This document shows, piece by piece, positions 1 to 64,000 of a DNA stretch of 64,000 bases. The notes under the pieces are model-generated. The model worked only from the letters and a program-made list of their open reading frames with translations. It was not told where the DNA came from and did not search any database. The DNA is from Bacteroidota bacterium (lineage in GTDB: Bacteria > Bacteroidota > Bacteroidia > B-17B0 > Aurantibacillaceae): positions 372,001-436,000 of the forward strand of contig JAJNDK010000001.1 in assembly GCA_021156365.1 (NCBI GenBank). The letters are read 5' to 3'. The position numbers were made by a program, and so were the translations under genes. The number at the start of each line of letters is the position of its first letter. Within the stretch, counting starts at the first letter, position 1.

Positions 1-2
1 AA

Positions 3-77
3 GGATTTTACGAGTATACTGCAGGTAGCAAGGATCTTGTGCTGGCAGAGCGGTTCCGTAAAAAGGAAATGGCTTAA
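3..77 (+). CDS. C-terminal tail of an unidentified gene (partial)
   Basis: An open frame enters from the left edge and stops with TAA at 75-77, giving about 24 residues ending in FRKKEMA. A convincing terminator lies about 70 bases further on, which fits the end of a transcription unit. The fragment is too short to name a family. The other frames stop quickly or run through repeat-like sequence, so this is the best reading of the edge. Confidence 0.4.
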   Translation, partial: GFYEYTAGSKDLVLAERFRKKEMA

Positions 78-84
78 GTATTTA

Positions 85-110
85 GCTGACCAGACGTGGA
101 TTTCGCAGAT
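85..110. repeat. Dispersed intergenic repeat, CAGACGTGGATTTCGCAGAT type
   Basis: This stretch contains CAGACGTGGATTTCGCAGAT and resembles the sequences at 26661-26676 and, inverted, 26812-26827. Short sequences of this kind (CAGAC..GGATTTC, CAGATTTCGC) recur between genes in this window and do not belong to a reading frame I can support. Confidence 0.5.
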
Positions 111-143
111 ACTTTGCTTTAATTCAAATTGTCTCAGATTTTT

Positions 144-179
144 AGCCGCCGTTGGTGTTTTCACCAGCGGCTTTTTTTT
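144..179 (+). terminator. Rho-independent terminator
   Basis: A GC-rich hairpin (AGCCGC...TGGTG, TTTT loop, CACCAGCGGCT, with a small bulge in the left arm) is followed by a run of seven T. It ends the transcript entering from the left edge. The rest of the 180-381 interval shows nothing I recognise. Confidence 0.75.
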
Positions 180-381
180 ATGTTGTTTTTGTTGCAGAAT
201 CCTGGAGTGTATTGTTGAAAGTTTGTTTTTATCAACTGATGGGAAATTGGTATATTTGAGTGTGTATTTGACTCTAACGTAATCAGATATCTCGCCGAAA
301 TTTTAGTGTATAAGTCTGAACGTCAGAAGTACAAACAAGCAGGCAATATGTAAAAACATCCACATTAGATCCATATGAAAA

Positions 382-1008
382 ATGAAAGTACTTTTATTTG
401 GCGCCACCGGCCCTACAGGTAAGCTTATATTAGACAACTTACTCCAGGAAAATCACGAAGTAACCTGTTTTGTTCGTAACCCGGACAAATTAACAATGAA
501 GCACCAATTATTGACAATTGTAAAGGGTTCCATCCTGGACCAGGCTGCCATTGAGCCCGCTCTTAAAAACCAGGACATTGTTGTTTCTGCACTGGGCAAA
601 AAACCAACAATAACTGACACTTCCATGTCGGGCGCAACTGAAAAAATAGTCCGCGCAATGGAAAAGACGGGAACGAAACGAATCATTCTGATCTCTACAC
701 TCGGAATAAAAGAAACAAAAGGGATGATGGGTTTATTTTTCACATATGCATTGCAATCGGTCTTGTTAAAAAACAACTTTGCTGAAAAAGCAAGGCAGGA
801 AGATATTTTAGCCAAAAGTACTATCGACTGGATGGCAGTCAGACCCTCCGTTTTAACGAATGGTACCAAAACAGGAAACTATAAAACAGGATTTCAGCCC
901 GGTGAAAAAATTAACCCTAAACTATCACGTGCTGACCTTGCTGACTTTATTGTGAAAAACATTACGACGACAAAATATAGCAGGACAGCTGTCAACATTT
1001 CATATTAG
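382..1008 (+). CDS. NAD(P)H-binding SDR / NmrA-like protein
   Basis: A 208-residue protein of the atypical short-chain dehydrogenase (NAD(P)-binding, NmrA-like) type. The N-terminus has beta strand MKVLLFGATG followed by GPTGK, a GxxGxxG nucleotide-binding loop, and VRNPDKL after the second strand, typical of NADPH-binding sensors and reductases. The YxxxK active site of classical SDRs is not evident, so catalysis is unclear. An ATG seven bases upstream is in another frame. The gene and the next one are visibly more AT-rich than the core genes nearby, which suggests an acquired patch. The substrate is unknown. Confidence 0.8.
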   Translation: MKVLLFGATGPTGKLILDNLLQENHEVTCFVRNPDKLTMKHQLLTIVKGSILDQAAIEPALKNQDIVVSALGKKPTITDTSMSGATEKIVRAMEKTGTKRIILISTLGIKETKGMMGLFFTYALQSVLLKNNFAEKARQEDILAKSTIDWMAVRPSVLTNGTKTGNYKTGFQPGEKINPKLSRADLADFIVKNITTTKYSRTAVNISY

Positions 1009-1079
1009 CAGGAGACTACGTTGTGCGGAATTCTACTGTTCCAACTATTACTGCAAACATTCAACAAATGAGCTACATA

Positions 1080-1100
1080 TTAGCAAGTTTCGGATTTTAT
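1080..1100 (+). repeat. 21-bp direct repeat, left copy flanking the AraC-Ogt gene
   Basis: This 21-base sequence (starts TTAGCAAGTTTCGG, ends TTTTAT) recurs at 1993-2013 with one mismatch. The two copies bracket the repair gene at 1145-1996. Confidence 0.75.
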
Positions 1101-1144
1101 AACAACAATCTTCTTTCGACCTTAGCAGTATAAAATTTGGCATC

Positions 1145-1996
1145 ATGGTCGAACAACAAAACATCAATTATAAAAGAATTGCAGAAGCAATTGGGTATAT
1201 CAAAACAAACTTTAAAGAACAACCGAACCTTGACGAGGTTGCAAAGAAGGTTCATTTAAGTCCATTTCATTTCCAACGCCTTTTTAGCGAATGGGCAGGC
1301 ACAAGTCCAAAGAAATTTCTGCAGTTTACTACCGTGGAGTATGCCAAGACACTTTTAAAGGAAAACCAGGCAACACTTTTTGAAACTGCACACGAAACAG
1401 GGCTTTCAGGAACAGGGCGTTTACACGATCTGTTTATCAACATAGAAGGTATGACACCGGCGGAATACAAAAATGGAGGAAAAGATCTGGCTATAAATTA
1501 CAGTTTTGCAGAAAGTCCGTTCGGAAATATTTTAGTTGCTTCTACAGGAAAGGGAATTTGTTATATGGCATTTGCAGACGATGAACCGGCTGCATTTTCC
1601 TCACTACAAAGTCATTACCCAAATGCGCATTTCAGACAAATGACTGATTTAATTCAACAAAATGCACTCTACATTTTCACGTACGACTGGACAAAACTTA
1701 ACCAGGTAAAACTACACTTAAAAGGAACGGATTTTCAACTCAAGGTTTGGCAAACACTTTTAAAAATTCCGATGGGACAGCTTACGACCTATGGAGCTAT
1801 TGCGAACAAAATTGAAAACCCGAATGCATCAAGAGCAGTAGGCACAGCAATCGGGAGCAATCCTGTAGCGTTCCTGATTCCTTGTCATCGGGTAATTCAG
1901 TCTACGGGAATATTCGGTGGCTATATGTGGGGCAACACGAGAAAAACAGCCATTATAGGTTGGGAAGGGATAAAAACACATTCAGGATCTGTTTAG
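1145..1996 (+). CDS. ada: AraC-type regulator fused to methylated-DNA-cysteine methyltransferase (Ada-like)
   Basis: This 283-residue fusion repairs O6-alkylguanine and probably regulates transcription. Residues 10-108 are an AraC helix-turn-helix domain (NLDEVAKKVHLSPFHFQRLF). Residues about 118-275 are a 6-O-methylguanine-DNA methyltransferase with the acceptor cysteine C247 in IPCHRV and the upstream helix-turn-helix segment (TTYGAIAN...SRAVGTAIGSNP). The N-terminal Ada metal-binding domain that repairs phosphotriesters in E. coli Ada is missing, but a broken gene for that type of domain lies just downstream (2145-2431). The split architecture is known in Bacteroidota. Codon use is AT-rich compared with the neighbours. 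Confidence 0.9.
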   Translation: MVEQQNINYKRIAEAIGYIKTNFKEQPNLDEVAKKVHLSPFHFQRLFSEWAGTSPKKFLQFTTVEYAKTLLKENQATLFETAHETGLSGTGRLHDLFINIEGMTPAEYKNGGKDLAINYSFAESPFGNILVASTGKGICYMAFADDEPAAFSSLQSHYPNAHFRQMTDLIQQNALYIFTYDWTKLNQVKLHLKGTDFQLKVWQTLLKIPMGQLTTYGAIANKIENPNASRAVGTAIGSNPVAFLIPCHRVIQSTGIFGGYMWGNTRKTAIIGWEGIKTHSGSV

Positions 1997-2013
1997 CAAG
2001 TTTCGGGTTTTAT
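1993..2013 (+). repeat. 21-bp direct repeat, right copy flanking the AraC-Ogt gene
   Basis: 20 of 21 bases match 1080-1100. This copy includes the TAG stop codon of the AraC-Ogt gene, so the repeat overlaps the coding end. Confidence 0.75.
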
Positions 2014-2144
2014 TGCTCCCCGACTATGTGAATCCTTGCATTCAAATTTTGTAGATACAGCAATGAAGAGTTTAGGCTCCAATGTTATCGGCCTTGTATC
2101 GAACGACACGTTAGGAATTATTTTTCACGATGCTTTGTTAGAAA

Positions 2145-2431
2145 ATGATAATACATTCTGATAGTAAGGACTGTGATTTAAGGAGCAAGATCAGACAAAA
2201 AGAAATCTGCTATGGAGGAAACAGAAAATTAAAAATATACGGAACACTGTGCAATGCAAATCGGGCAAACGAATGAACCGGGCGAACAGAGTTTTCTTTG
2301 CATCAGAAAACGAAGCTATTAAAAACGACTTTCGACCTTGTGGGCATTGTATGAGAACAGCTTACAAAAAATGGATTCATTTTTCAACGAAACAGAGGCT
2401 TTCAAAAAATTCCCGTTGCGTTACTTCCTGA
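2145..2431 (+). pseudogene. Ada metal-binding domain protein, broken by a 2-base frameshift
   Basis: Starting at ATG 2145 the frame reads MIIHSDSKDCDLRSKIRQ then KEICYGGNRKLKIYGTL and then stops at TGA 2274-2276. The continuation is in another frame from 2252: QCKSGKRMNRANRVFF followed by ASENEAIKNDFRPCGHCM. Together these give the Ada Zn-binding fold with its four cysteines (KEIC, QC, PCGHC). The two halves join if two bases (TG within CTGTGCAA near 2248-2251) are removed. Either a real frameshift mutation or an assembly error explains this. The end overlaps the 3' end of the convergent T9SS gene by 11 bases. An intact copy would supply the domain missing from the AraC-Ogt protein. Confidence 0.85.
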
Positions 2432-3719
2432 TCGAATTCAGCTTCTTCACCCCGATCAGCTGATCGTAGTAGGTACCTAATTTCCGGTGATACACATAGA
2501 TCGTGTAATCATTCTCGGTTTCCCAGTGGTTGCCTTCGATCATGGTTTCATCTACTGCCGATTTGCCATCCTTTGCATATACGTACTGGTAATTATAAAA
2601 GCCCTGTTTCAGAAATAGCTCGCACTCATAACCTTTTTTGAGCATGTTATAGCTCATCCTCGTCTCTTTCCCCAGTCGCCAGTCGCAGAACTTGCCGGTG
2701 ATGTAGAAATTGCCATCTGCCAGCGGCGTATCGTACGGGAAGAAAAACTCCACATGGCAATAATCCGCTTCCGTATCGTTATTGTCCATTTCCTGTGTGC
2801 GGATGTAAAATTCCCCGTTCAGGTCGGGGCTCTGCATATAACGTTTAAAGGTGCGCACCTCTTCCGGATACAACTGTACCCGGTAAAGTGAGGTAGAATC
2901 CTTATACATTTTCTGGATGTACTGCGTATAGAATTTTATGCTCTTATCGTCGAAATTCCTGAATTCATGGCCGCCATTGAAACAAGTACTGCCATCATCA
3001 TAATCATAGGTAAGCTCATTCAGATTGGCAAACATCGGCTTCAGGTTATAGATCGCATTGTCCCAGCGGTTGTTTTGCGTGATCACCACTTTCATATCCG
3101 TATACGGATTGGTGAGATTGTAGTTGGTGAACTGAATGGAAAAATCAACTTCCTGCTTATCGAAATACTCATCGGAACGGGCTGCCTGGTGAACATTTCC
3201 CGGAATAGCCACGAGATTCTGATATACCATAAAACGCTTGCTTAACACCAGGTTTTCACGATTGTTGTCCTGATACACGAGCACAATATAGTTCCCGCTT
3301 TTCGAGAATTTCATTCCGCTGTTCGGAAAATTAACTTTGTAATGCGTGTATTGCTGGATGGTATTGCTGGAATAGGCATAATTGGTGATATTGTCCTCGA
3401 AAAATCCGGTCAGGTATTCCGATTGTACAAAATCCGTTGCATTCCAGCTGGCATCGCAATGAATAAGTGTGTAGTTGTAATTTTTATAACCTCCGTCCAG
3501 GTCATCAAAGCTCAGTTCCAATTGCTCATCAGAGCCAAATTCGATCAGTGCCGGAGCCAGCTCATAAGAAGTTTCCCTGAGCTGCGGGGTTTTTATGGAA
3601 GGTTTGTAGATCCAGTCCTGGTATCGGATAAATTTTTCTTTCACATATTCATCGTCCTGCGCAAAAACGCTACATACCGCTAAAAGAAGGAAAAAGAGAA
3701 AACTGTTTTTTTTATTCAT
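2421..3719 (-). CDS. Type IX secretion system plug protein (DUF5103)
   Basis: A 432-residue secreted protein with a signal peptide (residues 1-20, ending CSVFAQ) and the family start DDEYVKEKFIRYQDWIYKPSIKT. This matches the DUF5103/T9SS plug family, whose Flavobacterium johnsoniae member occludes the periplasmic side of the SprA translocon. The second half (DGNFYITGKFCDWRLGKETRMSYNM...YECELFLKQGFYNYQYVY) looks like the family's C-terminal immunoglobulin-like domain. Length is as expected. Its presence fits the T9SS cargo proteins at 33419 and 45641. No other T9SS gene is next to it. Confidence 0.85.
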   Translation of the reverse strand: MNKKNSFLFFLLLAVCSVFAQDDEYVKEKFIRYQDWIYKPSIKTPQLRETSYELAPALIEFGSDEQLELSFDDLDGGYKNYNYTLIHCDASWNATDFVQSEYLTGFFEDNITNYAYSSNTIQQYTHYKVNFPNSGMKFSKSGNYIVLVYQDNNRENLVLSKRFMVYQNLVAIPGNVHQAARSDEYFDKQEVDFSIQFTNYNLTNPYTDMKVVITQNNRWDNAIYNLKPMFANLNELTYDYDDGSTCFNGGHEFRNFDDKSIKFYTQYIQKMYKDSTSLYRVQLYPEEVRTFKRYMQSPDLNGEFYIRTQEMDNNDTEADYCHVEFFFPYDTPLADGNFYITGKFCDWRLGKETRMSYNMLKKGYECELFLKQGFYNYQYVYAKDGKSAVDETMIEGNHWETENDYTIYVYHRKLGTYYDQLIGVKKLNSIRK

Positions 3720-3795
3720 TCGTCATTGATCTTTTTGAACGCTACACCTTTAGCAAAAAACAAGCCAGCTTGTCTTTTCGCACAGTGATACGCAT

Positions 3796-4914
3796 TTATC
3801 TTCTCTTTTTCAAAGGCAGCCTGTACCCTACTCCAAACTCGAAATAATGCGCTACCGCCCAATGTGTCTTTAACGCAAAGGTAGCAATGATATTGTTTTT
3901 GGTGTAATAACGCATGGCAATACGATGGTAGAACATCCCATCGCCGGTGAAATTGGTATACAGATAACGCCCGAACTCCACGGGAAACGAAAGCCTGCCC
4001 ACATTGTATGCATAGCTGAGGCGCACTCCTACCTGCAGGTATTTCGCTTTATTGCTATACCGAATGGAATCTGCATCAAAAATATCCTGTATCACCGACT
4101 GGTCGTAGAATACATCCAGTCCTCCGCCGAATTTATGTGTATTCCGCTTGTTGAAATAATACCCAAGCGAATACGACTGTGCAAGGAATTTAGGTCCGCC
4201 CGGAGGCTCCGTTTCATTGGCCCCGTAAGCAGCGATCACATACAGCTCATGCCTGCTTTTGGCTGCAGAAGAGGAATCTATCACCAGGGGCTTAGCTTCT
4301 TTTTTATCTTTAAAGCGATAAGTCAAACCACCAAAGGCTGTCATCATATTCACGCCCAGGTTCGGGGCTTTGAATTTTCCATTGGACGCATGCGAAAAAC
4401 TGATCCCGGTCTCGAGGCGCATCCGGTCGCCAATGTTGAATTTGTAGAACCACTTGAAATTGATATAAGCACTATAGCGCGTACTGATCACATTGTTCTT
4501 ATGGTTTTCCACCGGATCGAACTTTTGGGTAGCATAAGCCAGGCCCGTTCCCAAACGCATGTAAAGCCGCGATGCCCGGTCGTTCTTATTGAGCGGGATA
4601 TCATAGAACGGGGCAATGCCAATAATGGAGCCTAATTGCTCCCGGTTGGCCAGATAGATATACGTAAGAGATACGCCGCGTTCCGGGAAATTATTCTCAT
4701 AATGCCACAGTTTATCCCCTTTTGTAGGCCGGGCCCAGTTCAGCTCCATTCCGCCGATATGCCCGTGTACCAGGTGCCCCATCGTATTGCGATGCTGCAG
4801 GATAAAGCCGAAATGAGGCTGCACTTTCAGGTACCAGCTATCGGGATTGTCCAGCTGTGCATAGCTGTAGCCATTTCCAATTAACAGTATAAATAGTAGA
4901 ATCCTTTTAAGCAC
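3796..4914 (-). CDS. PagL-like acyloxyacyl hydrolase (lipid A 3-O-deacylase family)
   Basis: A 372-residue outer membrane beta-barrel protein with a signal peptide (residues 1-19, cleaved near YSYAQ). Residues 174-178 read SHASN, matching the HxSN active-site motif of PagL (H175, S177), with alternating aromatic strands around it. The family removes a 3-O-linked acyl chain from lipid A. The protein is about twice the length of Pseudomonas PagL because of a second barrel-like half after residue 210 that is typical of Bacteroidota members. Activity is inferred from the motif only. The gene is divergent from the oxidase at 4960. Confidence 0.75.
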   Translation of the reverse strand: MLKRILLFILLIGNGYSYAQLDNPDSWYLKVQPHFGFILQHRNTMGHLVHGHIGGMELNWARPTKGDKLWHYENNFPERGVSLTYIYLANREQLGSIIGIAPFYDIPLNKNDRASRLYMRLGTGLAYATQKFDPVENHKNNVISTRYSAYINFKWFYKFNIGDRMRLETGISFSHASNGKFKAPNLGVNMMTAFGGLTYRFKDKKEAKPLVIDSSSAAKSRHELYVIAAYGANETEPPGGPKFLAQSYSLGYYFNKRNTHKFGGGLDVFYDQSVIQDIFDADSIRYSNKAKYLQVGVRLSYAYNVGRLSFPVEFGRYLYTNFTGDGMFYHRIAMRYYTKNNIIATFALKTHWAVAHYFEFGVGYRLPLKKRR

Positions 4915-4932
4915 AGGTAAGGGACAAAAATG

Positions 4933-4940
4933 TATCTTTG
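4933..4940 (+). promoter_or_regulatory. -7 box TATCTTTG of the L-2-hydroxyglutarate oxidase gene
   Basis: Perfect match to the Bacteroidota -7 element TAnnTTTG, 20 bases before ATG 4960. It shows that the in-frame ATG at 4930 overlaps the promoter and is not the start. Confidence 0.7.
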
Positions 4941-4959
4941 CAAAGATAATTTTTTTCCT

Positions 4960-6174
4960 ATGTCAGAAGTACAATACGACGTGATAGTTGTAGGAGGCGG
5001 AATTGTTGGTTTAGCATCTGCCTACAAAATAAACTGCCGGTATCCCGATAAAAAAATCCTTGTTTTAGAAAAAGAGAATGCCGTGGCTGCCCACCAGACA
5101 GGGCACAATTCGGGCGTGATCCATTCGGGTATCTATTACAAACCAGGCTCTTACAAAGCCGTGCACTGCGTAAATGGCAGGCGGGAACTGGTGGAATTTG
5201 CCAAAGAACATAATATCAAACACGATATTTGCGGAAAAGTGATCGTGGCTACCGAAGATAGCGAGCTGGCCCATATGAACAAGGTTTTCAGCAACGGACA
5301 AGCAAATGGCGTGGAAGGCATAGAGATCATCGATAAAAAAAGAATTAAGGAAATAGAGCCTTATTGCGAAGGCATTGCCGGCATCTGGGTTCCCTGCTGC
5401 GGGATCATTGATTACCCGGATGTTGCAAGAACGTACGTAAAACTACTGGAAGAGAAATTTAACAGCAAGGTACTTACCGGCCACAAGGTAACCGCCTTCG
5501 AAAAGCACGATACTTACACAACGGTTGTTACCGAAAAGGGTAATTTCACTGCAAAATACATCATTACCTGCGCCGGCCTGCAAAGTGACCGGATAGCAAA
5601 GAAGGAAGGAATTAAAAGCGATGCGGAGATCATTGGCTTCCGGGGCGATTATTACGATCTTACAGATAAAGGAAGAAGCAAGGTGAAGAACCTGATCTAC
5701 CCGGTACCGAATGCCAAATTCCCCTTCCTGGGCGTGCACTTCACCCGGATGATCCATGGCGGCGTAGAATGCGGACCAAATGCAGTATTTGTATTTAAAC
5801 GCGAAGGTTACGGCAAAACATCCTTCAGCCTGAAAGATACCTGGGATGCCTTTACATTTGGCGGTACTTGGAAATTTTTCGGCAAACACTGGAAGTTCGG
5901 ACTGGATGAGTACCGTGGCGCATTCTCCAAAGCTTATTTCCTGAAACGTCTTCAAAAATTGATCCCAACGCTTGAACAGGATGATATTGTTGCTGCAAGA
6001 GCGGGAGTACGGGCAATGGCTTTGGCTCCGCAAGGCGATATGCTGGATGATTTTAAGATCGAATACCATGGAAATGCGATCCACGTGCTAAATGCACCGT
6101 CACCGGCTGCCACGGCTTCATTGGCATATGGTTCTGAGATCGAGAAAATGGCAAGCAAGTATTTTCAGTTTTAG
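4960..6174 (+). CDS. lhgO: L-2-hydroxyglutarate oxidase
   Basis: A 404-residue FAD-dependent oxidase that converts L-2-hydroxyglutarate to 2-oxoglutarate. The N-terminus has the dinucleotide motif VIVVGGGIVGLASAY (GxGxxG) followed by the family signature HQTGHNSGVIHSGIYYKPGS. The C-terminal GVRAMALAPQGDMLDDF and NAPSPAATASLAYG are typical of LhgO/L2HGDH. The start at 4960 (MSEVQYDVIVV) is chosen because a promoter box sits at 4933-4940. It stands alone as a transcription unit; length is normal. Confidence 0.92.
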   Translation: MSEVQYDVIVVGGGIVGLASAYKINCRYPDKKILVLEKENAVAAHQTGHNSGVIHSGIYYKPGSYKAVHCVNGRRELVEFAKEHNIKHDICGKVIVATEDSELAHMNKVFSNGQANGVEGIEIIDKKRIKEIEPYCEGIAGIWVPCCGIIDYPDVARTYVKLLEEKFNSKVLTGHKVTAFEKHDTYTTVVTEKGNFTAKYIITCAGLQSDRIAKKEGIKSDAEIIGFRGDYYDLTDKGRSKVKNLIYPVPNAKFPFLGVHFTRMIHGGVECGPNAVFVFKREGYGKTSFSLKDTWDAFTFGGTWKFFGKHWKFGLDEYRGAFSKAYFLKRLQKLIPTLEQDDIVAARAGVRAMALAPQGDMLDDFKIEYHGNAIHVLNAPSPAATASLAYGSEIEKMASKYFQF

Positions 6175-6203
6175 ATAGCAGATACCGAAGGCTTGAATAT
6201 AAA

Positions 6204-6649
6204 ATGAGTACGTATACACAAATTATATATCAGATCGTTTTCAGCACTAAAAACCGGGAACGGACCTTATCCAAAGAGAACCGTGACGAATTCTATAAAT
6301 ACATATCCGGTCTTTAGCTAATAAAAAATGTCATTTGTATAGAATCAATGGCGTGGAGGACCACATTCACATCTTAACACATGTACATCCTTCTATTGCC
6401 CTGGCTTCTCTTGTAAAGGATATAAAGATCGCGAGTGCGGAATACATTAAAAAAAAACGCTTGTTTTCCAATTTTAATAGCTGGCAGGAAGGCTATGGTG
6501 CATTTACATATTCGATCGGGGAAAAAGACGTATTAATAGAATATGTGAAAAACCAGGAAGAACATCACCAGACAAAATCGTTCCGTGAAGAATACATGGA
6601 ATTATTGAAGGAACATCAGATCGAATTTGATGAAAAATATCTGCTCTGA
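6204..6649 (+). pseudogene. REP-associated tyrosine transposase (Y1/IS200-like), frameshifted
   Basis: ATG 6204 opens MSTYTQIIYQIVFSTKNRER, the typical start of RAYT/Y1 transposases, and the frame stops at TAG 6315-6317. The rest continues in another frame from TTA 6314 (LANKKCHLYRINGVEDHIHIL). One missing base near 6312-6314 explains the break. The HUH motif is HIH in EDHIHIL and the catalytic tyrosine is in EYVKNQEEHH, so both active-site parts were once present. The four REP-like palindromes directly downstream are the expected partners of such a transposase. A single sequencing error would also produce this picture. Confidence 0.85.
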
Positions 6650-6660
6650 TTTTTCATATA

Positions 6661-6677
6661 CAACCCCTTCAGGGTTG
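6661..6677. repeat. REP-like palindrome 1
   Basis: CAACCC / GGGTTG stem with a CTTCA loop. First of four related palindromes beside the broken transposase. Confidence 0.7.
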
Positions 6678-6709
6678 GGGATTCTTTCGGATGCAATTTT
6701 ATTCATATT

Positions 6710-6726
6710 GAACCCTTTCAGGGTTC
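6710..6726. repeat. REP-like palindrome 2
   Basis: GAACCC / GGGTTC stem with a TTTCA loop, same orientation as palindrome 1. Confidence 0.65.
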
Positions 6727-6794
6727 GGGAATACTTATTTTTGAAACAACACAAATTCATTGAACTATTATCAGCTATTGAATTCATTTGCGAA

Positions 6795-6816
6795 TTCAAC
6801 CCCGAATGGGGTTGAA
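6795..6816. repeat. REP-like palindrome 3
   Basis: Perfect nine-base stem TTCAACCCC / GGGGTTGAA with GAAT loop. The loop is in the opposite sense to palindromes 1 and 2. Confidence 0.75.
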
Positions 6817-6850
6817 CATGAATAGAATTTACATTGAAACCCAATTAAAA

Positions 6851-6867
6851 CAACCCCGAAGGGGTTG
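6851..6867. repeat. REP-like palindrome 4
   Basis: Perfect seven-base stem CAACCCC / GGGGTTG with GAA loop, same sense as palindrome 3. The whole 6650-6960 interval otherwise holds only the promoter box of the next gene. Confidence 0.75.
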
Positions 6868-6937
6868 AATGTTGTTATGGGTATGATAGATAAAAGACGA
6901 TTCCACACTCTCGAACAATATCCGAACGTAATTATTG

Positions 6938-6945
6938 TATATTTG
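6938..6945 (+). promoter_or_regulatory. -7 box TATATTTG of the patatin gene
   Basis: Consensus TAnnTTTG, 18 bases before ATG 6963. Confidence 0.65.
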
Positions 6946-6962
6946 ACTACAATTCGGAAACA

Positions 6963-7964
6963 ATGGCAACAAAAAAAATAGATCTTGCATTACAGGGCGG
7001 TGGCGCTCACGGAGCATTTACCTGGGGAGTTATCGATCGCTTGTTGGAAGAAGAAAGGATCGAAATAGAAGGCGTGTGCGGTACCAGTGCCGGCGCTATG
7101 AATGGCGTTTGCACCATTTATGGACTGAACAAAGGTGGAAGAGCCGGCGCTAAAAAATTATTGGAAACCTTTTGGAAAAAGATCTCCGATGCGGGCAAAC
7201 AAACCGGGATGCTGCCCAGCTGGTACGATAAGATCGTAAGCAAAGGCAATATGGATTTTTCGCCTACCTACCGTATGTTCTCTATGATGTCGGAAAACAT
7301 GTCGCCTTACAAATTCAATCCGACAAACATCAATCCACTTGAGAAGATCGTACTGGAGCTGATCGACTTTAAAGAGCTGCAGCAGATGAACCCACCGAAA
7401 TTGTTTGTTTGCGCTACCAACGTAAAGACATGCCAGCCGCGCGTGTTCGGCCCGAGCGAGATCACAGCCAAAGCCATTCTTGCTTCCGCCTGTCTTCCGT
7501 ATATGTACCAGGCCGTGGAGATCGACGGAGAATCCTACTGGGATGGTGGTTATATGGGCAACCCTCCTATTCAGCCACTGATAGACGAACCCGGAACGGA
7601 TGATGTATTGATCATCCAGATCAACCCGATCTTCATAAAAGAAACACCTACTACGATCGAAGACATCCGCGATCGGGTGAATGAGCTCAGCTTCAATTCT
7701 TCGTTAGTGGCCGAGTTGAAACATATTCTTTTTCAGCAGGAGCTGATCGACAAAGGCATCACACTGGATGGAAAATTGCGGAGAACTTACCTGCACAGTA
7801 TCAGTTCTGACGATGCTTTGGGCAACCTGAATCTTTCCAGCAAGCTGAATACGGATTGGGATTTTTTATCCTACCTGAAAGAGACCGGCAGGCAACATGC
7901 GGAAAGCTGGATAAAAATCAATTACGATAAATTAGGGAAAGAATCCACCTGCAAGCTGCATTAA
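6963..7964 (+). CDS. Patatin-like phospholipase
   Basis: A 333-residue serine lipase/acyl hydrolase of the patatin family. The oxyanion loop QGGGAHGAF is at residues 11-19, the nucleophile elbow GTSAG places S42 as catalytic serine, and DGGY gives D194 of the Ser-Asp dyad. No signal peptide, so probably cytosolic or membrane-associated. It ends one base before the convergent folP gene. The substrate, probably a phospholipid or acyl ester, cannot be told. Confidence 0.88.
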   Translation: MATKKIDLALQGGGAHGAFTWGVIDRLLEEERIEIEGVCGTSAGAMNGVCTIYGLNKGGRAGAKKLLETFWKKISDAGKQTGMLPSWYDKIVSKGNMDFSPTYRMFSMMSENMSPYKFNPTNINPLEKIVLELIDFKELQQMNPPKLFVCATNVKTCQPRVFGPSEITAKAILASACLPYMYQAVEIDGESYWDGGYMGNPPIQPLIDEPGTDDVLIIQINPIFIKETPTTIEDIRDRVNELSFNSSLVAELKHILFQQELIDKGITLDGKLRRTYLHSISSDDALGNLNLSSKLNTDWDFLSYLKETGRQHAESWIKINYDKLGKESTCKLH

Positions 7965-8825
7965 TTACTGCACATTCATTGCGTTTACCAGCTTTATTGC
8001 TTCCATTGCTTCTTTCACATCGTGTACACGAAGGATTTTTGCTCCTTTCAATAATGCGATCGTATTGACAACTGTTGTTCCGTTCAATGCTTCTTTTGCT
8101 TTTTGTTCGAGTGTTTTCAGGATCAGTGATTTCCTTGAAAGGCCTGCCAATATGGGCACATCCAGCTTATGAAATGTTTCGAGCTTGTTAAGCAGCTCAA
8201 AATTATGTGCAACTGTTTTTCCAAAACCAAAACCCGGATCGGCGATCAGCTGTTTGATGCCTGCTTTTTCTGCGGCAGTCTTTTTCTTCGATAGATAACT
8301 ATACACGTCTTTTGGAGCATCTTTGTAAACCGGTTTTTTCTGCATGGTTTGCGGTGTTCCCTGCATGTGCATAAAAATATACGGCAGTTTGGTTTGTGCC
8401 ACAACGTTCAGCATTTCAGCATCCATATCGCCGGCCGAAATATCGTTGATGATGTCTGCACCCAGCTCTGCAGCAGCCATTGCTACTTCCGAACGCCAGG
8501 TATCGATGGAAATAAAAAGATCCGGGAAGGTATTCCGCACTACTTTTAATACAGGCAGCAAACGTTTCAACTCAGTATCCACATCAATGATGTCCGAACC
8601 CGGCCGGCTGCTGGCTGCACCCAGGTCAATGATGGAGGCGCCCGCATCCGCCTTCTTTCCAATGTCCTTCAGGATATCTTTGGTGCCTTTGTAGTTGCCT
8701 CCGTCATAAAAGGAATCGGGTGTGATATTAACAATACCCATCACGACCGGACGTGAAATGTTCAAAATTTTTCCATTGGCTTTTAAACTCCGGTTCGGCC
8801 CAAAATGCGTAACTTGCCTGCTCAT
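7965..8825 (-). CDS. folP: Dihydropteroate synthase
   Basis: A 286-residue TIM-barrel enzyme that condenses p-aminobenzoate with dihydropterin pyrophosphate in folate synthesis. It has the signature VMGIVNITPDSFYDGG, the IIDLGAASSRPGS loop, INDISAGD, and the C-terminal LAGLSRKSLI. Length is normal. The start codon is divergent from the DUF1599 gene with only 21 bases between, so the two promoters must overlap. It abuts the patatin gene at its 3' end. Confidence 0.95.
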   Translation of the reverse strand: MSRQVTHFGPNRSLKANGKILNISRPVVMGIVNITPDSFYDGGNYKGTKDILKDIGKKADAGASIIDLGAASSRPGSDIIDVDTELKRLLPVLKVVRNTFPDLFISIDTWRSEVAMAAAELGADIINDISAGDMDAEMLNVVAQTKLPYIFMHMQGTPQTMQKKPVYKDAPKDVYSYLSKKKTAAEKAGIKQLIADPGFGFGKTVAHNFELLNKLETFHKLDVPILAGLSRKSLILKTLEQKAKEALNGTTVVNTIALLKGAKILRVHDVKEAMEAIKLVNAMNVQ

Positions 8826-8846
8826 TTATATATTTTTATTTCCTGT

Positions 8847-9383
8847 ATGAATACTTCCCGTCAATACGATGATGTCCTGAAACTCTGCAAAGATATTTTT
8901 TTAAAGAAGATGAAAGACTATGGCACTGCCTGGCGTATCCTGCGTACATCTTCTTTAACGGACCAGATCTTTATCAAGGCACAGCGGATCAGGAGTATCG
9001 AACAGAAAGGTACGCAAAAAATACAGGATGATATCAAAGGCGAATACATCGGTATTATTAATTACTGCGTGATCGCGCTTATACAAACAGAGCTGGGCAA
9101 CGATCAGCGCACCGAATTGCCCTATGATGAAACGGCCGCTCTGTATGAAAAACATTTCCTTGCCACAAAAAAACTGATGGAGGACAAAAACCATGATTAT
9201 GGCGAGGCCTGGAGAGATATGCGCATCAGCTCGCTCACGGACCTGATCCTGATGAAGATCCTGCGGGTAAAGCAGATCGAGGACAATGCCGGGCAAACCA
9301 TCATTTCCGAGGGAATCGATGCCAATTATATGGACATGATCAATTATTCGGTTTTTGCTATGATCAAACTGACCGAAAAATAA
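8847..9383 (+). CDS. DUF1599 (nucleotide modification associated domain 1) protein with two repeats
   Basis: A 178-residue protein made of two copies of the same unit. Copy one reads KMKDYGTAWRILRTSSLTDQIFIKAQRI and copy two reads DKNHDYGEAWRDMRISSLTDLILMKILRV, each ending in a helix with INYCVIALIQ or INYSVFAMIKL. This is the DUF1599/Nmad1 family, frequent next to folP in Bacteroidota. The start ATG 8847 (MNTSRQYDD) is preferred to codons further up that run into folP. The biochemical function is not known. Confidence 0.8.
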   Translation: MNTSRQYDDVLKLCKDIFLKKMKDYGTAWRILRTSSLTDQIFIKAQRIRSIEQKGTQKIQDDIKGEYIGIINYCVIALIQTELGNDQRTELPYDETAALYEKHFLATKKLMEDKNHDYGEAWRDMRISSLTDLILMKILRVKQIEDNAGQTIISEGIDANYMDMINYSVFAMIKLTEK

Positions 9384-9505
9384 CGAAGGTTGTTTGAACC
9401 ATAGAAGGTTCCCTCCTACACTACCATTGAAATACATTTTTTTCCCTTCCTGTATGCTTTATCGTCGGTGATCAATTAACACAAGGTATCCGGCTGTACT
9501 GCCCC

Positions 9506-9513
9506 TATATTTG
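9506..9513 (+). promoter_or_regulatory. -7 box TATATTTG of the DUF2911 gene
   Basis: Consensus TAnnTTTG, 32 bases before ATG 9545. Confidence 0.65.
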
Positions 9514-9544
9514 TTTTAAATCATTGCTTTAAAACATTTATATC

Positions 9545-10657
9545 ATGAAAAAACATATTCTGTTTCCCGCATTGCTGGTATGCTTCGGCACACTGCTCCA
9601 TGCACAAACCACCCCGCTCAAAACCCCTCCATCCGGTGGAAATAAAAAAGCCATGGTAGCCGAACAGATCGGTATCACTACCGTTACTATAAATTATGAC
9701 AGACCAGGTGTGAAAGGCCGCGAAGGCAAGATCTACGGAACAAGCATTGTATATGAAGGATATGATGATCTGTCTGTTCAGGGTGGTACCAGCAAAAAAG
9801 CACCCTGGAGAGCCGGCGCCAATGAAAATACCACCATCGCATTCAACACTGATGTTACGATCGAAGGGAAAGCATTGCCGGCGGGGAAATATGGTTTCTT
9901 TGTAGCATATGGCCCGCAGGAGTGCACGCTTATCTTTTCAAAAGACAACGGATCCTGGGGAAGTTATTTTTACGATGAAAAGAACGATGCACTGCGTGTA
10001 AAAGTCAAACCAGCTGCCCTGGATAAAAGCGTGGAATGGCTAAAGTACGAATTCATCGATCAGACTGCCAGCTCAGCTACGATAGCGCTTCAATGGGAGA
10101 AAGTAAGCATCCCTTTTAAAATAGAAGTGGACCTGGCAAAAACACAAATAGATGAGTTCCGTACGGCATTAAAAAGCGATCAGGGTTTCAACCCGGAGGC
10201 TTATCAGCAGGCCGCGAGCTTTTGTCTTGCCAATAACACCAATCTCGATGAGGGAATGGTATGGGCTACGAATGCGGCACAGTCCGGCAATACATTCCCG
10301 GTGCAAAGCACTTATGCGGGTTTCCTCGAGCTGAAAGGCCGTAAATCTGCTGCCGACTCTGTAATGAAAGTGGCGATGGAGTCAGGGAACATGTTCGAAT
10401 TGCATCAATACGGACGGCGCTTACTGAATCAGAAAAGGAACGATGAAGCGCTGGAAGTATTCAAAACGAATGCAAAAAAGAATCCAAAAAAATTCACGAC
10501 GTATGTTGGCTTAGCAAGAGGTTTCTCCGGTAAAGGCGATTATAAAAATGCACTGGCGAACGCAAAAGCCGCATTACCACTTGCTCCGGATGCTGTGAAT
10601 AAAGGTTCTGTGGAAGGAATGATCAAAAAGCTCGAAGAGGGAAAGGACATTAATTAA
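9545..10657 (+). CDS. DUF2911 domain protein with TPR-like C-terminus
   Basis: A 370-residue exported protein with a signal peptide (residues 1-20, ending LLHAQ). Residues about 30-195 match the DUF2911 pattern: an opening with NYDRPGVKGREGKIYG, then PWRAGANENTTIAF, PAGKYGFFV and a GSWGSYFYDEKNDALRV segment. The C-terminal 150 residues form alpha-helical repeats with conserved small residues (YVGLARGFSGKGDYKNALANAKAALPLAP), resembling TPRs. Probably periplasmic. Function is unknown. Confidence 0.8.
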   Translation: MKKHILFPALLVCFGTLLHAQTTPLKTPPSGGNKKAMVAEQIGITTVTINYDRPGVKGREGKIYGTSIVYEGYDDLSVQGGTSKKAPWRAGANENTTIAFNTDVTIEGKALPAGKYGFFVAYGPQECTLIFSKDNGSWGSYFYDEKNDALRVKVKPAALDKSVEWLKYEFIDQTASSATIALQWEKVSIPFKIEVDLAKTQIDEFRTALKSDQGFNPEAYQQAASFCLANNTNLDEGMVWATNAAQSGNTFPVQSTYAGFLELKGRKSAADSVMKVAMESGNMFELHQYGRRLLNQKRNDEALEVFKTNAKKNPKKFTTYVGLARGFSGKGDYKNALANAKAALPLAPDAVNKGSVEGMIKKLEEGKDIN

Positions 10658-10660
10658 GAA

Positions 10661-11428
10661 TTAATTCTTCAAAAACACATCGTACGAAAAGCGTAACAAC
10701 GTCCCTATTACCACAATGAGAAAGAATACCCGGATAAATTTATTTCCGCGTATCATTGCAAGCCGGCTGCCCAACAAGGCTCCAAGAGCATTGCAGATCG
10801 CCATGGGAATGGCATAGATCCACATGATCTTGCCTTTGTAAAAGAACAGGATAATGGAACCGAAGTTCGTTGCGAGGTTCACTACTTTGGCATGGGCACT
10901 GGCTTCCATAAAATCAAAATGCAACAGGCTGATGAATGCAAGGATAAGGAAACTACCTGCGCCGGGCCCGATAAATCCGTCGTACAAGCCAATGACAACA
11001 CTGATACTCGCCGAATAAAGCAATAGCTTCTTTTCCGGGAGACTTTCCCTTTTTTTATCTCCTAAGTCTTTTTTTGTGTAGGTATAAATAGCGATCCCGG
11101 TTAAAATAACCAGCAGCACCGGTTTCATAAAAGCATTGCTTACCATTGTTTGCAGGTAGGAGCCGGTATAAGAAAAGATAAATGCCAGCGCACACATCAG
11201 CGCGGTGATCTTCCATTTGATAGCCACCCGTCGCGCATATTGGACAAAAGCAAAAGCAGTCCCGCTGAACGAAGGGATCTTCAGGGTACCGATCACCGTC
11301 GAAACTGCATCATTCGGCAAGGTGATCAATGCTACCGGTAACTGGATAAGTCCGCCGCCGCCTACAATGGCATCCACAAAACCTGCAACAAAAGCAGCCA
11401 GACAAAGGATGACGATAGTGGTGACCAT
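10661..11428 (-). CDS. TauE/SafE family membrane permease
   Basis: A 255-residue integral membrane protein with about eight hydrophobic segments. The start VAGFVDAIVGGGGLIQLPVAL and the mid-protein GLYDGFIGPGAGSFLILAF are the two signature half-repeats of the TauE/SafE (sulfite exporter) family. Members move organosulfur or other organic anions, and the substrate here is unknown. It ends three bases from the convergent DUF2911 gene. Confidence 0.87.
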   Translation of the reverse strand: MVTTIVILCLAAFVAGFVDAIVGGGGLIQLPVALITLPNDAVSTVIGTLKIPSFSGTAFAFVQYARRVAIKWKITALMCALAFIFSYTGSYLQTMVSNAFMKPVLLVILTGIAIYTYTKKDLGDKKRESLPEKKLLLYSASISVVIGLYDGFIGPGAGSFLILAFISLLHFDFMEASAHAKVVNLATNFGSIILFFYKGKIMWIYAIPMAICNALGALLGSRLAMIRGNKFIRVFFLIVVIGTLLRFSYDVFLKN

Positions 11429-11510
11429 AATTCAATTACTGCGATGAAAATACTGGTTTTTTACCAAAGATTATGTGATGGCTGTCAAAATCCTTAATTT
11501 CACAGGCAGA

Positions 11511-12548
11511 TTGAATACACACGAAACATACATGCTGCGTTGCCTGGAGCTGGCAGAACTAGGAAGAGGAAAGGTAGCACCCAATCCAATGGTCGGCTGC
11601 GTGATCGTAAGAGGTGCAGAGATCATCGCAGAAGCTTATCATCAGCAATACGGCGGATCTCATGCAGAAGTAAATGCGATCAACAAGCTGCCGGCAGATT
11701 TTGATTTCTCTGATTGCACTGTTTATGTGAACCTCGAGCCCTGCTCCCACCATGGCAAAACACCTCCCTGCAGCGATCTGCTGATCGGAAAAAAAATAAA
11801 GCAGGTAGTGATCGCAAACTCAGATACGAATCCATTGGTGGCAGGCAAAGGAATTGAAAAGCTCCGGAATGCAGGAATAGAAGTAGTAACAGGCATCCTT
11901 GAAAAGGAAGCAAGAGAGCTGAACATCCGCTTCTTTACCTTTCACGAACAAAAGCGTCCCTATATTATTTTGAAATGGGCACAAAGCAGGGATGGATTTA
12001 TTTCAAAGCTCCCCCTGCCTGCAGATAAAAATGAGAACTGGATCACGTCCCCGGAAAGCAAACAGCTGGTGCATCTCTGGCGCTCACAGGAACAGGCTAT
12101 ACTGGCCGGCGCCAATACTATCCTGAACGACGATCCTGCATTGACGACAAGACTGGTGGAAGGAAACAATCCGCTGCGCATCATTATAGACAAAGATCTC
12201 AGTCTTCCAAAAGACCGGCAGGTATTCACGAACAACGCACAGGCAATTATATTCACAGAAAAAGCATCGAACGACCAGGATCATATCCGTTATATACAGC
12301 TCGCATTCGATCCTCATTTCATGAAGAACTTTCTTGCTGCTCTGCACGGACTTTCTGTTCAATCAATGATCGTGGAAGGTGGCACCAAATTGCTTGATCA
12401 GTTTATAAAAAGCGGATATTGGGATGAGGCCAGGATCTTTATTGGGAATAAACTGTTTACAAACGGTATTCCTGCTCCTTTGTTTGAGCTCTCCGATTAT
12501 GTGCCGGAAACGAGCGGAGAAGATCTGCTTTACTGCATCAGAGCCTGA
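11511..12548 (+). CDS. ribD: Bifunctional riboflavin deaminase/reductase
   Basis: RibD carries out the deaminase and reductase steps of riboflavin synthesis. The N-terminal deaminase has HAEV (zinc histidine and catalytic glutamate) and EPCSHHGKTPPC (zinc cysteines); the reductase starts at PYIILKWAQSRDGFISK. TTG 11511 gives the family-like start NTHETYMLRCLELAELGRG with AGG a few bases before it. An upstream GTG (11475) or ATG (11478) would add 11-12 residues not typical of the family, so the start is not certain. No FMN riboswitch can be seen in the 46-base upstream gap. Confidence 0.92.
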   Translation: MNTHETYMLRCLELAELGRGKVAPNPMVGCVIVRGAEIIAEAYHQQYGGSHAEVNAINKLPADFDFSDCTVYVNLEPCSHHGKTPPCSDLLIGKKIKQVVIANSDTNPLVAGKGIEKLRNAGIEVVTGILEKEARELNIRFFTFHEQKRPYIILKWAQSRDGFISKLPLPADKNENWITSPESKQLVHLWRSQEQAILAGANTILNDDPALTTRLVEGNNPLRIIIDKDLSLPKDRQVFTNNAQAIIFTEKASNDQDHIRYIQLAFDPHFMKNFLAALHGLSVQSMIVEGGTKLLDQFIKSGYWDEARIFIGNKLFTNGIPAPLFELSDYVPETSGEDLLYCIRA

Positions 12549-13001
12549 TCAGTTATAGATATGCAACACATACCCATCGTAGGAAGTATTGTACTGCTTC
12601 ATTGGATAGACGGAAGGCCCGTTCGCAACCGTGCCGTTGGAGATATAGAATTTGGATTTGCAGATCGTATCCTTCACCATCAGATCCGGCATCACATATA
12701 ACTTCGCATTGAGATTGGTTCCGCCTTCATGTGGGCAGTTCCGGTCGAATGCTACAAAATCTCCATTGGTTTCATTCATAGCAACCCGGTATATGATAAG
12801 ACCGCTTACACCACCTGCTGCGTAGGTATGTCCGCCTCCTATCAGCAAAGGAGAAAAATCAGGTGTGTTCTTGTAGATACGAACATTTACAACTGTATTC
12901 ACCTGGTTGGGATTGGTGCTGGTAGTATTGTTTTTTTTCTTTTTACAGGACAATACTGCCACCAATAAAACCAATACTATTATTTTTAGTTTCTTTTGCA
13001 T
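12549..13001 (-). CDS. Rieske-like lipoprotein lacking half of the cluster ligands
   Basis: A 150-residue lipoprotein: signal peptide and lipobox VLSC (C19) followed by KKKK. The rest resembles a Rieske [2Fe-2S] domain: FDRNCPHEG keeps the first C-x-H pair, then ICKSKFYISNGTVANGPSVYPMKQY aligns with the second motif region (CPCHGSxF...G.V..GPA..PL..Y). The second motif has one cysteine but no histidine, so it probably cannot bind a normal cluster. Similar degenerate Rieske-like lipoproteins occur in Bacteroidota. It converges on ribD without a gap. Confidence 0.75.
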   Translation of the reverse strand: MQKKLKIIVLVLLVAVLSCKKKKNNTTSTNPNQVNTVVNVRIYKNTPDFSPLLIGGGHTYAAGGVSGLIIYRVAMNETNGDFVAFDRNCPHEGGTNLNAKLYVMPDLMVKDTICKSKFYISNGTVANGPSVYPMKQYNTSYDGYVLHIYN

Positions 13002-13031
13002 AAATGGTAAACGCTGTTAAAATTAATAAAT

Positions 13032-13039
13032 TACTTTTG
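13032..13039 (+). promoter_or_regulatory. -7 box TACTTTTG of the S41 peptidase gene
   Basis: Matches TAnnTTTG, 25 bases before ATG 13064. Confidence 0.6.
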
Positions 13040-13063
13040 CATGGTTAATCTTTTTAAGAAAAA

Positions 13064-14686
13064 ATGGATAATTCATCCGGTCAGCGCAGAAATTTCAATC
13101 CGTATACGCCCATTTGGGTTTCATTGATCTTAGTGATCGGTGTGGTTCTTGGAACTTTTTTCAATTTTCGTCAGAATACCAATGCTGTCAGCCCTACTGC
13201 ACACAGCGGCGGAAAGATCGACAATGTGATCGATTTCATCACCCAGAACTATGTTGACAAGATCGATGCGGATTCGCTGCAGGATATGACCTTGCTAGCG
13301 ATGCTGCACAGCCTCGATCCGCACAGTGATTACATCCCGGCACAGGACCTGGAAATGGTGAATGAGCCTCTCCAGGGAAATTTTGACGGGATCGGTGTCG
13401 AATTCAATATCCTGAACGATACCATCACGGTGGTGACTCCCATCAGTGGAGGGCCTTCGGAAAAAGTAGGTGTACTGGCCGGCGATAAGCTGGTGAAAGT
13501 AGACGGCGCCAATGTAGCCGGTGTGAAGATCACGAACAAACAGGTATTCGATAAGCTGCGCGGTAGCCGAGGCACCAAAGTAAAGATCTCGGTAAAAAGG
13601 AATGGCTCCAAACAGTTGCTGGACTTCACGATCACACGCGGAGAGATCCCTATCTACAGTGTGGATGTGTCTTACATGGTCAATAATGAGATCGGCTATA
13701 TCAAGATCAGCCGTTTTGCAGCCACTACTTACGAAGAATATTTAAAAGCTTTTAACACTCTGAAAAAACAGGGAATGAAAAAACTGATCATAGACCTGAG
13801 AGGCAATGGCGGTGGTTATCTGAACGCAGCCGTTGATATTGCCGATGAGCTTCTGAAAAAAGGAATGCGCATTGTGTATACGCAGGGAAAAGCCAGCCCA
13901 CGCAAAGACTATAAAGCTACAGACAAGGGAGGTTATGAAAATGATCCGCTTGTGATCCTCATCGATGAGGGCTCTGCTTCTGCCAGTGAGATACTTGCCG
14001 GAGCAACGCAGGACAATGACCGGGCAACGATCGTAGGAAGAAGAAGCTTTGGTAAAGGTCTGGTGCAGGAACAGTTGGAAATGCCTGACGGATCGGCCAT
14101 ACGCCTCACGACGGCACGTTATTACACTCCTACGGGAAGATGCATTCAGAAATCGTATGCCAATGGCAACGTAGCGTATGCAGAAGAAGAATTTCACCGC
14201 TATGAGAACGGGGAACTATTAAGCGCCGACAGCATCAAGTTTGCCGACAGCCTGAAATTCAAAACCCCCGCCGGGAAGATCGTGTATGGCGGCGGTGGTA
14301 TCATGCCGGATGTTTTTGTAGGGATCGATACCTCTTTCAGAAGTACCTGGCTGAATAAAGTTGCCTATGCCGGCCTGATCAATGAATTTGCATTCCAGGA
14401 AGTGGACAGGGATCGCTCCAGATATAAAGGCTACAAGTCGGCAAAAGAATTCGAAAAGAATTATACTCCCGGCACTGAAGTTTTAAACCGTTTTATTGCC
14501 TATGCGGAAAAGAATGGGATCAAACGGGATGAAGGCGGGATCAAACGCTCCACAGGTTACCTGAGTATACAGATCAAGGCCTTAATGGGTCGGAGCCTCT
14601 TTGGTAACGAGGCTTACTACCCTATTTCCTCCAAAAACGACCGGATGCTGGAAAAAGCGGTCAATTCGCTGAATGACTCTAAGTAA
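13064..14686 (+). CDS. S41 family C-terminal processing peptidase
   Basis: A 540-residue periplasmic protease. One N-terminal membrane anchor (residues 17-34) precedes a PDZ domain (about 105-190: GIGVEFNILNDTITVVTPISGGPSEKVGVLAGD...). The catalytic domain has LIIDLRGNGGG, the serine in GSASASEI (S306 most likely) and the lysine K331 in GRRSFGKGLVQ. The Ser-Lys dyad is therefore present. Likely role is processing or degradation of envelope proteins. The start is supported by a -7 box. Confidence 0.9.
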   Translation: MDNSSGQRRNFNPYTPIWVSLILVIGVVLGTFFNFRQNTNAVSPTAHSGGKIDNVIDFITQNYVDKIDADSLQDMTLLAMLHSLDPHSDYIPAQDLEMVNEPLQGNFDGIGVEFNILNDTITVVTPISGGPSEKVGVLAGDKLVKVDGANVAGVKITNKQVFDKLRGSRGTKVKISVKRNGSKQLLDFTITRGEIPIYSVDVSYMVNNEIGYIKISRFAATTYEEYLKAFNTLKKQGMKKLIIDLRGNGGGYLNAAVDIADELLKKGMRIVYTQGKASPRKDYKATDKGGYENDPLVILIDEGSASASEILAGATQDNDRATIVGRRSFGKGLVQEQLEMPDGSAIRLTTARYYTPTGRCIQKSYANGNVAYAEEEFHRYENGELLSADSIKFADSLKFKTPAGKIVYGGGGIMPDVFVGIDTSFRSTWLNKVAYAGLINEFAFQEVDRDRSRYKGYKSAKEFEKNYTPGTEVLNRFIAYAEKNGIKRDEGGIKRSTGYLSIQIKALMGRSLFGNEAYYPISSKNDRMLEKAVNSLNDSK

Positions 14687-14775
14687 ATAATGTTAATTTG
14701 CTAAAAATCAACATTATAACAAAAAGCTGTTTAAATAAATATTGCTAAAATCTTAATTTAAAGCTAAGATTTCAC

Positions 14776-14783
14776 TAATTTTG
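14776..14783 (+). promoter_or_regulatory. -7 box TAATTTTG of plsY
   Basis: Consensus TAnnTTTG seven bases before ATG 14790; it overlaps the in-frame TTG at 14781, which is therefore not the start. Such short leaders are common in this window. Confidence 0.65.
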
Positions 14784-14789
14784 ATCTTC

Positions 14790-15422
14790 ATGGCCGAATA
14801 CAAAGATATTATCCTCCTATTATTAGCTTACCTTTTTGGTTCCATTCCTACATCGGTTTGGATAGGAAAGCTGTTCTATAAGATTGATGTAAGGGAATTT
14901 GGTAGCGGTAACGCAGGTGCCACCAATACCTTCAGGGTGCTTGGAAAACGCGCAGGCATTCCCGTACTCATTATTGATATTCTGAAAGGCTTCGCGGCAG
15001 TATCGCTGGCTTACTTCGGAAGCTTCGAAAGCAGCTCCGGGGAATTTATCAATTTCCAGATCGCCTTAGGTATCTCTTCCCTCTTAGGACATATTTTTCC
15101 GGTGCTGGCAGGATTCAGAGGCGGAAAAGGTGTAGCGACATTATTAGGAGTAGTATTGGCTGTTCAGCCGGGTGCCGCTTCTCTTGCACTGGTCGTATTC
15201 CTGATCGTTCTTTTGTCTTTCCGTTATGTATCCTTAGCCTCTATGTGTGCCGGCCTTTCCTTCCCGATCATCGGCCTCACTGTGATGCACTATACCAATG
15301 TTACCCTGATCGCTTTCTCTCTGGTGGTAGCCATCATGCTTATCATCACCCACAAGAAGAACATTTCGCGTCTACTCACCAGGCAGGAGTCGAAAGTAAA
15401 GCTCTTCAAAGTAAAAGTATAA
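14790..15422 (+). CDS. plsY: Glycerol-3-phosphate acyltransferase PlsY
   Basis: A 210-residue membrane enzyme that transfers an acyl group from acyl-phosphate to glycerol-3-phosphate, the first step of phospholipid synthesis. It carries the three PlsY motifs: GSIPTSVWIGKLFY, REFGSGNAGATNTFRVLGK and FPVLAGFRGGKGVAT. Five or six hydrophobic segments fit the family. The ATG at 14790 (MAEYKDIIL) is used because the promoter covers the earlier TTG. The PrsW gene follows 57 bases later. Confidence 0.95.
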   Translation: MAEYKDIILLLLAYLFGSIPTSVWIGKLFYKIDVREFGSGNAGATNTFRVLGKRAGIPVLIIDILKGFAAVSLAYFGSFESSSGEFINFQIALGISSLLGHIFPVLAGFRGGKGVATLLGVVLAVQPGAASLALVVFLIVLLSFRYVSLASMCAGLSFPIIGLTVMHYTNVTLIAFSLVVAIMLIITHKKNISRLLTRQESKVKLFKVKV

Positions 15423-15479
15423 ACACTTCTTTATTTCCCGCTAATTCCCTATTTTCGGATCTCATCCAATCGAACCCGT

Positions 15480-16835
15480 ATGAGTTTACTATCCGGTGTA
15501 GTATTTTGTCTCTTCCTCGCTTTCATTTGGATCGAATACTTCAGGCGCATCGACATTTTCGAGCACGAGAAAAAACGCATTCTTCTTTTTGTATTCTCCA
15601 TGGGCATTCTCTCTGCCTTCATTGTAGAAACCATCCAGCTGAAAATGCCCGAACAGGATGTTTTTAAGATCACCGGGAATGCGCTCAATGATTTTTTCTA
15701 TTGCTTTTTCGCGATTGGCCTGGTAGAAGAGCTCTTTAAGTTCCTGCCCTTCCTGGTGATCCTGCTGTTCTTCAAAAAACACCTGACAGAAACAGTAGAT
15801 TATATTGTGTATGCTGCCATCTCAGCCATCGGTTTTGCCTGCTTTGAGAATGTACTGTATTTTCTCGATCACGGCGTTAAGATCATTGCCATGCGCTCCG
15901 TTACTTCTCTCCCCGCTCACCTGTTCAACTCCGTGATCTTTGTATACGGCCTATTATTGTATCGCTTCCGGCCCGGGCGAAGGGATAAATTAGTGATCGT
16001 TTCCTTCATGTTCTTTGCCATACTTTCGCATGCACTTTACGATTTTTTCCTCTTAGGCGATATACCGGGAGGCTTTATTTACATGGTGGTGTATCATCTG
16101 CTCCTGCTCTCCGTTTTTGTAACGATGTTAGGAAATGCCCTCAACAACTCTGAACACTATTCACCGAAAAAATTCATCGATTCGCGGAAGCTGACCGAAT
16201 TTATGCTGCGGATGTATCTTATCCTCTGGGGCGCCACCACCGTTTATCATGTTGCTACTGCTGACTCGGGCATAGAAGTGATCCGGTACCTTGCTTCCAT
16301 GCTCTGGAAAGACTCCTTCCTGATACTCGTGCTGGTATTCCGGATCACCCGCTTTAAGATCATTCCGGGACGCTGGAACAGGATCCGGCTGGAAATGCCC
16401 TTCACGCTTCAGTTCAAAGCTATCTACAAAGGCCCGCCCACCACACAGAACCTGAACAATTACATCATGCCCAATTTTGTAAGGATCCGGATAAAAGGCG
16501 AAAGCTACAATGAAACCTATCTGAATTATTTTTTCGAAAAGAACATTATTGTGCAACCGGTATCCAACAAACGTTCTTTCCTGAAACAGCGTTATAAAGG
16601 TGTCCTGGACCTGAAGCTTTTTTTGAAAGACGATGAAGTGTTTTATGTGCTGATCATTTTTTCAGATGAAGGCACGGAATATTTCTATATCAAATCAAAA
16701 TCGCAGGGCAGGCAACGTTTTGGCAAATACCCGATCGTAGCCCTTCTGAAAGGTCCGCCCTTAGCTGAGATCAACGAACATCATGACATCGGTGATTTTA
16801 AGTTCCTGGAATGGGTGGTGCTAAAAACAAAGTAG
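15480..16835 (+). CDS. PrsW family intramembrane metalloprotease-like protein with C-terminal extension
   Basis: A 451-residue protein whose first 260 residues hold several transmembrane helices and the PrsW motifs: VEELFKF (EExxxK-like), GFACFENVLY, and membrane histidines in PAHLFNSVIF and SHALYDFFL. PrsW proteins cleave anti-sigma factors or other membrane proteins. The last about 130 residues form a hydrophilic extension (PNFVRIRIKGESYNETYLNYFFEKN...) I do not recognise. The downstream neighbours include SpoIIE phosphatases, which also act in anti-sigma pathways, but a link is only a guess. Confidence 0.82.
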   Translation: MSLLSGVVFCLFLAFIWIEYFRRIDIFEHEKKRILLFVFSMGILSAFIVETIQLKMPEQDVFKITGNALNDFFYCFFAIGLVEELFKFLPFLVILLFFKKHLTETVDYIVYAAISAIGFACFENVLYFLDHGVKIIAMRSVTSLPAHLFNSVIFVYGLLLYRFRPGRRDKLVIVSFMFFAILSHALYDFFLLGDIPGGFIYMVVYHLLLLSVFVTMLGNALNNSEHYSPKKFIDSRKLTEFMLRMYLILWGATTVYHVATADSGIEVIRYLASMLWKDSFLILVLVFRITRFKIIPGRWNRIRLEMPFTLQFKAIYKGPPTTQNLNNYIMPNFVRIRIKGESYNETYLNYFFEKNIIVQPVSNKRSFLKQRYKGVLDLKLFLKDDEVFYVLIIFSDEGTEYFYIKSKSQGRQRFGKYPIVALLKGPPLAEINEHHDIGDFKFLEWVVLKTK

Positions 16836-16895
16836 TAGCAAACTAAGGTAGAAAATACATATTAGAAATGATACAAAACGCCAGAACCGGGATGC

Positions 16896-16913
16896 TCCCG
16901 ATAGCTATCGGGA
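16896..16913. repeat. Perfect 18-bp palindrome TCCCGATAGCTATCGGGA
   Basis: The sequence is its own reverse complement and sits in the gap between two convergent genes. It resembles other short perfect palindromes found between genes here (48529-48544). Whether it is a terminator stem or a genome-wide repeat cannot be told from one copy. Confidence 0.6.
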
Positions 16914-16931
16914 CTTAGCGTCTTTGCGAGA
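16914..16931. repeat. Dispersed repeat CTTAGCGTCTTTGCGAGA
   Basis: One copy of an intergenic family that also appears at 22766-22816, 48430-48460 and 56548-56656 (AGCGTCTTTGCG, CTTTGCGTATA, GCCTCTTTGCGGTTAAA). Confidence 0.55.
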
Positions 16932-17028
16932 TATAAGAAAAGAAAGTGTAAGATGCATCTGCTTGTAGATTTAAATCCTGCATCCTATAGTCTTGATTCT
17001 TGAATCCTATAAATAGCGGATTCTCTGT

Positions 17029-17061
17029 CTAAAGTCTGATGCCTATAACGCATACGTCATT
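17029..17061 (-). pseudogene. Detached SpoIIE-phosphatase tail, distal copy
   Basis: Read on the minus strand these 33 bases encode NDVCVIGIRL and a TAG stop, the conserved C-terminal end of the phosphatases in this window. It is 136 bases beyond the corresponding codons of the gene at 17165. Codons differ from the real gene mostly at silent positions, including AGA for CGC. Confidence 0.75.
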
Positions 17062-17196
17062 GATCCTGACGTGAAGTCAGGATGGTGACTTTGGAATCAT
17101 AGGCGAACACCTATGACACAAACGTCATCCATCCATGCGAATAGCCAGGATCGTGACTTGCAAATTATAGGCGGATGCCTATAACGCAAACGTCAT
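17042..17196 (-). repeat. 68-bp tandem repeat covering the 3' end of the SpoIIE gene
   Basis: CCTATAACG, CCTATGACA and CCTATAACG begin at 17042, 17110 and 17178, exactly 68 bases apart, and the units also share CAGGATxGTGACTT and ATAGGCG. The third unit lies over the last codons of the phosphatase gene. The first unit contains a perfect hairpin ATCCTGAC-GTGAA-GTCAGGAT (17063-17083). Confidence 0.8.
17097..17129 (-). pseudogene. Detached SpoIIE-phosphatase tail, proximal copy
   Basis: Minus-strand reading gives DDVCVIGVRL and a TGA stop, 68 bases beyond the same codons of the gene at 17165. The IGV variant matches the tail of the phosphatase at 19369-22758 more than that of its neighbour. Confidence 0.8.
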
Positions 17197-19222
17197 CGAC
17201 CTGGTAGCCCTCCCCTTTCCAGTTATTGAAATTATCCCGGATGATGGAGTACTGGTCGGACATTGGATAGCTATGTATCTTCAGCAATAATTGTTTCAGG
17301 TTCTTCGTTTTGAATTTTTTGTTCTTTTCCCCGCCAAACTGGTCCTGGTAGCCATCCGTGAAAAGGTACAATATATCGCCTTCCTGGGTTTTAATATCCG
17401 TTTTTTCAAACACGTTCGAAAGCGAAGGATAGATACCCACCGGTTTTTTATTGCCCTTGAACTCGTATATATGATTGTTGCGCAGAAGCAGTAAATTCTT
17501 ATTGGCGCCGGCAAACTGCAGGAGGTTCTTCTCCGGGCTGTATGAGCAGAAGGCAATATCCATCCCGTCCTTGATATTCTGTACATCGTCTTCACCCTTA
17601 TAGAACGAACGCTTTACTTCGTGGTTCAGGTTGTTCAGGATCTCATCCGGCTCATGGATACGGCTTTCCTTTACGATCCTGTTCAGGTGATTGATGCCCA
17701 CAATGCTCATAAATGCGCCGGGAACACCATGGCCGGTGCAATCGCCAAGAGCGAACACTATTTTCCGTTCGGGAGCATGAGTTTCATCCGGCCCGGGCTC
17801 CGTATGAAAAACTTCGCCCGAAACGACCAGCTCATATTCATTGACCACTGTTTTTGCAACCGGGGTCAAACTGATCTCTTCCAGCCAGTAAAAATCACCA
17901 CTCACAATATCGCGGGGCTGAAAAAAAACAAAGGCATCGGCAAACAGTTTCCGGAACAACTGATGCGAAGGCAACAGCGCCTTCTGTATCTTCTCTGCAT
18001 GGCGTACACTTTCCAGGAAATTCCTGTTCTTCTCAGCCAATTCGTGCTGCTGGATCTGTAAAAGCTCGTGCTGGGAACTGATCTTGCTGTTTTGCTGAAC
18101 GATCTCTTCCTTTTGCCAGCGGATCTCGGCCGTACGTTCTTCTACCTTGATCCGGAAATGATTGATATAACTGTTTATCTCAGATGCCATGTGCAGGAAA
18201 TTCTCGTTCATTTCCCTGAACTCTTTTATTTTAATTTCTTCACGGCTCACCGGAATATCTTTAAAACCACTCTCGATGTAGTTACGCATCGATGTTTTAA
18301 TGATATTCACACGTTTGGTAATGCGGCTTGCATATATATATCCAAGCACGAGGGCAATGAGGATAGAAAGAACGATCAGGCTGCTGTTGTAGATCTTCAG
18401 CTTTTTATGGAAGGAGCTTTCTATATCAACGGACTTCGCTTTTTCGGTATCGAAAAATGTATTGATATGCTCGTAATTGAGCCGGAGCTTTCTCAATACA
18501 CCCTCCCGCTCGTTGAGACCGATCTCGAATTGAAGGTTATAAAAGTCGGTAAAGTATTTTTTGTAATTGTAGGCAATATCGTGGTACTGCTTTTTCTTCT
18601 TTTTATCCTTAATAGTGGCATCGATCTCTTTTGTGAGCTCTTCATACTCCTGGTTGAATTTGTTGAAGTACTGGATATCCTTCCGGATGATGTAATCTTT
18701 CTCATGCCTGCGCAGCATGAGTGCCCGGTAATTGATCCCGTGATTCTCAATTTCCATCAGCTGGTGTGCATAATCCCGCATCCGGCCTTCTACTCCGAAA
18801 TCCTTAAAACCCTTCAGCAATACGTGTTCCTCCAGTTTCGAGAAATTAGCTGCATATTGTTTTTCCTGGATCAGCAGGGAATCAATAAGAGGTGTGATCT
18901 CGGAGTATTCATCATTCAGATTGGTGCGGACGGTTTGTAAACGGTAGATGATCTCAAAATAGTTGCTTTCAAACTCTTTTTTCACCTTGCTCTCCCCGCT
19001 CACAAAATAATTCTCGTTGGTGGTTTCATAAGAGATATAATCGTCGATCAGCTTGAAATTCTTCAGTGCCAGCACCCGGATATCATCGAGCTCGCGGATG
19101 GTGGAAGTAAGCCTGTTCTTTTGGTTATACAAATACCCGGAACCCAGGTACGTGAGCACCAGTAAAAAGATGACAACAGAAAAAACAAAAAGCAGCTGGA
19201 TCTTGAGTTGTTTGAATACCAT
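17165..19222 (-). CDS. Membrane sensor SpoIIE-type PP2C phosphatase
   Basis: About 685 residues. A first membrane helix (residues 10-30), a helical extracytoplasmic sensor of about 240 residues rich in charged coiled segments, a second membrane helix near 285-305 (SLIVLSILIALVLGYIYAS), a HAMP-like linker, a coiled coil with VEERTAEIRWQKEEIVQQ, and a C-terminal SpoIIE/PP2C domain (about 420-685) with GDFYWLEE, LGDCTGHGVPGAFMSIVG, DGMDIAFCSY and LFTDGYQDQFGGEKNKK. The metal-binding aspartates are present. Family members dephosphorylate STAS-type anti-sigma antagonists. The start at ATG 19222 (MVFKQLKIQ) is preferred to 19252 because it places the signal-anchor at the N-terminus and a -7-like GACTTTTG lies just before it. 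It is divergent from the next phosphatase. Confidence 0.88.
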   Translation of the reverse strand: MVFKQLKIQLLFVFSVVIFLLVLTYLGSGYLYNQKNRLTSTIRELDDIRVLALKNFKLIDDYISYETTNENYFVSGESKVKKEFESNYFEIIYRLQTVRTNLNDEYSEITPLIDSLLIQEKQYAANFSKLEEHVLLKGFKDFGVEGRMRDYAHQLMEIENHGINYRALMLRRHEKDYIIRKDIQYFNKFNQEYEELTKEIDATIKDKKKKKQYHDIAYNYKKYFTDFYNLQFEIGLNEREGVLRKLRLNYEHINTFFDTEKAKSVDIESSFHKKLKIYNSSLIVLSILIALVLGYIYASRITKRVNIIKTSMRNYIESGFKDIPVSREEIKIKEFREMNENFLHMASEINSYINHFRIKVEERTAEIRWQKEEIVQQNSKISSQHELLQIQQHELAEKNRNFLESVRHAEKIQKALLPSHQLFRKLFADAFVFFQPRDIVSGDFYWLEEISLTPVAKTVVNEYELVVSGEVFHTEPGPDETHAPERKIVFALGDCTGHGVPGAFMSIVGINHLNRIVKESRIHEPDEILNNLNHEVKRSFYKGEDDVQNIKDGMDIAFCSYSPEKNLLQFAGANKNLLLLRNNHIYEFKGNKKPVGIYPSLSNVFEKTDIKTQEGDILYLFTDGYQDQFGGEKNKKFKTKNLKQLLLKIHSYPMSDQYSIIRDNFNNWKGEGYQVDDVCVIGIRL

Positions 19223-19355
19223 GCAGCAAAAGTCGGCCATATACCAACCCAATAAGTTATGTAAAAGTTAGTTGAATATTAACTTCGATGAAAACGAATG
19301 AAAAGCATACTAACACTATTTTTTCCACCATTGAAGCTAATCGGAAAAAATCTCT

Positions 19356-19363
19356 TATTTTTG
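19356..19363 (+). promoter_or_regulatory. -7 box TATTTTTG of the propeller-SpoIIE gene
   Basis: Consensus TAnnTTTG six bases before ATG 19369, with TTG at 19331-19333 as a possible -33 element. It argues against the start at 19288. Confidence 0.65.
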
Positions 19364-19368
19364 GTTAT

Positions 19369-22300
19369 ATGTCTAAAGCCGTTTTTACGCTTGCCGGTGT
19401 TTTATGTATACTCGTATTACGCGCGCAACAGTTCGTTGAACCCGCTTTCAGCTACCTCGATCCCGAGAAATTCGGTGCCAACAATCTGTATCACCAGCAG
19501 TGGGATAAGCACGGTGGTATGTGGATGGCTTCCGAAAAAGGACTTGTCTATTACAATGGCTATTCTACCCAGGTATGGTCAAAAAAAGAGAACACCTCCA
19601 ATTCCCTGCTCGACAATTCCATCCAGGCCCTGTATCTCGATTCTAAAAACATTCTTTGGATCAGTTACCCGGAGATACCGGGCATTACAAAATTCGATGT
19701 TTTCAGCCATGAGATAACACATATCCTGCCCGATTCCTCCTCTCCTTCCGCTATTCCACGGGGGCGGATCGTTTGTTTCCAGGAAGATTCAAAAGAGAAT
19801 TTCTGGGTCCTGACCTGGGGCGAAGGTTTGTTTAAAATGGATCGGGAAAGCGGTACATGTATTCCCTACAAAACGAATAAAGATAAACCCGGCGACACTC
19901 ATTTTATTCCTAACAACATTGTAAAAGCCATGCTGGAGCTGAAGAACGGCAACTACCTGCTTGGCTTCTTCGAAGAATCTGCTCCTTCGGCAATGCCCGT
20001 ATACTTTGATGCAGCAAAGGGTTTATTCGAACCTTTCCCGGTAGAAGAATATCTTGCCGGACTACCAGAAGTGGAAAAAGACAAGATCCGGTTTTCGCTC
20101 AAGATCACGCATTTTATATATGAAGACACTAAGGAGAATATTTGGTTCGGGACATACAGCGGTCTTATTTGTTTCGATACAAAAAACAAAAAAGCCTCCC
20201 GTATCTCGGGTAAACAGTTTGACGCCACGCAGCAAAACCTCGACAATGCCCGCGCTTATGTACTGGATGAGAACAACCGGATGTGGATCGGCTCGCCCAA
20301 TGCAGGGATCATGCTGGTGGATCCGGAAACAAAAAAAGCGGGATACCTCCGTAATGCAACGGATAATATCTCCAGTATTGCCGATAACCGGATCCGCACA
20401 CTGAATAAAGATGCCGACGGAAACATATGGATCAGCACAGGGCTTGGAGGCTTCAGCATCTACAATCCAAGATTGCAGCAATTCAGGGTGCTGTCCTGGG
20501 AAAAGATGGATCTTGACTATAGTGATCGCTCAGGGCAAACAGTTCCGGTGAACCAGATGTTGGTGAAAGACAACGGCGAGCTCTATATCTCCAATGAAAA
20601 AGGCATCACGGTGTACGATGCATACAACGAAAAGATCCTGGAGAAAATAGATCCGGGCAAAAAGCTGAACGCGAACATGGAATTGTACATCGCTTCCCGC
20701 ATCAATAATTTCAAATTCATGCAGAACAAGCGGATATTGCTTTGCAGTCCTGAGCTTCCGGCTATTTACGATCAGGCATCCAAACAATACAAGCGTATTT
20801 CCAACCAAAGTGATTTTCCTGATAAACCGGGATTCCGCATTCTTTTCAGGCACGATAAAAGTACCCAACCGCTGTTCCTGTTCACCGGCAGGAATGGGAT
20901 CATTTACGAATACAATGAAACAACCAATACCCTGAGCGAATTCTCCCGCCTGGATAAGCGAATCCATGAAACCTATTCCTATATATTGAAAAGCGGGAAA
21001 TGGCTGCTTTGTAGCGGAGAAAAGGATTTTGTGATCTTTGATCCGATTAAAAAAAGCTTCGATGTATATGGCCCAAATCAAAAGGATCACTTTTTCCCTG
21101 ACAGCACCATCAATATAGCGATGGTAGACGCAAAAGGTATGGCCTGGTTCGGAACAGGAAAAGGACTTTATACATTCGATGAGAACACCGGGAAATACGA
21201 ATGCATGAATGCAAGGATCGGCATAAAAGAATTTCCGGTATTTGCCATCATCAACGACACTACAGGTGTGAAGTGGATCGTTTCTTCCAAAAAGCTGATC
21301 CGGTGGGATGAAAAGAACAGTTCCGTTACCATGGTCGGTAAGGACTATGGCTTGAATGCAGGATCTTTTTTCAACTCCCGTGCGCAGATCGATGCAAACG
21401 GCCATATCTATGTTGCTTCCCTGAATGGCGTGGCGGTTTTTAATCCGTATACACTACGGTTCCTCGAGCGGAAACCAAAGGTATTCCCGGATGTGATCCA
21501 GATCAACGAAGACACCCTTCATTTTACTGAAAGCAATGCCTTCACAGAAGGAAGCACAAAACTGGACTGGGATCAGAATTTCCTGAGTTTCGAGTTCCAT
21601 TCCGACCAGGTATACCTGCCTTCGCCCAACCGTTTTTATTACAGGCTGATAGGGCTCGATACAAACTGGGTGGATAACGGGAATTCCAACAAGATCCGGT
21701 ATACCAATCTTTCGGCAGGGAGCTATACATTAGAAGTGAAAGTAAAAAATGCCTACGACAAAGAAAGCGAAGTGTACCGTATCCCGTTTTTCATCGCACG
21801 GGCATTCTGGGCCACCTGGTGGTTCTACCTGCTTATCATTGTTGTCATTGCGATCGCTGTTTATTATTACATACGCCACCGCGAGAAAGAAGCAAGGCAA
21901 AGAGCAGAGCTGCTTGAACAAAGAATAGTAGAGCGCACAGCCGAAGTGGTAACCAAGGCCGAACAGATCACCCATCAGAAAGATATCATCGAAGAAAAGA
22001 ATAAAGAGCTGACCGATTCCATTCATTATGCTCTGAGGATCCAGCAATCGATCCTGCCCGAAGAAAAACAGATCGCCAAAGGCCTGCCCGAGCATTTTAT
22101 ATTTTACCAGCCCAAAGATATTGTAAGCGGGGATTTCTACTGGTACTCGCAACACGGTGATTCCATTCTATGGGCAGTAGTGGATTGTACAGGCCATGGT
22201 GTGCCCGGTGGTTTTATGAGCATGTTAGGATCTGGTTTGCTGAACCAGATCGTGAACGAAGAACACAGGCTGCAGCCGGACGATATTCTGAATCAGCTGC

Positions 22301-22758
22301 GCGAGCGCGTGATCATTGCACTGAAACAAACCGGTAAATTCGGTGAAAGCAGCGACGGGATGGATATTATCCTGTGCCGGTACCTGCCTTCCAAAAACCT
22401 TTTGCAGATGGCCGGCGCCAACAATCCTTTGTACATTATCCGCAATGAAGAGCTGATAGAGGTAAAAGGCGACAAACAACCGATCGGAGTTTACCTGGAT
22501 ATAAAAAAGCCTTTCACCCTGCAGGAAATAACAACAGAAAAAGGCGATATGCTTTATATGAACTCTGACGGATACACCGATCAGTTTGGCGGAGAGAAAG
22601 GAAAAAAATTCAAGACCTCTAATTTTGAAAAACTACTTCTTCAATTGCATAAAGAAAACATGCAAACACAGCAGATTAAGCTGGAAGCAGCGTTCAATGA
22701 ATGGAAGCGGGATATCGAACAGCTGGATGACGTTTGCGTTATAGGTGTCAGGCTCTAA
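19369..22758 (+). CDS. Beta-propeller / Y_Y_Y sensor SpoIIE-type phosphatase
   Basis: About 1129 residues. After a signal peptide (MSKAVFTLAGVLCILVLRAQ) come two-component-regulator propeller repeats (HGGMWMASEKGLVYYNG, ENIWFGTYSGLICFD, GNIWISTGLGGFSIYNP) across about 700 residues, a Y_Y_Y domain (FYYRLIGLDTNWVDNGNSNKIRYTNLSAGSYTLEVKV), one membrane helix (FYLLIIVVIAIAVYYYI), a coiled coil and a SpoIIE/PP2C domain with GDFYWYSQ, VVDCTGHGVPGGFMSML and NSDGYTDQFGGEKGKK. The layout is that of hybrid two-component sensors, but with a phosphatase instead of a histidine kinase. Start 19369 is chosen by promoter and signal peptide. The ligand is unknown. Confidence 0.9.
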   Translation: MSKAVFTLAGVLCILVLRAQQFVEPAFSYLDPEKFGANNLYHQQWDKHGGMWMASEKGLVYYNGYSTQVWSKKENTSNSLLDNSIQALYLDSKNILWISYPEIPGITKFDVFSHEITHILPDSSSPSAIPRGRIVCFQEDSKENFWVLTWGEGLFKMDRESGTCIPYKTNKDKPGDTHFIPNNIVKAMLELKNGNYLLGFFEESAPSAMPVYFDAAKGLFEPFPVEEYLAGLPEVEKDKIRFSLKITHFIYEDTKENIWFGTYSGLICFDTKNKKASRISGKQFDATQQNLDNARAYVLDENNRMWIGSPNAGIMLVDPETKKAGYLRNATDNISSIADNRIRTLNKDADGNIWISTGLGGFSIYNPRLQQFRVLSWEKMDLDYSDRSGQTVPVNQMLVKDNGELYISNEKGITVYDAYNEKILEKIDPGKKLNANMELYIASRINNFKFMQNKRILLCSPELPAIYDQASKQYKRISNQSDFPDKPGFRILFRHDKSTQPLFLFTGRNGIIYEYNETTNTLSEFSRLDKRIHETYSYILKSGKWLLCSGEKDFVIFDPIKKSFDVYGPNQKDHFFPDSTINIAMVDAKGMAWFGTGKGLYTFDENTGKYECMNARIGIKEFPVFAIINDTTGVKWIVSSKKLIRWDEKNSSVTMVGKDYGLNAGSFFNSRAQIDANGHIYVASLNGVAVFNPYTLRFLERKPKVFPDVIQINEDTLHFTESNAFTEGSTKLDWDQNFLSFEFHSDQVYLPSPNRFYYRLIGLDTNWVDNGNSNKIRYTNLSAGSYTLEVKVKNAYDKESEVYRIPFFIARAFWATWWFYLLIIVVIAIAVYYYIRHREKEARQRAELLEQRIVERTAEVVTKAEQITHQKDIIEEKNKELTDSIHYALRIQQSILPEEKQIAKGLPEHFIFYQPKDIVSGDFYWYSQHGDSILWAVVDCTGHGVPGGFMSMLGSGLLNQIVNEEHRLQPDDILNQLRERVIIALKQTGKFGESSDGMDIILCRYLPSKNLLQMAGANNPLYIIRNEELIEVKGDKQPIGVYLDIKKPFTLQEITTEKGDMLYMNSDGYTDQFGGEKGKKFKTSNFEKLLLQLHKENMQTQQIKLEAAFNEWKRDIEQLDDVCVIGVRL

Positions 22759-22765
22759 TTCAAAA

Positions 22766-22816
22766 CTTCGCGTACTTTGCGTATACTTCTTCGCGTGCTC
22801 GCGAGGCTTCGCGAGC
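22766..22816. repeat. Dispersed TTTGCG repeat with palindrome GCTCGCGA-GGCT-TCGCGAGC
   Basis: The region holds CTTCGCGTACTTTGCG and, at 22797-22816, a perfect eight-base stem with GGCT loop. The core TCGCGAGGCTTCGCGA is repeated exactly at 48442-48457. It lies between convergent genes and may also act as a terminator stem. Confidence 0.65.
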
Positions 22817-22824
22817 GGTTAAAA

Positions 22825-23703
22825 TCAATTCCTTTTATCAATCCCCCACATCAGCTTATCGCGCAGTGTTTTGAAGAAATGCTGCATATCGAGTGAGATC
22901 AGGTTGAAGGTAAAATCGGCTTTTTTCAGACGGATCTCATGGTCTGCATCGATGGTGGCAGAGCGCGAGTCGAGTGAAATCAGGTATTCCGGGCTTCTGC
23001 CACGTACTTTCAGGTGAACCTGGCTGTTGCTGGAAATAATAATGGGGCGCACATTGAGGTTATGCGGAGCGATCGGTGTGATCACAAAATTCTCGGCATC
23101 CGGAACCATGATGGGCCCGCCGCAGCTCAACGAATAGGCTGTAGAACCCGTCGGTGTCGAAATGATCAAACCATCAGCCCAGTAAGAGTTCAGGAAAGCG
23201 CCATTGATCGTCGTATCGATACTGATCATGGAAGAAGAATCTTTTTTCATGATGGTTACTTCATTCACCGCATAATGCAGATCGCCGAACAAACCGGTTG
23301 GATTTTCCAGTTCGAGAATGCTTCGTTTGTCCAGCCTGAATTTATCCTTTAGTAAAAAATCGATGGCCAGTCCGAAATCTTCTTTATATACAGTAGCGAG
23401 GAAACCCAGCCTTCCTGTGTTCACTCCCAATACCGGGATGCCCGAATCACGCACAAGGTCCAGTGTTTCCAGTATCGTTCCATCGCCCCCTAATGAGATG
23501 ATATAATTCACCTTATCGCGGATGCACTCATGCGATTTATAGGTGGGGATCTCCAGGTTAAAGCTAAAATGCTCTTTCAGGAACCGATAATAATCCTCAT
23601 TGATGATGAAATCAATATTTTCCTTGTTCAGCTTTGTGCTCAGGGTTTTTATATAATCCGGGTGATTGTCTTTTGACAGCCGGGCGTAAACTGCAATGGT
23701 CAT
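22825..23703 (-). CDS. nadK: NAD kinase
   Basis: A 292-residue enzyme that phosphorylates NAD to NADP. It has the ISLGGDGTILETLDLV motif, GVNTGRLGFLA, the NEVTIMK segment with the conserved NE, and the glycine-rich STPTGSTAYSLSCGGPI and TPIAPHNLNVRPII. Length is usual. It is the last gene of an operon with the BamA-like gene (10-base gap) and a CBS-domain gene. Confidence 0.95.
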   Translation of the reverse strand: MTIAVYARLSKDNHPDYIKTLSTKLNKENIDFIINEDYYRFLKEHFSFNLEIPTYKSHECIRDKVNYIISLGGDGTILETLDLVRDSGIPVLGVNTGRLGFLATVYKEDFGLAIDFLLKDKFRLDKRSILELENPTGLFGDLHYAVNEVTIMKKDSSSMISIDTTINGAFLNSYWADGLIISTPTGSTAYSLSCGGPIMVPDAENFVITPIAPHNLNVRPIIISSNSQVHLKVRGRSPEYLISLDSRSATIDADHEIRLKKADFTFNLISLDMQHFFKTLRDKLMWGIDKRN

Positions 23704-23713
23704 TCAATTGGTT

Positions 23714-25192
23714 TTATAATGGAGCCGCAAAATGCAAAAATATACCTTTTTGTTTCATCTTGTTTACAGATGCTTCCACTCTTAATACATAATCATAATA
23801 CGTTACAAGACTGGCCCCTACCCCTGCCCCACCGATCCATGAATTGGCAAGCGGGTTGTCGTCATAAAACACCTTATCCTGCACAAAAGCCGCATCGCAA
23901 TGTGCCGACAGGTAGATTGCATACGGCACTTTATTGAATTTCTCCAGGCGCTTTATGGGAACGGATATCACACGTGGTTTTACCAACTGGAAATTGATAT
24001 TCGTTTTGAACATCACAAAGGTCTGCCCGTCCACTACATAATACTCATACCCTCTCACAAAATCATTGTAGCCAAGCGCTTTGTTGAAATAATAACCGGT
24101 TGTATTGAACATCCGGTAACGCATACGTAGTGCCGTTCCTACGAAGGTCCTTTTCACGGGATTCCAGTAATTTTTCACAACCGCATCCACCGAAAAATTA
24201 TCCACGTTCTCGTTGTGTAATAAATTCAGACCATCCTTCGTAAATCCGCATTCGTAAAAATATCCTCTCAGGGGAAATATCTTTGCATCGCGGTAATCGC
24301 GGCGAAAACGATATTGCAGGCTCAGGTAAGAGGCAGCATCCGAATTGTTTCCGAAATAATTTTTATTCAGTTCTTTGATCGTATCGGCTACCGAGCTTTC
24401 ACAGTAGAGCAGATCCAGCACATGACGGTTGTACAGGCCATTTCTGTAAGTCAGGCCAAGCTTCACTTCTTTTTCTTTGCGGAGGAACTTTGTATAATTC
24501 CTGTTGAACTGCAGCCGGTTGCCATACGTAGAAAAAGCTACTTCATTGTTCCGCAGAAAGCTATAGGATACATTGGCACCTATCGTTTGTTTTTTGTTGA
24601 GATACGGGATCTTGTAAGAAAAACCATACAGCTCCGTGTAGCCTTTCCTGAACTTAAGTACAGCCGACTCATTACGTCCGCGCACATTTTCCATTGTCAG
24701 ATACATCCCGTAATTGATGCGGAACAGGTCTTTTGTTTCCCACCAGGAATTAAAATTACGATCCTGGATCTCGAAGATAGGTGAAGGCCACAGATACCAT
24801 CGCTCCTTTACATCGATGATCACTGTCACACGGGATGAATCGGCAGAGAAATTTTTAATAAATGTTACAAAATTGAAAAGGGACGTATTGATGAGATTCT
24901 GACGTGTACGCTCCGTCTTTTGCTCCAGCTCCTTCAGTGTCATGGCCTCACCGGCAGAAAAAGTAAGCTCGCGGAAAATGATCCTTTCTTTTGTCCTTTT
25001 ATTGCCCGTGACAAGAATGCTGTCCACTATTACTTTCCCGCTTTGCAGCTGGCTGATCTTGTATGCATCGATATGATCGTCGGATTGAGCGAAAAGAAAA
25101 GAAGGAATGCAGAAAGAAAGGACAAGAAACAAAGTCCTTGCCGGTATGAAGTGTTGTGTGCGTTTAAATATTGAGGAAACGCATAAATTCAT
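23714..25192 (-). CDS. BamA/TamA-like outer membrane protein with POTRA domain
   Basis: A 492-residue protein with an N-terminal signal segment (ending SFLFAQ), one POTRA-type domain (VIVDSILVTGNKRTKERIIFRELTF...TRQNLINTSLFNFVTF) and a C-terminal 16-strand-like barrel with VRGYEYYVVDG (the VRGY/F Omp85 motif). It is about half the size of a housekeeping BamA, so it is a relative rather than BamA itself. The annotated start overlaps the end of the CBS gene by 29 bases; a later start is possible but would leave a shorter signal sequence. Confidence 0.85.
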   Translation of the reverse strand: MNLCVSSIFKRTQHFIPARTLFLVLSFCIPSFLFAQSDDHIDAYKISQLQSGKVIVDSILVTGNKRTKERIIFRELTFSAGEAMTLKELEQKTERTRQNLINTSLFNFVTFIKNFSADSSRVTVIIDVKERWYLWPSPIFEIQDRNFNSWWETKDLFRINYGMYLTMENVRGRNESAVLKFRKGYTELYGFSYKIPYLNKKQTIGANVSYSFLRNNEVAFSTYGNRLQFNRNYTKFLRKEKEVKLGLTYRNGLYNRHVLDLLYCESSVADTIKELNKNYFGNNSDAASYLSLQYRFRRDYRDAKIFPLRGYFYECGFTKDGLNLLHNENVDNFSVDAVVKNYWNPVKRTFVGTALRMRYRMFNTTGYYFNKALGYNDFVRGYEYYVVDGQTFVMFKTNINFQLVKPRVISVPIKRLEKFNKVPYAIYLSAHCDAAFVQDKVFYDDNPLANSWIGGAGVGASLVTYYDYVLRVEASVNKMKQKGIFLHFAAPL

Positions 25193-25829
25193 TGAACTTT
25201 CCTTTTAGGTCATCTTCAAATTCCGATTGATGATACGATGCTTTTACACGGTATGCATAGCGGTTAAATGTCTGCAATATTCTCGTCAGATCTTCATTGT
25301 TCACTTTGATCGTTACCTCTATCATGTTTGAATCCGTTACGGAAGCAACATAGAGGCTCAGTACCTTGGCATCATTCCCTTCAATGATCCCCGCGATCTG
25401 CACAAGCGAGTAATCCGCTTTGGGCATTTCGAGCTCAATAATCCCGCCCGGTTCCTGGATAGCAGAAAACCCTGTAAACTTCTCTAGGGCACTTTTGTAG
25501 GTAATAGATCCTGCAAACTGGTCTTTATCATCCAATACCGGCAGCAAGGTAAGATTCATGGCAGCCATCAGCTTCAGCGCATCGTATGCATGCTGTGCCT
25601 GGTGAATAACAGGCCGCAGCAGGTGCAGCTTGCTTTGCTCTATTTCCTCTTCCGGCCTCCGGTTGGCATCCAGCAGATCGCTTTCGGCCACCAAACCTAA
25701 AAACTCTTTTCCTTTTGTAACCGCCAGGTGCGTTACTTTGAATTCTTCCATCCAATGCAAAGCCTGATCGATCGTATCCGTATTTTTCAGAGGGGGAACC
25801 TCGTCCGTAATTAAATCCGCTACCAGCAT
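25164..25829 (-). CDS. CBS domain pair protein
   Basis: A 221-residue protein: residues about 1-125 contain two CBS motifs (MLVADLITDEVPPLKNTDTI and MAAMNLTLLPVLDDKDQFAGSITYKSALE) that usually bind adenine nucleotides, and the C-terminal half looks like an ACT-like regulatory fold (EVTIKVNNEDLTRILQTFNRYAYRVKASYHQ). It is the first gene of the nadK operon. A strong ribosome binding site lies at 25838-25844. A role in sensing ATP or NAD pools is possible but not shown. Confidence 0.83.
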   Translation of the reverse strand: MLVADLITDEVPPLKNTDTIDQALHWMEEFKVTHLAVTKGKEFLGLVAESDLLDANRRPEEEIEQSKLHLLRPVIHQAQHAYDALKLMAAMNLTLLPVLDDKDQFAGSITYKSALEKFTGFSAIQEPGGIIELEMPKADYSLVQIAGIIEGNDAKVLSLYVASVTDSNMIEVTIKVNNEDLTRILQTFNRYAYRVKASYHQSEFEDDLKGKFNEFMRFLNI

Positions 25830-25837
25830 AAAATTTT

Positions 25838-25844
25838 CTCCTTT
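25838..25844 (-). promoter_or_regulatory. Unusually strong Shine-Dalgarno AAAGGAG of the CBS gene
   Basis: On the minus strand AAAGGAG stands eight bases before the ATG at 25829. Most genes in this window have no recognisable Shine-Dalgarno, so this one fixes the start of the operon. Confidence 0.6.
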
Positions 25845-25898
25845 TACTAATTTAGCAATTTATCTGAAATAAATAGTAGTACAGAAATTGAAACTGCT

Positions 25899-25906
25899 TA
25901 AATTTA
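25899..25906 (+). promoter_or_regulatory. -7-like box TAAATTTA of pdxJ
   Basis: One mismatch to TAnnTTTG, 35 bases before ATG 25942 and divergent to the CBS gene. Confidence 0.4.
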
Positions 25907-25941
25907 CCCACAAATTTACTATTAAATAATCAAATAAAAGA

Positions 25942-26658
25942 ATGGCTAAATTAAGCGTCAACATTAATAAAATAGCTACCTTACGAAACTCCCGCGGGCA
26001 TAATACCCCGGATGTGCAGAAAGCAGCCCTGGATATCGAACGGTTTGGCGCACAGGGCATCACCGTACATCCCCGCCCGGATGAACGCCATATCCGCTAC
26101 TCCGATGTGCATGCGCTGAAACCGCTGCTACACACGGAATTCAATATAGAAGGTAATCCAAGAGAACAAAAATTCGTTGACCTCGTACTGAGTGTAAAAC
26201 CCGCCCAGGTAACACTGGTGCCGGATACCCTGGGCCAGCTTACCTCCGATCATGGCTGGGATATCATACGCGAAAAAGCCTACCTGAAGGAGATCATCAC
26301 TGTTTTCAGGCAAGCCGGCATCCGTAGCTCCATTTTTGTTGACGCGAATGCTGAGCTCGTTAAACATGCTGCAGATAGCGGAACCGACCGCATCGAGCTG
26401 TATACGGAAAGTTATGCAAAAAATTATCCTGCCAACAGAGAAATGGCGATCCAACCCTTTGTGGAAGCAGCCGAAGCAGCCAGGCAAGCCGGATTGGGCA
26501 TTAATGCCGGGCATGACCTGAGCCTGGAGAACCTTGCGTATTTCAAACAAAATATCCCCGGTCTGCTGGAAGTTTCCATCGGGCATGCGCTGATATCAGA
26601 TGCATTGTATTATGGCCTGGAAAATACGGTACAACTATACTTACGTCAGCTGAAATAG
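25942..26658 (+). CDS. pdxJ: Pyridoxine 5'-phosphate synthase
   Basis: A 238-residue TIM-barrel enzyme that makes pyridoxine 5'-phosphate from 1-deoxyxylulose 5-phosphate and aminoacetone 3-phosphate. It has the start KLSVNINKIATLRNSRG, GITVHPRPDERHI, PAQVTLVPD (with catalytic glutamate/histidine region), GIRSSIFVD, RIELYTESYA and GINAGHDLSLENL. Length matches the family. Its position divergent to the CBS/nadK operon is a common arrangement in Bacteroidota. Confidence 0.95.
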   Translation: MAKLSVNINKIATLRNSRGHNTPDVQKAALDIERFGAQGITVHPRPDERHIRYSDVHALKPLLHTEFNIEGNPREQKFVDLVLSVKPAQVTLVPDTLGQLTSDHGWDIIREKAYLKEIITVFRQAGIRSSIFVDANAELVKHAADSGTDRIELYTESYAKNYPANREMAIQPFVEAAEAARQAGLGINAGHDLSLENLAYFKQNIPGLLEVSIGHALISDALYYGLENTVQLYLRQLK

Positions 26659-26660
26659 TT

Positions 26661-26827
26661 GGCCAGACACGGATTTCATAGCTGACCCAACACAGATTTC
26701 GCGGATTTCACGAATTTTAAATGCATTATTATAGAGATCGGTTATAAGACATGGTCGGCACAAATCCTTCAAATTATATCTGGTCATCTGTGAACTTTTC
26801 TCATCGGAGCTAAATCCATGTCTGGCC
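26661..26827. repeat. Inverted-repeat intergenic element
   Basis: GGCCAGACACGGATTT at 26661-26676 is the reverse complement, with one mismatch, of AAATCCATGTCTGGCC at 26812-26827. Between them are more short pieces of the same kind (CAGATTTCGCGGATTTC). No supported reading frame exists in the 305 bases between pdxJ and the glycosyltransferase, so this is a structured repeat, possibly MITE-like. The rest of the gap contains only the next promoter. Confidence 0.6.
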
Positions 26828-26943
26828 TGCTAAACCATGCTCGCAGGTACCGCATACCGGTAGTCTTCATCCGCGTTAATTAATTGATCCGCGCAATCTG
26901 CGGAATCTGTGTCTGCATTCTCAAAGATGTTTGGAAAATTACC

Positions 26944-26951
26944 TATATTTG
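26944..26951 (+). promoter_or_regulatory. -7 box TATATTTG of the GT2 gene
   Basis: Consensus TAnnTTTG, 12 bases before ATG 26964. Confidence 0.65.
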
Positions 26952-26963
26952 TCGGCCTGAATT

Positions 26964-27716
26964 ATGATAAACGGAAAAAAAATAATTGTTGTTTTACCGG
27001 CCTACAATGCTGCTAAAACATTGCAACGCACCTACGACGAGATCCCATTTGACATTGTAGACGACGTGGTCCTCGTGGACGACTTCAGCAAGGATAACAC
27101 CAGCGAGTTGGGAAAACAGATCGGTATCCGGCATGTGATCCGCCACGAAAAGAACAAAGGGTATGGCGGCAATCAAAAGACCTGCTACGACAAGGCTTTG
27201 GAGCTGGGTGCGGATATCGTTATCATGCTTCACCCGGATTATCAATACACACCAAAGCTCATTCCTTCTATGGCCCATATGATCGCCAATGATCTGTATC
27301 CGGTTGTATTCGGATCGCGTATACTGGGAAAAGGAGCGCTCAAAGGCGGAATGCCGCTTTATAAATACATTTTCAACCGTTGCCTTACACTTACACAAAA
27401 TATACTGGTAAATCAGAAACTTTCCGAGTACCACACAGGCTACCGGGCATTTTCGGCAGATGTGATCAGGGGAATTAATTATCACGCCAACAGCGATGAT
27501 TTTGTATTCGACAATCAGATGATCTCCCAGATCTTCTACGCAGGCTTTGATATTGCAGAGATCACCTGCCCTACCAAGTATTTCGATGAAGCTTCTTCCA
27601 TCAATTTCCGGCGAAGTGCGAAATATGGCATGGGTGTGCTGGGAACGTCCTTCACACACTTTTTCAATAAGCTGGGCCTGATGCGCTCGGAAATTTACAA
27701 AAAGCCGGGAGCCTGA
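26964..27716 (+). CDS. Family 2 glycosyltransferase (DPM-synthase-like)
   Basis: A 250-residue GT-A fold enzyme. IVVLPAYNAAKTLQRTYDEIP opens the nucleotide-sugar binding domain, DDVVLVDDFSKDNT and HPDYQYTP give the acidic residues, and GYRAFSADV follows the acceptor loop. It lacks C-terminal membrane helices, resembling dolichyl-phosphate mannose synthase-like enzymes that transfer a sugar to a lipid carrier. The substrate is unknown. Confidence 0.87.
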   Translation: MINGKKIIVVLPAYNAAKTLQRTYDEIPFDIVDDVVLVDDFSKDNTSELGKQIGIRHVIRHEKNKGYGGNQKTCYDKALELGADIVIMLHPDYQYTPKLIPSMAHMIANDLYPVVFGSRILGKGALKGGMPLYKYIFNRCLTLTQNILVNQKLSEYHTGYRAFSADVIRGINYHANSDDFVFDNQMISQIFYAGFDIAEITCPTKYFDEASSINFRRSAKYGMGVLGTSFTHFFNKLGLMRSEIYKKPGA

Positions 27717-27815
27717 TTTTCCGGCGTTCCTTTTCTTCATTTGTTTCACCTTTTGATGTATGTCGGGATATTTAATCTATTGAATTTCAATCATATTTAG
27801 TTTTGATTTTATTAT

Positions 27816-27823
27816 TATATTTG
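27816..27823 (+). promoter_or_regulatory. -7 box TATATTTG of the YfiR-TPR-SpoIIE operon
   Basis: Consensus TAnnTTTG, 42 bases before ATG 27865. Confidence 0.65.
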
Positions 27824-27864
27824 CGTTTTAATACTTGGCATTCGTTTTGCCTACGACTTTTTTG

Positions 27865-28398
27865 ATGCGTAAAGCTTTGATAATACTCTTGAGTGTATTT
27901 TTCCTGTCGTTCGACCTGGTTGAATACTCTTTATATCAAAAAGACGACGGCCCGTCAAAGATCAAAGCAACCCATCTTTACGTATTCACTAAGTATTTTG
28001 AGTGGCCGGATAATTCTTCCACTACGTTTAATATTTCCATACTCGGAGAAAACCCCGGGCTCATGTCTGAGCTCACAAAGCTCTCCGCCACCAAATCGGT
28101 AGGTTCCAAAAAGATCGAGATCAAAAACATCAATTCCATCGCAGAAGCGAATGGACCTGAAATATTATTCATTCTTTCGGATAAGTCCGGCGTACTCACC
28201 GAAGCGATTTCTAAGTTCAAAGGAAAAGGAACATTGATCGTAACCGAAAAACAGGGGCTTGCAAAAGTAGGCTCCGCTATCAATTTCGTCATTGTAGAGA
28301 ACAATATAAAATTCGAATTAAACAAAACAAGCGCAGGTAAAGCCGGCCTTAAGGTAAGTTCTAAAATAGAGCCCCTGGCCTCTAAAGTATTGGATTGA
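27865..28398 (+). CDS. YfiR family periplasmic protein (DUF4154)
   Basis: A 177-residue exported protein. Signal peptide MRKALIILLSVFFLSF, then the YfiR pattern IKATHLYVFTKYFEWPDN, FNISILGENPGLMSEL, GPEILFILSDKSG, GKGTLIVTEKQGLAKVGSAINFVIVENNIKFELN and a conserved GLKVSSKI...A end. In Pseudomonas, YfiR represses the cyclase YfiN from the periplasm. Here no cyclase is nearby; instead the third gene of the operon is a membrane SpoIIE phosphatase, which could be the regulated partner. The ATG at 27865 is used because an in-frame codon at 27835 would place extra residues before the signal peptide. Confidence 0.85.
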   Translation: MRKALIILLSVFFLSFDLVEYSLYQKDDGPSKIKATHLYVFTKYFEWPDNSSTTFNISILGENPGLMSELTKLSATKSVGSKKIEIKNINSIAEANGPEILFILSDKSGVLTEAISKFKGKGTLIVTEKQGLAKVGSAINFVIVENNIKFELNKTSAGKAGLKVSSKIEPLASKVLD

Positions 28399-29276
28399 TG
28401 CTGAAGTGTAAGACATATCATATGTTGATCGGGCTGATGATGTTGGCAGGGATCTCCCTTGCCCAAACGTCAAAGGTTCAGCGTGCATATGAATTGGTGC
28501 AACAAGGCAAGCTGGATTCGGCAAAAATGGTGATCGATGATGCAATGCTGGAACCGGATGCAGCCAAAGAATACCAATCCTGGTACATCATGGGCTTTAT
28601 CTATAAAGAGATCTATAAACAGCGGGAGACAAGCAATGTAAAATCCTCTGCAAGGGATATTGCCGTGCAGGCACTGACAAAAGCTGTAGAGCTGGATGTT
28701 CAGAAAGAACAAACAGCCAATATGATGCAGAACCTGAAATACCTTGGCTCCAAATACAACAACGATGCGATCCGCACGATGGACACCGTGAACTATATAC
28801 TTTCCGGTGAGCTGTTCGAAAAATATATAAAAACCTATAAGCTCTGTGAGCCCGGCTTTAATGAAATAAGCAAACGGATCGAATATTACCTGGCGATCAG
28901 CTACAAATTCCAGGGATATTTCGAAGAGACCAATTCCACCAATATACTGAAGCTTACCGAGACCTATCTGAACAAAGCGCTGGCACACGATCCGAACTCT
29001 CCTACAGCCAACAAAAATTTCGCTCTCCTCTATTACAACATGGGAGTTACTATCATCAAGAAAATGGATTATGATGTAGACCTCGAGCAGCTGTACATTT
29101 TGCAGGATCATGCCACTAAGCTGTTTAAACAGGCAGAGCCATTTATGCTGAAAGCGCATGGCATCTCTCCGAAAGATAAAACGATATTAGAAGGCTTGCA
29201 GGGTATTTATTATCAGTTGAACGATACAGAGAAATCGAACCTGTACAAAAAGAAATTTGAAGAGGCCGGTAATTGA
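28398..29276 (+). CDS. Secreted TPR-repeat protein
   Basis: A 292-residue protein with a signal peptide (ending GISLAQ) and helical repeats: AYELVQQGKLDSAKMVIDDAML, YIMGFIYKEI, AVQALTKAVELD, YLNKALAHDPNSPTANKNFALLYYNMG and a final YYQLNDTEKSNLYKKKFEEAG. These fit tetratricopeptide repeats. ATG 28398 overlaps the TGA of the yfiR-like gene (TGATG), which suggests translational coupling. It stands between a YfiR-like protein and a SpoIIE phosphatase and may link them in the periplasm. Confidence 0.8.
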   Translation: MLKCKTYHMLIGLMMLAGISLAQTSKVQRAYELVQQGKLDSAKMVIDDAMLEPDAAKEYQSWYIMGFIYKEIYKQRETSNVKSSARDIAVQALTKAVELDVQKEQTANMMQNLKYLGSKYNNDAIRTMDTVNYILSGELFEKYIKTYKLCEPGFNEISKRIEYYLAISYKFQGYFEETNSTNILKLTETYLNKALAHDPNSPTANKNFALLYYNMGVTIIKKMDYDVDLEQLYILQDHATKLFKQAEPFMLKAHGISPKDKTILEGLQGIYYQLNDTEKSNLYKKKFEEAGN

Positions 29277-29297
29277 TCCGGTATTGAATATATTTAT

Positions 29298-31088
29298 ATG
29301 AAGTTTAAGTTTACAATTGGATTAAAAATAGCATTGGGTTTCGGTGTAGTGATTCTACTCACCGTTATTGCATTTATATTTACCAATATTACCCTTAACG
29401 AAAGTAAATCGAAAACAAATCATGTTATTCAAACAGTTACGCCATCCGTAACGCAGCTGAACGAGCTGAACCTGATCATCGAGCGTTCCCAAAAACTGAT
29501 CTTCCTCTGGTATTTTTCACAGAACGACGCGCCTGAAAAACAGGAGCTGGTAGGCCTGATCGAAAAAGATTATCCCTATGTAAAAAAACGAGTGGATAGT
29601 TTATCGGTAAACTGGACACAGGGAGACCGGAACCGCATCAAACATGTATTTAAGCTGACGGATGAATTATATGCCAATTACCAGGCAGAGCTGATGAACA
29701 AGCTGACCAGGTTCGAGGATTACGACAATACCTCCCTTTATTTTCAGCTACGTATCACACTCGAAGATTTTAACGAGGATGCCATCCTGATCCGTGAAAA
29801 ATTATCTCCGCTCATCGAATCGCAGAAGAACCACGCAAAAGCCGTGACCGGTGAAATGTTCGACTCTTTTAATTTCCTGCAGATCTTCGTAAAGCTCCTG
29901 GGTTTTGCGCTTGTGATCGGAGGGATCTTTGTGGCTTTCATTACTATCCGTACCATTGTGAAACCGGTTAAGCTCCTGAAAGAGATGCTGAATGCCATGA
30001 GCAAAGGGATCATCCCGAAGCAGCGTTTCCAGAAAAGAAGCGATGAGATCGGAGAGATGAACGAAGCGCTCACAGGGCTCGTCGGGGCGCTCGAAGGCAC
30101 TACCGACTTCGCGCGTGAAGTGGGTAGCGGTAACTTTACTTCTGCATATGAACCGCTGAGCGACCAGGATTCATTAGGACATGCGTTGTTGAAAATGCGC
30201 CACAACCTTGCAGAGAATGAGCGTGTGCTGGAACAAAAAGTAATTGAGCGTACGGAAGAAGTTGTAAAGCAAAAAGAAGAGATCCTTGAGAAGAACGAAG
30301 AGCTCGAAGTACTGTATACACAGGTTACGGATAGTATCCGCTATGCAAAACGTATCCAGGAAGCGATCCTGCCGCCTGAATCCGTTGCCAGCTCTATCCT
30401 CCCCGATTCATTTATATTGTACAAACCGAAAGATATTGTTTCCGGTGATTTCTACTGGCTGGACAAAAAGAACGGGAAAGCAATGGTGGCTGCTGTGGAT
30501 TGCACGGGTCACGGGGTTCCGGGCGCTTTTATGAGCATCGTGGGATACAACCTGCTAAAAGACATCGTTACCAACTCCAGCCTCACGGCACCGGGTGAGA
30601 TCATGGATGCCATGAGCGACGGGGTAAATAAGACTTTGCACAACCGGACAAAATTCGGTGCGGAAGGCGGACAAACAAAAGACGGAATGGATATGACCAT
30701 GCTGTCGATCGACTATGACAACATGGAATTGCAGTTTGCCGGTGCCAACAACCCGCTCTACATTATCCGTGGCGGAGAGGTGATCCAGTACAAAGCAGAT
30801 AAATTCCCGATCGGGTACAGCATATTCGACGAGCCGAAAAAATATTACACGCATACTATTTCTCTTCAAAAGAATGACCTGGTTTATATCTTCTCCGATG
30901 GGTATGCAGATCAGTTTGGCGGACCGAAAGGAAAAAAACTGATGGCAGGCAAATTCAGGGAATTACTACTGATCGCTTCCAAACTTCCGATCAGCGAGCA
31001 AAAAGCTTTCCTTAACAACACCATCGAATCATGGAGAGGGAATCTGGAGCAGGTAGACGATATGCTGGTGATCGGCATCCGTATGTAG
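29298..31088 (+). CDS. HAMP-containing membrane SpoIIE-type phosphatase
   Basis: A 596-residue protein: membrane helix at about 11-30, an extracytoplasmic helical region to about 195 (sensor), second membrane helix (FVKLLGFALVIGGIFVAFITI), a HAMP domain near 215-290 (IVKPVKLLKEMLNAMSKGIIPKQ...DEIGEMNEAL), a coiled coil and a SpoIIE/PP2C domain with GDFYWLDK, AVDCTGHGVPGAFMSIVG, DGMDMTML and IFSDGYADQFGGPKGKK. The tail ends VDDMLVIGIRM, a variant of the shared VDDVCVIGIRL. Third gene of the yfiR-tpr operon (21-base gap). Its phosphoprotein substrate is unknown. Confidence 0.9.
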   Translation: MKFKFTIGLKIALGFGVVILLTVIAFIFTNITLNESKSKTNHVIQTVTPSVTQLNELNLIIERSQKLIFLWYFSQNDAPEKQELVGLIEKDYPYVKKRVDSLSVNWTQGDRNRIKHVFKLTDELYANYQAELMNKLTRFEDYDNTSLYFQLRITLEDFNEDAILIREKLSPLIESQKNHAKAVTGEMFDSFNFLQIFVKLLGFALVIGGIFVAFITIRTIVKPVKLLKEMLNAMSKGIIPKQRFQKRSDEIGEMNEALTGLVGALEGTTDFAREVGSGNFTSAYEPLSDQDSLGHALLKMRHNLAENERVLEQKVIERTEEVVKQKEEILEKNEELEVLYTQVTDSIRYAKRIQEAILPPESVASSILPDSFILYKPKDIVSGDFYWLDKKNGKAMVAAVDCTGHGVPGAFMSIVGYNLLKDIVTNSSLTAPGEIMDAMSDGVNKTLHNRTKFGAEGGQTKDGMDMTMLSIDYDNMELQFAGANNPLYIIRGGEVIQYKADKFPIGYSIFDEPKKYYTHTISLQKNDLVYIFSDGYADQFGGPKGKKLMAGKFRELLLIASKLPISEQKAFLNNTIESWRGNLEQVDDMLVIGIRM

Positions 31089-31151
31089 CTTTGCACGGCA
31101 AGGCAAACTCATTCATTTTCACAATTTCATTTATTTTCATTTTAGATTATC

Positions 31152-32225
31152 ATGGTTGACAAATTAGAAGCGATCAAACGCAGGTACGAGGACGTAGAAT
31201 TAAAGCTGGCAGATCCCACTGTTATTTCGGATATGAATCAGTTCAAAAAACTGAACAAGGAATACAGGGATCTGGAGCCGGTGGTAGAGATATACGGCGA
31301 ATACAAAGTATTGCTGAACAATATCGAGTCGGCCAATGAGATCCTGGCAACCGAGAAAGACAAGGATATGCTGGACATGGCTAAGGAAGAGCTGGAGGCC
31401 ACACGCGCAGCGAAAGAAAAAATGGAGGACACGATCCGTTTCATGCTGATCCCGAAAGATCCGGAAGATGCCAAGAATGCCGTGTTGGAGATCCGTTCCG
31501 GAACAGGCGGCGATGAAGCCTCTATCTTTGCCGGCAATCTCTTCGAAATGTATATGCGCTATTTCGAGAACAAAGGATTTAAGACCGAGCTGGTAGATGA
31601 GAACCCGGGAACGATGGGCGGTTTCAATAAAGTAGTGGTGAACGTGATCGGCGACAGTGCTTACGGAACAATGAAATTCGAAAGTGGCGTGCATCGTGTA
31701 CAACGCGTGCCTGCTACCGAAACACAGGGGCGTGTTCATACCTCTGCCGCTACCGTAGTGGTGCTCCCGGAAGCAGAAGAAGTGGATGTGGTGATCAATC
31801 CTGCCGACATAGAGGTCCAGACATCGCGTTCGGGTGGTGCAGGTGGACAGAATGTGAACAAGGTGGAAACCAAAGTGCAGATCACACACAAACCAACCGG
31901 AATCATGGTGGTATGCCAGATCGAGCGTTCGCAGTTAGGTAACAAGGAACGGGCGATGCAAATGCTCCGTACAAAATTATACGAGATCGAATTCGAGAAA
32001 AAACAAAGCAGCATTATTGCCAAGCGCAAAACGATGGTGACAACCGGCGATCGCTCGGCCAAGATCCGTACCTACAACTATCCGCAGAACAGGATCACGG
32101 ACCACCGGATCAACATGACGCTTTATAACCTCACCGAATTCATGAACGGGGATATCCAGGAAATGATAGATGCGCTGCAGTTTGCGGAGAACGCAGAGAG
32201 GCTGAAAGAAGGCGGATTGTCGTAA
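31152..32225 (+). CDS. prfA: Peptide chain release factor 1
   Basis: A 357-residue class I release factor for UAA and UAG. The codon-recognising tripeptide is PAT in [15 protein letters not shown], as in E. coli RF1, and the GGQ peptidyl-hydrolysis motif is in [25 protein letters not shown]. Domain 1 ([22 protein letters not shown]) and the C-terminal [17 protein letters not shown] are intact. Its presence argues against any amber-codon reassignment in this genome. Confidence 0.96.
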
Positions 32226-32303
32226 ATGCATTTGGAACCATTGCGAAGCGAAGACTCTCAGTCAATGGCAGAAAATGTGAATACCTGAATGAATAGTTGT
32301 AGT

Positions 32304-32773
32304 TTAGTCTTCTAAAAAACGAATACACTGCATTTCGCGAAGTCCGTTTGTATAATAATCGATCCTTCCACTTTTTTTCTGAACAGCATCACGGATGCAG
32401 AAAATTCCATATTCGTTTATGGAGATACTTTCCTTTAGAATTGTGTTTTTTTCGTATTTAACTTTGACTTGCTCCGATTATAATAAGGCTGGTAAAACAC
32501 CCAATTTCCGATCTTTTTCCCATTGTCGTATTGCCCTTTTGCATACACCTTGCCTTCCGGTGAAAAATACAGCCAGAGCCCGTCTTTCAATGAGTCTTTG
32601 TAGTTACCTAAAGAATACCAGGGTTTCTCCTCATTGATACCCATCATACGCGGATCCGGCTTGTAATAATACCGGATGGAATTAAAATGTTTGCCGTGAT
32701 ACACCGTATCCAACACCTGGGCCTTCAAACCGCCCAGGCAAAACAAACATATCAGAACAACAATTGTTTTCAT
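32304..32773 (-). pseudogene. Secreted MORN/YwqK-like protein, frameshifted
   Basis: Signal peptide MKTIVVLICLFCLGGLKAQ, then YHGKHFNSIRYYYKP and the MORN-variant KDGLWLYFSPEGKVYAKGQYDNGKKIGNWVFYQPYYN. In the first frame it stops at 32435, after a tail without family character. In a neighbouring frame the coding continues as EQVKVKYEKNTILKESISIN followed by EYGIFCIRDAVQKKSGRIDY and ends FLED at 32304-32306. One base lost near 32474-32478 joins them, giving about 156 residues. Either a mutation or an assembly error. The gene lies five bases after the 33327 gene on the same strand. Confidence 0.75.
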
Positions 32774-32787
32774 ACTACTCATAGGTT

Positions 32788-33327
32788 TTAATCTTCCGGC
32801 AACCGGAGACAGGTAATTTTACTATTCCCCGTAAAAAGTACAACAGTTCCCTCCGCATTGCTTACATAGTCTCCGGACACAATCCTGCCTGTAGGAGGAT
32901 TTGAATTATTGATGGAGGCGTATTTGCCGATCACGACACGCGTTTCGTTTGGGGCTTCCGCTTTCCGGATGGTAATTGTTCCCTTACGACATTCATCCAT
33001 ACAGATCGGGTACAACATCCCGGTAATCATTTTGGGTGGAAATATGCTGTCCACATTCACTGTGTCACTCTTCGCGAGTACATTGGTATAATCCAGCCAA
33101 ACGTTGTCATCCTTATAGAAATAATAAGTATCGTAAATTTTTGTAGCGTCGAGATACACTGTATACCCGTTTGTGGTGAAGCTCAGAACTTTAGTATAAG
33201 ATACCGGCTTGATCTTGTGTTTTTTCTTTTTCGTGATCGTGTAAGAATTGGGATCCAGCACATTCTGGGAATAGGATGAACAGAAAATTCCTGTTAAAAT
33301 TAAAAAGAATAAAAATTTCATTCGCAT
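32788..33327 (-). CDS. Unidentified secreted protein
   Basis: A 179-residue protein with a signal peptide (MRMKFLFFLILTGIFCSSYSQ; the second methionine at 33321 is an equal start candidate). The mature part is rich in beta-strand patterns (VLSFTTNGYTVYLDATKIYDTYYFYKDDNVW) and has two cysteines in PICMDECRKG. I do not recognise a family. It is in an operon with the frameshifted MORN-like gene downstream. Confidence 0.65.
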   Translation of the reverse strand: MRMKFLFFLILTGIFCSSYSQNVLDPNSYTITKKKKHKIKPVSYTKVLSFTTNGYTVYLDATKIYDTYYFYKDDNVWLDYTNVLAKSDTVNVDSIFPPKMITGMLYPICMDECRKGTITIRKAEAPNETRVVIGKYASINNSNPPTGRIVSGDYVSNAEGTVVLFTGNSKITCLRLPED

Positions 33328-33418
33328 ATTGATAGAAAACAGATCGTAGCTATTACTAAAGATAGGAAATTATATCCGGATTTACTCTTCCCGAATCGGA
33401 TATCTGTGAAGCTGATCT

Positions 33419-34975
33419 TTACCCGACAATTATTTTTTTCATTATCACTTTCTTACCCGAAAATACTCTCAGGAAATAAACGCCTTTCGGAAGATCCGAA
33501 AGATCCATTTCAGTTCTTTCCCTTTGTTTCTCAGGATCAAACGAATATTTTATTGCACCCAATACATCACACACTTCTGCTTTCTCTATCAGCGAATGGT
33601 TCATTTGAAGCATCAGCTTCCCGGTAGTCGGATTAGGATATACAAGCAAATCCCCTGATCCTTCTTTCTCCCCTATTCCAACCGGTGACTCTATATATCT
33701 TGCCACTGTAAAATTGGTTCCGTCGGGCCAGGATGCAGAGCCGGTTCCCACTATTTTACCGTCTGTCTGGATCCCTATCGCTCGGATAGAGCTCGCATTG
33801 ATCCCAACAGGTGTTATCACTATTCCGTCGGTATCAAAGGTATTGTCTATTGTTCCATCCGTATTGAACTGCATGAGCGAAAAATCAGTAAGAGAAGATT
33901 GTTCCATAGCGCCGCCCACCAAAATTTTACCATCGCTCCGGATCACCATGCTACTCCCTAAAAACTTCATCCCGGCCTGGGTTTGTACAAAAGTGGAAAC
34001 AAGACCTCCTGCACCAAAGGTATTATCAGGAATTCCCAGGGAATCGAGACGGATCAAGGTCGTATAATCCGAAGCTGTATTTCCCATCAGTACTATCTTT
34101 CCATCGCTCTGTACCGAAACAGCAAAACACTGATCTTCGCTGCCAACACTCTGCGTATAGATCCCGCCACCCGCAAACCCATTGTCAGGAGAACCATTTG
34201 CATGGAACCTCGCTATAAAAAAGTCATAGCTTGCCGTCTGTCCGGCCTGGCCTCCGACAACAATCTTTCCATCTGCCTGGATAGAAACCGCAGTGCCATA
34301 GCTGCCCGCGTAGCCCTGAACGGAAGTTGTGACAATTCCATTGGTTCCGAACGAAGCGTCGGGAGTCCCGCTTGTGTCGAGCCGAAGCACCAGTATCTTC
34401 GTGCTGCTGTCCGTTGCCGATCCACAGGCTACGATCTTTCCGTCGCTTTGAAGCGCGAGGCTTAGTCCATAGAACTGATCGGGACAGGTTCCCATTATAA
34501 ACATACCATTGACTGCAAAAGCCGAATCGCGACTCCCGTCAGGCAGATAACGCACTATCACCAGGTGGCTGCTAGAAACACCCGGGGTAGGACAGGATTC
34601 GGAAGAAGTGCCAAGCGCTACTATTTTACCATCGTTCTGAACCGCGACCGAACGGAGCACATCCGTTCCGCTGAAAACACCATTTGTTCTTACAATACCT
34701 CCGGCCCCGAATGCAGCATCCAGTGATCCATTCGTGTTATACCGTATCATCGAGAAATCCCAGGAAGTACCGGAATAAATGGCTGCACCGGCCGTCAGTA
34801 TCTTTCCGTCACTTTGTATAGTAAGCGCATTCGATTGTCCCATGAGACTACCTGGAATATCCGTTTCAACGATCCCTGTTGTACCAAAACTATTGTCGGG
34901 TACGATCTGCTGGGCAAATTCCGGGAAAGGTAAAAAGCATGCAATTACAAACAGCTTCAGCACCGTTCTTCTCAT
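33419..34975 (-). CDS. Delta-60 repeat protein with T9SS sorting domain
   Basis: About 518 residues. Signal peptide MRRTVLKLFVIACFLPFPEFAQ, then seven or more delta-60 repeats (pattern ...SDGKILVGGA...RYNTNGSLDAAFGAGGIV) running to about residue 420, and a C-terminal T9SS type A sorting domain (LLVYPNPTTGKLML...LPKGVYFLRVFSGKKVIMKKIIVG). It is therefore exported to the surface through T9SS. The start at 34975 (second methionine) gives the better signal peptide. The ligand is unknown. It follows the 35465 gene on the same strand. Confidence 0.87.
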   Translation of the reverse strand: MRRTVLKLFVIACFLPFPEFAQQIVPDNSFGTTGIVETDIPGSLMGQSNALTIQSDGKILTAGAAIYSGTSWDFSMIRYNTNGSLDAAFGAGGIVRTNGVFSGTDVLRSVAVQNDGKIVALGTSSESCPTPGVSSSHLVIVRYLPDGSRDSAFAVNGMFIMGTCPDQFYGLSLALQSDGKIVACGSATDSSTKILVLRLDTSGTPDASFGTNGIVTTSVQGYAGSYGTAVSIQADGKIVVGGQAGQTASYDFFIARFHANGSPDNGFAGGGIYTQSVGSEDQCFAVSVQSDGKIVLMGNTASDYTTLIRLDSLGIPDNTFGAGGLVSTFVQTQAGMKFLGSSMVIRSDGKILVGGAMEQSSLTDFSLMQFNTDGTIDNTFDTDGIVITPVGINASSIRAIGIQTDGKIVGTGSASWPDGTNFTVARYIESPVGIGEKEGSGDLLVYPNPTTGKLMLQMNHSLIEKAEVCDVLGAIKYSFDPEKQRERTEMDLSDLPKGVYFLRVFSGKKVIMKKIIVG

Positions 34976-35006
34976 TTTCTTTTCCATAAACTGTTAATTT
35001 TCGGGT

Positions 35007-35465
35007 TTATACTTTCGCTTTCAGCCAGCTTTTCTTCAAAGGGATCTTAAAAGAAGTCTCCAGCTCATCGGAATTGCTTACTGCAGGATTAAAAACGATG
35101 GTATCGTCGTTCACCTGCTTGTTCGCATAGAGCTCTTTTATTTTGGAAGCATGCACTATTTCAATAGTACCGGCTTCGGTTTGAAAGGGAACCAATAAAC
35201 GGTTCAGTAATTCGATGTTGTATTTCAGCTGCAATTCCTTGATGAACTGCACCTGTTTGTCGATGCTGCAACCGCTGGCTGCGTAACTTTGTTCATCCAC
35301 AGTGATGATCAGGAAGCGGCGATCACGTATTTCGAAAGTGGCTGTCAGTGGCGTTCCGTGTGCCTTCCAGTTCTCAAGAAAAAACTGCGTATCGGCAGAG
35401 ATACCGGCAAGCAATTCATCGTTCAATTCCTTATTGGAAAAATAAGTCCAAACCTTGCCTTTCAT
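35007..35465 (-). CDS. Conserved Bacteroidota protein of unknown function
   Basis: A 152-residue soluble protein without signal peptide or membrane segment. Distinct stretches include KVWTYFSNKELNDELL, DRRFLIITVDEQSYAASGCSIDKQVQFIKELQ and a C-terminal SWLKAKV. Databases often call such proteins ABC-transporter ATPase, but no Walker motifs are visible. The gene is 12 bases downstream of the CCG iron-sulfur gene, so they are probably co-transcribed. Confidence 0.7.
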   Translation of the reverse strand: MKGKVWTYFSNKELNDELLAGISADTQFFLENWKAHGTPLTATFEIRDRRFLIITVDEQSYAASGCSIDKQVQFIKELQLKYNIELLNRLLVPFQTEAGTIEIVHASKIKELYANKQVNDDTIVFNPAVSNSDELETSFKIPLKKSWLKAKV

Positions 35466-35477
35466 ATCGTATAGTAT

Positions 35478-36272
35478 TTACAGGTCGTTGGCTGTGGCGA
35501 TCAATTCTGCCACATCCATCACCTTCGTTTTGTCTTCTTTATTAAAATGTTTCACACCATCCGTCATCATGGTATTGCAGAACGGGCATCCCACTGCGAT
35601 CACATCCGGGTTTTCTGCCAGGGCTTCCTCTGCCCTTTCGGTGCTTACTTCCTTAAAGCCTTTTTCCGATTCCTTGAACATTTGTGCTCCGCCTGCCCCG
35701 CAACACAATCCTTTCGCACGACTGCGTTTCATTTCGGTGAGCTCCACATCTAATTTACGGATCACTTCGCGGGGCGCTTCGTATACATCATTTCCGCGGC
35801 CCAGGTAACAGGGATCATGAAAAACGATCTTCTTGCCTTTGAAAACTCCGCCCTGCACTTTCAGCTTTCCCGAATCGATCAGCTGCTGAATAAGCTGCGT
35901 ATGGTGCAGCACTTCGTAAGTTCCGCCCAACTGCGGGTATTCGTTCTTAATGGTATTAAAACAATGCGGGCAACCGGTCACGATCTTTTTTACTTCATAG
36001 CCGTTCATCACCGTAATATTGGTCATGGCCTGCATCTGGAACAGGAATTCATTCCCGGCACGTTTGGCAGGATCACCGGAGCAGCTTTCTTCTGTTCCCA
36101 GTACGGCAAACTTCATATTCACATGATTCAGGATCCTTACAATAGCTTTGGTGATCTTTTTCGCCCGGTCATCAAAACTTCCGGAACAACCTACCCAGAA
36201 CAGGATCTCCGGCGCTTCTCCGCGGGCCATAAAATCGGCCATTGTTTCCACTTTTAACGCTGTTTCAGCCAT
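35478..36272 (-). CDS. CCG-domain (Fe-S) binding protein
   Basis: A 264-residue protein with two CCG-type motifs, the cysteine ligands of a [4Fe-4S] cluster found in heterodisulfide reductase HdrB and glycolate/lactate oxidase subunits. Visible are FWVGCSGSFDDRA, TEESCSGDPAKRAG, VTGCPHCFNTI, FHDPCYLGRGNDVYEAP, GLCCGAGGAQMF and VGCPFCNTMM. A membrane or ferredoxin partner usually sits beside such a gene but is not present here. A -7 box is at 36287-36294. Confidence 0.88.
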   Translation of the reverse strand: MAETALKVETMADFMARGEAPEILFWVGCSGSFDDRAKKITKAIVRILNHVNMKFAVLGTEESCSGDPAKRAGNEFLFQMQAMTNITVMNGYEVKKIVTGCPHCFNTIKNEYPQLGGTYEVLHHTQLIQQLIDSGKLKVQGGVFKGKKIVFHDPCYLGRGNDVYEAPREVIRKLDVELTEMKRSRAKGLCCGAGGAQMFKESEKGFKEVSTERAEEALAENPDVIAVGCPFCNTMMTDGVKHFNKEDKTKVMDVAELIATANDL

Positions 36273-36286
36273 ACACTGCTTTTTTT

Positions 36287-36294
36287 CAAAAATA
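36287..36294 (-). promoter_or_regulatory. -7 box TATTTTTG of the CCG gene operon
   Basis: Minus-strand TATTTTTG, 14 bases before the ATG at 36272. Confidence 0.65.
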
Positions 36295-36351
36295 CGAATT
36301 TATTGTCAATTGAGGCCGACAAAAACGAGAGACTTTTGCACCTTCTGCAGA

Positions 36352-37485
36352 TCATTTGACGAGGTAAACAGGATCTTTGCCACCCAGCTCCCGGATAGAG
36401 GAAGGCACCGGGTTTTGCAGGTACGGGGCAAACGAATGTACTGCTACCCGGTCATACAATTTCCCAAGGAAAGGAAATTCCGTTTTTTCATGAACAGGGA
36501 GTGCGGCGAGAAGCGTCTTCAATTCTTCTTCTTCCATATCCCATTCTTCGGAGAGCTTTTGCCGGGAAGGCTCCATGTAGGAAATATACAGCAATTCCAT
36601 CTGCATGTGCTCCATGGTTCGTTCATAATCGAGGCTGCTGTTCAGCGTTTTGCGGTACGCTGCGATCACTTCCATCTGTTTCCTCACGAGCTCCGTGAAG
36701 GCATCCTCTGTCATATAACCGTTCACATCCGGTGTATGCTTGAACAGCGGCTGGATATACTGCTCGTGGCACCAGAGGCATTTGGCAGGTTTTCCCACAT
36801 CCCCGTAATACGAAGGACTTCCATCGGTCAACTGTCCATCCTTGTCATATATGGCAAAACGCAGCTGCCCGTTCGGCATTACATCAAATACTTCGAACAG
36901 CTCTGCAACAAAGGTGTTTTTATCAATATCGCCACTGCCCTCCTCTGCTACAAAAGCGGTTTTCAGCGCAGCTGTATCCATATGCAAACGCAGCCGGCGG
37001 TGATGCTTCGAAACGGCTGAGCTCAGCACCGGGAATACCTGTTCCCCGCCGGAAAAATAGTTCTTTGTAAAATCGTTGAAGGTCGGGCTCACCCCGGTGA
37101 TCGCATAATAATGACGGCTGGTGCCAATGGTAAGCGCAATGAACTCACCGATATCTATGCTGTTTTTCTCTTTGTATTCCGCCGTGTTTTTAAGACTGTC
37201 GCATAATTGGGTTAACACCTTTACTGCTTCCGGACTAAAACCAAGGCTATCGAAGCGTACAAAGATCTTCCGGTATTCTTCTGCCCGGCAATGCTTCTCA
37301 AAGCTACTGTCGGGCAAAGCAGCACCCAGGTAAGACAAGGTCCATTTCAGGCCCTCGAGCTTATTATCGATAGCATCGTAGTTGAAATTGATCGTATAAG
37401 AAAGACGGATGACCGCTTTTTCTTCCTGCGGCCTGCTGCAGGAAAAGCAAACAAAAGCTATGCATACCGGAAGCAATCGTTTCAT
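36352..37485 (-). CDS. Lipoprotein with one c-type heme motif
   Basis: About 377 residues from the start at 37485 (MKRLLPVCIAFVCFSC, lipobox SC). The mature part has no obvious domain, except KCLWCHEQYIQPLF, a CxxCH heme c attachment motif. The preceding helical region (YRKIFVRFDSLGFSPEAVKVLTQLCDSL) and a long C-terminal helical part are not familiar. It may be a mono-heme lipoprotein facing the periplasm. A longer start at 37554 would put the signal peptide in the middle, so it is rejected. Confidence 0.7.
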   Translation of the reverse strand: MKRLLPVCIAFVCFSCSRPQEEKAVIRLSYTINFNYDAIDNKLEGLKWTLSYLGAALPDSSFEKHCRAEEYRKIFVRFDSLGFSPEAVKVLTQLCDSLKNTAEYKEKNSIDIGEFIALTIGTSRHYYAITGVSPTFNDFTKNYFSGGEQVFPVLSSAVSKHHRRLRLHMDTAALKTAFVAEEGSGDIDKNTFVAELFEVFDVMPNGQLRFAIYDKDGQLTDGSPSYYGDVGKPAKCLWCHEQYIQPLFKHTPDVNGYMTEDAFTELVRKQMEVIAAYRKTLNSSLDYERTMEHMQMELLYISYMEPSRQKLSEEWDMEEEELKTLLAALPVHEKTEFPFLGKLYDRVAVHSFAPYLQNPVPSSIRELGGKDPVYLVK

Positions 37486-37559
37486 AAATCGCTTAAAAAT
37501 AAGCATAATCTTCTCATCAAATTCTTCTCCCGGCATGAAGGAAGTATAGCTCAAATTGC

Positions 37560-37567
37560 TAACTTTA
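37560..37567 (+). promoter_or_regulatory. -7-like box TAACTTTA of the GT4 gene
   Basis: One mismatch to TAnnTTTG four bases before GTG 37572; an almost leaderless arrangement. Confidence 0.4.
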
Positions 37568-37571
37568 AGCC

Positions 37572-38696
37572 GTGCAAATAGTTGTTAATACCCGTTTCTT
37601 ACTCAAAGACCGGCTCGATGGGATTGGCTGGTTCAGTTACCAGACCTTAAAACGTATCACGCAGGCGCATAAAGACGTTCACTTTGTTTTTCTGTTCGAC
37701 CGGCATTTCGATGAGGAATTTATTTTTTCCGATAATATCACACCTGTTTCCATCGGTCCGCAGGCACGGCACGCTTTTTTGTTCTATGCCTGGTACCAGT
37801 TCTCGGTAAGATCCGTACTGAACAAAATGAAGCCGGACCTCTTCCTCTCTCCCGATGGGATGCTGGCCTTAGGCGCCAAATGCAAACAGCTGCCGGTGAT
37901 CCATGATATTAATTTCAAACACTATCCGAAAGATGTTCCTTTCTGGGCAGGTAAATTCTACAACAGGTATTTCCCGCTGTATGCACAGGAAGCAGCCCGC
38001 ATAGCAACCGTTTCGGAATACAGTAAAAAAGACCTTGTGGAATCGTATAAGATCGATCCGGACAAGATCGATGTAGTGTATAATGGCATCAACGAAAATT
38101 TCCATCCGCTCACGGAAGGAGAAAAAACAGCCATACGAAAAAAAGTGACAGAAGGAAAAGAGTATTTTGTTTTTGTAGGTTCGCTGTCGCCACGAAAAAA
38201 TATCAAACGCTTATTGCTCGCCTTCGAAGCATTTAAAGCCGAGTCCAATTCGGAGCTTATGCTCGTATTAGCAGGTGCGGCTTTCTGGGGTATGAACGAA
38301 TTGAAGGAGATCATCGGGCAAATGAAACACGGGCAGGATGTGATCTTCACCGGGCGTCTCAGCGAAAAAGGCCTGAATGAGATCGTGGCATCGGCATTTG
38401 CGATGACCTATGTTCCTTACTTTGAAGGATTCGGGATCCCCCTGGTGGAGGCCATGCAGGCAGAAATACCGCTGATCTCCTCCAACATTTCCTCGATGCC
38501 GGAAGTAGCAGGCGACGCGGCCCTGTATGTGAATCCCTTTGATACCGATGAGATAAAAAACGCAATGCTATACCTCTACAACGACCGGGCGAAAGGCACA
38601 GAGCTGATAGAGGCCGGCAAACAACAACGAACTAAATTTTCCTGGGACCGCTCTGCCGACCTCTTATGGAAATCCATTGAAAAAACCATTGCTTAG
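37572..38696 (+). CDS. Family 4-type glycosyltransferase (GT-B)
   Basis: A 374-residue enzyme that starts at GTG. N-terminal Rossmann half (IVVNTRFLLKDRLDGIGWFSY), linker with ATVSEYSKKDLVESYKI and IDVVYNGIN, then the nucleotide-sugar half with FVGSLSPRKNIKRLL, GRLSEKGLNEIVASAFAMTYVPYFEGFGIPLVEAM (the E...GFG..EAM signature) and a final helix. This is the GT4 pattern of mannosyl- or glucosyltransferases in glycan building. The priA gene begins four bases after its stop. Confidence 0.88.
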   Translation: MQIVVNTRFLLKDRLDGIGWFSYQTLKRITQAHKDVHFVFLFDRHFDEEFIFSDNITPVSIGPQARHAFLFYAWYQFSVRSVLNKMKPDLFLSPDGMLALGAKCKQLPVIHDINFKHYPKDVPFWAGKFYNRYFPLYAQEAARIATVSEYSKKDLVESYKIDPDKIDVVYNGINENFHPLTEGEKTAIRKKVTEGKEYFVFVGSLSPRKNIKRLLLAFEAFKAESNSELMLVLAGAAFWGMNELKEIIGQMKHGQDVIFTGRLSEKGLNEIVASAFAMTYVPYFEGFGIPLVEAMQAEIPLISSNISSMPEVAGDAALYVNPFDTDEIKNAMLYLYNDRAKGTELIEAGKQQRTKFSWDRSADLLWKSIEKTIA

Positions 38697-38699
38697 CTC

Positions 38700-41231
38700 A
38701 TGCAGGAAGACACGATTTTTATAGATGTAGTGCTGCCCTTAGCGGTACCTAATTTATATACCTATCGTGTGCCTGCCGAAATGAAACAGGCTGTACGCAT
38801 TGGTTCGAGAGTAGTGGTGCAGTTCGGAAAAAGCAAATTATACACTGCCCTCATCCGGAATGTTCACCACACTGCACCTTCCGCCTACGAAGCGCGCTAC
38901 ATCGAATCGATCGTGGACGAGGCGCCTGTGGTGAATGAAATTCAATTCTCCTTCTGGGACTGGATCGCATCTTACTACATGTGCCATACCGGCGAGGTGA
39001 TGAATGCCGCACTGCCGGCCGGGTTAAAGCTCAGCAGCGAAACAAAGATCGTACTGAATGCGGAGTATGATTTTTCGAACCTGGACCTGAATGTACTGAC
39101 GGAGAAAGAAAGCATGGTGATAGAAGCATTGCAATCACGCACTACGATGTTAGTGAGCGAGATCGCCGATCTGCTGAAAGTGAAAAACCCACAGCCCGTG
39201 ATCCGTTCCCTGCGCGAAAAACGCCTGGTGGTCAATTACGAGGAAGTAAGCGAACGTTATAAACCAAGGATCATTCCTTATGTCCGCCTGTCGGAAGATT
39301 TCATCAACGACGAGGAAAAGCTGGCAAAAGCATTTGATTCTATTGAAGCAAAAGCTCCGAAGCAATTGCAGGCACTTTTGTTTTATCTAAATAAAACCGG
39401 AAATATCAACGGGTTGAAAAAGGCTTTGCCGATCGACCGCTGGATAAAAAAATCGGACCTGCTCAAAGCATCGGATACAGGTGCTGTGAACGGGCTGGTA
39501 AAAAAAGGATTGTTCGAACAACAGGAATTCGAGATCTCCCGCCTGAAAATAGAAAAAGAGTCGCGGAAGAACATTGACCTGAGCGATCTGCAACGCAAAA
39601 GCCTCGATGAGATCCACATGCATTTCGAAAGCAAGCAGGTTGTTTTGCTGCATGGCATCACGGGCAGTGGAAAAACAGAGATCTATTGCCGCCTGATCGA
39701 AGAAACATTAAAAGAAGGCAAACAGGTTTTGTTCCTGGTGCCGGAAATTGCACTGACCACCCAGCTGATCTACCGCGTGCGTAATTTTTTCGGAGAGCGC
39801 GTGGGTGTTTACCATTCGAAATTTTCGGAGAATGAGCGTGTGGAGATCTGGAACAGTGTGGCAGGCAATGTGAGCACACAGGATACGTTAAAATCACACA
39901 TCAACTACGATGTGGTGTTGGGGGCCCGCTCTGCCCTGCTCCTGCCCTTCACCAATTTAGGGCTGATCATCGTGGATGAGGAACACGATTCCTCCTACAA
40001 ACAACACGATGTGGCTCCGCGTTATCATGCACGTGATTCTGCCATTTATCTTGCACATCTTCACCATGCAAAAGTTATTTTAGGCTCGGCCACACCCTGC
40101 CTCGAAACGTATTACAATGCAAAGGAAAACAAATTCGGGTTGGTTACACTCAGTCAGCGTTTCGGTGCAGCCAGCATGCCGGAGATCGAAGCAGTGGATA
40201 CCCGCTCTGAAGATCCGAAGGCAATCGCGAAGCATCGCGACAAACTGTTTACACCACGCCTGATCGATGAGATCAAAATAGCCTTAGATAAAAAAGAGCA
40301 GGTCATTTTATTCCAGAACCGCAGAGGTTTTGCTCCCTACACCGAATGCAATACCTGCAACTGGGTGCCGCATTGTGTGCAGTGCGATGTGGCCATGATC
40401 TATCACAAATCATCGGGCAGGCTGGTATGTCATTACTGCGGCTATTCGATGCAACCGCCTTCTACCTGTGCTGCCTGTGGAAATTCCGATCTGCGTTACA
40501 AAGGTTTCGGAACGGAGAAAATAGAAGAAGAAATAGAGATCCTGTTCCCGGAAGTAAAAACCGCGCGTATGGATCTCGATTCCACCCGCAGCAAATATGC
40601 CTACAAACAATTGCTGGATGATTTTGAGCAGGGCAATGTCGATATCCTGATCGGAACACAGATGGTAACGAAAGGGCTTGACTTTGACAACGTAAGCCTT
40701 GTTGGAGTGATCAGCGCCGACCAGGCATTGAACTTCCCCGATTTCCGTACACACGAAAAAGCCTTCCAGCTGATGACACAGGTAAGCGGACGTGCAGGAA
40801 GAAAAGACGTGAAAGGAAAAGTGATCATACAAACATCGCAGCCGCAGCATGCGATCATCCATTTAGTAAAGGAACACGATTACCAACAGTTTTACCAATT
40901 GCAGATGCAGGACCGGCAGCAGTTCCACTACCCGCCTTTTTTCCGCATTATCGAATTCACGCTGATCTCCAAAGATCTCTTCGTTCTCAATGAAGGCTCT
41001 GCCCAATTAGCTGCCGAATTAAAAAAGTATTTTCACGAGCGGGTGCTGGGCCCCGAGTTTCCTTTAGTAGCCCGGATCCGGAATGAGTTCCATAAAACCA
41101 TTATGCTGAAATCGGAGCGGGAGTTCTCTTCGGTGAAGATCAGGGAGTACGTAAAGATCGCGATCCAGGATTTCAATAGGAATGAGCTGAACAAGAAGAT
41201 CAGAGTGCGGATCGATGTGGATCCGGTGTAG
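38700..41231 (+). CDS. priA: Primosomal protein N' helicase
   Basis: An 843-residue DNA helicase that restarts stalled replication forks. N-terminal DNA-binding part FIDVVLPLAVPNLYTYRVP, Walker A GITGSGKTEIYC, DEEHDSSYKQ (DEEH box), the zinc-binding CNTCNW...CVQCD...CHYCG...CAACG, and GTQMVTKGLDFDNVSLVG near the C-terminus. Length is a little above the usual 730-820. It probably shares a transcript with the upstream glycosyltransferase. Confidence 0.95.
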   Translation: MQEDTIFIDVVLPLAVPNLYTYRVPAEMKQAVRIGSRVVVQFGKSKLYTALIRNVHHTAPSAYEARYIESIVDEAPVVNEIQFSFWDWIASYYMCHTGEVMNAALPAGLKLSSETKIVLNAEYDFSNLDLNVLTEKESMVIEALQSRTTMLVSEIADLLKVKNPQPVIRSLREKRLVVNYEEVSERYKPRIIPYVRLSEDFINDEEKLAKAFDSIEAKAPKQLQALLFYLNKTGNINGLKKALPIDRWIKKSDLLKASDTGAVNGLVKKGLFEQQEFEISRLKIEKESRKNIDLSDLQRKSLDEIHMHFESKQVVLLHGITGSGKTEIYCRLIEETLKEGKQVLFLVPEIALTTQLIYRVRNFFGERVGVYHSKFSENERVEIWNSVAGNVSTQDTLKSHINYDVVLGARSALLLPFTNLGLIIVDEEHDSSYKQHDVAPRYHARDSAIYLAHLHHAKVILGSATPCLETYYNAKENKFGLVTLSQRFGAASMPEIEAVDTRSEDPKAIAKHRDKLFTPRLIDEIKIALDKKEQVILFQNRRGFAPYTECNTCNWVPHCVQCDVAMIYHKSSGRLVCHYCGYSMQPPSTCAACGNSDLRYKGFGTEKIEEEIEILFPEVKTARMDLDSTRSKYAYKQLLDDFEQGNVDILIGTQMVTKGLDFDNVSLVGVISADQALNFPDFRTHEKAFQLMTQVSGRAGRKDVKGKVIIQTSQPQHAIIHLVKEHDYQQFYQLQMQDRQQFHYPPFFRIIEFTLISKDLFVLNEGSAQLAAELKKYFHERVLGPEFPLVARIRNEFHKTIMLKSEREFSSVKIREYVKIAIQDFNRNELNKKIRVRIDVDPV

Positions 41232-41233
41232 GA

Positions 41234-41548
41234 TCAATACCCCAGTGGCTCCCGGCTCGTATGCCTGATACGGATAACACGGATCTCTTTCACATCCGGC
41301 TTTATCTGATACGTTACACGATAACTATATATTACAAAAGCTCTGAATTCAACAGTGGGTGGATCCTATAGTTTATCCGCTTCATAAATAAGTGCATTGG
41401 ATCTGATGCCATCGAGTTTCGATAAAACACCTTCTTTTACGATCTTAGGTGCTTCTGAACTTTTTTTGGAGAGGAATGTAAGGATCTCTTTAAAATGATC
41501 AAGGGCTTCTATATCCCAAATGATTTTAAAAAGCTATCTTTTTACCAT
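41234..41548 (-). pseudogene. RelE/ParE-type toxin interrupted by two amber codons
   Basis: ATG 41546-41548 lies inside the last codons of the antitoxin gene (AAATGGTAA), the usual overlap of such pairs. The frame runs exactly 105 codons to TGA 41234-41236. It reads MVKR, stop, LFKIIWDIEALDHFKEILTF and LSKKSSEAPKIVKEGVLSKL, then DGIRSNALIYEADKL, stop, then DPPTVEFRAFVIYSYRVTYQ and IKPDVKEIRVIRIRHTSREP. The C-terminal FRAFVIYSYRVTYQI...IRHTSREP is typical of the RelE/ParE superfamily. Both internal stops are TAG (41534-41536 and 41366-41368). It is thus an inactivated toxin with an intact antitoxin. Confidence 0.85.
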
Positions 41549-41772
41549 TTGGAAAGTTGTTTAAGTGCATCCTGATGGGTAACAAAGTTCCCTTTTTCAA
41601 TGCGCTCAACGGCTTCCCTGATCTCTTTATTGTACTGTTTCTTTGTAATTCTTTTTGTTCCTTCATTCACATTGAGAAAACTTTTAACCATTTCAAGAAG
41701 TGGTTCCTGCTGTTTCGCAGACAGAAGCGGAAGGTATCCGTCAATTTGTTTTTTAATAGCTGCCGTTGTCAT
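41542..41772 (-). CDS. Antitoxin of a type II RelE/ParE pair
   Basis: A 76-residue acidic/basic helical protein (MTTAAIKKQIDGYLPLLSAKQQEPLLEMVKSFLNV...YNKEIREAVERIEKGNFVTHQDALKQLSKW). The C-terminal KGNFVTHQDALKQL resembles the toxin-binding tail of RelB/Phd-like antitoxins (E...EV.KWL). The start at 41772 is chosen because a -7 box lies 19 bases upstream, inside the longer reading. The toxin start overlaps its end. Because the toxin is broken, the antitoxin may be an orphan or a protective remnant. Confidence 0.8.
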   Translation of the reverse strand: MTTAAIKKQIDGYLPLLSAKQQEPLLEMVKSFLNVNEGTKRITKKQYNKEIREAVERIEKGNFVTHQDALKQLSKW

Positions 41773-41790
41773 TTCCCAGTTTTTGTTCCT

Positions 41791-41798
41791 CAAATTTA
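41791..41798 (-). promoter_or_regulatory. -7 box TAAATTTG of the antitoxin gene
   Basis: Minus-strand TAAATTTG, 18 bases before the ATG at 41772. Confidence 0.6.
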
Positions 41799-41817
41799 CA
41801 AAAAAACAGGAAAATCC

Positions 41818-41864
41818 GGATTGCAAATCCTTTGATTGCGGTTATTCCACAGGATTACAAATCC
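41818..41864. repeat. Two copies of GGATTRCAAATCC
   Basis: GGATTGCAAATCC (41818-41830) and GGATTACAAATCC (41852-41864) stand in the gap between the antitoxin and pnp. Each is nearly palindromic. Confidence 0.5.
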
Positions 41865-41885
41865 TGCGGAGCAGGAATGCTAAAA

Positions 41886-41919
41886 ACAAAAAAGCCCCAT
41901 CCTTTTTACGGACAGGGCT
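41886..41919 (-). terminator. Rho-independent terminator of pnp
   Basis: Minus-strand hairpin AGCCCTGTCC...GGATGGGGCT followed by TTTTTTG, 24 bases beyond the pnp stop. Confidence 0.75.
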
Positions 41920-41942
41920 CTTATTTTTATAGCTTCACAAGC

Positions 41943-44084
41943 TTAGTTCTTGTTCGCCTCAGCACCTTCCGGTTTCGGCAACAATACTTTTCTTGATAAT
42001 TTATGTTTGTTGGTTTTCGGATCGATGCCCATGTATTTCACCTGGATCATATCACCTTCTTTGAACACACCGTCCATAGTGTCAAGGCGTTTCCAATCGA
42101 TCTCGGAGATGTGTAACAGACCGTCTTTGCCCGGCATGAATTCAACGAATGCTCCGTAAGCCATGATAGACTTCACTTTTGCATCGTAGATCTCGCCTAC
42201 TTCAGGGATCGCTACAATTCCTTTCACACGGCGGAATGCTGCCTGTGCGTCGTTATCGTTGTCACCGAAGATCTCCACCAATCCCTGGTCGCCCGGAATT
42301 TCCGTGATAGTGATCGTAGTGTTGGTTGTTTTCTGGATCTCCTGGATGATTTTTCCTCCCGGCCCGATTACCGCTCCGATGAACTCGCCAGGGATCGTGA
42401 TCTGCAGCAGGCGTGGTGCATGCTCTTTGTAATCCTCACGTGGTTTGTCAAGCGTTTTATTGATCTCGTTCAGGATGTGTAAACGTCCCTCTTTTGCCTG
42501 GTTCAATGCCTGCTCCATTACTTCGAATGGAAGACCGTTCACTTTAAGATCCATCTGACAGGCAGTGATACCGTCTTTTGTTCCGCATACTTTGAAATCC
42601 ATATCTCCCAAATGATCTTCATCACCTAAGATATCGGAAAGGATCGCATATTTACCTGCATCGTCCGTGATCAATCCCATAGCGATACCTGTTACCGGCT
42701 TGGTAATTTTCACACCGGCATCCATCAATGCAAGCGTACCTGCACAAACTGTTGCCATGGAAGAAGAACCGTTGCTTTCGAGGATATCGGAAACAATACG
42801 AATTGTATAAGGGCAATCAGCAGGCACTACTTTTTTCAAAGCACGCAATGCAAGGTTACCATGTCCTACTTCACGACGTCCCGGTCCGCGGTTTGGTTTT
42901 GCCTCACCTGTAGAGAATCCCGGGAAGTTGTAATGCAGTAAGAATTTATTTTCGCCCTGGAAGAACGCACCGTCGATCAATTGCTGATCCATTTTGGTTC
43001 CAAGGGTTACAGAGGTCAGTGATTGTGTTTCACCACGTGTGAACACAGCCGAACCGTGCGCTGCAGGCAGGTAATCCACTTCACTCCAGATGAAACGGAT
43101 ATCGGTAGTTTTACGGCCATCCAAACGGATCTTCTCGTCTAATGCCACGCGACGGATCGCATTGTATTCCACATCGTGGTAATATTTGTTGATCAGTCCG
43201 CTTTTTTCTTTCAGCTCTTCTTCGGAGAATGTTGTTTTGTATTCATCCAGGATCGCTTTGAAAGCAGCTTTACGCTCGTTTTTGTTTGCGTTACCTGATT
43301 TAGCTACATCGTATACTTTCTGATAAGTAGCTTTGCTTACTGCTTCTTTCAGTTCTAAATCATTGGTTTCGTGGTTGTATTCGCGTTTTGTTTTCAGACC
43401 TGCTTTAATCGCAAATTCGTTGATCGCATTGATCTGAATTTTGATGGCAGCGTGTCCGAATTTAATTGCTTCCAGCATTTCCTGCTCGCTTACTTCGCTC
43501 ATTTCGCCTTCCACCATTACGATGTCAGTTGCAGATGCTGCCACGATCATATCGATAGTAGAAAGAGCCAGCTGATCCACATCCGGGTTCAGTACTAATT
43601 TACCATCGATCTTTCCTACACGTACTTCAGAGATCGGTCCGTTGAAAGGGATATCGGAAACAGCTACTGCTGCAGAAGCTGCCAATCCTACCAATGCATC
43701 CGGCAGTGTTTTTCTGTCGGAAGAGATCAGGGTGATCATCAGTTGCGTGTCAGCATGGTAATCATCCGGGAAAAGCGGACGCATAGCGCGATCCACGATA
43801 CGGCTGATCAATATTTCAGTGTCAGATAAACGTGCTTCACGTTTTAAGAAACCTCCGGGAAATCTTCCGGTAGATGCATATTTTTCCTGGTAATCTACGG
43901 TAAGCGGTAAAAAATCCACTCCCTCTTTTGCGTCTTTATTACTAACGATGGTAGCCAGTAACATGGTTTTACCCATTTTCAAAACTACTGCGCCATCGGC
44001 CTGTTTTGCCAGTTTTCCTGTTTCCAGGGTGATCATTCTTCCATCTCCAATGTCGAATGTGTGTTGTGTACCTAATTGTGTCAT
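41943..44084 (-). CDS. pnp: Polyribonucleotide nucleotidyltransferase
   Basis: A 713-residue exoribonuclease that degrades RNA with phosphate. Two RNase PH domains (first: [40 protein letters not shown]; second: [18 protein letters not shown]... and [24 protein letters not shown]) are followed by KH ([26 protein letters not shown]) and S1 ([34 protein letters not shown]) domains. It follows rpsO, the classic order. A GC-only hairpin precedes its start (44101-44117). Confidence 0.96.
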
Positions 44085-44100
44085 TTTGTTTTTGTTTTGT

Positions 44101-44117
44101 CCCCGGCGTATCCGGGG
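44101..44117 (-). promoter_or_regulatory. Hairpin in the pnp leader
   Basis: CCCCGG-CGTAT-CCGGGG, a six-base GC-only stem with five-base loop, 16 bases before the pnp start codon. E. coli PNPase represses its own synthesis through a cleaved leader hairpin; a similar role here is a guess. Confidence 0.5.
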
Positions 44118-44173
44118 TGATTTATATTTGTGTCTGTAATTTCTGTGTGATTTTATGCGCCTTTATAAACAAC

Positions 44174-44205
44174 AAAAGGCAACCGTTTACTCCCGGATGC
44201 CTTTT
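44174..44205 (-). terminator. Terminator after rpsO
   Basis: Minus-strand AAAAGGCATCC...GGTTGCCTTTTG hairpin, 21 bases beyond the rpsO stop. The paired arms end in T-rich sequence. It may only attenuate, since pnp has no clear consensus promoter of its own. Confidence 0.6.
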
Positions 44206-44226
44206 GAAAATTTTATTCGCAAATCA

Positions 44227-44496
44227 TTACTTACGCAGATCTAATGTTTTGATCAACGCACGGTATTTATTGATGTCTTTCTTTTTCAGATAGTCGAGCA
44301 AACTTCTGCGTTTACCAACCAAGTTCAAAAGAGAACGTTGTGTGCTGAAATCTTTTTTATTTTTTTGAAGGTGACCTGTCAAATGAGCGATCCTGTGTGT
44401 AAACAGAGCAACCTGACCTTCTGTAGAACCTGTGTTTTTTTCAGCACCACCGTGGGTTTTGAAAATTCCTTTTTTAACTTCTGATGTTAAATACAT
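44227..44496 (-). CDS. rpsO: 30S ribosomal protein S15
   Basis: An 89-residue protein of the small subunit that binds 16S rRNA in the central domain. It has the family core STEGQVALFTHRIAHLTGHLQKNKKDFSTQRSLLNLVGKRRSLLDYLKKKDINKYRALIKTLDLRK. Promoter box TATATTTG at 44533-44540. Confidence 0.97.
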   Translation of the reverse strand: MYLTSEVKKGIFKTHGGAEKNTGSTEGQVALFTHRIAHLTGHLQKNKKDFSTQRSLLNLVGKRRSLLDYLKKKDINKYRALIKTLDLRK

Positions 44497-44532
44497 TTTA
44501 TTCTTTACTTTTTAATTATCAATATCGGGCTG

Positions 44533-44540
44533 CAAATATA
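44533..44540 (-). promoter_or_regulatory. -7 box TATATTTG of rpsO
   Basis: Minus-strand TATATTTGCAG; the same 11 bases precede rpsT (58401-58411). Confidence 0.7.
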
Positions 44541-44650
44541 AGAAGATTTTCATTGAATAATGCACAAAAATGTGTTTTTTTTCGAATGAATGAACAAGCG
44601 GCTTTTGATAAGTTGTAAATAATTGAAAATAAACATTTTACGATCCATAT

Positions 44651-45397
44651 TTACTTGCTTCCCAAGCCTATTCTCGGCGTATAGGCGATCCCGAAACTGA
44701 TAGGAATGATCCCTTTTTGTCCTTTGCCCTTCTGGAAAACCTCCGACAGGGCATAAAATCCGGTCAGGTGCAGCTGTTCCCAGCCCAAACGAAGCGTAAT
44801 TCCATACCGAAGCGGATTGGTCCCATATATATCATACGATTTGATTTTACCGTCTTTGTCAAAGATCTTGCGGAAAGTCTGCACCACATACCCGGCCTTG
44901 AATCCCAGCATGGCTTTGAACTGGTAATTGGTCCAGGTACGGAAACGCAATTCCACCGGCACTTCCACTAATTTAAAACCGATCCGGTTCACTTTGTAGG
45001 GTTCTTTACGCCTTTCTATAGAAGTGAAATTGATACTGCCATTCATGGAATCCACATGGTAAACCAGGTTGATAGGCCCATGGATATTGTGAGAGCTCAT
45101 TCCGGCACCCCAGGCAAAACTAAAATGGGAATTTCCGATGGGATGGTCGAAATACAGGTAAAAATTAAATCCCCCGGTGGTTGCTTTTTCCTTCAGCCCG
45201 TGAGGCATTCCCAGCCAGCCGGTATGGTTCAGCTCCAGCAGGATCCTGTCCTGGGGCATCGGCTTGTATGCATATATGCTGAATTCGTCCTGATCTTTCT
45301 GATCTTTTTGTGCAAAGAGCGCTGCCGTACTCAAAAGCAATAACAGACTGAAACTACGTTTGAAACCCAACATCGCTACTATCCTTTTGATCTTCAT
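44651..45397 (-). CDS. Outer membrane beta-barrel protein
   Basis: About 248 residues from ATG 45397 (MKIKRIVAMLGFKRSFSLLLLLSTAALFAQ). After the signal peptide come alternating hydrophobic strands with aromatic caps (NFYLYFDHPIGNSHFSFAWGAGMSSH, FKLVEVPVELRFRTWTNYQFKAMLGFKAGYVVQ, PLRYGITLRLGWEQLHLTGFYAL). This resembles the PorT-like 8-strand barrels of Bacteroidota. Function unknown. Longer starts add a non-hydrophobic stretch before the signal peptide. Confidence 0.78.
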   Translation of the reverse strand: MKIKRIVAMLGFKRSFSLLLLLSTAALFAQKDQKDQDEFSIYAYKPMPQDRILLELNHTGWLGMPHGLKEKATTGGFNFYLYFDHPIGNSHFSFAWGAGMSSHNIHGPINLVYHVDSMNGSINFTSIERRKEPYKVNRIGFKLVEVPVELRFRTWTNYQFKAMLGFKAGYVVQTFRKIFDKDGKIKSYDIYGTNPLRYGITLRLGWEQLHLTGFYALSEVFQKGKGQKGIIPISFGIAYTPRIGLGSK

Positions 45398-45610
45398 TAG
45401 GCACCGAAAATACAAATCCTGGCTGACTTGGCGTAATAATTTTCTACACCAAACCGATCTTTCCGGAAACAATTCAGTGCTTCAAAACAGGTAAACAGGT
45501 AATTACTTATCCAAATTAATCAAATAAAATAAGCATTTCTGGGTATAATTATCAAAATTGAACAGGTAAGAAAAGTGCATTATTAACTTTCGAAGCCCCC
45601 GGCCTCTTCC

Positions 45611-45618
45611 TATTTTTG
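45611..45618 (+). promoter_or_regulatory. -7 box TATTTTTG of the SprB-repeat gene
   Basis: Consensus TAnnTTTG, 22 bases before ATG 45641. Confidence 0.65.
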
Positions 45619-45640
45619 TATTCAATCAAATCTACTAATC

Positions 45641-48220
45641 ATGAAAAAATTATTACTTATCGCAGTTTTGGCACTTAGCGCAAGCTGGCTCAAAGCGCAG
45701 GTAACAGTGGCCCTAAGCGGCCATGTACCTGACTGCAACAACAATGGATCCATTACTGCTACGGCAAGCGGTGGAACAGCTCCGTATACGTATGCATGGT
45801 TCACCAATACCTTTCCTTTGGGCAGCCCGATCTCAACCAGCGCTACTCTTTCGGGAGCAAATAACGGTTATTACATTGTAGTAGCGACTGATGCAAATAG
45901 TGTTGCGAGCCAGCAAACATGGGCTTATATCTCATCAACAATACAGGCATATCCAAGCAATGTAGTAGATGCCACCTGCCCATTGAATAACGGAGCGGTT
46001 ACCTATTTGATTGCCAGCGGTGGCGTTCCTCCTTATGACTTTGCCTGGAGCAACGGGCAAACAAATACAGGGATTACCGGTAATACCAATACAATAACCG
46101 GTCTGGCCGCAGGCACCTATTCGGTTATTATTACAGATGCAAACGGATGTATTTTCGATCAGACAGATTCTGCTGCATATGTAAACTCCATTGCTTCATT
46201 TACAGTAAATACAACAAGTACTCCTGCCAATTGCAATGATGGGACAGTCACTGCTTCTATTACAGGTACAGGAACTGCTCCTTATACCTATTACTGGAAT
46301 ACAACGCCTCCGCAAACAGGTGCAACAGCAACCGGTCTAAACGGTCAGACGTATCCTATGGTTACTGTTACTGATGCAGACGGATGTACAGCAAACGGAT
46401 ACGGATCTGTTATGTATGGTCCGGGAGCACTGCAAGTGTATGGCTCTATAAGCAATGCCATTTGCCCGAATAACAATGGGTCTATCAATATGACAGTAAC
46501 CAACGGAAATCCTCCCTATTCGTATGCGTGGAGCACCGGTTCAACCACACAAGATCTTACCGGCCTGGCAACTGGCTCTTATACACTGACAGTTACAGAT
46601 AACCTGGGTTGTAACATAACCGTAGTTAAACATATAGGACAAAATACACCTGTTTTTACCAATGTAACTACCAATCCAACTAACTGCTCCAACACCAGTG
46701 GATCTGCTTCTGTTTCCGTTTCAGGCGGCGTTGCTCCTTATTCATATGCATGGGGAACCGGACAAACTACTGCTTCGATCAGCGGTATTCCGTCAGGTTA
46801 TTACGGCGTAACAGTTACGGATGCCAATGGCTGTATGGATAGCGATTACGGATATGTATCCATTCCACAGTCATGTTATAACGGTGTAAGCGGTTATGTA
46901 TACAATGATATGGATGGTAACTGCGCACTCAATGGGCCCGAAACCGGTCTTCCATGGAGAATTGTAAACCTTGGTGGTTACTATACTTCCACCGACTATA
47001 ACGGATACTACAGAGGGACTTCGTTAGCTACCAATACTTATACTATCAGCCATACACCAAGCCCGGGTTGGACATTGAATTGCCCTACGGCAGCGTATAC
47101 CGTTACTACCGCACCAGGTGTTGTCACAGGTGGAAATGATTTTTACGATGAGCCACTGACTCTTCAAAACGACGTACAGGTGTATGTACACGGTGGTCTT
47201 GCCCGCCCGGGGTTTAGCCATATAAAGTATTACAGCATATACAACAATGGAACTACATCGATGAACGGTACAATTGATATTACACATGATGCGCAGGAAG
47301 TATTCCTGGGTGGAACGAATGTAACTGCTTATAACCCGGTTACACGTACTGTAACAGTGGCTTACAATAACTTAGCTCCTTTTGCAAGTAATTATTTCTC
47401 GTATTACCTGAACTTCTCCCTGCCTTCTTCGGTTGTTGTAGGCAGTACTCTTACCACTACGGCTATTGCTTACCCGGTGGCAGGCGATGCAGTTCCTGTG
47501 GACAATTATGACACATCTATAGTTACCGTAGTAGGATCCTATGATCCGAATGTGAAAGAAGTATCACCTGCAGGTGCGGGTGCAAGCGGGCTGATCTCTC
47601 CGGCTAATGATCACCTGGATTATACTATCCATTTCCAGAATACAGGAACCTATCTTGCCGAAACAGTGGTGATCGTTGATACGCTGGACCAGGATCTTGA
47701 TATCGCTTCTTTCCAGGTAGTAGGCTCCAGCCATAACATGACCTGGGAGATGAGCGGACCGGGTGTGGTTACCTTTACCTTCCCGAGTATCATGCTGCCG
47801 GATAGTACCAATAATGAACCGGCGAGCCATGGTTTGGTATCCTATCGCGTTAAACAATTACCGGCACTTGCAGGTGGAACAGAGATTAAAAACACGGCTC
47901 ACATCTATTTCGATTTCAATGCTCCGATCGTTACCAACACTACATTGAATACCATTGAGATCGTAGGAGTGAAAGAAAATGCATTAGCAAGCGGTATCAC
48001 TATCAGCCCGAACCCTGCGCAGGATAAGATCACGATCAGCAATAAAACCAAAGAGCTGTGCAAAAAAGTAGAGATCATGGATATCAACGGCAGAATGGTT
48101 ACTTCCATTATCCCTTCAGGAACAAGCATCCAGCTTCCGGAGATGGCTTCAGGGGTTTATATTATCAATGCACATTACAATTCCGGTATCTACAAAGAGA
48201 AACTGGTGATCAGTAAATAA
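45641..48220 (+). CDS. SprB-repeat surface protein with T9SS sorting domain
   Basis: An 859-residue exported protein. Signal peptide (MKKLLLIAVLALSASWLKAQ), then about six SprB-like repeats (patterns NNGSITATASGGTAPYTYAW, NGQTNTGITGNTNTITGLAAGTYSVIITDANGC). A middle SD-type domain (SGYVYNDMDGNCALNGPETGLP) and a DUF11/SYDPN-type domain (SYDPNVKEVSPAGAG...LDYTIHFQNTGTYLAETVVIVDTLDQDLDIASFQ) follow, and it ends with a type A T9SS domain (ISPNPAQDKITI...PEMASGVYIINAHYNSGIYKEKLVISK). SprB repeats occur in gliding adhesins, so a surface adhesin is likely. A terminator hairpin lies 120 bases downstream. Confidence 0.9.
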   Translation: MKKLLLIAVLALSASWLKAQVTVALSGHVPDCNNNGSITATASGGTAPYTYAWFTNTFPLGSPISTSATLSGANNGYYIVVATDANSVASQQTWAYISSTIQAYPSNVVDATCPLNNGAVTYLIASGGVPPYDFAWSNGQTNTGITGNTNTITGLAAGTYSVIITDANGCIFDQTDSAAYVNSIASFTVNTTSTPANCNDGTVTASITGTGTAPYTYYWNTTPPQTGATATGLNGQTYPMVTVTDADGCTANGYGSVMYGPGALQVYGSISNAICPNNNGSINMTVTNGNPPYSYAWSTGSTTQDLTGLATGSYTLTVTDNLGCNITVVKHIGQNTPVFTNVTTNPTNCSNTSGSASVSVSGGVAPYSYAWGTGQTTASISGIPSGYYGVTVTDANGCMDSDYGYVSIPQSCYNGVSGYVYNDMDGNCALNGPETGLPWRIVNLGGYYTSTDYNGYYRGTSLATNTYTISHTPSPGWTLNCPTAAYTVTTAPGVVTGGNDFYDEPLTLQNDVQVYVHGGLARPGFSHIKYYSIYNNGTTSMNGTIDITHDAQEVFLGGTNVTAYNPVTRTVTVAYNNLAPFASNYFSYYLNFSLPSSVVVGSTLTTTAIAYPVAGDAVPVDNYDTSIVTVVGSYDPNVKEVSPAGAGASGLISPANDHLDYTIHFQNTGTYLAETVVIVDTLDQDLDIASFQVVGSSHNMTWEMSGPGVVTFTFPSIMLPDSTNNEPASHGLVSYRVKQLPALAGGTEIKNTAHIYFDFNAPIVTNTTLNTIEIVGVKENALASGITISPNPAQDKITISNKTKELCKKVEIMDINGRMVTSIIPSGTSIQLPEMASGVYIINAHYNSGIYKEKLVISK

Positions 48221-48280
48221 AAACTAAAAACTATGCTATTCATCATTCCAATGATCGCATCGGCTAAATAGCTAAAGACA

Positions 48281-48306
48281 TTATGAGCGGGTGGTACCAC
48301 TCATAA
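48281..48306. repeat. Hairpin TTATGAG...GTGGTACCAC-TCATAA
   Basis: A perfect ten-base palindrome GTGGTACCAC is flanked by TTATGAG and TCATAA, giving a long stem with a short bulge. It lies 60 bases after the SprB-repeat gene. Confidence 0.5.
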
Positions 48307-48338
48307 TTAAACACCTGGTTAGTGTTTGTGTGTATAAA

Positions 48339-48368
48339 AGTCCTCCGCCTCAGGCGGGGGACTTTTTG
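48339..48368 (+). terminator. Rho-independent terminator of the SprB-repeat gene
   Basis: AGTCCTCCGCC-TCA-GGCGGGGGACT followed by TTTTTG. Confidence 0.85.
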
Positions 48369-48429
48369 TTTATTCCTGTTTTACAGATATATGTTGGAAG
48401 AAAAGTTTCGGGCATATTCTTAAATAAAG

Positions 48430-48460
48430 CGTAAGCGTCTCTCGCGAGGCTTCGCGAACA
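48430..48460. repeat. Dispersed repeat with TCGCGAGGCTTCGCGA core
   Basis: TCGCGAGGCTTCGCGA at 48442-48457 is identical to the core at 22799-22814; the flanking GCGTAAGCGTCT resembles the TTTGCG family. The rest of the 48221-48591 gap also has a 16-bp perfect palindrome at 48529-48544. Confidence 0.6.
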
Positions 48461-48528
48461 TTTCGATGCCGTCCCGGAAGAACATTTTTGAAAGTAACAG
48501 TGCTTACTTTTCTTGTAGGGAATGGTCG

Positions 48529-48544
48529 TCACGCTATAGCGTGA
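48529..48544. repeat. Perfect palindrome TCACGCTATAGCGTGA
   Basis: Self-complementary 16 bases between the terminator and the STAS-like gene; similar in form to 16896-16913. Confidence 0.5.
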
Positions 48545-48591
48545 TCAACAAGACAGCTTAATCAATTCCAGCTTTTTCTTCCAATAAGAAG

Positions 48592-48975
48592 TTACAGCTC
48601 CTTCTGCTCCATGATCCACTTCACCGCTTCTTCGCGGTTGTTGAAAAACTTTGTGGGACGCTCGGGATGTTTGAGCTTCAGGTAAAAATTGGAAAGCATT
48701 TTCTGGGAAGACGAAGACACCACATAAGCCCCTGCTTTGGAATAGGGAAAATTCACGTTTTTGGAAATATAGCTCATTGTATCTGTGCTCAGGATCGCAT
48801 TGGAGGTCGTCGCCACTAATGTAGGCAGACGCTCGCCTCCTAATTTTTTCTGCACTTCCACCATGGCCTTTACATCCTCTACTGTGATCTCAATGTTATC
48901 GGCCACCGATAATTCATAATAACCCGCTTCATTCAGAAGCAAGGTAAACCGGTTATTTTCGAAAGATAGCGACAT
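48592..48975 (-). CDS. STAS/SpoIIAA-like protein
   Basis: A 127-residue soluble protein. The pattern SLSFENNRFTLLLNEAGYYELSVADNIEITVEDVKAMVEVQKKLGGERLPTLVATTSNAILSTDTM...RPTKFFNNREEAVKWI resembles SpoIIAA-like STAS proteins of Bacteroidota. STAS proteins are classical substrates of SpoIIE/PP2C phosphatases, of which three are encoded in this window; whether this one is a partner is an inference. The start 48975 (MSLSFENN) is preferred, as the extension would be a hydrophobic run outside the family. Confidence 0.65.
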   Translation of the reverse strand: MSLSFENNRFTLLLNEAGYYELSVADNIEITVEDVKAMVEVQKKLGGERLPTLVATTSNAILSTDTMSYISKNVNFPYSKAGAYVVSSSSQKMLSNFYLKLKHPERPTKFFNNREEAVKWIMEQKEL

Positions 48976-49076
48976 GCAGAAAAATATAAAAGAATTGGCT
49001 AATTTAAGGAAAACAAAGCTTCTCCGGGTCAAAAAAATGCGGCTTCGCTCCTACCTGCGCTTTTCATCAAATTTCG

Positions 49077-49084
49077 TATCTTTA
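49077..49084 (+). promoter_or_regulatory. -7-like box TATCTTTA of valS
   Basis: One mismatch to TAnnTTTG, 15 bases before ATG 49100. Confidence 0.5.
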
Positions 49085-49099
49085 AGCCCTATTTTTATT

Positions 49100-51736
49100 A
49101 TGGAGATCTCTAAGACATACAACCCACAGGAAGCAGAGCAGAAATGGTACAACCATTGGCTGCAGCACAAATTTTTCAAATCGGTTCCGGATCAGCGCGA
49201 GGCCTACACCATTGTGATCCCTCCACCGAACGTCACTGGTGTGCTCCATATGGGCCATATGCTCAACAATACCATCCAGGATGTATTGATCCGCCGGGCA
49301 CGTATGCAGGGTAAAAATGCCTGCTGGGTACCGGGAACGGATCACGCCAGCATTGCTACGGAGGCAAAAGTGGTGAAGCTGCTCGCCGACCAGGGAATAA
49401 AAAAATCCGATCTTACACGTGAAGAATTCCTGAAACATGCTTTCGACTGGAAAGACAAATACGGAGGCATTATTCTGAAACAGTTAGAAAAGCTTGGTGC
49501 CAGCTGCGACTGGGACCGCACACGTTTCACGATGGAAAACGACCTGAGCGAAGCCGTTATTGACGTATTCATCGATCTGTATAACAAAGGAAATATTTAC
49601 CGCGGTGTCCGGATGGTGAACTGGGATCCGCAGGGACTCACTGCGGTAAGTGATGAAGAAGTAATCCACAAAGAAACGAATGCCCGCCTCGTATACGTAA
49701 AATACCGAATCGAAGGAACGGAAGAATTTATTACCGTTGCTACCACCCGCCCGGAGACGATCATGGGTGATACCGCAGTGTGTGTAAATCCAGCGGATGA
49801 ACGCTACCTGCACCTGAACGGCAAAAAAGTAATTGTACCGATCGTTAACCGACCGGTTGACCTGATCTTTGATGATTATGTAGATGCCGCTTTCGGTACC
49901 GGTGCGTTGAAAGTAACGCCTGCTCACGATATCAATGACTTTAACTTAGGGCAAAAACACCGCCTGCAAACCATCGATGTACTGACCAACGACGGGAAGA
50001 TCAGCGAAGCAGCAGGTGCCTATGTAGGTATGGATCGTTTTGCCTGCCGCAAACAGATCATCAAAGACCTCGAAGAACAGGGACTGATAGAGAAGATAGA
50101 AGAGATCAAAAACAAAGTTGGCTACAGCGAGCGTACGGATGCCGTGATCGAACCGAAGCTTTCCATGCAGTGGTTCCTGAAAATGCAAAACGTTTCGAAA
50201 CCCGCATTAGATGCTGTATTGAACGGAGAAGTAAAACTGATCCCGGATAAATTCATCAACACCTACAAACACTGGATGGAGAATGTACACGACTGGTGCA
50301 TCAGCCGTCAGCTCTGGTGGGGACAGCGGATTCCGGCCTGGTACGACAAACAGGGGAATACAGTGGTTTGCAAAACAAAAGACGAAGCGATCAAACTATT
50401 AAAAGAAAAAAACGCTTCACTCAATCCGGATGAGATCACCCAGGACGACGATGTATTAGACACCTGGTTCTCTTCCTGGCTCTGGCCGCTTACCGTGTTC
50501 GATCCGAAGATCGTTCAGAACGGATGGGAAAAAGCGAATGCAGATCTGAAATACTACTACCCTACCAATGACCTGGTAACGGCCCCGGAGATCCTTTTCT
50601 TCTGGGTAGCAAGGATGCTCATTGCAGGATATGAATACACCGGCAAAAAACCGTTCACGAATGTGTACCTCACGGGTATTGTTCGTGACAAGCAGGGCAG
50701 AAAGATGAGCAAGCAGTTAGGAAACTCTCCCGATCCGCTCGACCTGATCGCTAAGTATGGTGCTGATGGTGTGCGTGTAGGGATGTTATTATGTTCCCCT
50801 GCCGGAAATGATCTGATGTTTGACGAAAGCTACTGCGAGCAGGGACGAAATTTCTGGAATAAGGTATGGAATGCGTTCCGTTTGATCAAAGGATTTGAAG
50901 TAGGCAATGTTCCGCAGCCGGAAGCATCAAAAACTGCCATTACCTGGTTCGAAAACAAACTGTCGGAACAGCTGGAGATCATCAACGATCATTACAGCAA
51001 ATACCGCATGAGCGATGCCCTGATGGCTACGTATAAACTGGTATGGGACGATTTCTGTGCCTGGTACCTTGAGATCATCAAGCCTGAATTTGTAGATGGA
51101 AAAGCAATGCCGATCGATCAGACCACCTATGATGCGACTGTTGATTTCATGGAAAGCCTGTTGAAGATCATGCATCCGTGGATGCCTTTTATCACCGAAG
51201 AGCTCTGGCACCTTGTAAAAGAAAGAACAGACAAAGACTGTATCATTGTGGCATCCTGGCCTGAAATAAAAGCTATCGATGCAAGACAATTAGCAGAGTT
51301 TGAAGTAAGCAAAGAGATCGTGGCAATGGTTCGGAATGTACGCCAGCAAAAACAGCTCTCCCCTAAAGAGAAACTATCTGTTATAGAAAAATCGGATGCA
51401 CAACGCTCCTATTTCGATATGGCTATTATAAAGCTGGCTAACCTTTCTTCATTTAGCTACAGTACTACCAAACCGGAAGGGGCTTTTGGTTTTACGATAA
51501 AAACAACGGAATTCTTTATTCCGCTTGCCAATAATATCAATGCCGAAGAAGAAAAAGTACGTTTAACAAAAGAGCTGGAATACAATCAGGGCTTCCTGAA
51601 ATCGGTGCAAAGCAAACTGGCGAACGAAAAATTTGTAACCAATGCCAAACCTGAGCTGGTAGAGCTGGAACGTAAAAAAATGAGCGATGCCGAGTTGAAG
51701 ATAAAAGCGCTGCAGGAACAGCTTTCCACATTATAA
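49100..51736 (+). CDS. valS: Valine-tRNA ligase
   Basis: An 878-residue class I aminoacyl-tRNA synthetase. HIGH-type motif HMGHM in [16 protein letters not shown], the editing-domain region ([17 protein letters not shown]), KMSKQ in [18 protein letters not shown], and a C-terminal coiled coil ([27 protein letters not shown]). ATG 49100 ([17 protein letters not shown]) is the family start; an upstream ATG in frame would add 42 residues that cover the promoter. Followed by a terminator. Confidence 0.96.
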
Positions 51737-51747
51737 CCTTTTTAATG

Positions 51748-51777
51748 GCCGGTATATTTCTACCGGCTATTTTTTTA
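51748..51777 (+). terminator. Rho-independent terminator of valS
   Basis: GCCGGTA-TATTTC-TACCGGC followed by TATTTTTTT. It covers the ATG at 51745, which is therefore not the start of the kinase. Confidence 0.8.
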
Positions 51778-51785
51778 TACTTTTA
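51778..51785 (+). promoter_or_regulatory. -7-like box TACTTTTA of the first kinase gene
   Basis: One mismatch to TAnnTTTG, five bases before GTG 51790. The paralogous kinase has the same layout. Confidence 0.5.
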
Positions 51786-51789
51786 CCCT

Positions 51790-53742
51790 GTGTGGAACAA
51801 TAAACCCGACCTACGTATATCATCCGGCTCTGTGAAGACATTCTTTTCTTTTGTCTTTATCCTGCTTCATTTTTGCCTGCTTTCACAAACCGACAGCATG
51901 GATTATTACCTGAAGGGCAATGAACGCGACACTTTCAAGTTTGTAAAGATCTATAATTTTGCGGATCGAAATGTGTACTCGGACCCGAAGCTCTGCATCA
52001 GTACCAGCCAAAGAGCCATTCAATCACCGAAAGCAGATACTTCTTTTAAAGGGCGTTTCTGGATCCTGATCGGCGATTCTCATTGGCACTTAGGCAAGCT
52101 CGACGAATCCCTGAAAGATTATGAAACCGCGGCCAAACTATTTGCACTTACTCATGACAGCTCCGGCCTTTCCATCGCGTTAAAAAATGCCGGTTACATC
52201 CACATGGAATACAGCAACCTGAAAGAGGCGCTCAACTGCTATTCGCAAGCCAAACAAATTGAGATCCTTACAGGTAATATGAACGGATTGGCTTTGACCA
52301 ATTCTTATGTAGGAGAAATTTATCTCCGGCTGGCCAATTTCAGGCTGGCGCGTAAAACCTACCTGGAATCTGTAGAAGTATTTAAAAAACTGAAATCGAA
52401 CGATAACATAGTGCTGGGCATGTGTAATATAGCCCGTACATTTATAGAAGAAAAACAGTTTGACAGTGCATTGGTATGGCTCAACCGAACCTCTGTATAC
52501 AAAGCCGGAATGTCCCCTAAAACATATGCTACTGTGCTTGTAAATACGGGAGTCTGTTATTACCACAAAAAAGATCTTGTAAAAGCTGAAAAGATCTTCA
52601 TAGAAAGTGAAAAGATCTTTTCCGGCATGGATGGCGATATGGCCGTATCCGACATTTATTATTTTCTGACGCTTGTGTATACCCAGCAGAAAAAGTATGA
52701 AAAAGCCGAAAGCTATGGAGAAAAGATGCTGGCATTCTCCGCTGCAGTAAACAATTATGATCGCTTTGCCAACGTCTATTCCTGCCTTGGTGAGCTTTAC
52801 AAACAAACCGGCGATTATAAAAAAGCCACCGAGTGTTTATCGAAGTATATTTTATACAATGATAGTATAACAAACGAAGCAAAAGTGAAGATCGAAAAAG
52901 ACCTGGCAGAAAAGTATGAGTCAGAAAAAAAAGAAGCCAAAATAGATCTGTTGAGTGCGGAAAACAAATTAAAAGACAGTGAGGCTGAAAACAGCGCCAA
53001 ACAGAAAAATTACCTGCTCATCATTCTTGGTATCTCATTTCTTCTTGCTATTGTGCTGTTCTTTTTCTTCCGGAACAAGTCAAAGATTGCAGGCGAGCTC
53101 AGCTCAAAGAATCACATTATTCAGAATGCCCTCGAGGAAAAAGATTTCCTGCTCAAGGAGATCCATCACCGCGTGAAAAACAATCTGCAGATCATTTCCA
53201 GCCTGCTCAACCTGCAGCATGGCCTGGCGGGTGAAAAGAATGCCGAAGAGATCCTGAAGATCTGTGAAAGCAGGATACAGAGCATGGCCATCATTCATGA
53301 AAAGCTTTACCAGAGTGAGAACTTCAAGGAGATCAGCCTGAAAGACTACCTCGACGATTTTATCGAACACCTTACACAATCCTTATTACTTCGCGAAAAG
53401 AATATAGCGGTCCGTGTTCACTGCAGGGATATAAAGCTCGACATCGACCGGCTGGTGCCCTGCAGCCTTGTTTTAAATGAGCTGATCACGAATAGCGTAA
53501 AGCATGGTTTGAAAAACGTAAACCAGGGCCTGATCAGCATTGAATGTACAAAAACAGCAAGCCATGTTCAGCTTTGTGTGAGCGATGACGGAAAAGGCCT
53601 GCCCGCGGATTTTAATTTCACTAAATACAAATCGCTGGGGATGCGCCTTGTGAGCGGTCTCGTAAAACAGATCAAAGGTGAAATCCGGCTCAGGCCCACT
53701 GACACGGGAGCCAGCTTTGAAATAGACTTTCCTGCTGCCTGA
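51790..53742 (+). CDS. TPR histidine kinase (HisKA_2 type), copy 1
   Basis: About 650 residues, starting at GTG 51790. After a signal-anchor like segment ([19 protein letters not shown]) come TPR repeats ([56 protein letters not shown]) to about residue 380, a coiled coil, one membrane helix ([20 protein letters not shown]), the HisKA_2 phosphoacceptor ([21 protein letters not shown]) and the ATPase domain with [22 protein letters not shown] and [13 protein letters not shown]. It has a close paralogue directly downstream. Likely partner is the LytTR regulator at 55765. Confidence 0.88.
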
Positions 53743-53803
53743 TCTGTTTTCAAACTAAAAACGATTTAGTCTATAAAAATCAATTGTTTGTCGACAAAAA
53801 TAG

Positions 53804-53811
53804 TATATTTG
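53804..53811 (+). promoter_or_regulatory. -7 box TATATTTG of the second kinase gene
   Basis: Consensus TAnnTTTG with TTG at 53784-53786 as a possible -33 element (17-base spacer). GTG 53816 lies only four bases after it. Confidence 0.7.
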
Positions 53812-53815
53812 CCCC

Positions 53816-55759
53816 GTGTTGTGGAGCAGGAAAAATTTGTATGTATGGAGGGCAGCATTCGTTATTGCCTGCATCACACTCTGCTATCCGCTTTTCTCCC
53901 AAAAAAAGGACAGTGCTGATCATTTCCTTTCCTCCGATCAACCGGATACCACAAAGCTAAATAAGATCTACCGGTATGCCCTGCGTATAAAATACGAGGA
54001 CCCACGTTTAGCGATCGCGGCGACAAATAAAGGGATCGCCTTTGCAAAAAATTATCCGGCTCGGCGGGCACACCTCTGGGAAGTCTTAGGCGACACCTAC
54101 TGGCATTTGGGATTACTGGACAGCTCCATTATCATGTATGACAGCCTGCGGGTAATTTCAGAACGCATAAACGATAAAGCCGGGCTTAGTCTCGGGTATA
54201 AAAATATCGGCTACAGTTATATGGAAAAAGGGAATTATCAGAAAGCCCTCGAGTATTATGAAAAGTCGAAAAATATTGAACAGGAAACAAAAGACTACCG
54301 CGGGCTTGCTATCAGCAATAATTATGTAGGCCTGATCTACATGAAATTAAAAAATTACAAACGCGCCCGCCTCACTTATGAAGAGACCATTCCAATGTTT
54401 ATGGAAGCCGGGGATTTCGACAATGTGCTGCTCACGTATAACAATATCGGTGGAATATATGTGCAGACCGATCAGTATGACAGTGCTTTGGTATGGTACT
54501 ACAAAGCCTATAAATTAAAGAACAAAGTGTCGAAAAAAAACCTGGCGATCACCGCCGGAAACATCGGCGGGGCTTTGTATTATAAAAAAAATTACCACGA
54601 AGCGGAAAAATACCTGAAAGAAGCTATCGATATTTTTGCCGCCTCCAATAACACCATCCACATTGCAGATACGTATTACACACTCAGCATGCTGTATACC
54701 GATCTTAAACAATTTGACCTGGCATTAAAATATGCCAACGCATCATTGGCCATTGCACAGGAAACGAATAGCTTCGGTCGCCTGCAAAGCATTTACGAAA
54801 GCCTCACCAATATTTATAAAGCAAAAGGCGATTACAAGACCGCCATGAGTTATTACCAGAAATATGTTGCCTACACGGATAGTTTGTTCAACGATGAAAA
54901 AACCCGGATAGAAAAAGAGCTGGCGGAAAAATACGATTCGGAAAAGAAAGAAACCCAAATAGAATTACTGAGCACAGAGAACAAGCTCAAGGATGCACAG
55001 TCGGTCATCGATCGGAAACAAAAGAGCTACCTGCTTATTATCCTTGCTATTTCTTTCGCACTGGCTATCGTACTGTTCTTTTTCTTCCGCAGTAAATCAA
55101 AGATCGCACGGGAACTGAGCTTCAAGAACAGCATTATCAAAGATGCCCTCGAAGAAAAAGAAGTGCTGCTGAAAGAGATCCATCACCGGGTGAAGAATAA
55201 CCTGCAGATCATTTCGAGCTTACTGAATCTTCAGCAGGGGCTGTCCGGAGGAAAAAATGCGGAAGAGATCCTGAAGATCTGCGAAAGCCGGATCCAGAGC
55301 ATGGCCATTATTCACGAAAAGCTCTATCAAAGTGATAATCTAAGGGAAATAGACCTGCGCGAATACCTCGTCGATTTTACCGAACACTTAACACAATCTT
55401 TACTTCTTCGCGAAAAAAATATACAGACCGTCATCAAATGCGGGGATATGAAACTGGATATCGACCGGCTGGTCCCCTGCAGTCTCGTGCTGAATGAGCT
55501 AATAATCAATAGTGTAAAGCATGGTTTTAGTGGCACGAAAAATGGTATTATCACCATCGAATGCGTGAAAGCGGAGCGTCACATAAAGATCACATTCAGT
55601 GACAATGGGCATGGATTGCCGGCGGATTTTGATTTTAACAAATATAAATCACTGGGTATGCGACTGGTAAGCGGACTGGTAAAGCAGATCAAGGGAGTGA
55701 TCCAAAATATACAAACAGAAAGAGGTGCCTGTTTCGAAATAAATTTTAATTTAGCGTAA
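53816..55759 (+). CDS. TPR histidine kinase (HisKA_2 type), copy 2
   Basis: A 647-residue paralogue of the preceding kinase with the same order: signal-anchor segment, TPRs ([61 protein letters not shown]), coiled coil, membrane helix ([20 protein letters not shown]), [21 protein letters not shown] and [14 protein letters not shown]. The catalytic halves are nearly the same; the TPR parts differ more. GTG 53816 is the first start but TTG 53837, preceded by AGGAAAAA, is also possible. The regulator gene follows after five bases. Confidence 0.88.
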
Positions 55760-55764
55760 GAATA

Positions 55765-56523
55765 ATGAAGACGAACCTGATCATAGTAGAAGACGAATTT
55801 ACCATCGCAATGGATGTGGAAATGCGTTTGAAAAAACTGGGCTACAATATTATCGGTATTGTGGATAATGCGGACTCTGCAGTGAAGCTGGCCGAAGAAG
55901 AGAGTCCGGACCTCGTGCTGATGGATATCAATATCATCGGGGAGCTGAGCGGGATCGACGCAGCAAAAAAGATCCACACCGAATTTTTTATTCCGGTGGT
56001 GTTCCTTACTGCTCACGGCGACCGCAAGACCTTCAACCAGGCTTTGGAAGCAGATCCTTACGGGTACATCATCAAGCCTTTCAAGGATGTGGATCTCCAG
56101 AATGCCATTGAAATTGCTTTGAACAAGCACAGTACGGCAAAAGAAGAACGCAAAAAAACAGAGCTTGCCAAAAGCCTCCTGTCAGGGCAATTAGAGAACG
56201 AAGGCACCAATTCCGAACACCTCTTTGTGAAAGACAAGAACGGCCTTCACAAGATCAACGTGGAAGATATTATGTACCTCGAAGCGCTCGATAATTACTG
56301 CCACATTCATATCAACGGAGATAGATATACCGTACACTCCTATTTAAAAGACGTGGTGGAAAAGATCAATCATCCGAGCTTTGTGCGTGTGCATCGCTCG
56401 TATGTAGTGAACCTGAATAAGATCCAGTCGATCAAAGAAGACCAGATCATCCTCAGCAAGATCACCGTTCCGATCAGTCGCAGCTACAAGAATGCGATCA
56501 TGGAGAAGATCAATTTGTTGTAA
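55765..56523 (+). CDS. LytTR response regulator
   Basis: A 252-residue regulator. Receiver domain with acidic pocket IIVEDEF, phosphoacceptor D54 in VLMDINI, T82 and K104 in YIIKPF. The LytTR DNA-binding domain (about 150-250) has LEALDNYCHIHINGDRYTVHSYLKDVVEKI and FVRVHRSYVVNLNKI. It is co-transcribed with the second kinase. LytTR regulators bind paired direct repeats upstream of target promoters, but no target is evident in the window. Confidence 0.93.
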   Translation: MKTNLIIVEDEFTIAMDVEMRLKKLGYNIIGIVDNADSAVKLAEEESPDLVLMDINIIGELSGIDAAKKIHTEFFIPVVFLTAHGDRKTFNQALEADPYGYIIKPFKDVDLQNAIEIALNKHSTAKEERKKTELAKSLLSGQLENEGTNSEHLFVKDKNGLHKINVEDIMYLEALDNYCHIHINGDRYTVHSYLKDVVEKINHPSFVRVHRSYVVNLNKIQSIKEDQIILSKITVPISRSYKNAIMEKINLL

Positions 56524-56547
56524 GGTTTCGTCTGCGTGCTTGTGGCG

Positions 56548-56656
56548 CTCTTAGCGTCTTTGCTCCTTCGCTGTAGCTTCGGCGCAAGCGTTGCGAGAAA
56601 ACATTCACTCTTAGCGTTACTTTGCGTATAAATTTTGCGCCTCTTTGCGGTTAAAA
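56548..56656. repeat. Dispersed TTTGCG repeats
   Basis: The gap between the regulator and the symporter has CTCTTAGCGTCTTTGC, CTCTTAGCGTTACTTTGCG and GCGCCTCTTTGCGGTTAAA, members of the family seen also at 16914, 22766 and 48430. Confidence 0.6.
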
Positions 56657-56661
56657 GTAGC

Positions 56662-57852
56662 TCAGCTTTTCTCTTCCACTTTCACAAACTCCTTTTCCGA
56701 TTTTGCAATGACGATCGTAGCTACACCATTGCCGATAATGTTGGTGATCGCACGCGCTTCGCTCATGAATTTATCCACGCCTAATAAAAATGCAAGCCCT
56801 TCAACAGGGATCTTATGCAAGGCCGTTAAAGTAGATGCCAGCACAATGAAGCCGCTGCCTGTTACGCCGGCAGCACCCTTGGAAGTGATCATCAGGATCC
56901 CGATGATGCTCAGCATTTCTCCGAAGGATAAAGGCACTTTGTACAACTGTGCAATGAACATCACCGCCATCGATAGATAGATCGAGGTCCCATCGAGATT
57001 AAAGGAATAGCCCGTTGGCACTACCAAACCCACTACAGATTTGCTGCAGCCCATTTTCTCCAGCTTCAGCATCAGCGATGGCATGGCAGGCTCGGAAGAA
57101 GAAGTCCCAAGTACGATCAGCAATTCTTCCTTGATCGTTTTCAGGAAGGTCCAGATACTCATTTTATAGAACCGCAGGATCCCGCCCAGCACCAGGAAAA
57201 TAAACAAGGCCATGGTAATGTATACACAGATCATCAGCTTGCCCAATGGCAGTAGGGTCTGTAATCCGAATTTACCGACCGCGAATGCCATTCCTCCGAA
57301 AGCACCAAGCGGAGCCAGATACATGACAATATGCAATGCTTTGAATACCCATTTGGAACCCGTCTTCAGGATGTGTACCGGCTTCTCATTGTTTTTTATC
57401 AGGCTCAGGACGACACCTCCGATCAACCCGCCCACCAATACCTGCAGGGTAAAATTGGACAAAAAGAATTCGAGCCAGCTGAATGCTTTCGCAGGATCTT
57501 TTGTATACTGCGAGGCATCTTTGGCGGTCAACCCGGAAATGTCAATTGCTCCGGGTTCCAGTAAATAGGCAATAAGGATCCCTATCCCTAATGCAAAAGT
57601 GGTAACGATCTCAAAATACAGGAGCGACTTCAACCCCACCCTGCCCGCTTTTTTCAGGTCGCCCATGCCGCCTATTCCTAAAACGACAGTGAGAAAAATA
57701 ATAGGCCCAATAAACACTTTGATGATGTTGATAAAGGTCTTCCCGATGATCTCCATCTTCACTCCCGCTTCCGGATAGAAATGCCCTAACAGCACACCCG
57801 CAAGGATGGCAACCAGCACCTGGAAAGCAAGATTCCTGAATATTTTAGGGAT
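56662..57852 (-). CDS. Dicarboxylate/amino acid:cation symporter (DAACS)
   Basis: About 396 residues if the coding starts at ATC 57852, or 385 from GTG 57819. Eight to ten membrane segments, KVFIGPIIFLTVVLGIGGMGDL, a serine-rich motif (VLGTSSSEPAMPSL), and VPTGYSFNLDGTSIYLSMAVMFIAQL and ITSKGAAGVTGSGFIVLASTL are typical of DctA/GltP proteins that move C4-dicarboxylates or glutamate with Na+ or H+. No ATG stands before the family-like start PKIFRNLAFQVLVAIL; an ATC is in its place (see findings). Minus-strand TATCTTTA at 57864-57871 could be its -7 box. Confidence 0.85.
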   Translation of the reverse strand: MPKIFRNLAFQVLVAILAGVLLGHFYPEAGVKMEIIGKTFINIIKVFIGPIIFLTVVLGIGGMGDLKKAGRVGLKSLLYFEIVTTFALGIGILIAYLLEPGAIDISGLTAKDASQYTKDPAKAFSWLEFFLSNFTLQVLVGGLIGGVVLSLIKNNEKPVHILKTGSKWVFKALHIVMYLAPLGAFGGMAFAVGKFGLQTLLPLGKLMICVYITMALFIFLVLGGILRFYKMSIWTFLKTIKEELLIVLGTSSSEPAMPSLMLKLEKMGCSKSVVGLVVPTGYSFNLDGTSIYLSMAVMFIAQLYKVPLSFGEMLSIIGILMITSKGAAGVTGSGFIVLASTLTALHKIPVEGLAFLLGVDKFMSEARAITNIIGNGVATIVIAKSEKEFVKVEEKS

Positions 57853-57888
57853 AGCTGCGATGAGCTAAAGATAGTAAATAATGTAACC

Positions 57889-57914
57889 GGTGGCTTCGAC
57901 TCCGCTCAGCCACC
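57889..57914. repeat. GTGGCTTCG...CAGCCAC repeat
   Basis: An inverted, slightly altered copy is at 58028-58051 and a third related hairpin (ACTGAA...TTCAGT) at 57959-57980. The segment between the symporter and rpsT is mostly such repeats. Confidence 0.6.
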
Positions 57915-57958
57915 GTAATCAACTCTTTTTCACAACCGTAATTGACTTTTTTCAACCA

Positions 57959-57980
57959 CTGAAATCGGCTCCGTTCAGTC
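57959..57980. repeat. Related hairpin ACTGAA...TTCAGT
   Basis: Six-base stem around ATCGGCTCCG; similar in layout to the two GTGGCTTCG copies next to it. Confidence 0.45.
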
Positions 57981-58027
57981 ACCGGATTTGAATTCAATAG
58001 TGCATACACAATTATTTCTGTGACATT

Positions 58028-58051
58028 GTGGCTGAGCGTAGCCGAAGCCAC
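58028..58051. repeat. Inverted copy of GTGGCTTCG...CAGCCAC
   Basis: Reads GTGGCTGAGCG...GAAGCCAC; the reverse complement differs from the 57889 copy at two positions. Confidence 0.6.
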
Positions 58052-58087
58052 AAAAAAACCTCCTGACGATTCTGTCAGGAGGTTTTT
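58052..58087 (-). terminator. Rho-independent terminator of rpsT
   Basis: CCTCCTGAC-GATTCT-GTCAGGAGG, nine perfect pairs; on the minus strand it is followed by TTTTTTT. The other side has TTTTT as well, so it may work both ways. Confidence 0.88.
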
Positions 58088-58112
58088 CTATAAAATATAT
58101 TCCTTAAACTGA

Positions 58113-58367
58113 TTAGTTCAAAGTAGCCGCTCTTTTAGCGATCTTCGACTTCAGGTTAGAAGCTTTGTTCTTGTGAATGATGTTACGTTTTGCCAGTTTA
58201 TCCAGCATAGAAGATACTTTTGGCAACAGTTCCACTACTTCTTTTTTATCGGTAGAGGTACGCAGTTTTTTCAAAAACGTACGCGCTGTTTTTGCATAAT
58301 ATCTGTTTAACAAACGTTTTGCATCGTTTGATCTGATTCTTTTAATTGACGATTTATGATTTGCCAT
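58113..58367 (-). CDS. rpsT: 30S ribosomal protein S20
   Basis: An 84-residue basic helical protein of the small subunit ([44 protein letters not shown]...[27 protein letters not shown]). It has its own promoter at 58404-58411 and terminator. Confidence 0.97.
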
Positions 58368-58403
58368 TTCTTCTTACTGTTTTAATCTTTTTATTTTGGA
58401 CTG

Positions 58404-58411
58404 CAAATATA
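58404..58411 (-). promoter_or_regulatory. -7 box TATATTTG of rpsT
   Basis: Minus-strand TATATTTGCAG, 36 bases before the start codon, identical with that of rpsO. Confidence 0.7.
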
Positions 58412-58471
58412 CAGCTTTTTTTATAAAAACAACTGTTCATAACAAATAAATCTAAATTATTGTTATTCGCT

Positions 58472-58479
58472 TATTTTTG
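58472..58479 (+). promoter_or_regulatory. -7 box TATTTTTG of the OmpA-domain gene
   Basis: Consensus TAnnTTTG, 11 bases before ATG 58491; it overlaps the earlier in-frame GTG at 58479. Confidence 0.65.
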
Positions 58480-58490
58480 TGCTGTACGAA

Positions 58491-59585
58491 ATGCGCAGCC
58501 GGTTATTAACATACTGTTTTCCAGTCGTATATGTATTATTTACATATACATCTATTGCGCAGGAACAGGTCCAGAAGAATTTAGTTCCCAACGGGAGCTT
58601 CGAAAATTACAAAAAGAAATCTTCTTCCATCAAAGCCGCTATTCCCTGGCAGCAGATCGCAAGTGTGGATTATTACCTTGAGCCCCTCGCAAATGACACC
58701 TCCCGTTTCAAAGGCGCACGCACAGGAACAGGCTATGCAGGGCTCCGGTACCAGAAAAAATACAAAGAATTCCTGCAGGTAAAACTTGCCGAACCGCTCA
58801 AACGCGGAGCCCGCTATGAGTTTGAAATGTACATCCGGCTGGGCTTCTGGAGCAATGCCACCCTCAAATCGATTGGTGCGCATTTCTCAAAAGCCGGTTA
58901 CCAGGGGCTCGGAACACTCACCAAATCCAACCTGATCGATACCACCGCAAAAAAAGGAGGCGGTTTTTTCAATAATTACGGCTGGTTCAAAGTCTCGGGC
59001 ATTTACATAGCCGATGGGGGCGAAAAATTTATAACTATCGGGAATTTCGCAGAGAATGTGCGAAAAGATATGGTGAAAGACAATGTCCTGAAAATGGGTT
59101 TCAAAGAAGCCTATTATTTTGTAGACGATGTGTCGCTGAAACGGGTGAAACAAAAAGAAGATGAAATAAAAACCGTGATCGTGGGCAGCAGCCTGGACGA
59201 AAAAGAAGACTCGGTGCTCGAAGTAAAAAAAGATATAAAAGTGGGAGATCGCGTGACCCTGAAAAACATCAATTTCGAAAACGGACATTATTATATAACT
59301 CCCGAATCTTTCCCGGAGCTGAACAAGCTGGTACAATACATGCTGCGTCATCCCGGCATGGAGATCAGGATCAACGGGCATTCCGACAATTCGGGCTCTT
59401 CACGGAAAAACCTGAAGCTGTCGCAGGAACGCGCACGAACAGTGTTCGAATACCTGATCAGCAAGGGTGTGCAGAACAAAATGTATTTTAAAGGATTCGG
59501 TGATTCACAGCCCATTGCCACCAACGACACGGATGTAGGCAAGGCGCAGAACCGAAGAGTGGAGTTTGAGATCATAAAACAGTAA
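58491..59585 (+). CDS. OmpA-domain protein with N-terminal galactose-binding-like region
   Basis: A 364-residue exported protein (signal peptide MRSRLLTYCFPVVYVLFTYTSIAQ). Residues about 25-215 form a beta-rich region (NLVPNGSFENYKKKSSSIKAA, FEMYIRLGFWSN, AYYFVDDVSLK) of the carbohydrate-binding kind, typical of Bacteroidota. The C-terminal OmpA domain (NINFENGHYYITPESFPELNKLVQYMLRHPGMEIRINGHSDNSGS...LSQERARTVFEYLISKGV..AQNRRVEFEII) binds peptidoglycan. The start 58491 follows from the promoter. Confidence 0.88.
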   Translation: MRSRLLTYCFPVVYVLFTYTSIAQEQVQKNLVPNGSFENYKKKSSSIKAAIPWQQIASVDYYLEPLANDTSRFKGARTGTGYAGLRYQKKYKEFLQVKLAEPLKRGARYEFEMYIRLGFWSNATLKSIGAHFSKAGYQGLGTLTKSNLIDTTAKKGGGFFNNYGWFKVSGIYIADGGEKFITIGNFAENVRKDMVKDNVLKMGFKEAYYFVDDVSLKRVKQKEDEIKTVIVGSSLDEKEDSVLEVKKDIKVGDRVTLKNINFENGHYYITPESFPELNKLVQYMLRHPGMEIRINGHSDNSGSSRKNLKLSQERARTVFEYLISKGVQNKMYFKGFGDSQPIATNDTDVGKAQNRRVEFEIIKQ

Positions 59586-59594
59586 AATTTGCTT

Positions 59595-62585
59595 ATGAAA
59601 AAAATATTTACTGTGATCACACTGCTTGTTTTTTTAAAAAACTATTCGCAGCAAATAAATACAATGATATCGTCGGGTTGGGATATGAGCCTATATTGTG
59701 CAATTAGCCCTAATAACAAATATGTAGCGAAAATGGATAAAATGAAAGCTACTATTTGGGACTTCAAAACGGGCCGTTTAGTAAGGGAAATTATTTTTAC
59801 GACAACGCCGCTTTCAAATTATGTAAAAGAAAATGTTCCTGACTCCATTTCCTTTTCATCAAATGATAATTCTGTTTTTATATACAAATGTGGCGCTCTT
59901 TACCCGGGTGAAAATGCTACAAAGTCGGCCACAATAACTGAAATTAGCATTGAAACCGGGATAGCAGGTAAAGAAGAACTAAATTTGAAACCGGTTAGAA
60001 ATATTGACTCTATAAATACGAACCTTATACTTAAAGTAATAAGTTCAAACAAAGAATTTAGTTATAGTTCACCAAACGGTAAAAATGAGGTTGTTTATCA
60101 GAATACCAGTGCAGATGGAGGTTTGATATTAAATATATACATAAAAAAAAACGGGGTGTTATCTAAAGTTCTCGGGCACCCCATGTGTATTAATTATGCA
60201 TTTAGTTCTGATTCCCGGTATTTATTCGCAAATGGATTCATTTATGATTTTTTACTCGATAAAAAAATATGTGAACTCAAATCTGTACCATTTATTCCGT
60301 TTGGCTGTGGGTTTTTGAATAATTCCAATACGTTGTATACAGCTGCCAAAGACGAAATTATTATTTGGGATTTACCGGACATTAAGCGCTTAAAAACTCC
60401 TGATTTATTGAGTTCAATTAACTCCAACAATGGAGAATATCTGGCTTACGCAACAGGTGATCTTCAGTATGAAAGTAAGCAAGGCTATGTAATAAATTTA
60501 ATAACCAAAGAAAAAGTGGGGAAACCTGTTCAATTTCATCCGAACGAATTCGAACAAATTAAAGATGTTTCTGATGATGGAAAGTATTTACTGACAATTT
60601 CACCAAAGGGTAATAGAATATACAATTGCGCTACAGGGGAGTTGATCCGGCATTTTCCTGAATATAGGATGAATACGGCCTTTTTTTTAAATAACTCAGA
60701 GGTAACTAATTATGATGTTTCGAAAGGGACTCCAGGTGAAATAATGAGATATAATATATTTACGGATAAAAATGAACCTTTTGACATTAAAGAAATGCTT
60801 CCTCTTGGGAAACATGAAGCGATTATATCCTTAACAAGGCTAAAAAAAGATCATCTACTCGTTTCAACCTGGGCCGGAGAAAAAAAAATCAACATATATA
60901 TTTTAAACATAGAAACTAAAGATGTTGATAAACTAACAACAACAACAGAATTGATTGTGGCTGAAAGTTCTAAAATGAGTAAGGATAATAATTTGGTTGC
61001 ATTCAATATGGGCGGAACTAAAATTGGCGTTTTTAATAAGAAAACAAAAAAAACGATCGAATTAAATCAATTTTCCTACATATCTAACTTTGCTTTTTCC
61101 AGCGATGGTAAACATCTTATATCTTCATTAGTTGATGGCACATCCAAATACTGGGATTTAGAAACCGGAAAAGAAATTGCAAGCATTATTAGCACAGGCT
61201 ACCAGGAATATGTAATAACAACTCCTGAACAATACTACATGTCAACAAAAGGCGCAGCAGAGTATGTACATTTTGTAAAAGGAAATAATCTTTATGGGGT
61301 TGAACAATTCGACCTTAAATATAATCGCCCGGATCTTGTATTAAAGAAAATGGGATTAGGTAACGAAAAAGTAATAGAAGCTTACCATAAAGCATATTTA
61401 AAAAGGTTAAAAAAAATGAAGCTTACAGAAGACATGCTAAGCGATGAGCTGAATTTACCGGAGATCAAAATAAAGAATAGTGAACAGATTTCTTCCATAC
61501 AAAATGAATCCGTATTAAAGATCAATCTTGAAGTGCTGGACAAAAAATACAATTTAGACCGTATTAATATCTGGATAAATGATGTTGCTCTTTATGGAAC
61601 AAAAGGAATTTCGATAAAAAGTAAAAACGCATTGAATTATGAAACTGATCTGACCATAGATCTGAAAAAAGGAATAAACAACATTCAGTTCTCTGTACTT
61701 AATATTGCCGGAGCAGAAAGCTATAAGGAAAGTGTTACTGTAAATTGCACAAAAGGCAAAGAAAAACCGGATCTGTACCTGCTATGTATTGGCTCAGGAG
61801 AATTTATCCAAAAAGAATTCAACCTTACCTACGCCTCCAAGGATGCTATGGATATTAAGCAAATGCTTTCCACAAATAAAAATTACGGGAGAGTCTATAC
61901 AAAAACACTTACCAATAAAGAGGTTACAAAGAATAATGTTATCCTTTTAAAAGACTTTCTGAAAACAGCTGATAGAAATGATGAAGTGATTTTATTTTAT
62001 GCCGGGCATGGCGTTTTGGACAAAGATCTTGATTATTACTTATCGTCGGGAGATATTGATTTCACAAACCCTTCTGCTAAAGGAATTCCCTATGAAGTTC
62101 TTGAAAACATACTTGATAGTATTGCCCCGCTTAAAAAAATATTACTGATTGATGCGTGTCATAGTGGAGAAATCGATAAAGAAGAAGTTCAGGTAACCGC
62201 CTCTGACAAACCAAATTCAGGTATTACCTTCAGAAATGTAGGCACTGCAATCGCTCAAAAGGACTCTTATTTAGGCCTGGAAAACACTTCAGAGCTCACT
62301 AAAACACTTTTTACCGATCTTAGAAAGGGAACAGGCGCTACCGTTATTTCCTCTGCGGGTGGTAAAGAATATGCAATGGAGAGCGGCCAGTGGAAAAATG
62401 GTTTATTTACCTATTGTCTTTTACGTGGCTTAAAGGATAACACCGCTGATCTCAATAAAGACGGGCAGATCATGTTAAGTGAGTTACAACAGTATCTGAC
62501 CACAGAAGTAAGTAATTTAAGTAACGGAGCGCAACAACCCACTTCCAGGATAGAGAATATTAGTGCTGATTTCAGAATCTGGTAA
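59595..62585 (+). CDS. Secreted WD40-repeat caspase-family protein
   Basis: About 996 residues. Signal peptide (MKKIFTVITLLVFLKNYSQ), then WD40-like propeller repeats (GWDMSLYCAISPNNKYVAKMDKMKATIWDFKTGR; FAFSSDGKHLISSLVDGTSKYWDLETGKEIASI) across about 540 residues, and a C-terminal caspase-like (C14) domain: PDLYLLCIGSGEF, VILFYAGHGVLD with catalytic H805, ILLIDACHSGE with C855 and a final SSAGGKEYAMES. Both residues of the dyad are present. The first 600 codons look much more AT-rich than neighbours. It starts nine bases after the OmpA gene, so co-transcription is likely. Confidence 0.87.
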   Translation: MKKIFTVITLLVFLKNYSQQINTMISSGWDMSLYCAISPNNKYVAKMDKMKATIWDFKTGRLVREIIFTTTPLSNYVKENVPDSISFSSNDNSVFIYKCGALYPGENATKSATITEISIETGIAGKEELNLKPVRNIDSINTNLILKVISSNKEFSYSSPNGKNEVVYQNTSADGGLILNIYIKKNGVLSKVLGHPMCINYAFSSDSRYLFANGFIYDFLLDKKICELKSVPFIPFGCGFLNNSNTLYTAAKDEIIIWDLPDIKRLKTPDLLSSINSNNGEYLAYATGDLQYESKQGYVINLITKEKVGKPVQFHPNEFEQIKDVSDDGKYLLTISPKGNRIYNCATGELIRHFPEYRMNTAFFLNNSEVTNYDVSKGTPGEIMRYNIFTDKNEPFDIKEMLPLGKHEAIISLTRLKKDHLLVSTWAGEKKINIYILNIETKDVDKLTTTTELIVAESSKMSKDNNLVAFNMGGTKIGVFNKKTKKTIELNQFSYISNFAFSSDGKHLISSLVDGTSKYWDLETGKEIASIISTGYQEYVITTPEQYYMSTKGAAEYVHFVKGNNLYGVEQFDLKYNRPDLVLKKMGLGNEKVIEAYHKAYLKRLKKMKLTEDMLSDELNLPEIKIKNSEQISSIQNESVLKINLEVLDKKYNLDRINIWINDVALYGTKGISIKSKNALNYETDLTIDLKKGINNIQFSVLNIAGAESYKESVTVNCTKGKEKPDLYLLCIGSGEFIQKEFNLTYASKDAMDIKQMLSTNKNYGRVYTKTLTNKEVTKNNVILLKDFLKTADRNDEVILFYAGHGVLDKDLDYYLSSGDIDFTNPSAKGIPYEVLENILDSIAPLKKILLIDACHSGEIDKEEVQVTASDKPNSGITFRNVGTAIAQKDSYLGLENTSELTKTLFTDLRKGTGATVISSAGGKEYAMESGQWKNGLFTYCLLRGLKDNTADLNKDGQIMLSELQQYLTTEVSNLSNGAQQPTSRIENISADFRIW

Positions 62586-62599
62586 TAAAACAATAAACT

Positions 62600-63961
62600 A
62601 TGTCATCAATAATAAAGAACGACAAAAAGACCATTCGCGCCTGGACCTTCTACGACTGGGCCAATTCGGTATTCCCGCTCGTGATCACTTCTGCTATTTT
62701 TCCTAATTTTTACGAGTATGTGACGAGTCACCAGGGAAAAGAATTCGTAGGCAAAACGATCCATGCATTCGGTCGTGATTTTCAGAACCATGATATCTAT
62801 GCCTATGTATATGCATTTGCACTGGCCATTGTTGTTCTCATTGTTCCGATCCTTTCGGGGATCGCCGATTATCTTGGAAACAAAAAACGATTCCTGCAAT
62901 TCTTCTGCTACCTGGGTTCCCTGTCTTGCATGTGTCTTTTCTTTTTCAAACGGGAGCACATCGAGCTCAGCTTTATTCCTTTCATTACCGCAACTATAGG
63001 CTTCTGGGGAAGTTTAGTGTATTACAATTCTTACCTGCCCGAAATTGCAAGCACCGAGAACCAGGATAAAGTAAGCGCGAAAGGCTTTGCATTGGGTTAT
63101 TTCGGAAGCTCCCTGTTGCTTATTATTTGTATAGTAGGTATTAGTATTCCCGGGATAAAATACGAAGAAGAAATCGTAAATGGCGTTATCGTAAGCACGA
63201 CGGGCTTCTTCAAAGTAAAATACTCCTTCCTTTTAACCGGCATCTGGTGGCTGGGATTTGCACAATACACATTTGCCAGGCTGCCAAACACGACAGTGGA
63301 TAAAAAAGGAGGCGGCCAGGTTTTTACCAAAGGATTCAAAGAGATCCGCAATGTATTCAAAGATGTAATGACACGCCTTGAGCTGCGCAGGTTCTTAGGT
63401 TCCTATTTCTTTTATAATATGGGCGTTCAAACCGTAATGGTAATGGCTGTTCTTTTTGCCCGTGAAGAGATCGATTGGGGAACGGGAGAAGCAGCCGAAA
63501 AAACAAAAACAAGCTCACTGATCATTAGTATCCTGCTGATCCAGTTCCTGGGGATCGCCGGTTCTTTTCTCTTTTCCTGGATCTCCAAAAAATCGAACAG
63601 CAAAACCGGCCTGCTGATCGCGATCGCATTTTGGGTTTTCATTTGTCTGTTCACCTATTTCATCGTTCATAAACCGGTGCATTTTTATATAGTGGCAGCT
63701 TCCGTAGGACTCGTGATGGGTGGCATACAGGCCCTCTCACGCTCTACCTACAGTAAATTTTTACCGGAGACGGAAGACCATGCCAGCTATTTCAGCTTTT
63801 ACGATGTGATGGAAAAGTTAGGAATGATCATCGGTACCATTACGTTCGGCCTTATCAGCCAGATGACCGGTATGCGTAATTCCGTGCTTGCACTGATCGT
63901 TTTCTTTGTGATCGGGTTCCTGCTTTTGTTACGGGTTCCGGCGACGAAGAAAAATAAATAG
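62600..63961 (+). CDS. MFS transporter of the UMF1 family
   Basis: A 453-residue membrane protein with about 12 hydrophobic segments and the family start KKTIRAWTFYDWANSVFPLVITSAIFPNFYEYV. Further signs are PILSGIADYLGNKKRFLQFFCYLG, SLVYYNSYLPEIAS and GGIQALSRSTYSKFLPE, as in Atg22-like UMF1 proteins. Fifteen bases after the caspase gene. The substrate is unknown; amino-acid efflux is a family suggestion. The last 39 bases after its stop hold no gene; they contain TAATTTCG, a weak match to TAnnTTTG. Confidence 0.85.
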   Translation: MSSIIKNDKKTIRAWTFYDWANSVFPLVITSAIFPNFYEYVTSHQGKEFVGKTIHAFGRDFQNHDIYAYVYAFALAIVVLIVPILSGIADYLGNKKRFLQFFCYLGSLSCMCLFFFKREHIELSFIPFITATIGFWGSLVYYNSYLPEIASTENQDKVSAKGFALGYFGSSLLLIICIVGISIPGIKYEEEIVNGVIVSTTGFFKVKYSFLLTGIWWLGFAQYTFARLPNTTVDKKGGGQVFTKGFKEIRNVFKDVMTRLELRRFLGSYFFYNMGVQTVMVMAVLFAREEIDWGTGEAAEKTKTSSLIISILLIQFLGIAGSFLFSWISKKSNSKTGLLIAIAFWVFICLFTYFIVHKPVHFYIVAASVGLVMGGIQALSRSTYSKFLPETEDHASYFSFYDVMEKLGMIIGTITFGLISQMTGMRNSVLALIVFFVIGFLLLLRVPATKKNK

Positions 63962-64000
63962 TTTAGCACATCAGGAAAGCATAATCTTAATTTCGCCAAA

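What the first reader, a model, noticed from the sequence alone, without database searches (positions are those of the whole stretch)
17029..17196. Two extra copies of a SpoIIE-phosphatase tail sit beyond the gene end in a 68-bp tandem repeat
On the minus strand the gene ends DDVCVIGIRL-TAA. Exactly 68 bases further is DDVCVIGVRL-TGA and 68 bases beyond that NDVCVIGIRL-TAG. The 68-base step is not a multiple of three, so the tails are in different frames and cannot be one readthrough product. Differences are almost all silent (TGC/TGT, GTT/GTC, GGC/GGT, CTA/CTT, and even CGC/AGA); only D/N and I/V change the protein. This pattern fits pieces of other phosphatase genes that evolved under coding selection before being cut down, for example a former tandem array collapsed by recombination. 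A slipped duplication followed by drift would not keep the amino acids so well. If related strains carry full genes here, the tails could be recombination substrates that exchange sensor ends.
Basis: partly seen in the sequence, partly recalled or inferred. Interest (0 to 1): 0.75.

Follow-up and report, generated by a model that had tools for sequence, protein, structure and literature searches.

The report
Palindromic cassettes carrying spare gene endings
The repeated gene endings are best read as copies of a tiny palindromic insertion that carries its own version of the last codons and stop of the gene it sits in, so the protein is unchanged; similar insertions turn up at many gene ends in related bacteria.

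Summary
In detail: three copies of a SpoIIE-phosphatase tail lie at an exact 68-bp step, and their differences are mostly silent. They are not remnants of other phosphatase genes. The window gene seems to carry two tandem copies of a small cassette at the codons DD|V: a replacement for the last 8-9 codons plus stop, a few bases complementary to those codons, and a hairpin. The third copy is the displaced original tail (by analogy). The same architecture stands at 8 of 48 SpoIIE genes of this genome, at 73 SpoIIE ends in 25 genomes of the family (one a single contig), and, with various palindromes, at 5 of 75 readable ends of an arginase-family gene. The extra tails mostly keep the host gene's own amino acids with other codons. 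Drift of a dead duplicate is rejected (22 replaced codons observed, 72 expected). Filled and empty sites exist in orthologs. Closest known precedent: prophage e14, which supplies the end of icd in E. coli; here the insert is usually 65-73 bp without genes. How it moves, and why the displaced tail stays protein-like, is inferred: most likely the cassette comes and goes, so that both tails take turns as the real one. Nine paper searches listed no such case.

The parts
17165..19252 (-). host gene: SpoIIE-type phosphatase, ORF of 695 aa (start codon not tested)
   Evidence: ORF; PF07228 over residues 491-690 of the stretch given, E 1.2e-22; one of 48 SpoIIE genes of the genome
17165..17197 (-). 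tail 1, DDVCVIGIRL-TAA: the tail in frame with the gene, read here as supplied by the first cassette
   Evidence: sequence; at L058 and in G061 the first tail is the copy that departs more from the unfilled ortholog; not shown directly for this gene
17130..17164 (-). spacer 1: post-stop bases partly complementary to the tail codons, then hairpin AGTCAC-ATCCTGGC...
   Evidence: 84-89% identical to the first spacers at three other SpoIIE genes of this genome and 86% to one of G002, 57-74% to three more of this genome
17097..17129 (-). tail 2, DDVCVIGVRL-TGA: tail of the second cassette
   Evidence: a like two-unit array stands at the SpoIIE gene at C8:270274
17062..17096 (-). spacer 2: hairpin AAAGTCACCATCCTGAC-ttcac-GTCAGGAT
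17029..17061 (-). tail 3, NDVCVIGIRL-TAG: last tail, read as the displaced original tail
   Evidence: by analogy: at ortholog pairs the last tail is contiguous with the native downstream sequence; not shown directly for this gene
17129..17196 (-). cassette unit 1 (68 bp)
   Evidence: repeat step, alignment of 15 units
17061..17128 (-). cassette unit 2 (68 bp)
   Evidence: repeat step, alignment of 15 units

Best explanation
The array is two tandem copies of a miniature, non-coding palindromic insertion cassette (usually about 65-73 bp) in the 3' end of a SpoIIE phosphatase gene, followed by the displaced original tail. A cassette has three joined parts: a replacement for the last 8-9 codons with stop, a short segment complementary to those codons so that tail and spacer can fold, and a REP-like hairpin. 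It sits between the codons DD and V, so the gene reads into the supplied tail and the protein is unchanged. The native tail is left out of use behind the stop. SHOWN: anatomy, recurrence in many genes, species and two gene families, gene-specific amino acids with different codons, filled and empty sites in orthologs and in one pair of contigs, tandem copies, rejection of neutral drift of the last tail. INFERRED: that the cassette moves as a unit (some spacers are shared among paralogs more closely than gene bodies are), that it is also lost by deletion between the two tails, and that this turnover exposes both tails to selection. The enzyme and the chemistry are unknown.
For: (1) Same architecture at 8 of 48 SpoIIE genes here (the eighth, L023), 2 of 63 in G002 and 5 of 41 in G021, and 73 loci in 25 genomes including single-contig G062. 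(2) An arginase-family gene: 5 of 75 readable ends, with various palindromes. (3) In 7 of 21 pairs among seven SpoIIE genes here the spacers are 84-90% identical while the bodies are 58-71% identical; tail-1 DNA follows the spacer (r 0.44; 0.56 in genus g2) better than the body (0.20; 0.19). (4) Tail 1 and last tail differ mainly by silent codons: pN/pS 0.16; neutral simulation rejected. (5) Post-stop bases complement the gene's own tail codons better than those of other loci (6.20 against 5.20 bases, 0 of 1000, n = 55) and better than shuffles (6.15 against 4.14, n = 73); 6 of 10 consensus pairs change on both sides. (6) One locus is filled in 4 species and empty in 4; G061 has a filled and an empty contig. 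(7) 12 of 73 loci have two or more units; L280 has five tails. (8) Known precedent for a supplied gene end: e14 in icd (passages of PMC6379469).
Against: No movement, excision or enzyme was observed. The other 14 of those 21 spacer pairs are only 55-74% identical, and last-tail DNA also follows the spacer better than the body (0.33 against 0.14). Cassette-bearing G072 has no Y1 transposase hit. In L384, L385, L392, L401, L414 and others both tails are identical in DNA, which looks like local duplication rather than a tail brought from outside. At L360/L363 and L384/L386 parts of the two tails change together within a species, as in local homogenisation. The hybrid pattern expected for a crossover inside the tail is clear for tail 1 (4 left, 14 right changes) but not for the last tail (9 left, 7 right) in four comparisons. 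Several last tails are decayed (L023, L038, L054, L065, L235, L416). A more lenient simulation rejects drift only just (116.5 replacement changes observed, mean 138.9, minimum 116). Loci were found partly by tail likeness, which favours conserved last tails. The consensus fold is weak (-2.77 kcal/mol).
Confidence: 0.5

Rival explanations
1. Remnants of other phosphatase genes: a former tandem array of SpoIIE genes collapsed by recombination and left the tails.
For: SpoIIE genes are numerous (48 here) and some lie close together (C7:464976-474295); the tails have a coding history.
Against: Copies end at the stop codon and share palindromic spacers. Amino acids are specific to the host gene. Also found at an arginase-family gene that gave one match per genome. 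Ortholog neighbourhoods show empty sites, not arrays.
Confidence: 0.05
2. Local duplication: a palindrome inserted with a long duplication of the gene end, or a slippage event, made two identical tails that then drifted.
For: Nine loci have tail 1 and last tail identical over 8 codons; L170 shows a palindrome flanked by 17 identical bases at a gene end; units 1 and 2 at L235 and L210 look like recent tandem copies.
Against: Loci with 1-6 differences have 22 replaced codons against 72 expected if the last tail were free to drift, and 0 of 300 simulations reached that; letting tail 1 mutate four times as often still gives 51 expected. At L058 the tails differ silently at 10 of 24 bases while the spacer is 90% identical to that of L038. 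The identity ends at or within two bases of the stop codon in identical single-unit pairs such as L384, L392, L397, L401, L414.
Confidence: 0.15
3. Both tails are translated: some ribosomes hop over the hairpins from the DD codons to the last tail, as in T4 gene 60 or Magnusiomyces mitochondria.
For: The last tail keeps an in-frame stop (67 of 73) in all three frames relative to tail 1 (23, 26, 24). It stays protein-like between species that both carry the cassette (L391/L394: 4 silent, 0 replaced codons).
Against: The codon where a ribosome would land is not Asp in 31 of 73 loci (N in 23; [quoted passage not shown] the same review notes imperfect matches in Magnusiomyces mitochondria (passages of PMC5009743). 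Tail 1 already ends the protein. Several last tails are decayed.
Confidence: 0.12
4. Mosaic gene ends: imported DNA from an orthologous gene of a related species recombined into the tail, with the palindrome as the joint; no dedicated mobile element.
For: In G061 tail 1 differs from the empty contig at 5 of 27 bases where the body differs at about 1.6 of 30; some extra arginase tails resemble tails of other species (L280 third tail is identical to that of L288 over 27 bases).
Against: Needs an illegitimate joint at the same codons in dozens of cases. Spacers with matching complementary segments and tandem copies suggest a unit.
Confidence: 0.15

Closest known systems
Prophage e14 in icd of Escherichia coli (tail-supplying integration)
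   Same: Insertion in the 3' end of a gene; the insert supplies the missing last codons; the displaced end stays as a duplicate; excision gives back a working gene with one conservative change (passages of PMC6379469).
   Different: e14 is 15 kb and displaces 163 bp (same passages); here the insert is usually 65-73 bp, non-coding, palindromic, sometimes tandemly repeated, and found at many paralogs.
REP elements, incl. the CGTC-tagged superfamily
   Same: Small palindromes downstream of genes, sometimes providing a stop codon or lying inside ORFs; reported in Bacteroidetes too (abstract and passages of PMC3733652). The G021-type spacer core CCTGAGCTTGYCGAAGG is an interspersed repeat (45 hits in G021, 0 in the reversed control).
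   Different: The passages read describe no carried copy of gene-end codons. In the window's genome a loose spacer pattern has 13 hits, 8 of them at SpoIIE ends, with 5 in the reversed control.
Rickettsia palindromic elements (RPE)
   Same: Palindromes inserted in protein-coding genes without destroying them (passage of PMC10969869).
   Different: RPEs add amino acids in frame; here the protein is unchanged because the end is supplied anew.
Coding palindromes of Nematomorpha mitochondria
   Same: Inverted repeats overlapping codons under protein constraint (abstract of PMC6649704).
   Different: The abstract describes no insertion and no displaced tail.

Membership tests
REP elements | short palindrome of about 20-40 bp | tested here: met
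   spacer hairpins; consensus pairs with changes on both sides
REP elements | high copy number in intergenic regions of the genome | tested here: inconclusive
   met for the G021-type repeat (45 hits in G021); not met for the window type
REP elements | GTAG or CGTC tag at one foot | tested here: inconclusive
   CGTC stands beside the hairpin on the plus strand, but it is the complement of the gene's own GAC-G codons
REP elements | dedicated Y1 transposase (RAYT) in the genome | tested here: inconclusive
   Y1_Tnp in 23 of 27 genomes with model hits and 34 of 60 without; absent from cassette-bearing G072 (tallied by hand, phylogeny not controlled)
tail-supplying integrative element (e14 type) | insert restores the 3' end of the target gene | tested here: met
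   tail 1 in frame with stop at 73 SpoIIE loci and 5 arginase loci
tail-supplying integrative element (e14 type) | displaced native end on the far side of the insert | tested here: met
   last tail contiguous with native downstream sequence where orthologs were compared
tail-supplying integrative element (e14 type) | encodes or is served by an integrase | not tested
   the 68-bp unit holds no gene of its own; integrases in trans were not surveyed
[quoted passage not shown]
   31 of 73 last tails do not begin with Asp
diversity-generating retroelement | adenine-directed replacement changes in a variable repeat (feature recalled) | tested here: not met
   differences are mainly silent (pN/pS 0.16)

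The most novel reading that the evidence does not exclude
These genes keep two working, differently coded 3' ends at one locus. A palindromic cassette with a coding tail is inserted and precisely lost often enough, or is bypassed, so that both the supplied and the displaced tail remain under protein selection over times in which species diverge. That would be a self-neutralising mobile element that evolves the codons of its host gene.
Probability: 0.25. Interest if true: 0.85.

Novelty: new variant of a known kind. Interest (0 to 1): 0.66.

Why it matters
It shows a way for non-coding palindromes to enter coding sequence without harm: the insert carries the missing gene end. The prokaryotic work read here places such repeats mainly between genes, or inside genes as added residues. 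The many loci with silent differences give a natural experiment on insertion, loss and codon turnover. The finding also warns annotation and codon-level evolutionary analyses: the last ten codons of many SpoIIE genes in this family may not share the history of the rest of the gene. Whether the displaced tails are still used is directly testable.

Tried and rejected

The DNA of the window array itself is narrow: 3 of 60 genomes, the window's own included, matched it. A scan of 934 ORF ends at hand (antisense frames included) found extra tails only in SpoIIE and arginase-family genes, apart from ordinary repeats in other frames (L261, L030, L063). Among the places of the 45 repeat hits in G021, only SpoIIE ends and one arginase end had an extra tail of nine codons. 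Three flagged loci (L061, L108, L409) were judged chance matches and dropped before the counts; at L388 and L371 the first, not the last, downstream match was used. Of 78 arginase loci, L336 was left out beforehand because its match stops short, and L311 and L347 run off the contig; L290 has only about 90 bases beyond the stop. The ungapped body comparison was off register for G068 and G028, so identities of that locus are taken.

Nine paper searches were counted, some of them aimed at analogues. None listed a description of recoded gene tails beside palindromes; most subscription papers are not held. Papers seen: PMC3733652 outline, abstract and passages; PMC6006769, PMC10969869, PMC6379469 and PMC5009743 passages; PMC6649704 outline and abstract.

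Full report
WHAT IS THERE. On the minus strand the SpoIIE gene of the window ends at 17165. Two further tails follow at steps of exactly 68 bases. The tail pattern is far beyond chance, and the region folds with z = -7.2. The spacers between the tails are alike, so the repeat unit is tail plus hairpin, not the tail alone.

THE SAME GENOME. A search with the 172-base array gave 10 matches, itself included, at ends of SpoIIE genes. The genome has 48 SpoIIE genes. Reading all 48 ends and looking for a second tail gave seven genes with extra tails. An eighth, decayed one (L023, C19:69329) was accepted after the model search and the wider scan. The gene at C8:270274 has a two-unit array like that of the window gene (141 of 170 aligned bases identical). 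Between L015 (window), L072, L065 and L075 the first spacers are 84-89% identical while 300 bases of gene body are 58-71% identical; L038 and L058 share a 90% identical spacer with 67% identical bodies and clearly different tails. The other 14 of 21 pairs among the seven genes have spacers 55-74% identical.

WHICH TAIL IS THE ORIGINAL. L058 encodes DDVLLIGVRV twice with 10 silent differences over 24 bases. Its reciprocal best hit in G002, at 82% protein identity, has one tail with GTA-TTG codons like the downstream copy, so the tail in frame looks like the newcomer. For the arginase-family gene of G021 (relatives G009, G015) and for a SpoIIE gene of G021 (relative G030), orthologs without the insert show the native downstream sequence joined to the last tail. 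The same holds for L280, whose fifth tail continues into sequence that aligns with tail and downstream of L287 and L288. For the window gene itself no ortholog was established, so this order is by analogy.

HOW WIDESPREAD. In G002 2 of 63 SpoIIE genes and in G021 5 of 41 have extra tails. A covariance model of 15 units hit 27 of 87 genomes of the family at E <= 0.001. Not every hit is a cassette: three of the 13 hits in the window's genome (C16:451064, C7:473647, C12:138435) have no second tail. Of 251 SpoIIE-like ORF ends read, many of them chosen because the model hit there, 76 were flagged and 73 kept, in 25 genomes, including the single-contig genome G062. Twelve of the 73 have two or more units. 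The steps from tail 1 to the next tail run from 60 to 108 with median 69 and fall in the three frames 23, 26 and 24 times.

NOT ONLY SpoIIE. At the end of an arginase-family gene (PF00491), 5 of 75 readable ends among 78 loci carry a further copy of the tail. Various palindromes lie between, and L282 keeps its own QAYQ variant in both copies. L280 has five tails about 170 bases apart.

CODING HISTORY. Over the 73 loci, 9 pairs are identical and 19 differ only silently; pN/pS is 0.16. A simulation in which tail 1 keeps only silent changes and the last tail is free, with the same score filter, expects 72 replaced codons for the 39 loci with 1-6 differences, minimum 56 in 300 runs; 22 are observed against 109 silent ones. 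For all 64 differing loci it is 72 observed against 157 expected. A cruder, more lenient simulation, with half of the changes in each tail and no filter, gave a mean of 138.9 replacement changes against 116.5 observed, minimum 116 of 1000 runs. Amino-acid identity of tail 1 with its own last tail is 7.02 of 8, against 5.88 with other loci of the genome (0 of 5000, n = 63), but base identity is only 18.95 against 17.31 of 24. Selection of loci by tail likeness inflates conservation; the low-divergence classes are least affected.

STRUCTURE. The bases after the stop complement the tail codons of the same gene. The longest run averages 6.15 bases for tail 1 and 5.45 for the last tail, against 4.14 for shuffled bases; it is 6.20 against 5.20 for tails of other loci of the genome (0 of 1000, n = 55). 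The consensus fold pairs TTATA in the tail with TATAA including the stop; six of ten consensus pairs show changes on both sides, but the consensus energy is small (-2.77 kcal/mol).

GAIN AND LOSS. At one locus, eight species have orthologs at 75-100% identity to the query among ten genomes that matched at E <= 1e-70 (40 searched). Four are filled (G072, G064, G071, G069) and four empty (G086, G068, G087, G079). G064 and its close relative G086 differ at 24 of 300 body bases. In G061 one contig has three tails and another has one; the body differs at about 1.6 per 30 bases (24 over 15 windows) and the last nine codons at 5 of 27. Whether empty means never filled or lost is not settled. Species that both carry the cassette can keep the last tail protein-like (L391/L394: 4 silent, 0 replaced codons), but L401/L416 and L366/L407 show replaced codons.

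MECHANISM. The best reading is a palindromic cassette that supplies the gene end, in the manner of prophage e14 at icd (passages of PMC6379469) but usually 65-73 bp long. I commit to turnover by insertion and precise loss as the likeliest reason for two protein-like tails (inference). Palindromes between direct repeats are known to favour deletion (recalled). Ribosome bypass is possible but fits poorly, because 31 of 73 last tails lack the Asp codon on which it would land. A Y1 transposase is a candidate enzyme only: 23 of 27 genomes with model hits have one, 34 of 60 others also do, and cassette-bearing G072 has none.

LIMITS.

Noticed in passing
window 6302-6556 (+): A Y1_Tnp (IS200/REP-type transposase) match without the profile's first 31 positions (E 1.0e-14); one of three in the genome.
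   Followed up: partly
window 19288-22758 (+): A second SpoIIE gene on the other strand, next to the first, ends DDVCVIGVRL with the same tail DNA style but no extra tail.
   Followed up: partly
window 16897-16912 (-): Palindrome CCCGATAGCTATCGGG beyond the array; the same palindrome lies inside a spacer of G021 locus L235.
   Followed up: no
L280, 2643-3350: Five arginase tails at ~170-bp steps, separated by a long inverted repeat with GCCACGAATT-type arms.
   Followed up: partly
L170 (G021:C5:27566), match region: A repeat copy flanked by 17 identical bases (CAATTAACTAATTGATT) at a gene end looks like a recent insertion with target duplication.
   Followed up: no
L053 (G000:C22:233134): A spacer-like hairpin TGTCACGATCCTGAC...GTCAGGGG stands beside what looks like a tRNA-Leu gene, not at a SpoIIE end (tRNA by eye).
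   Followed up: no
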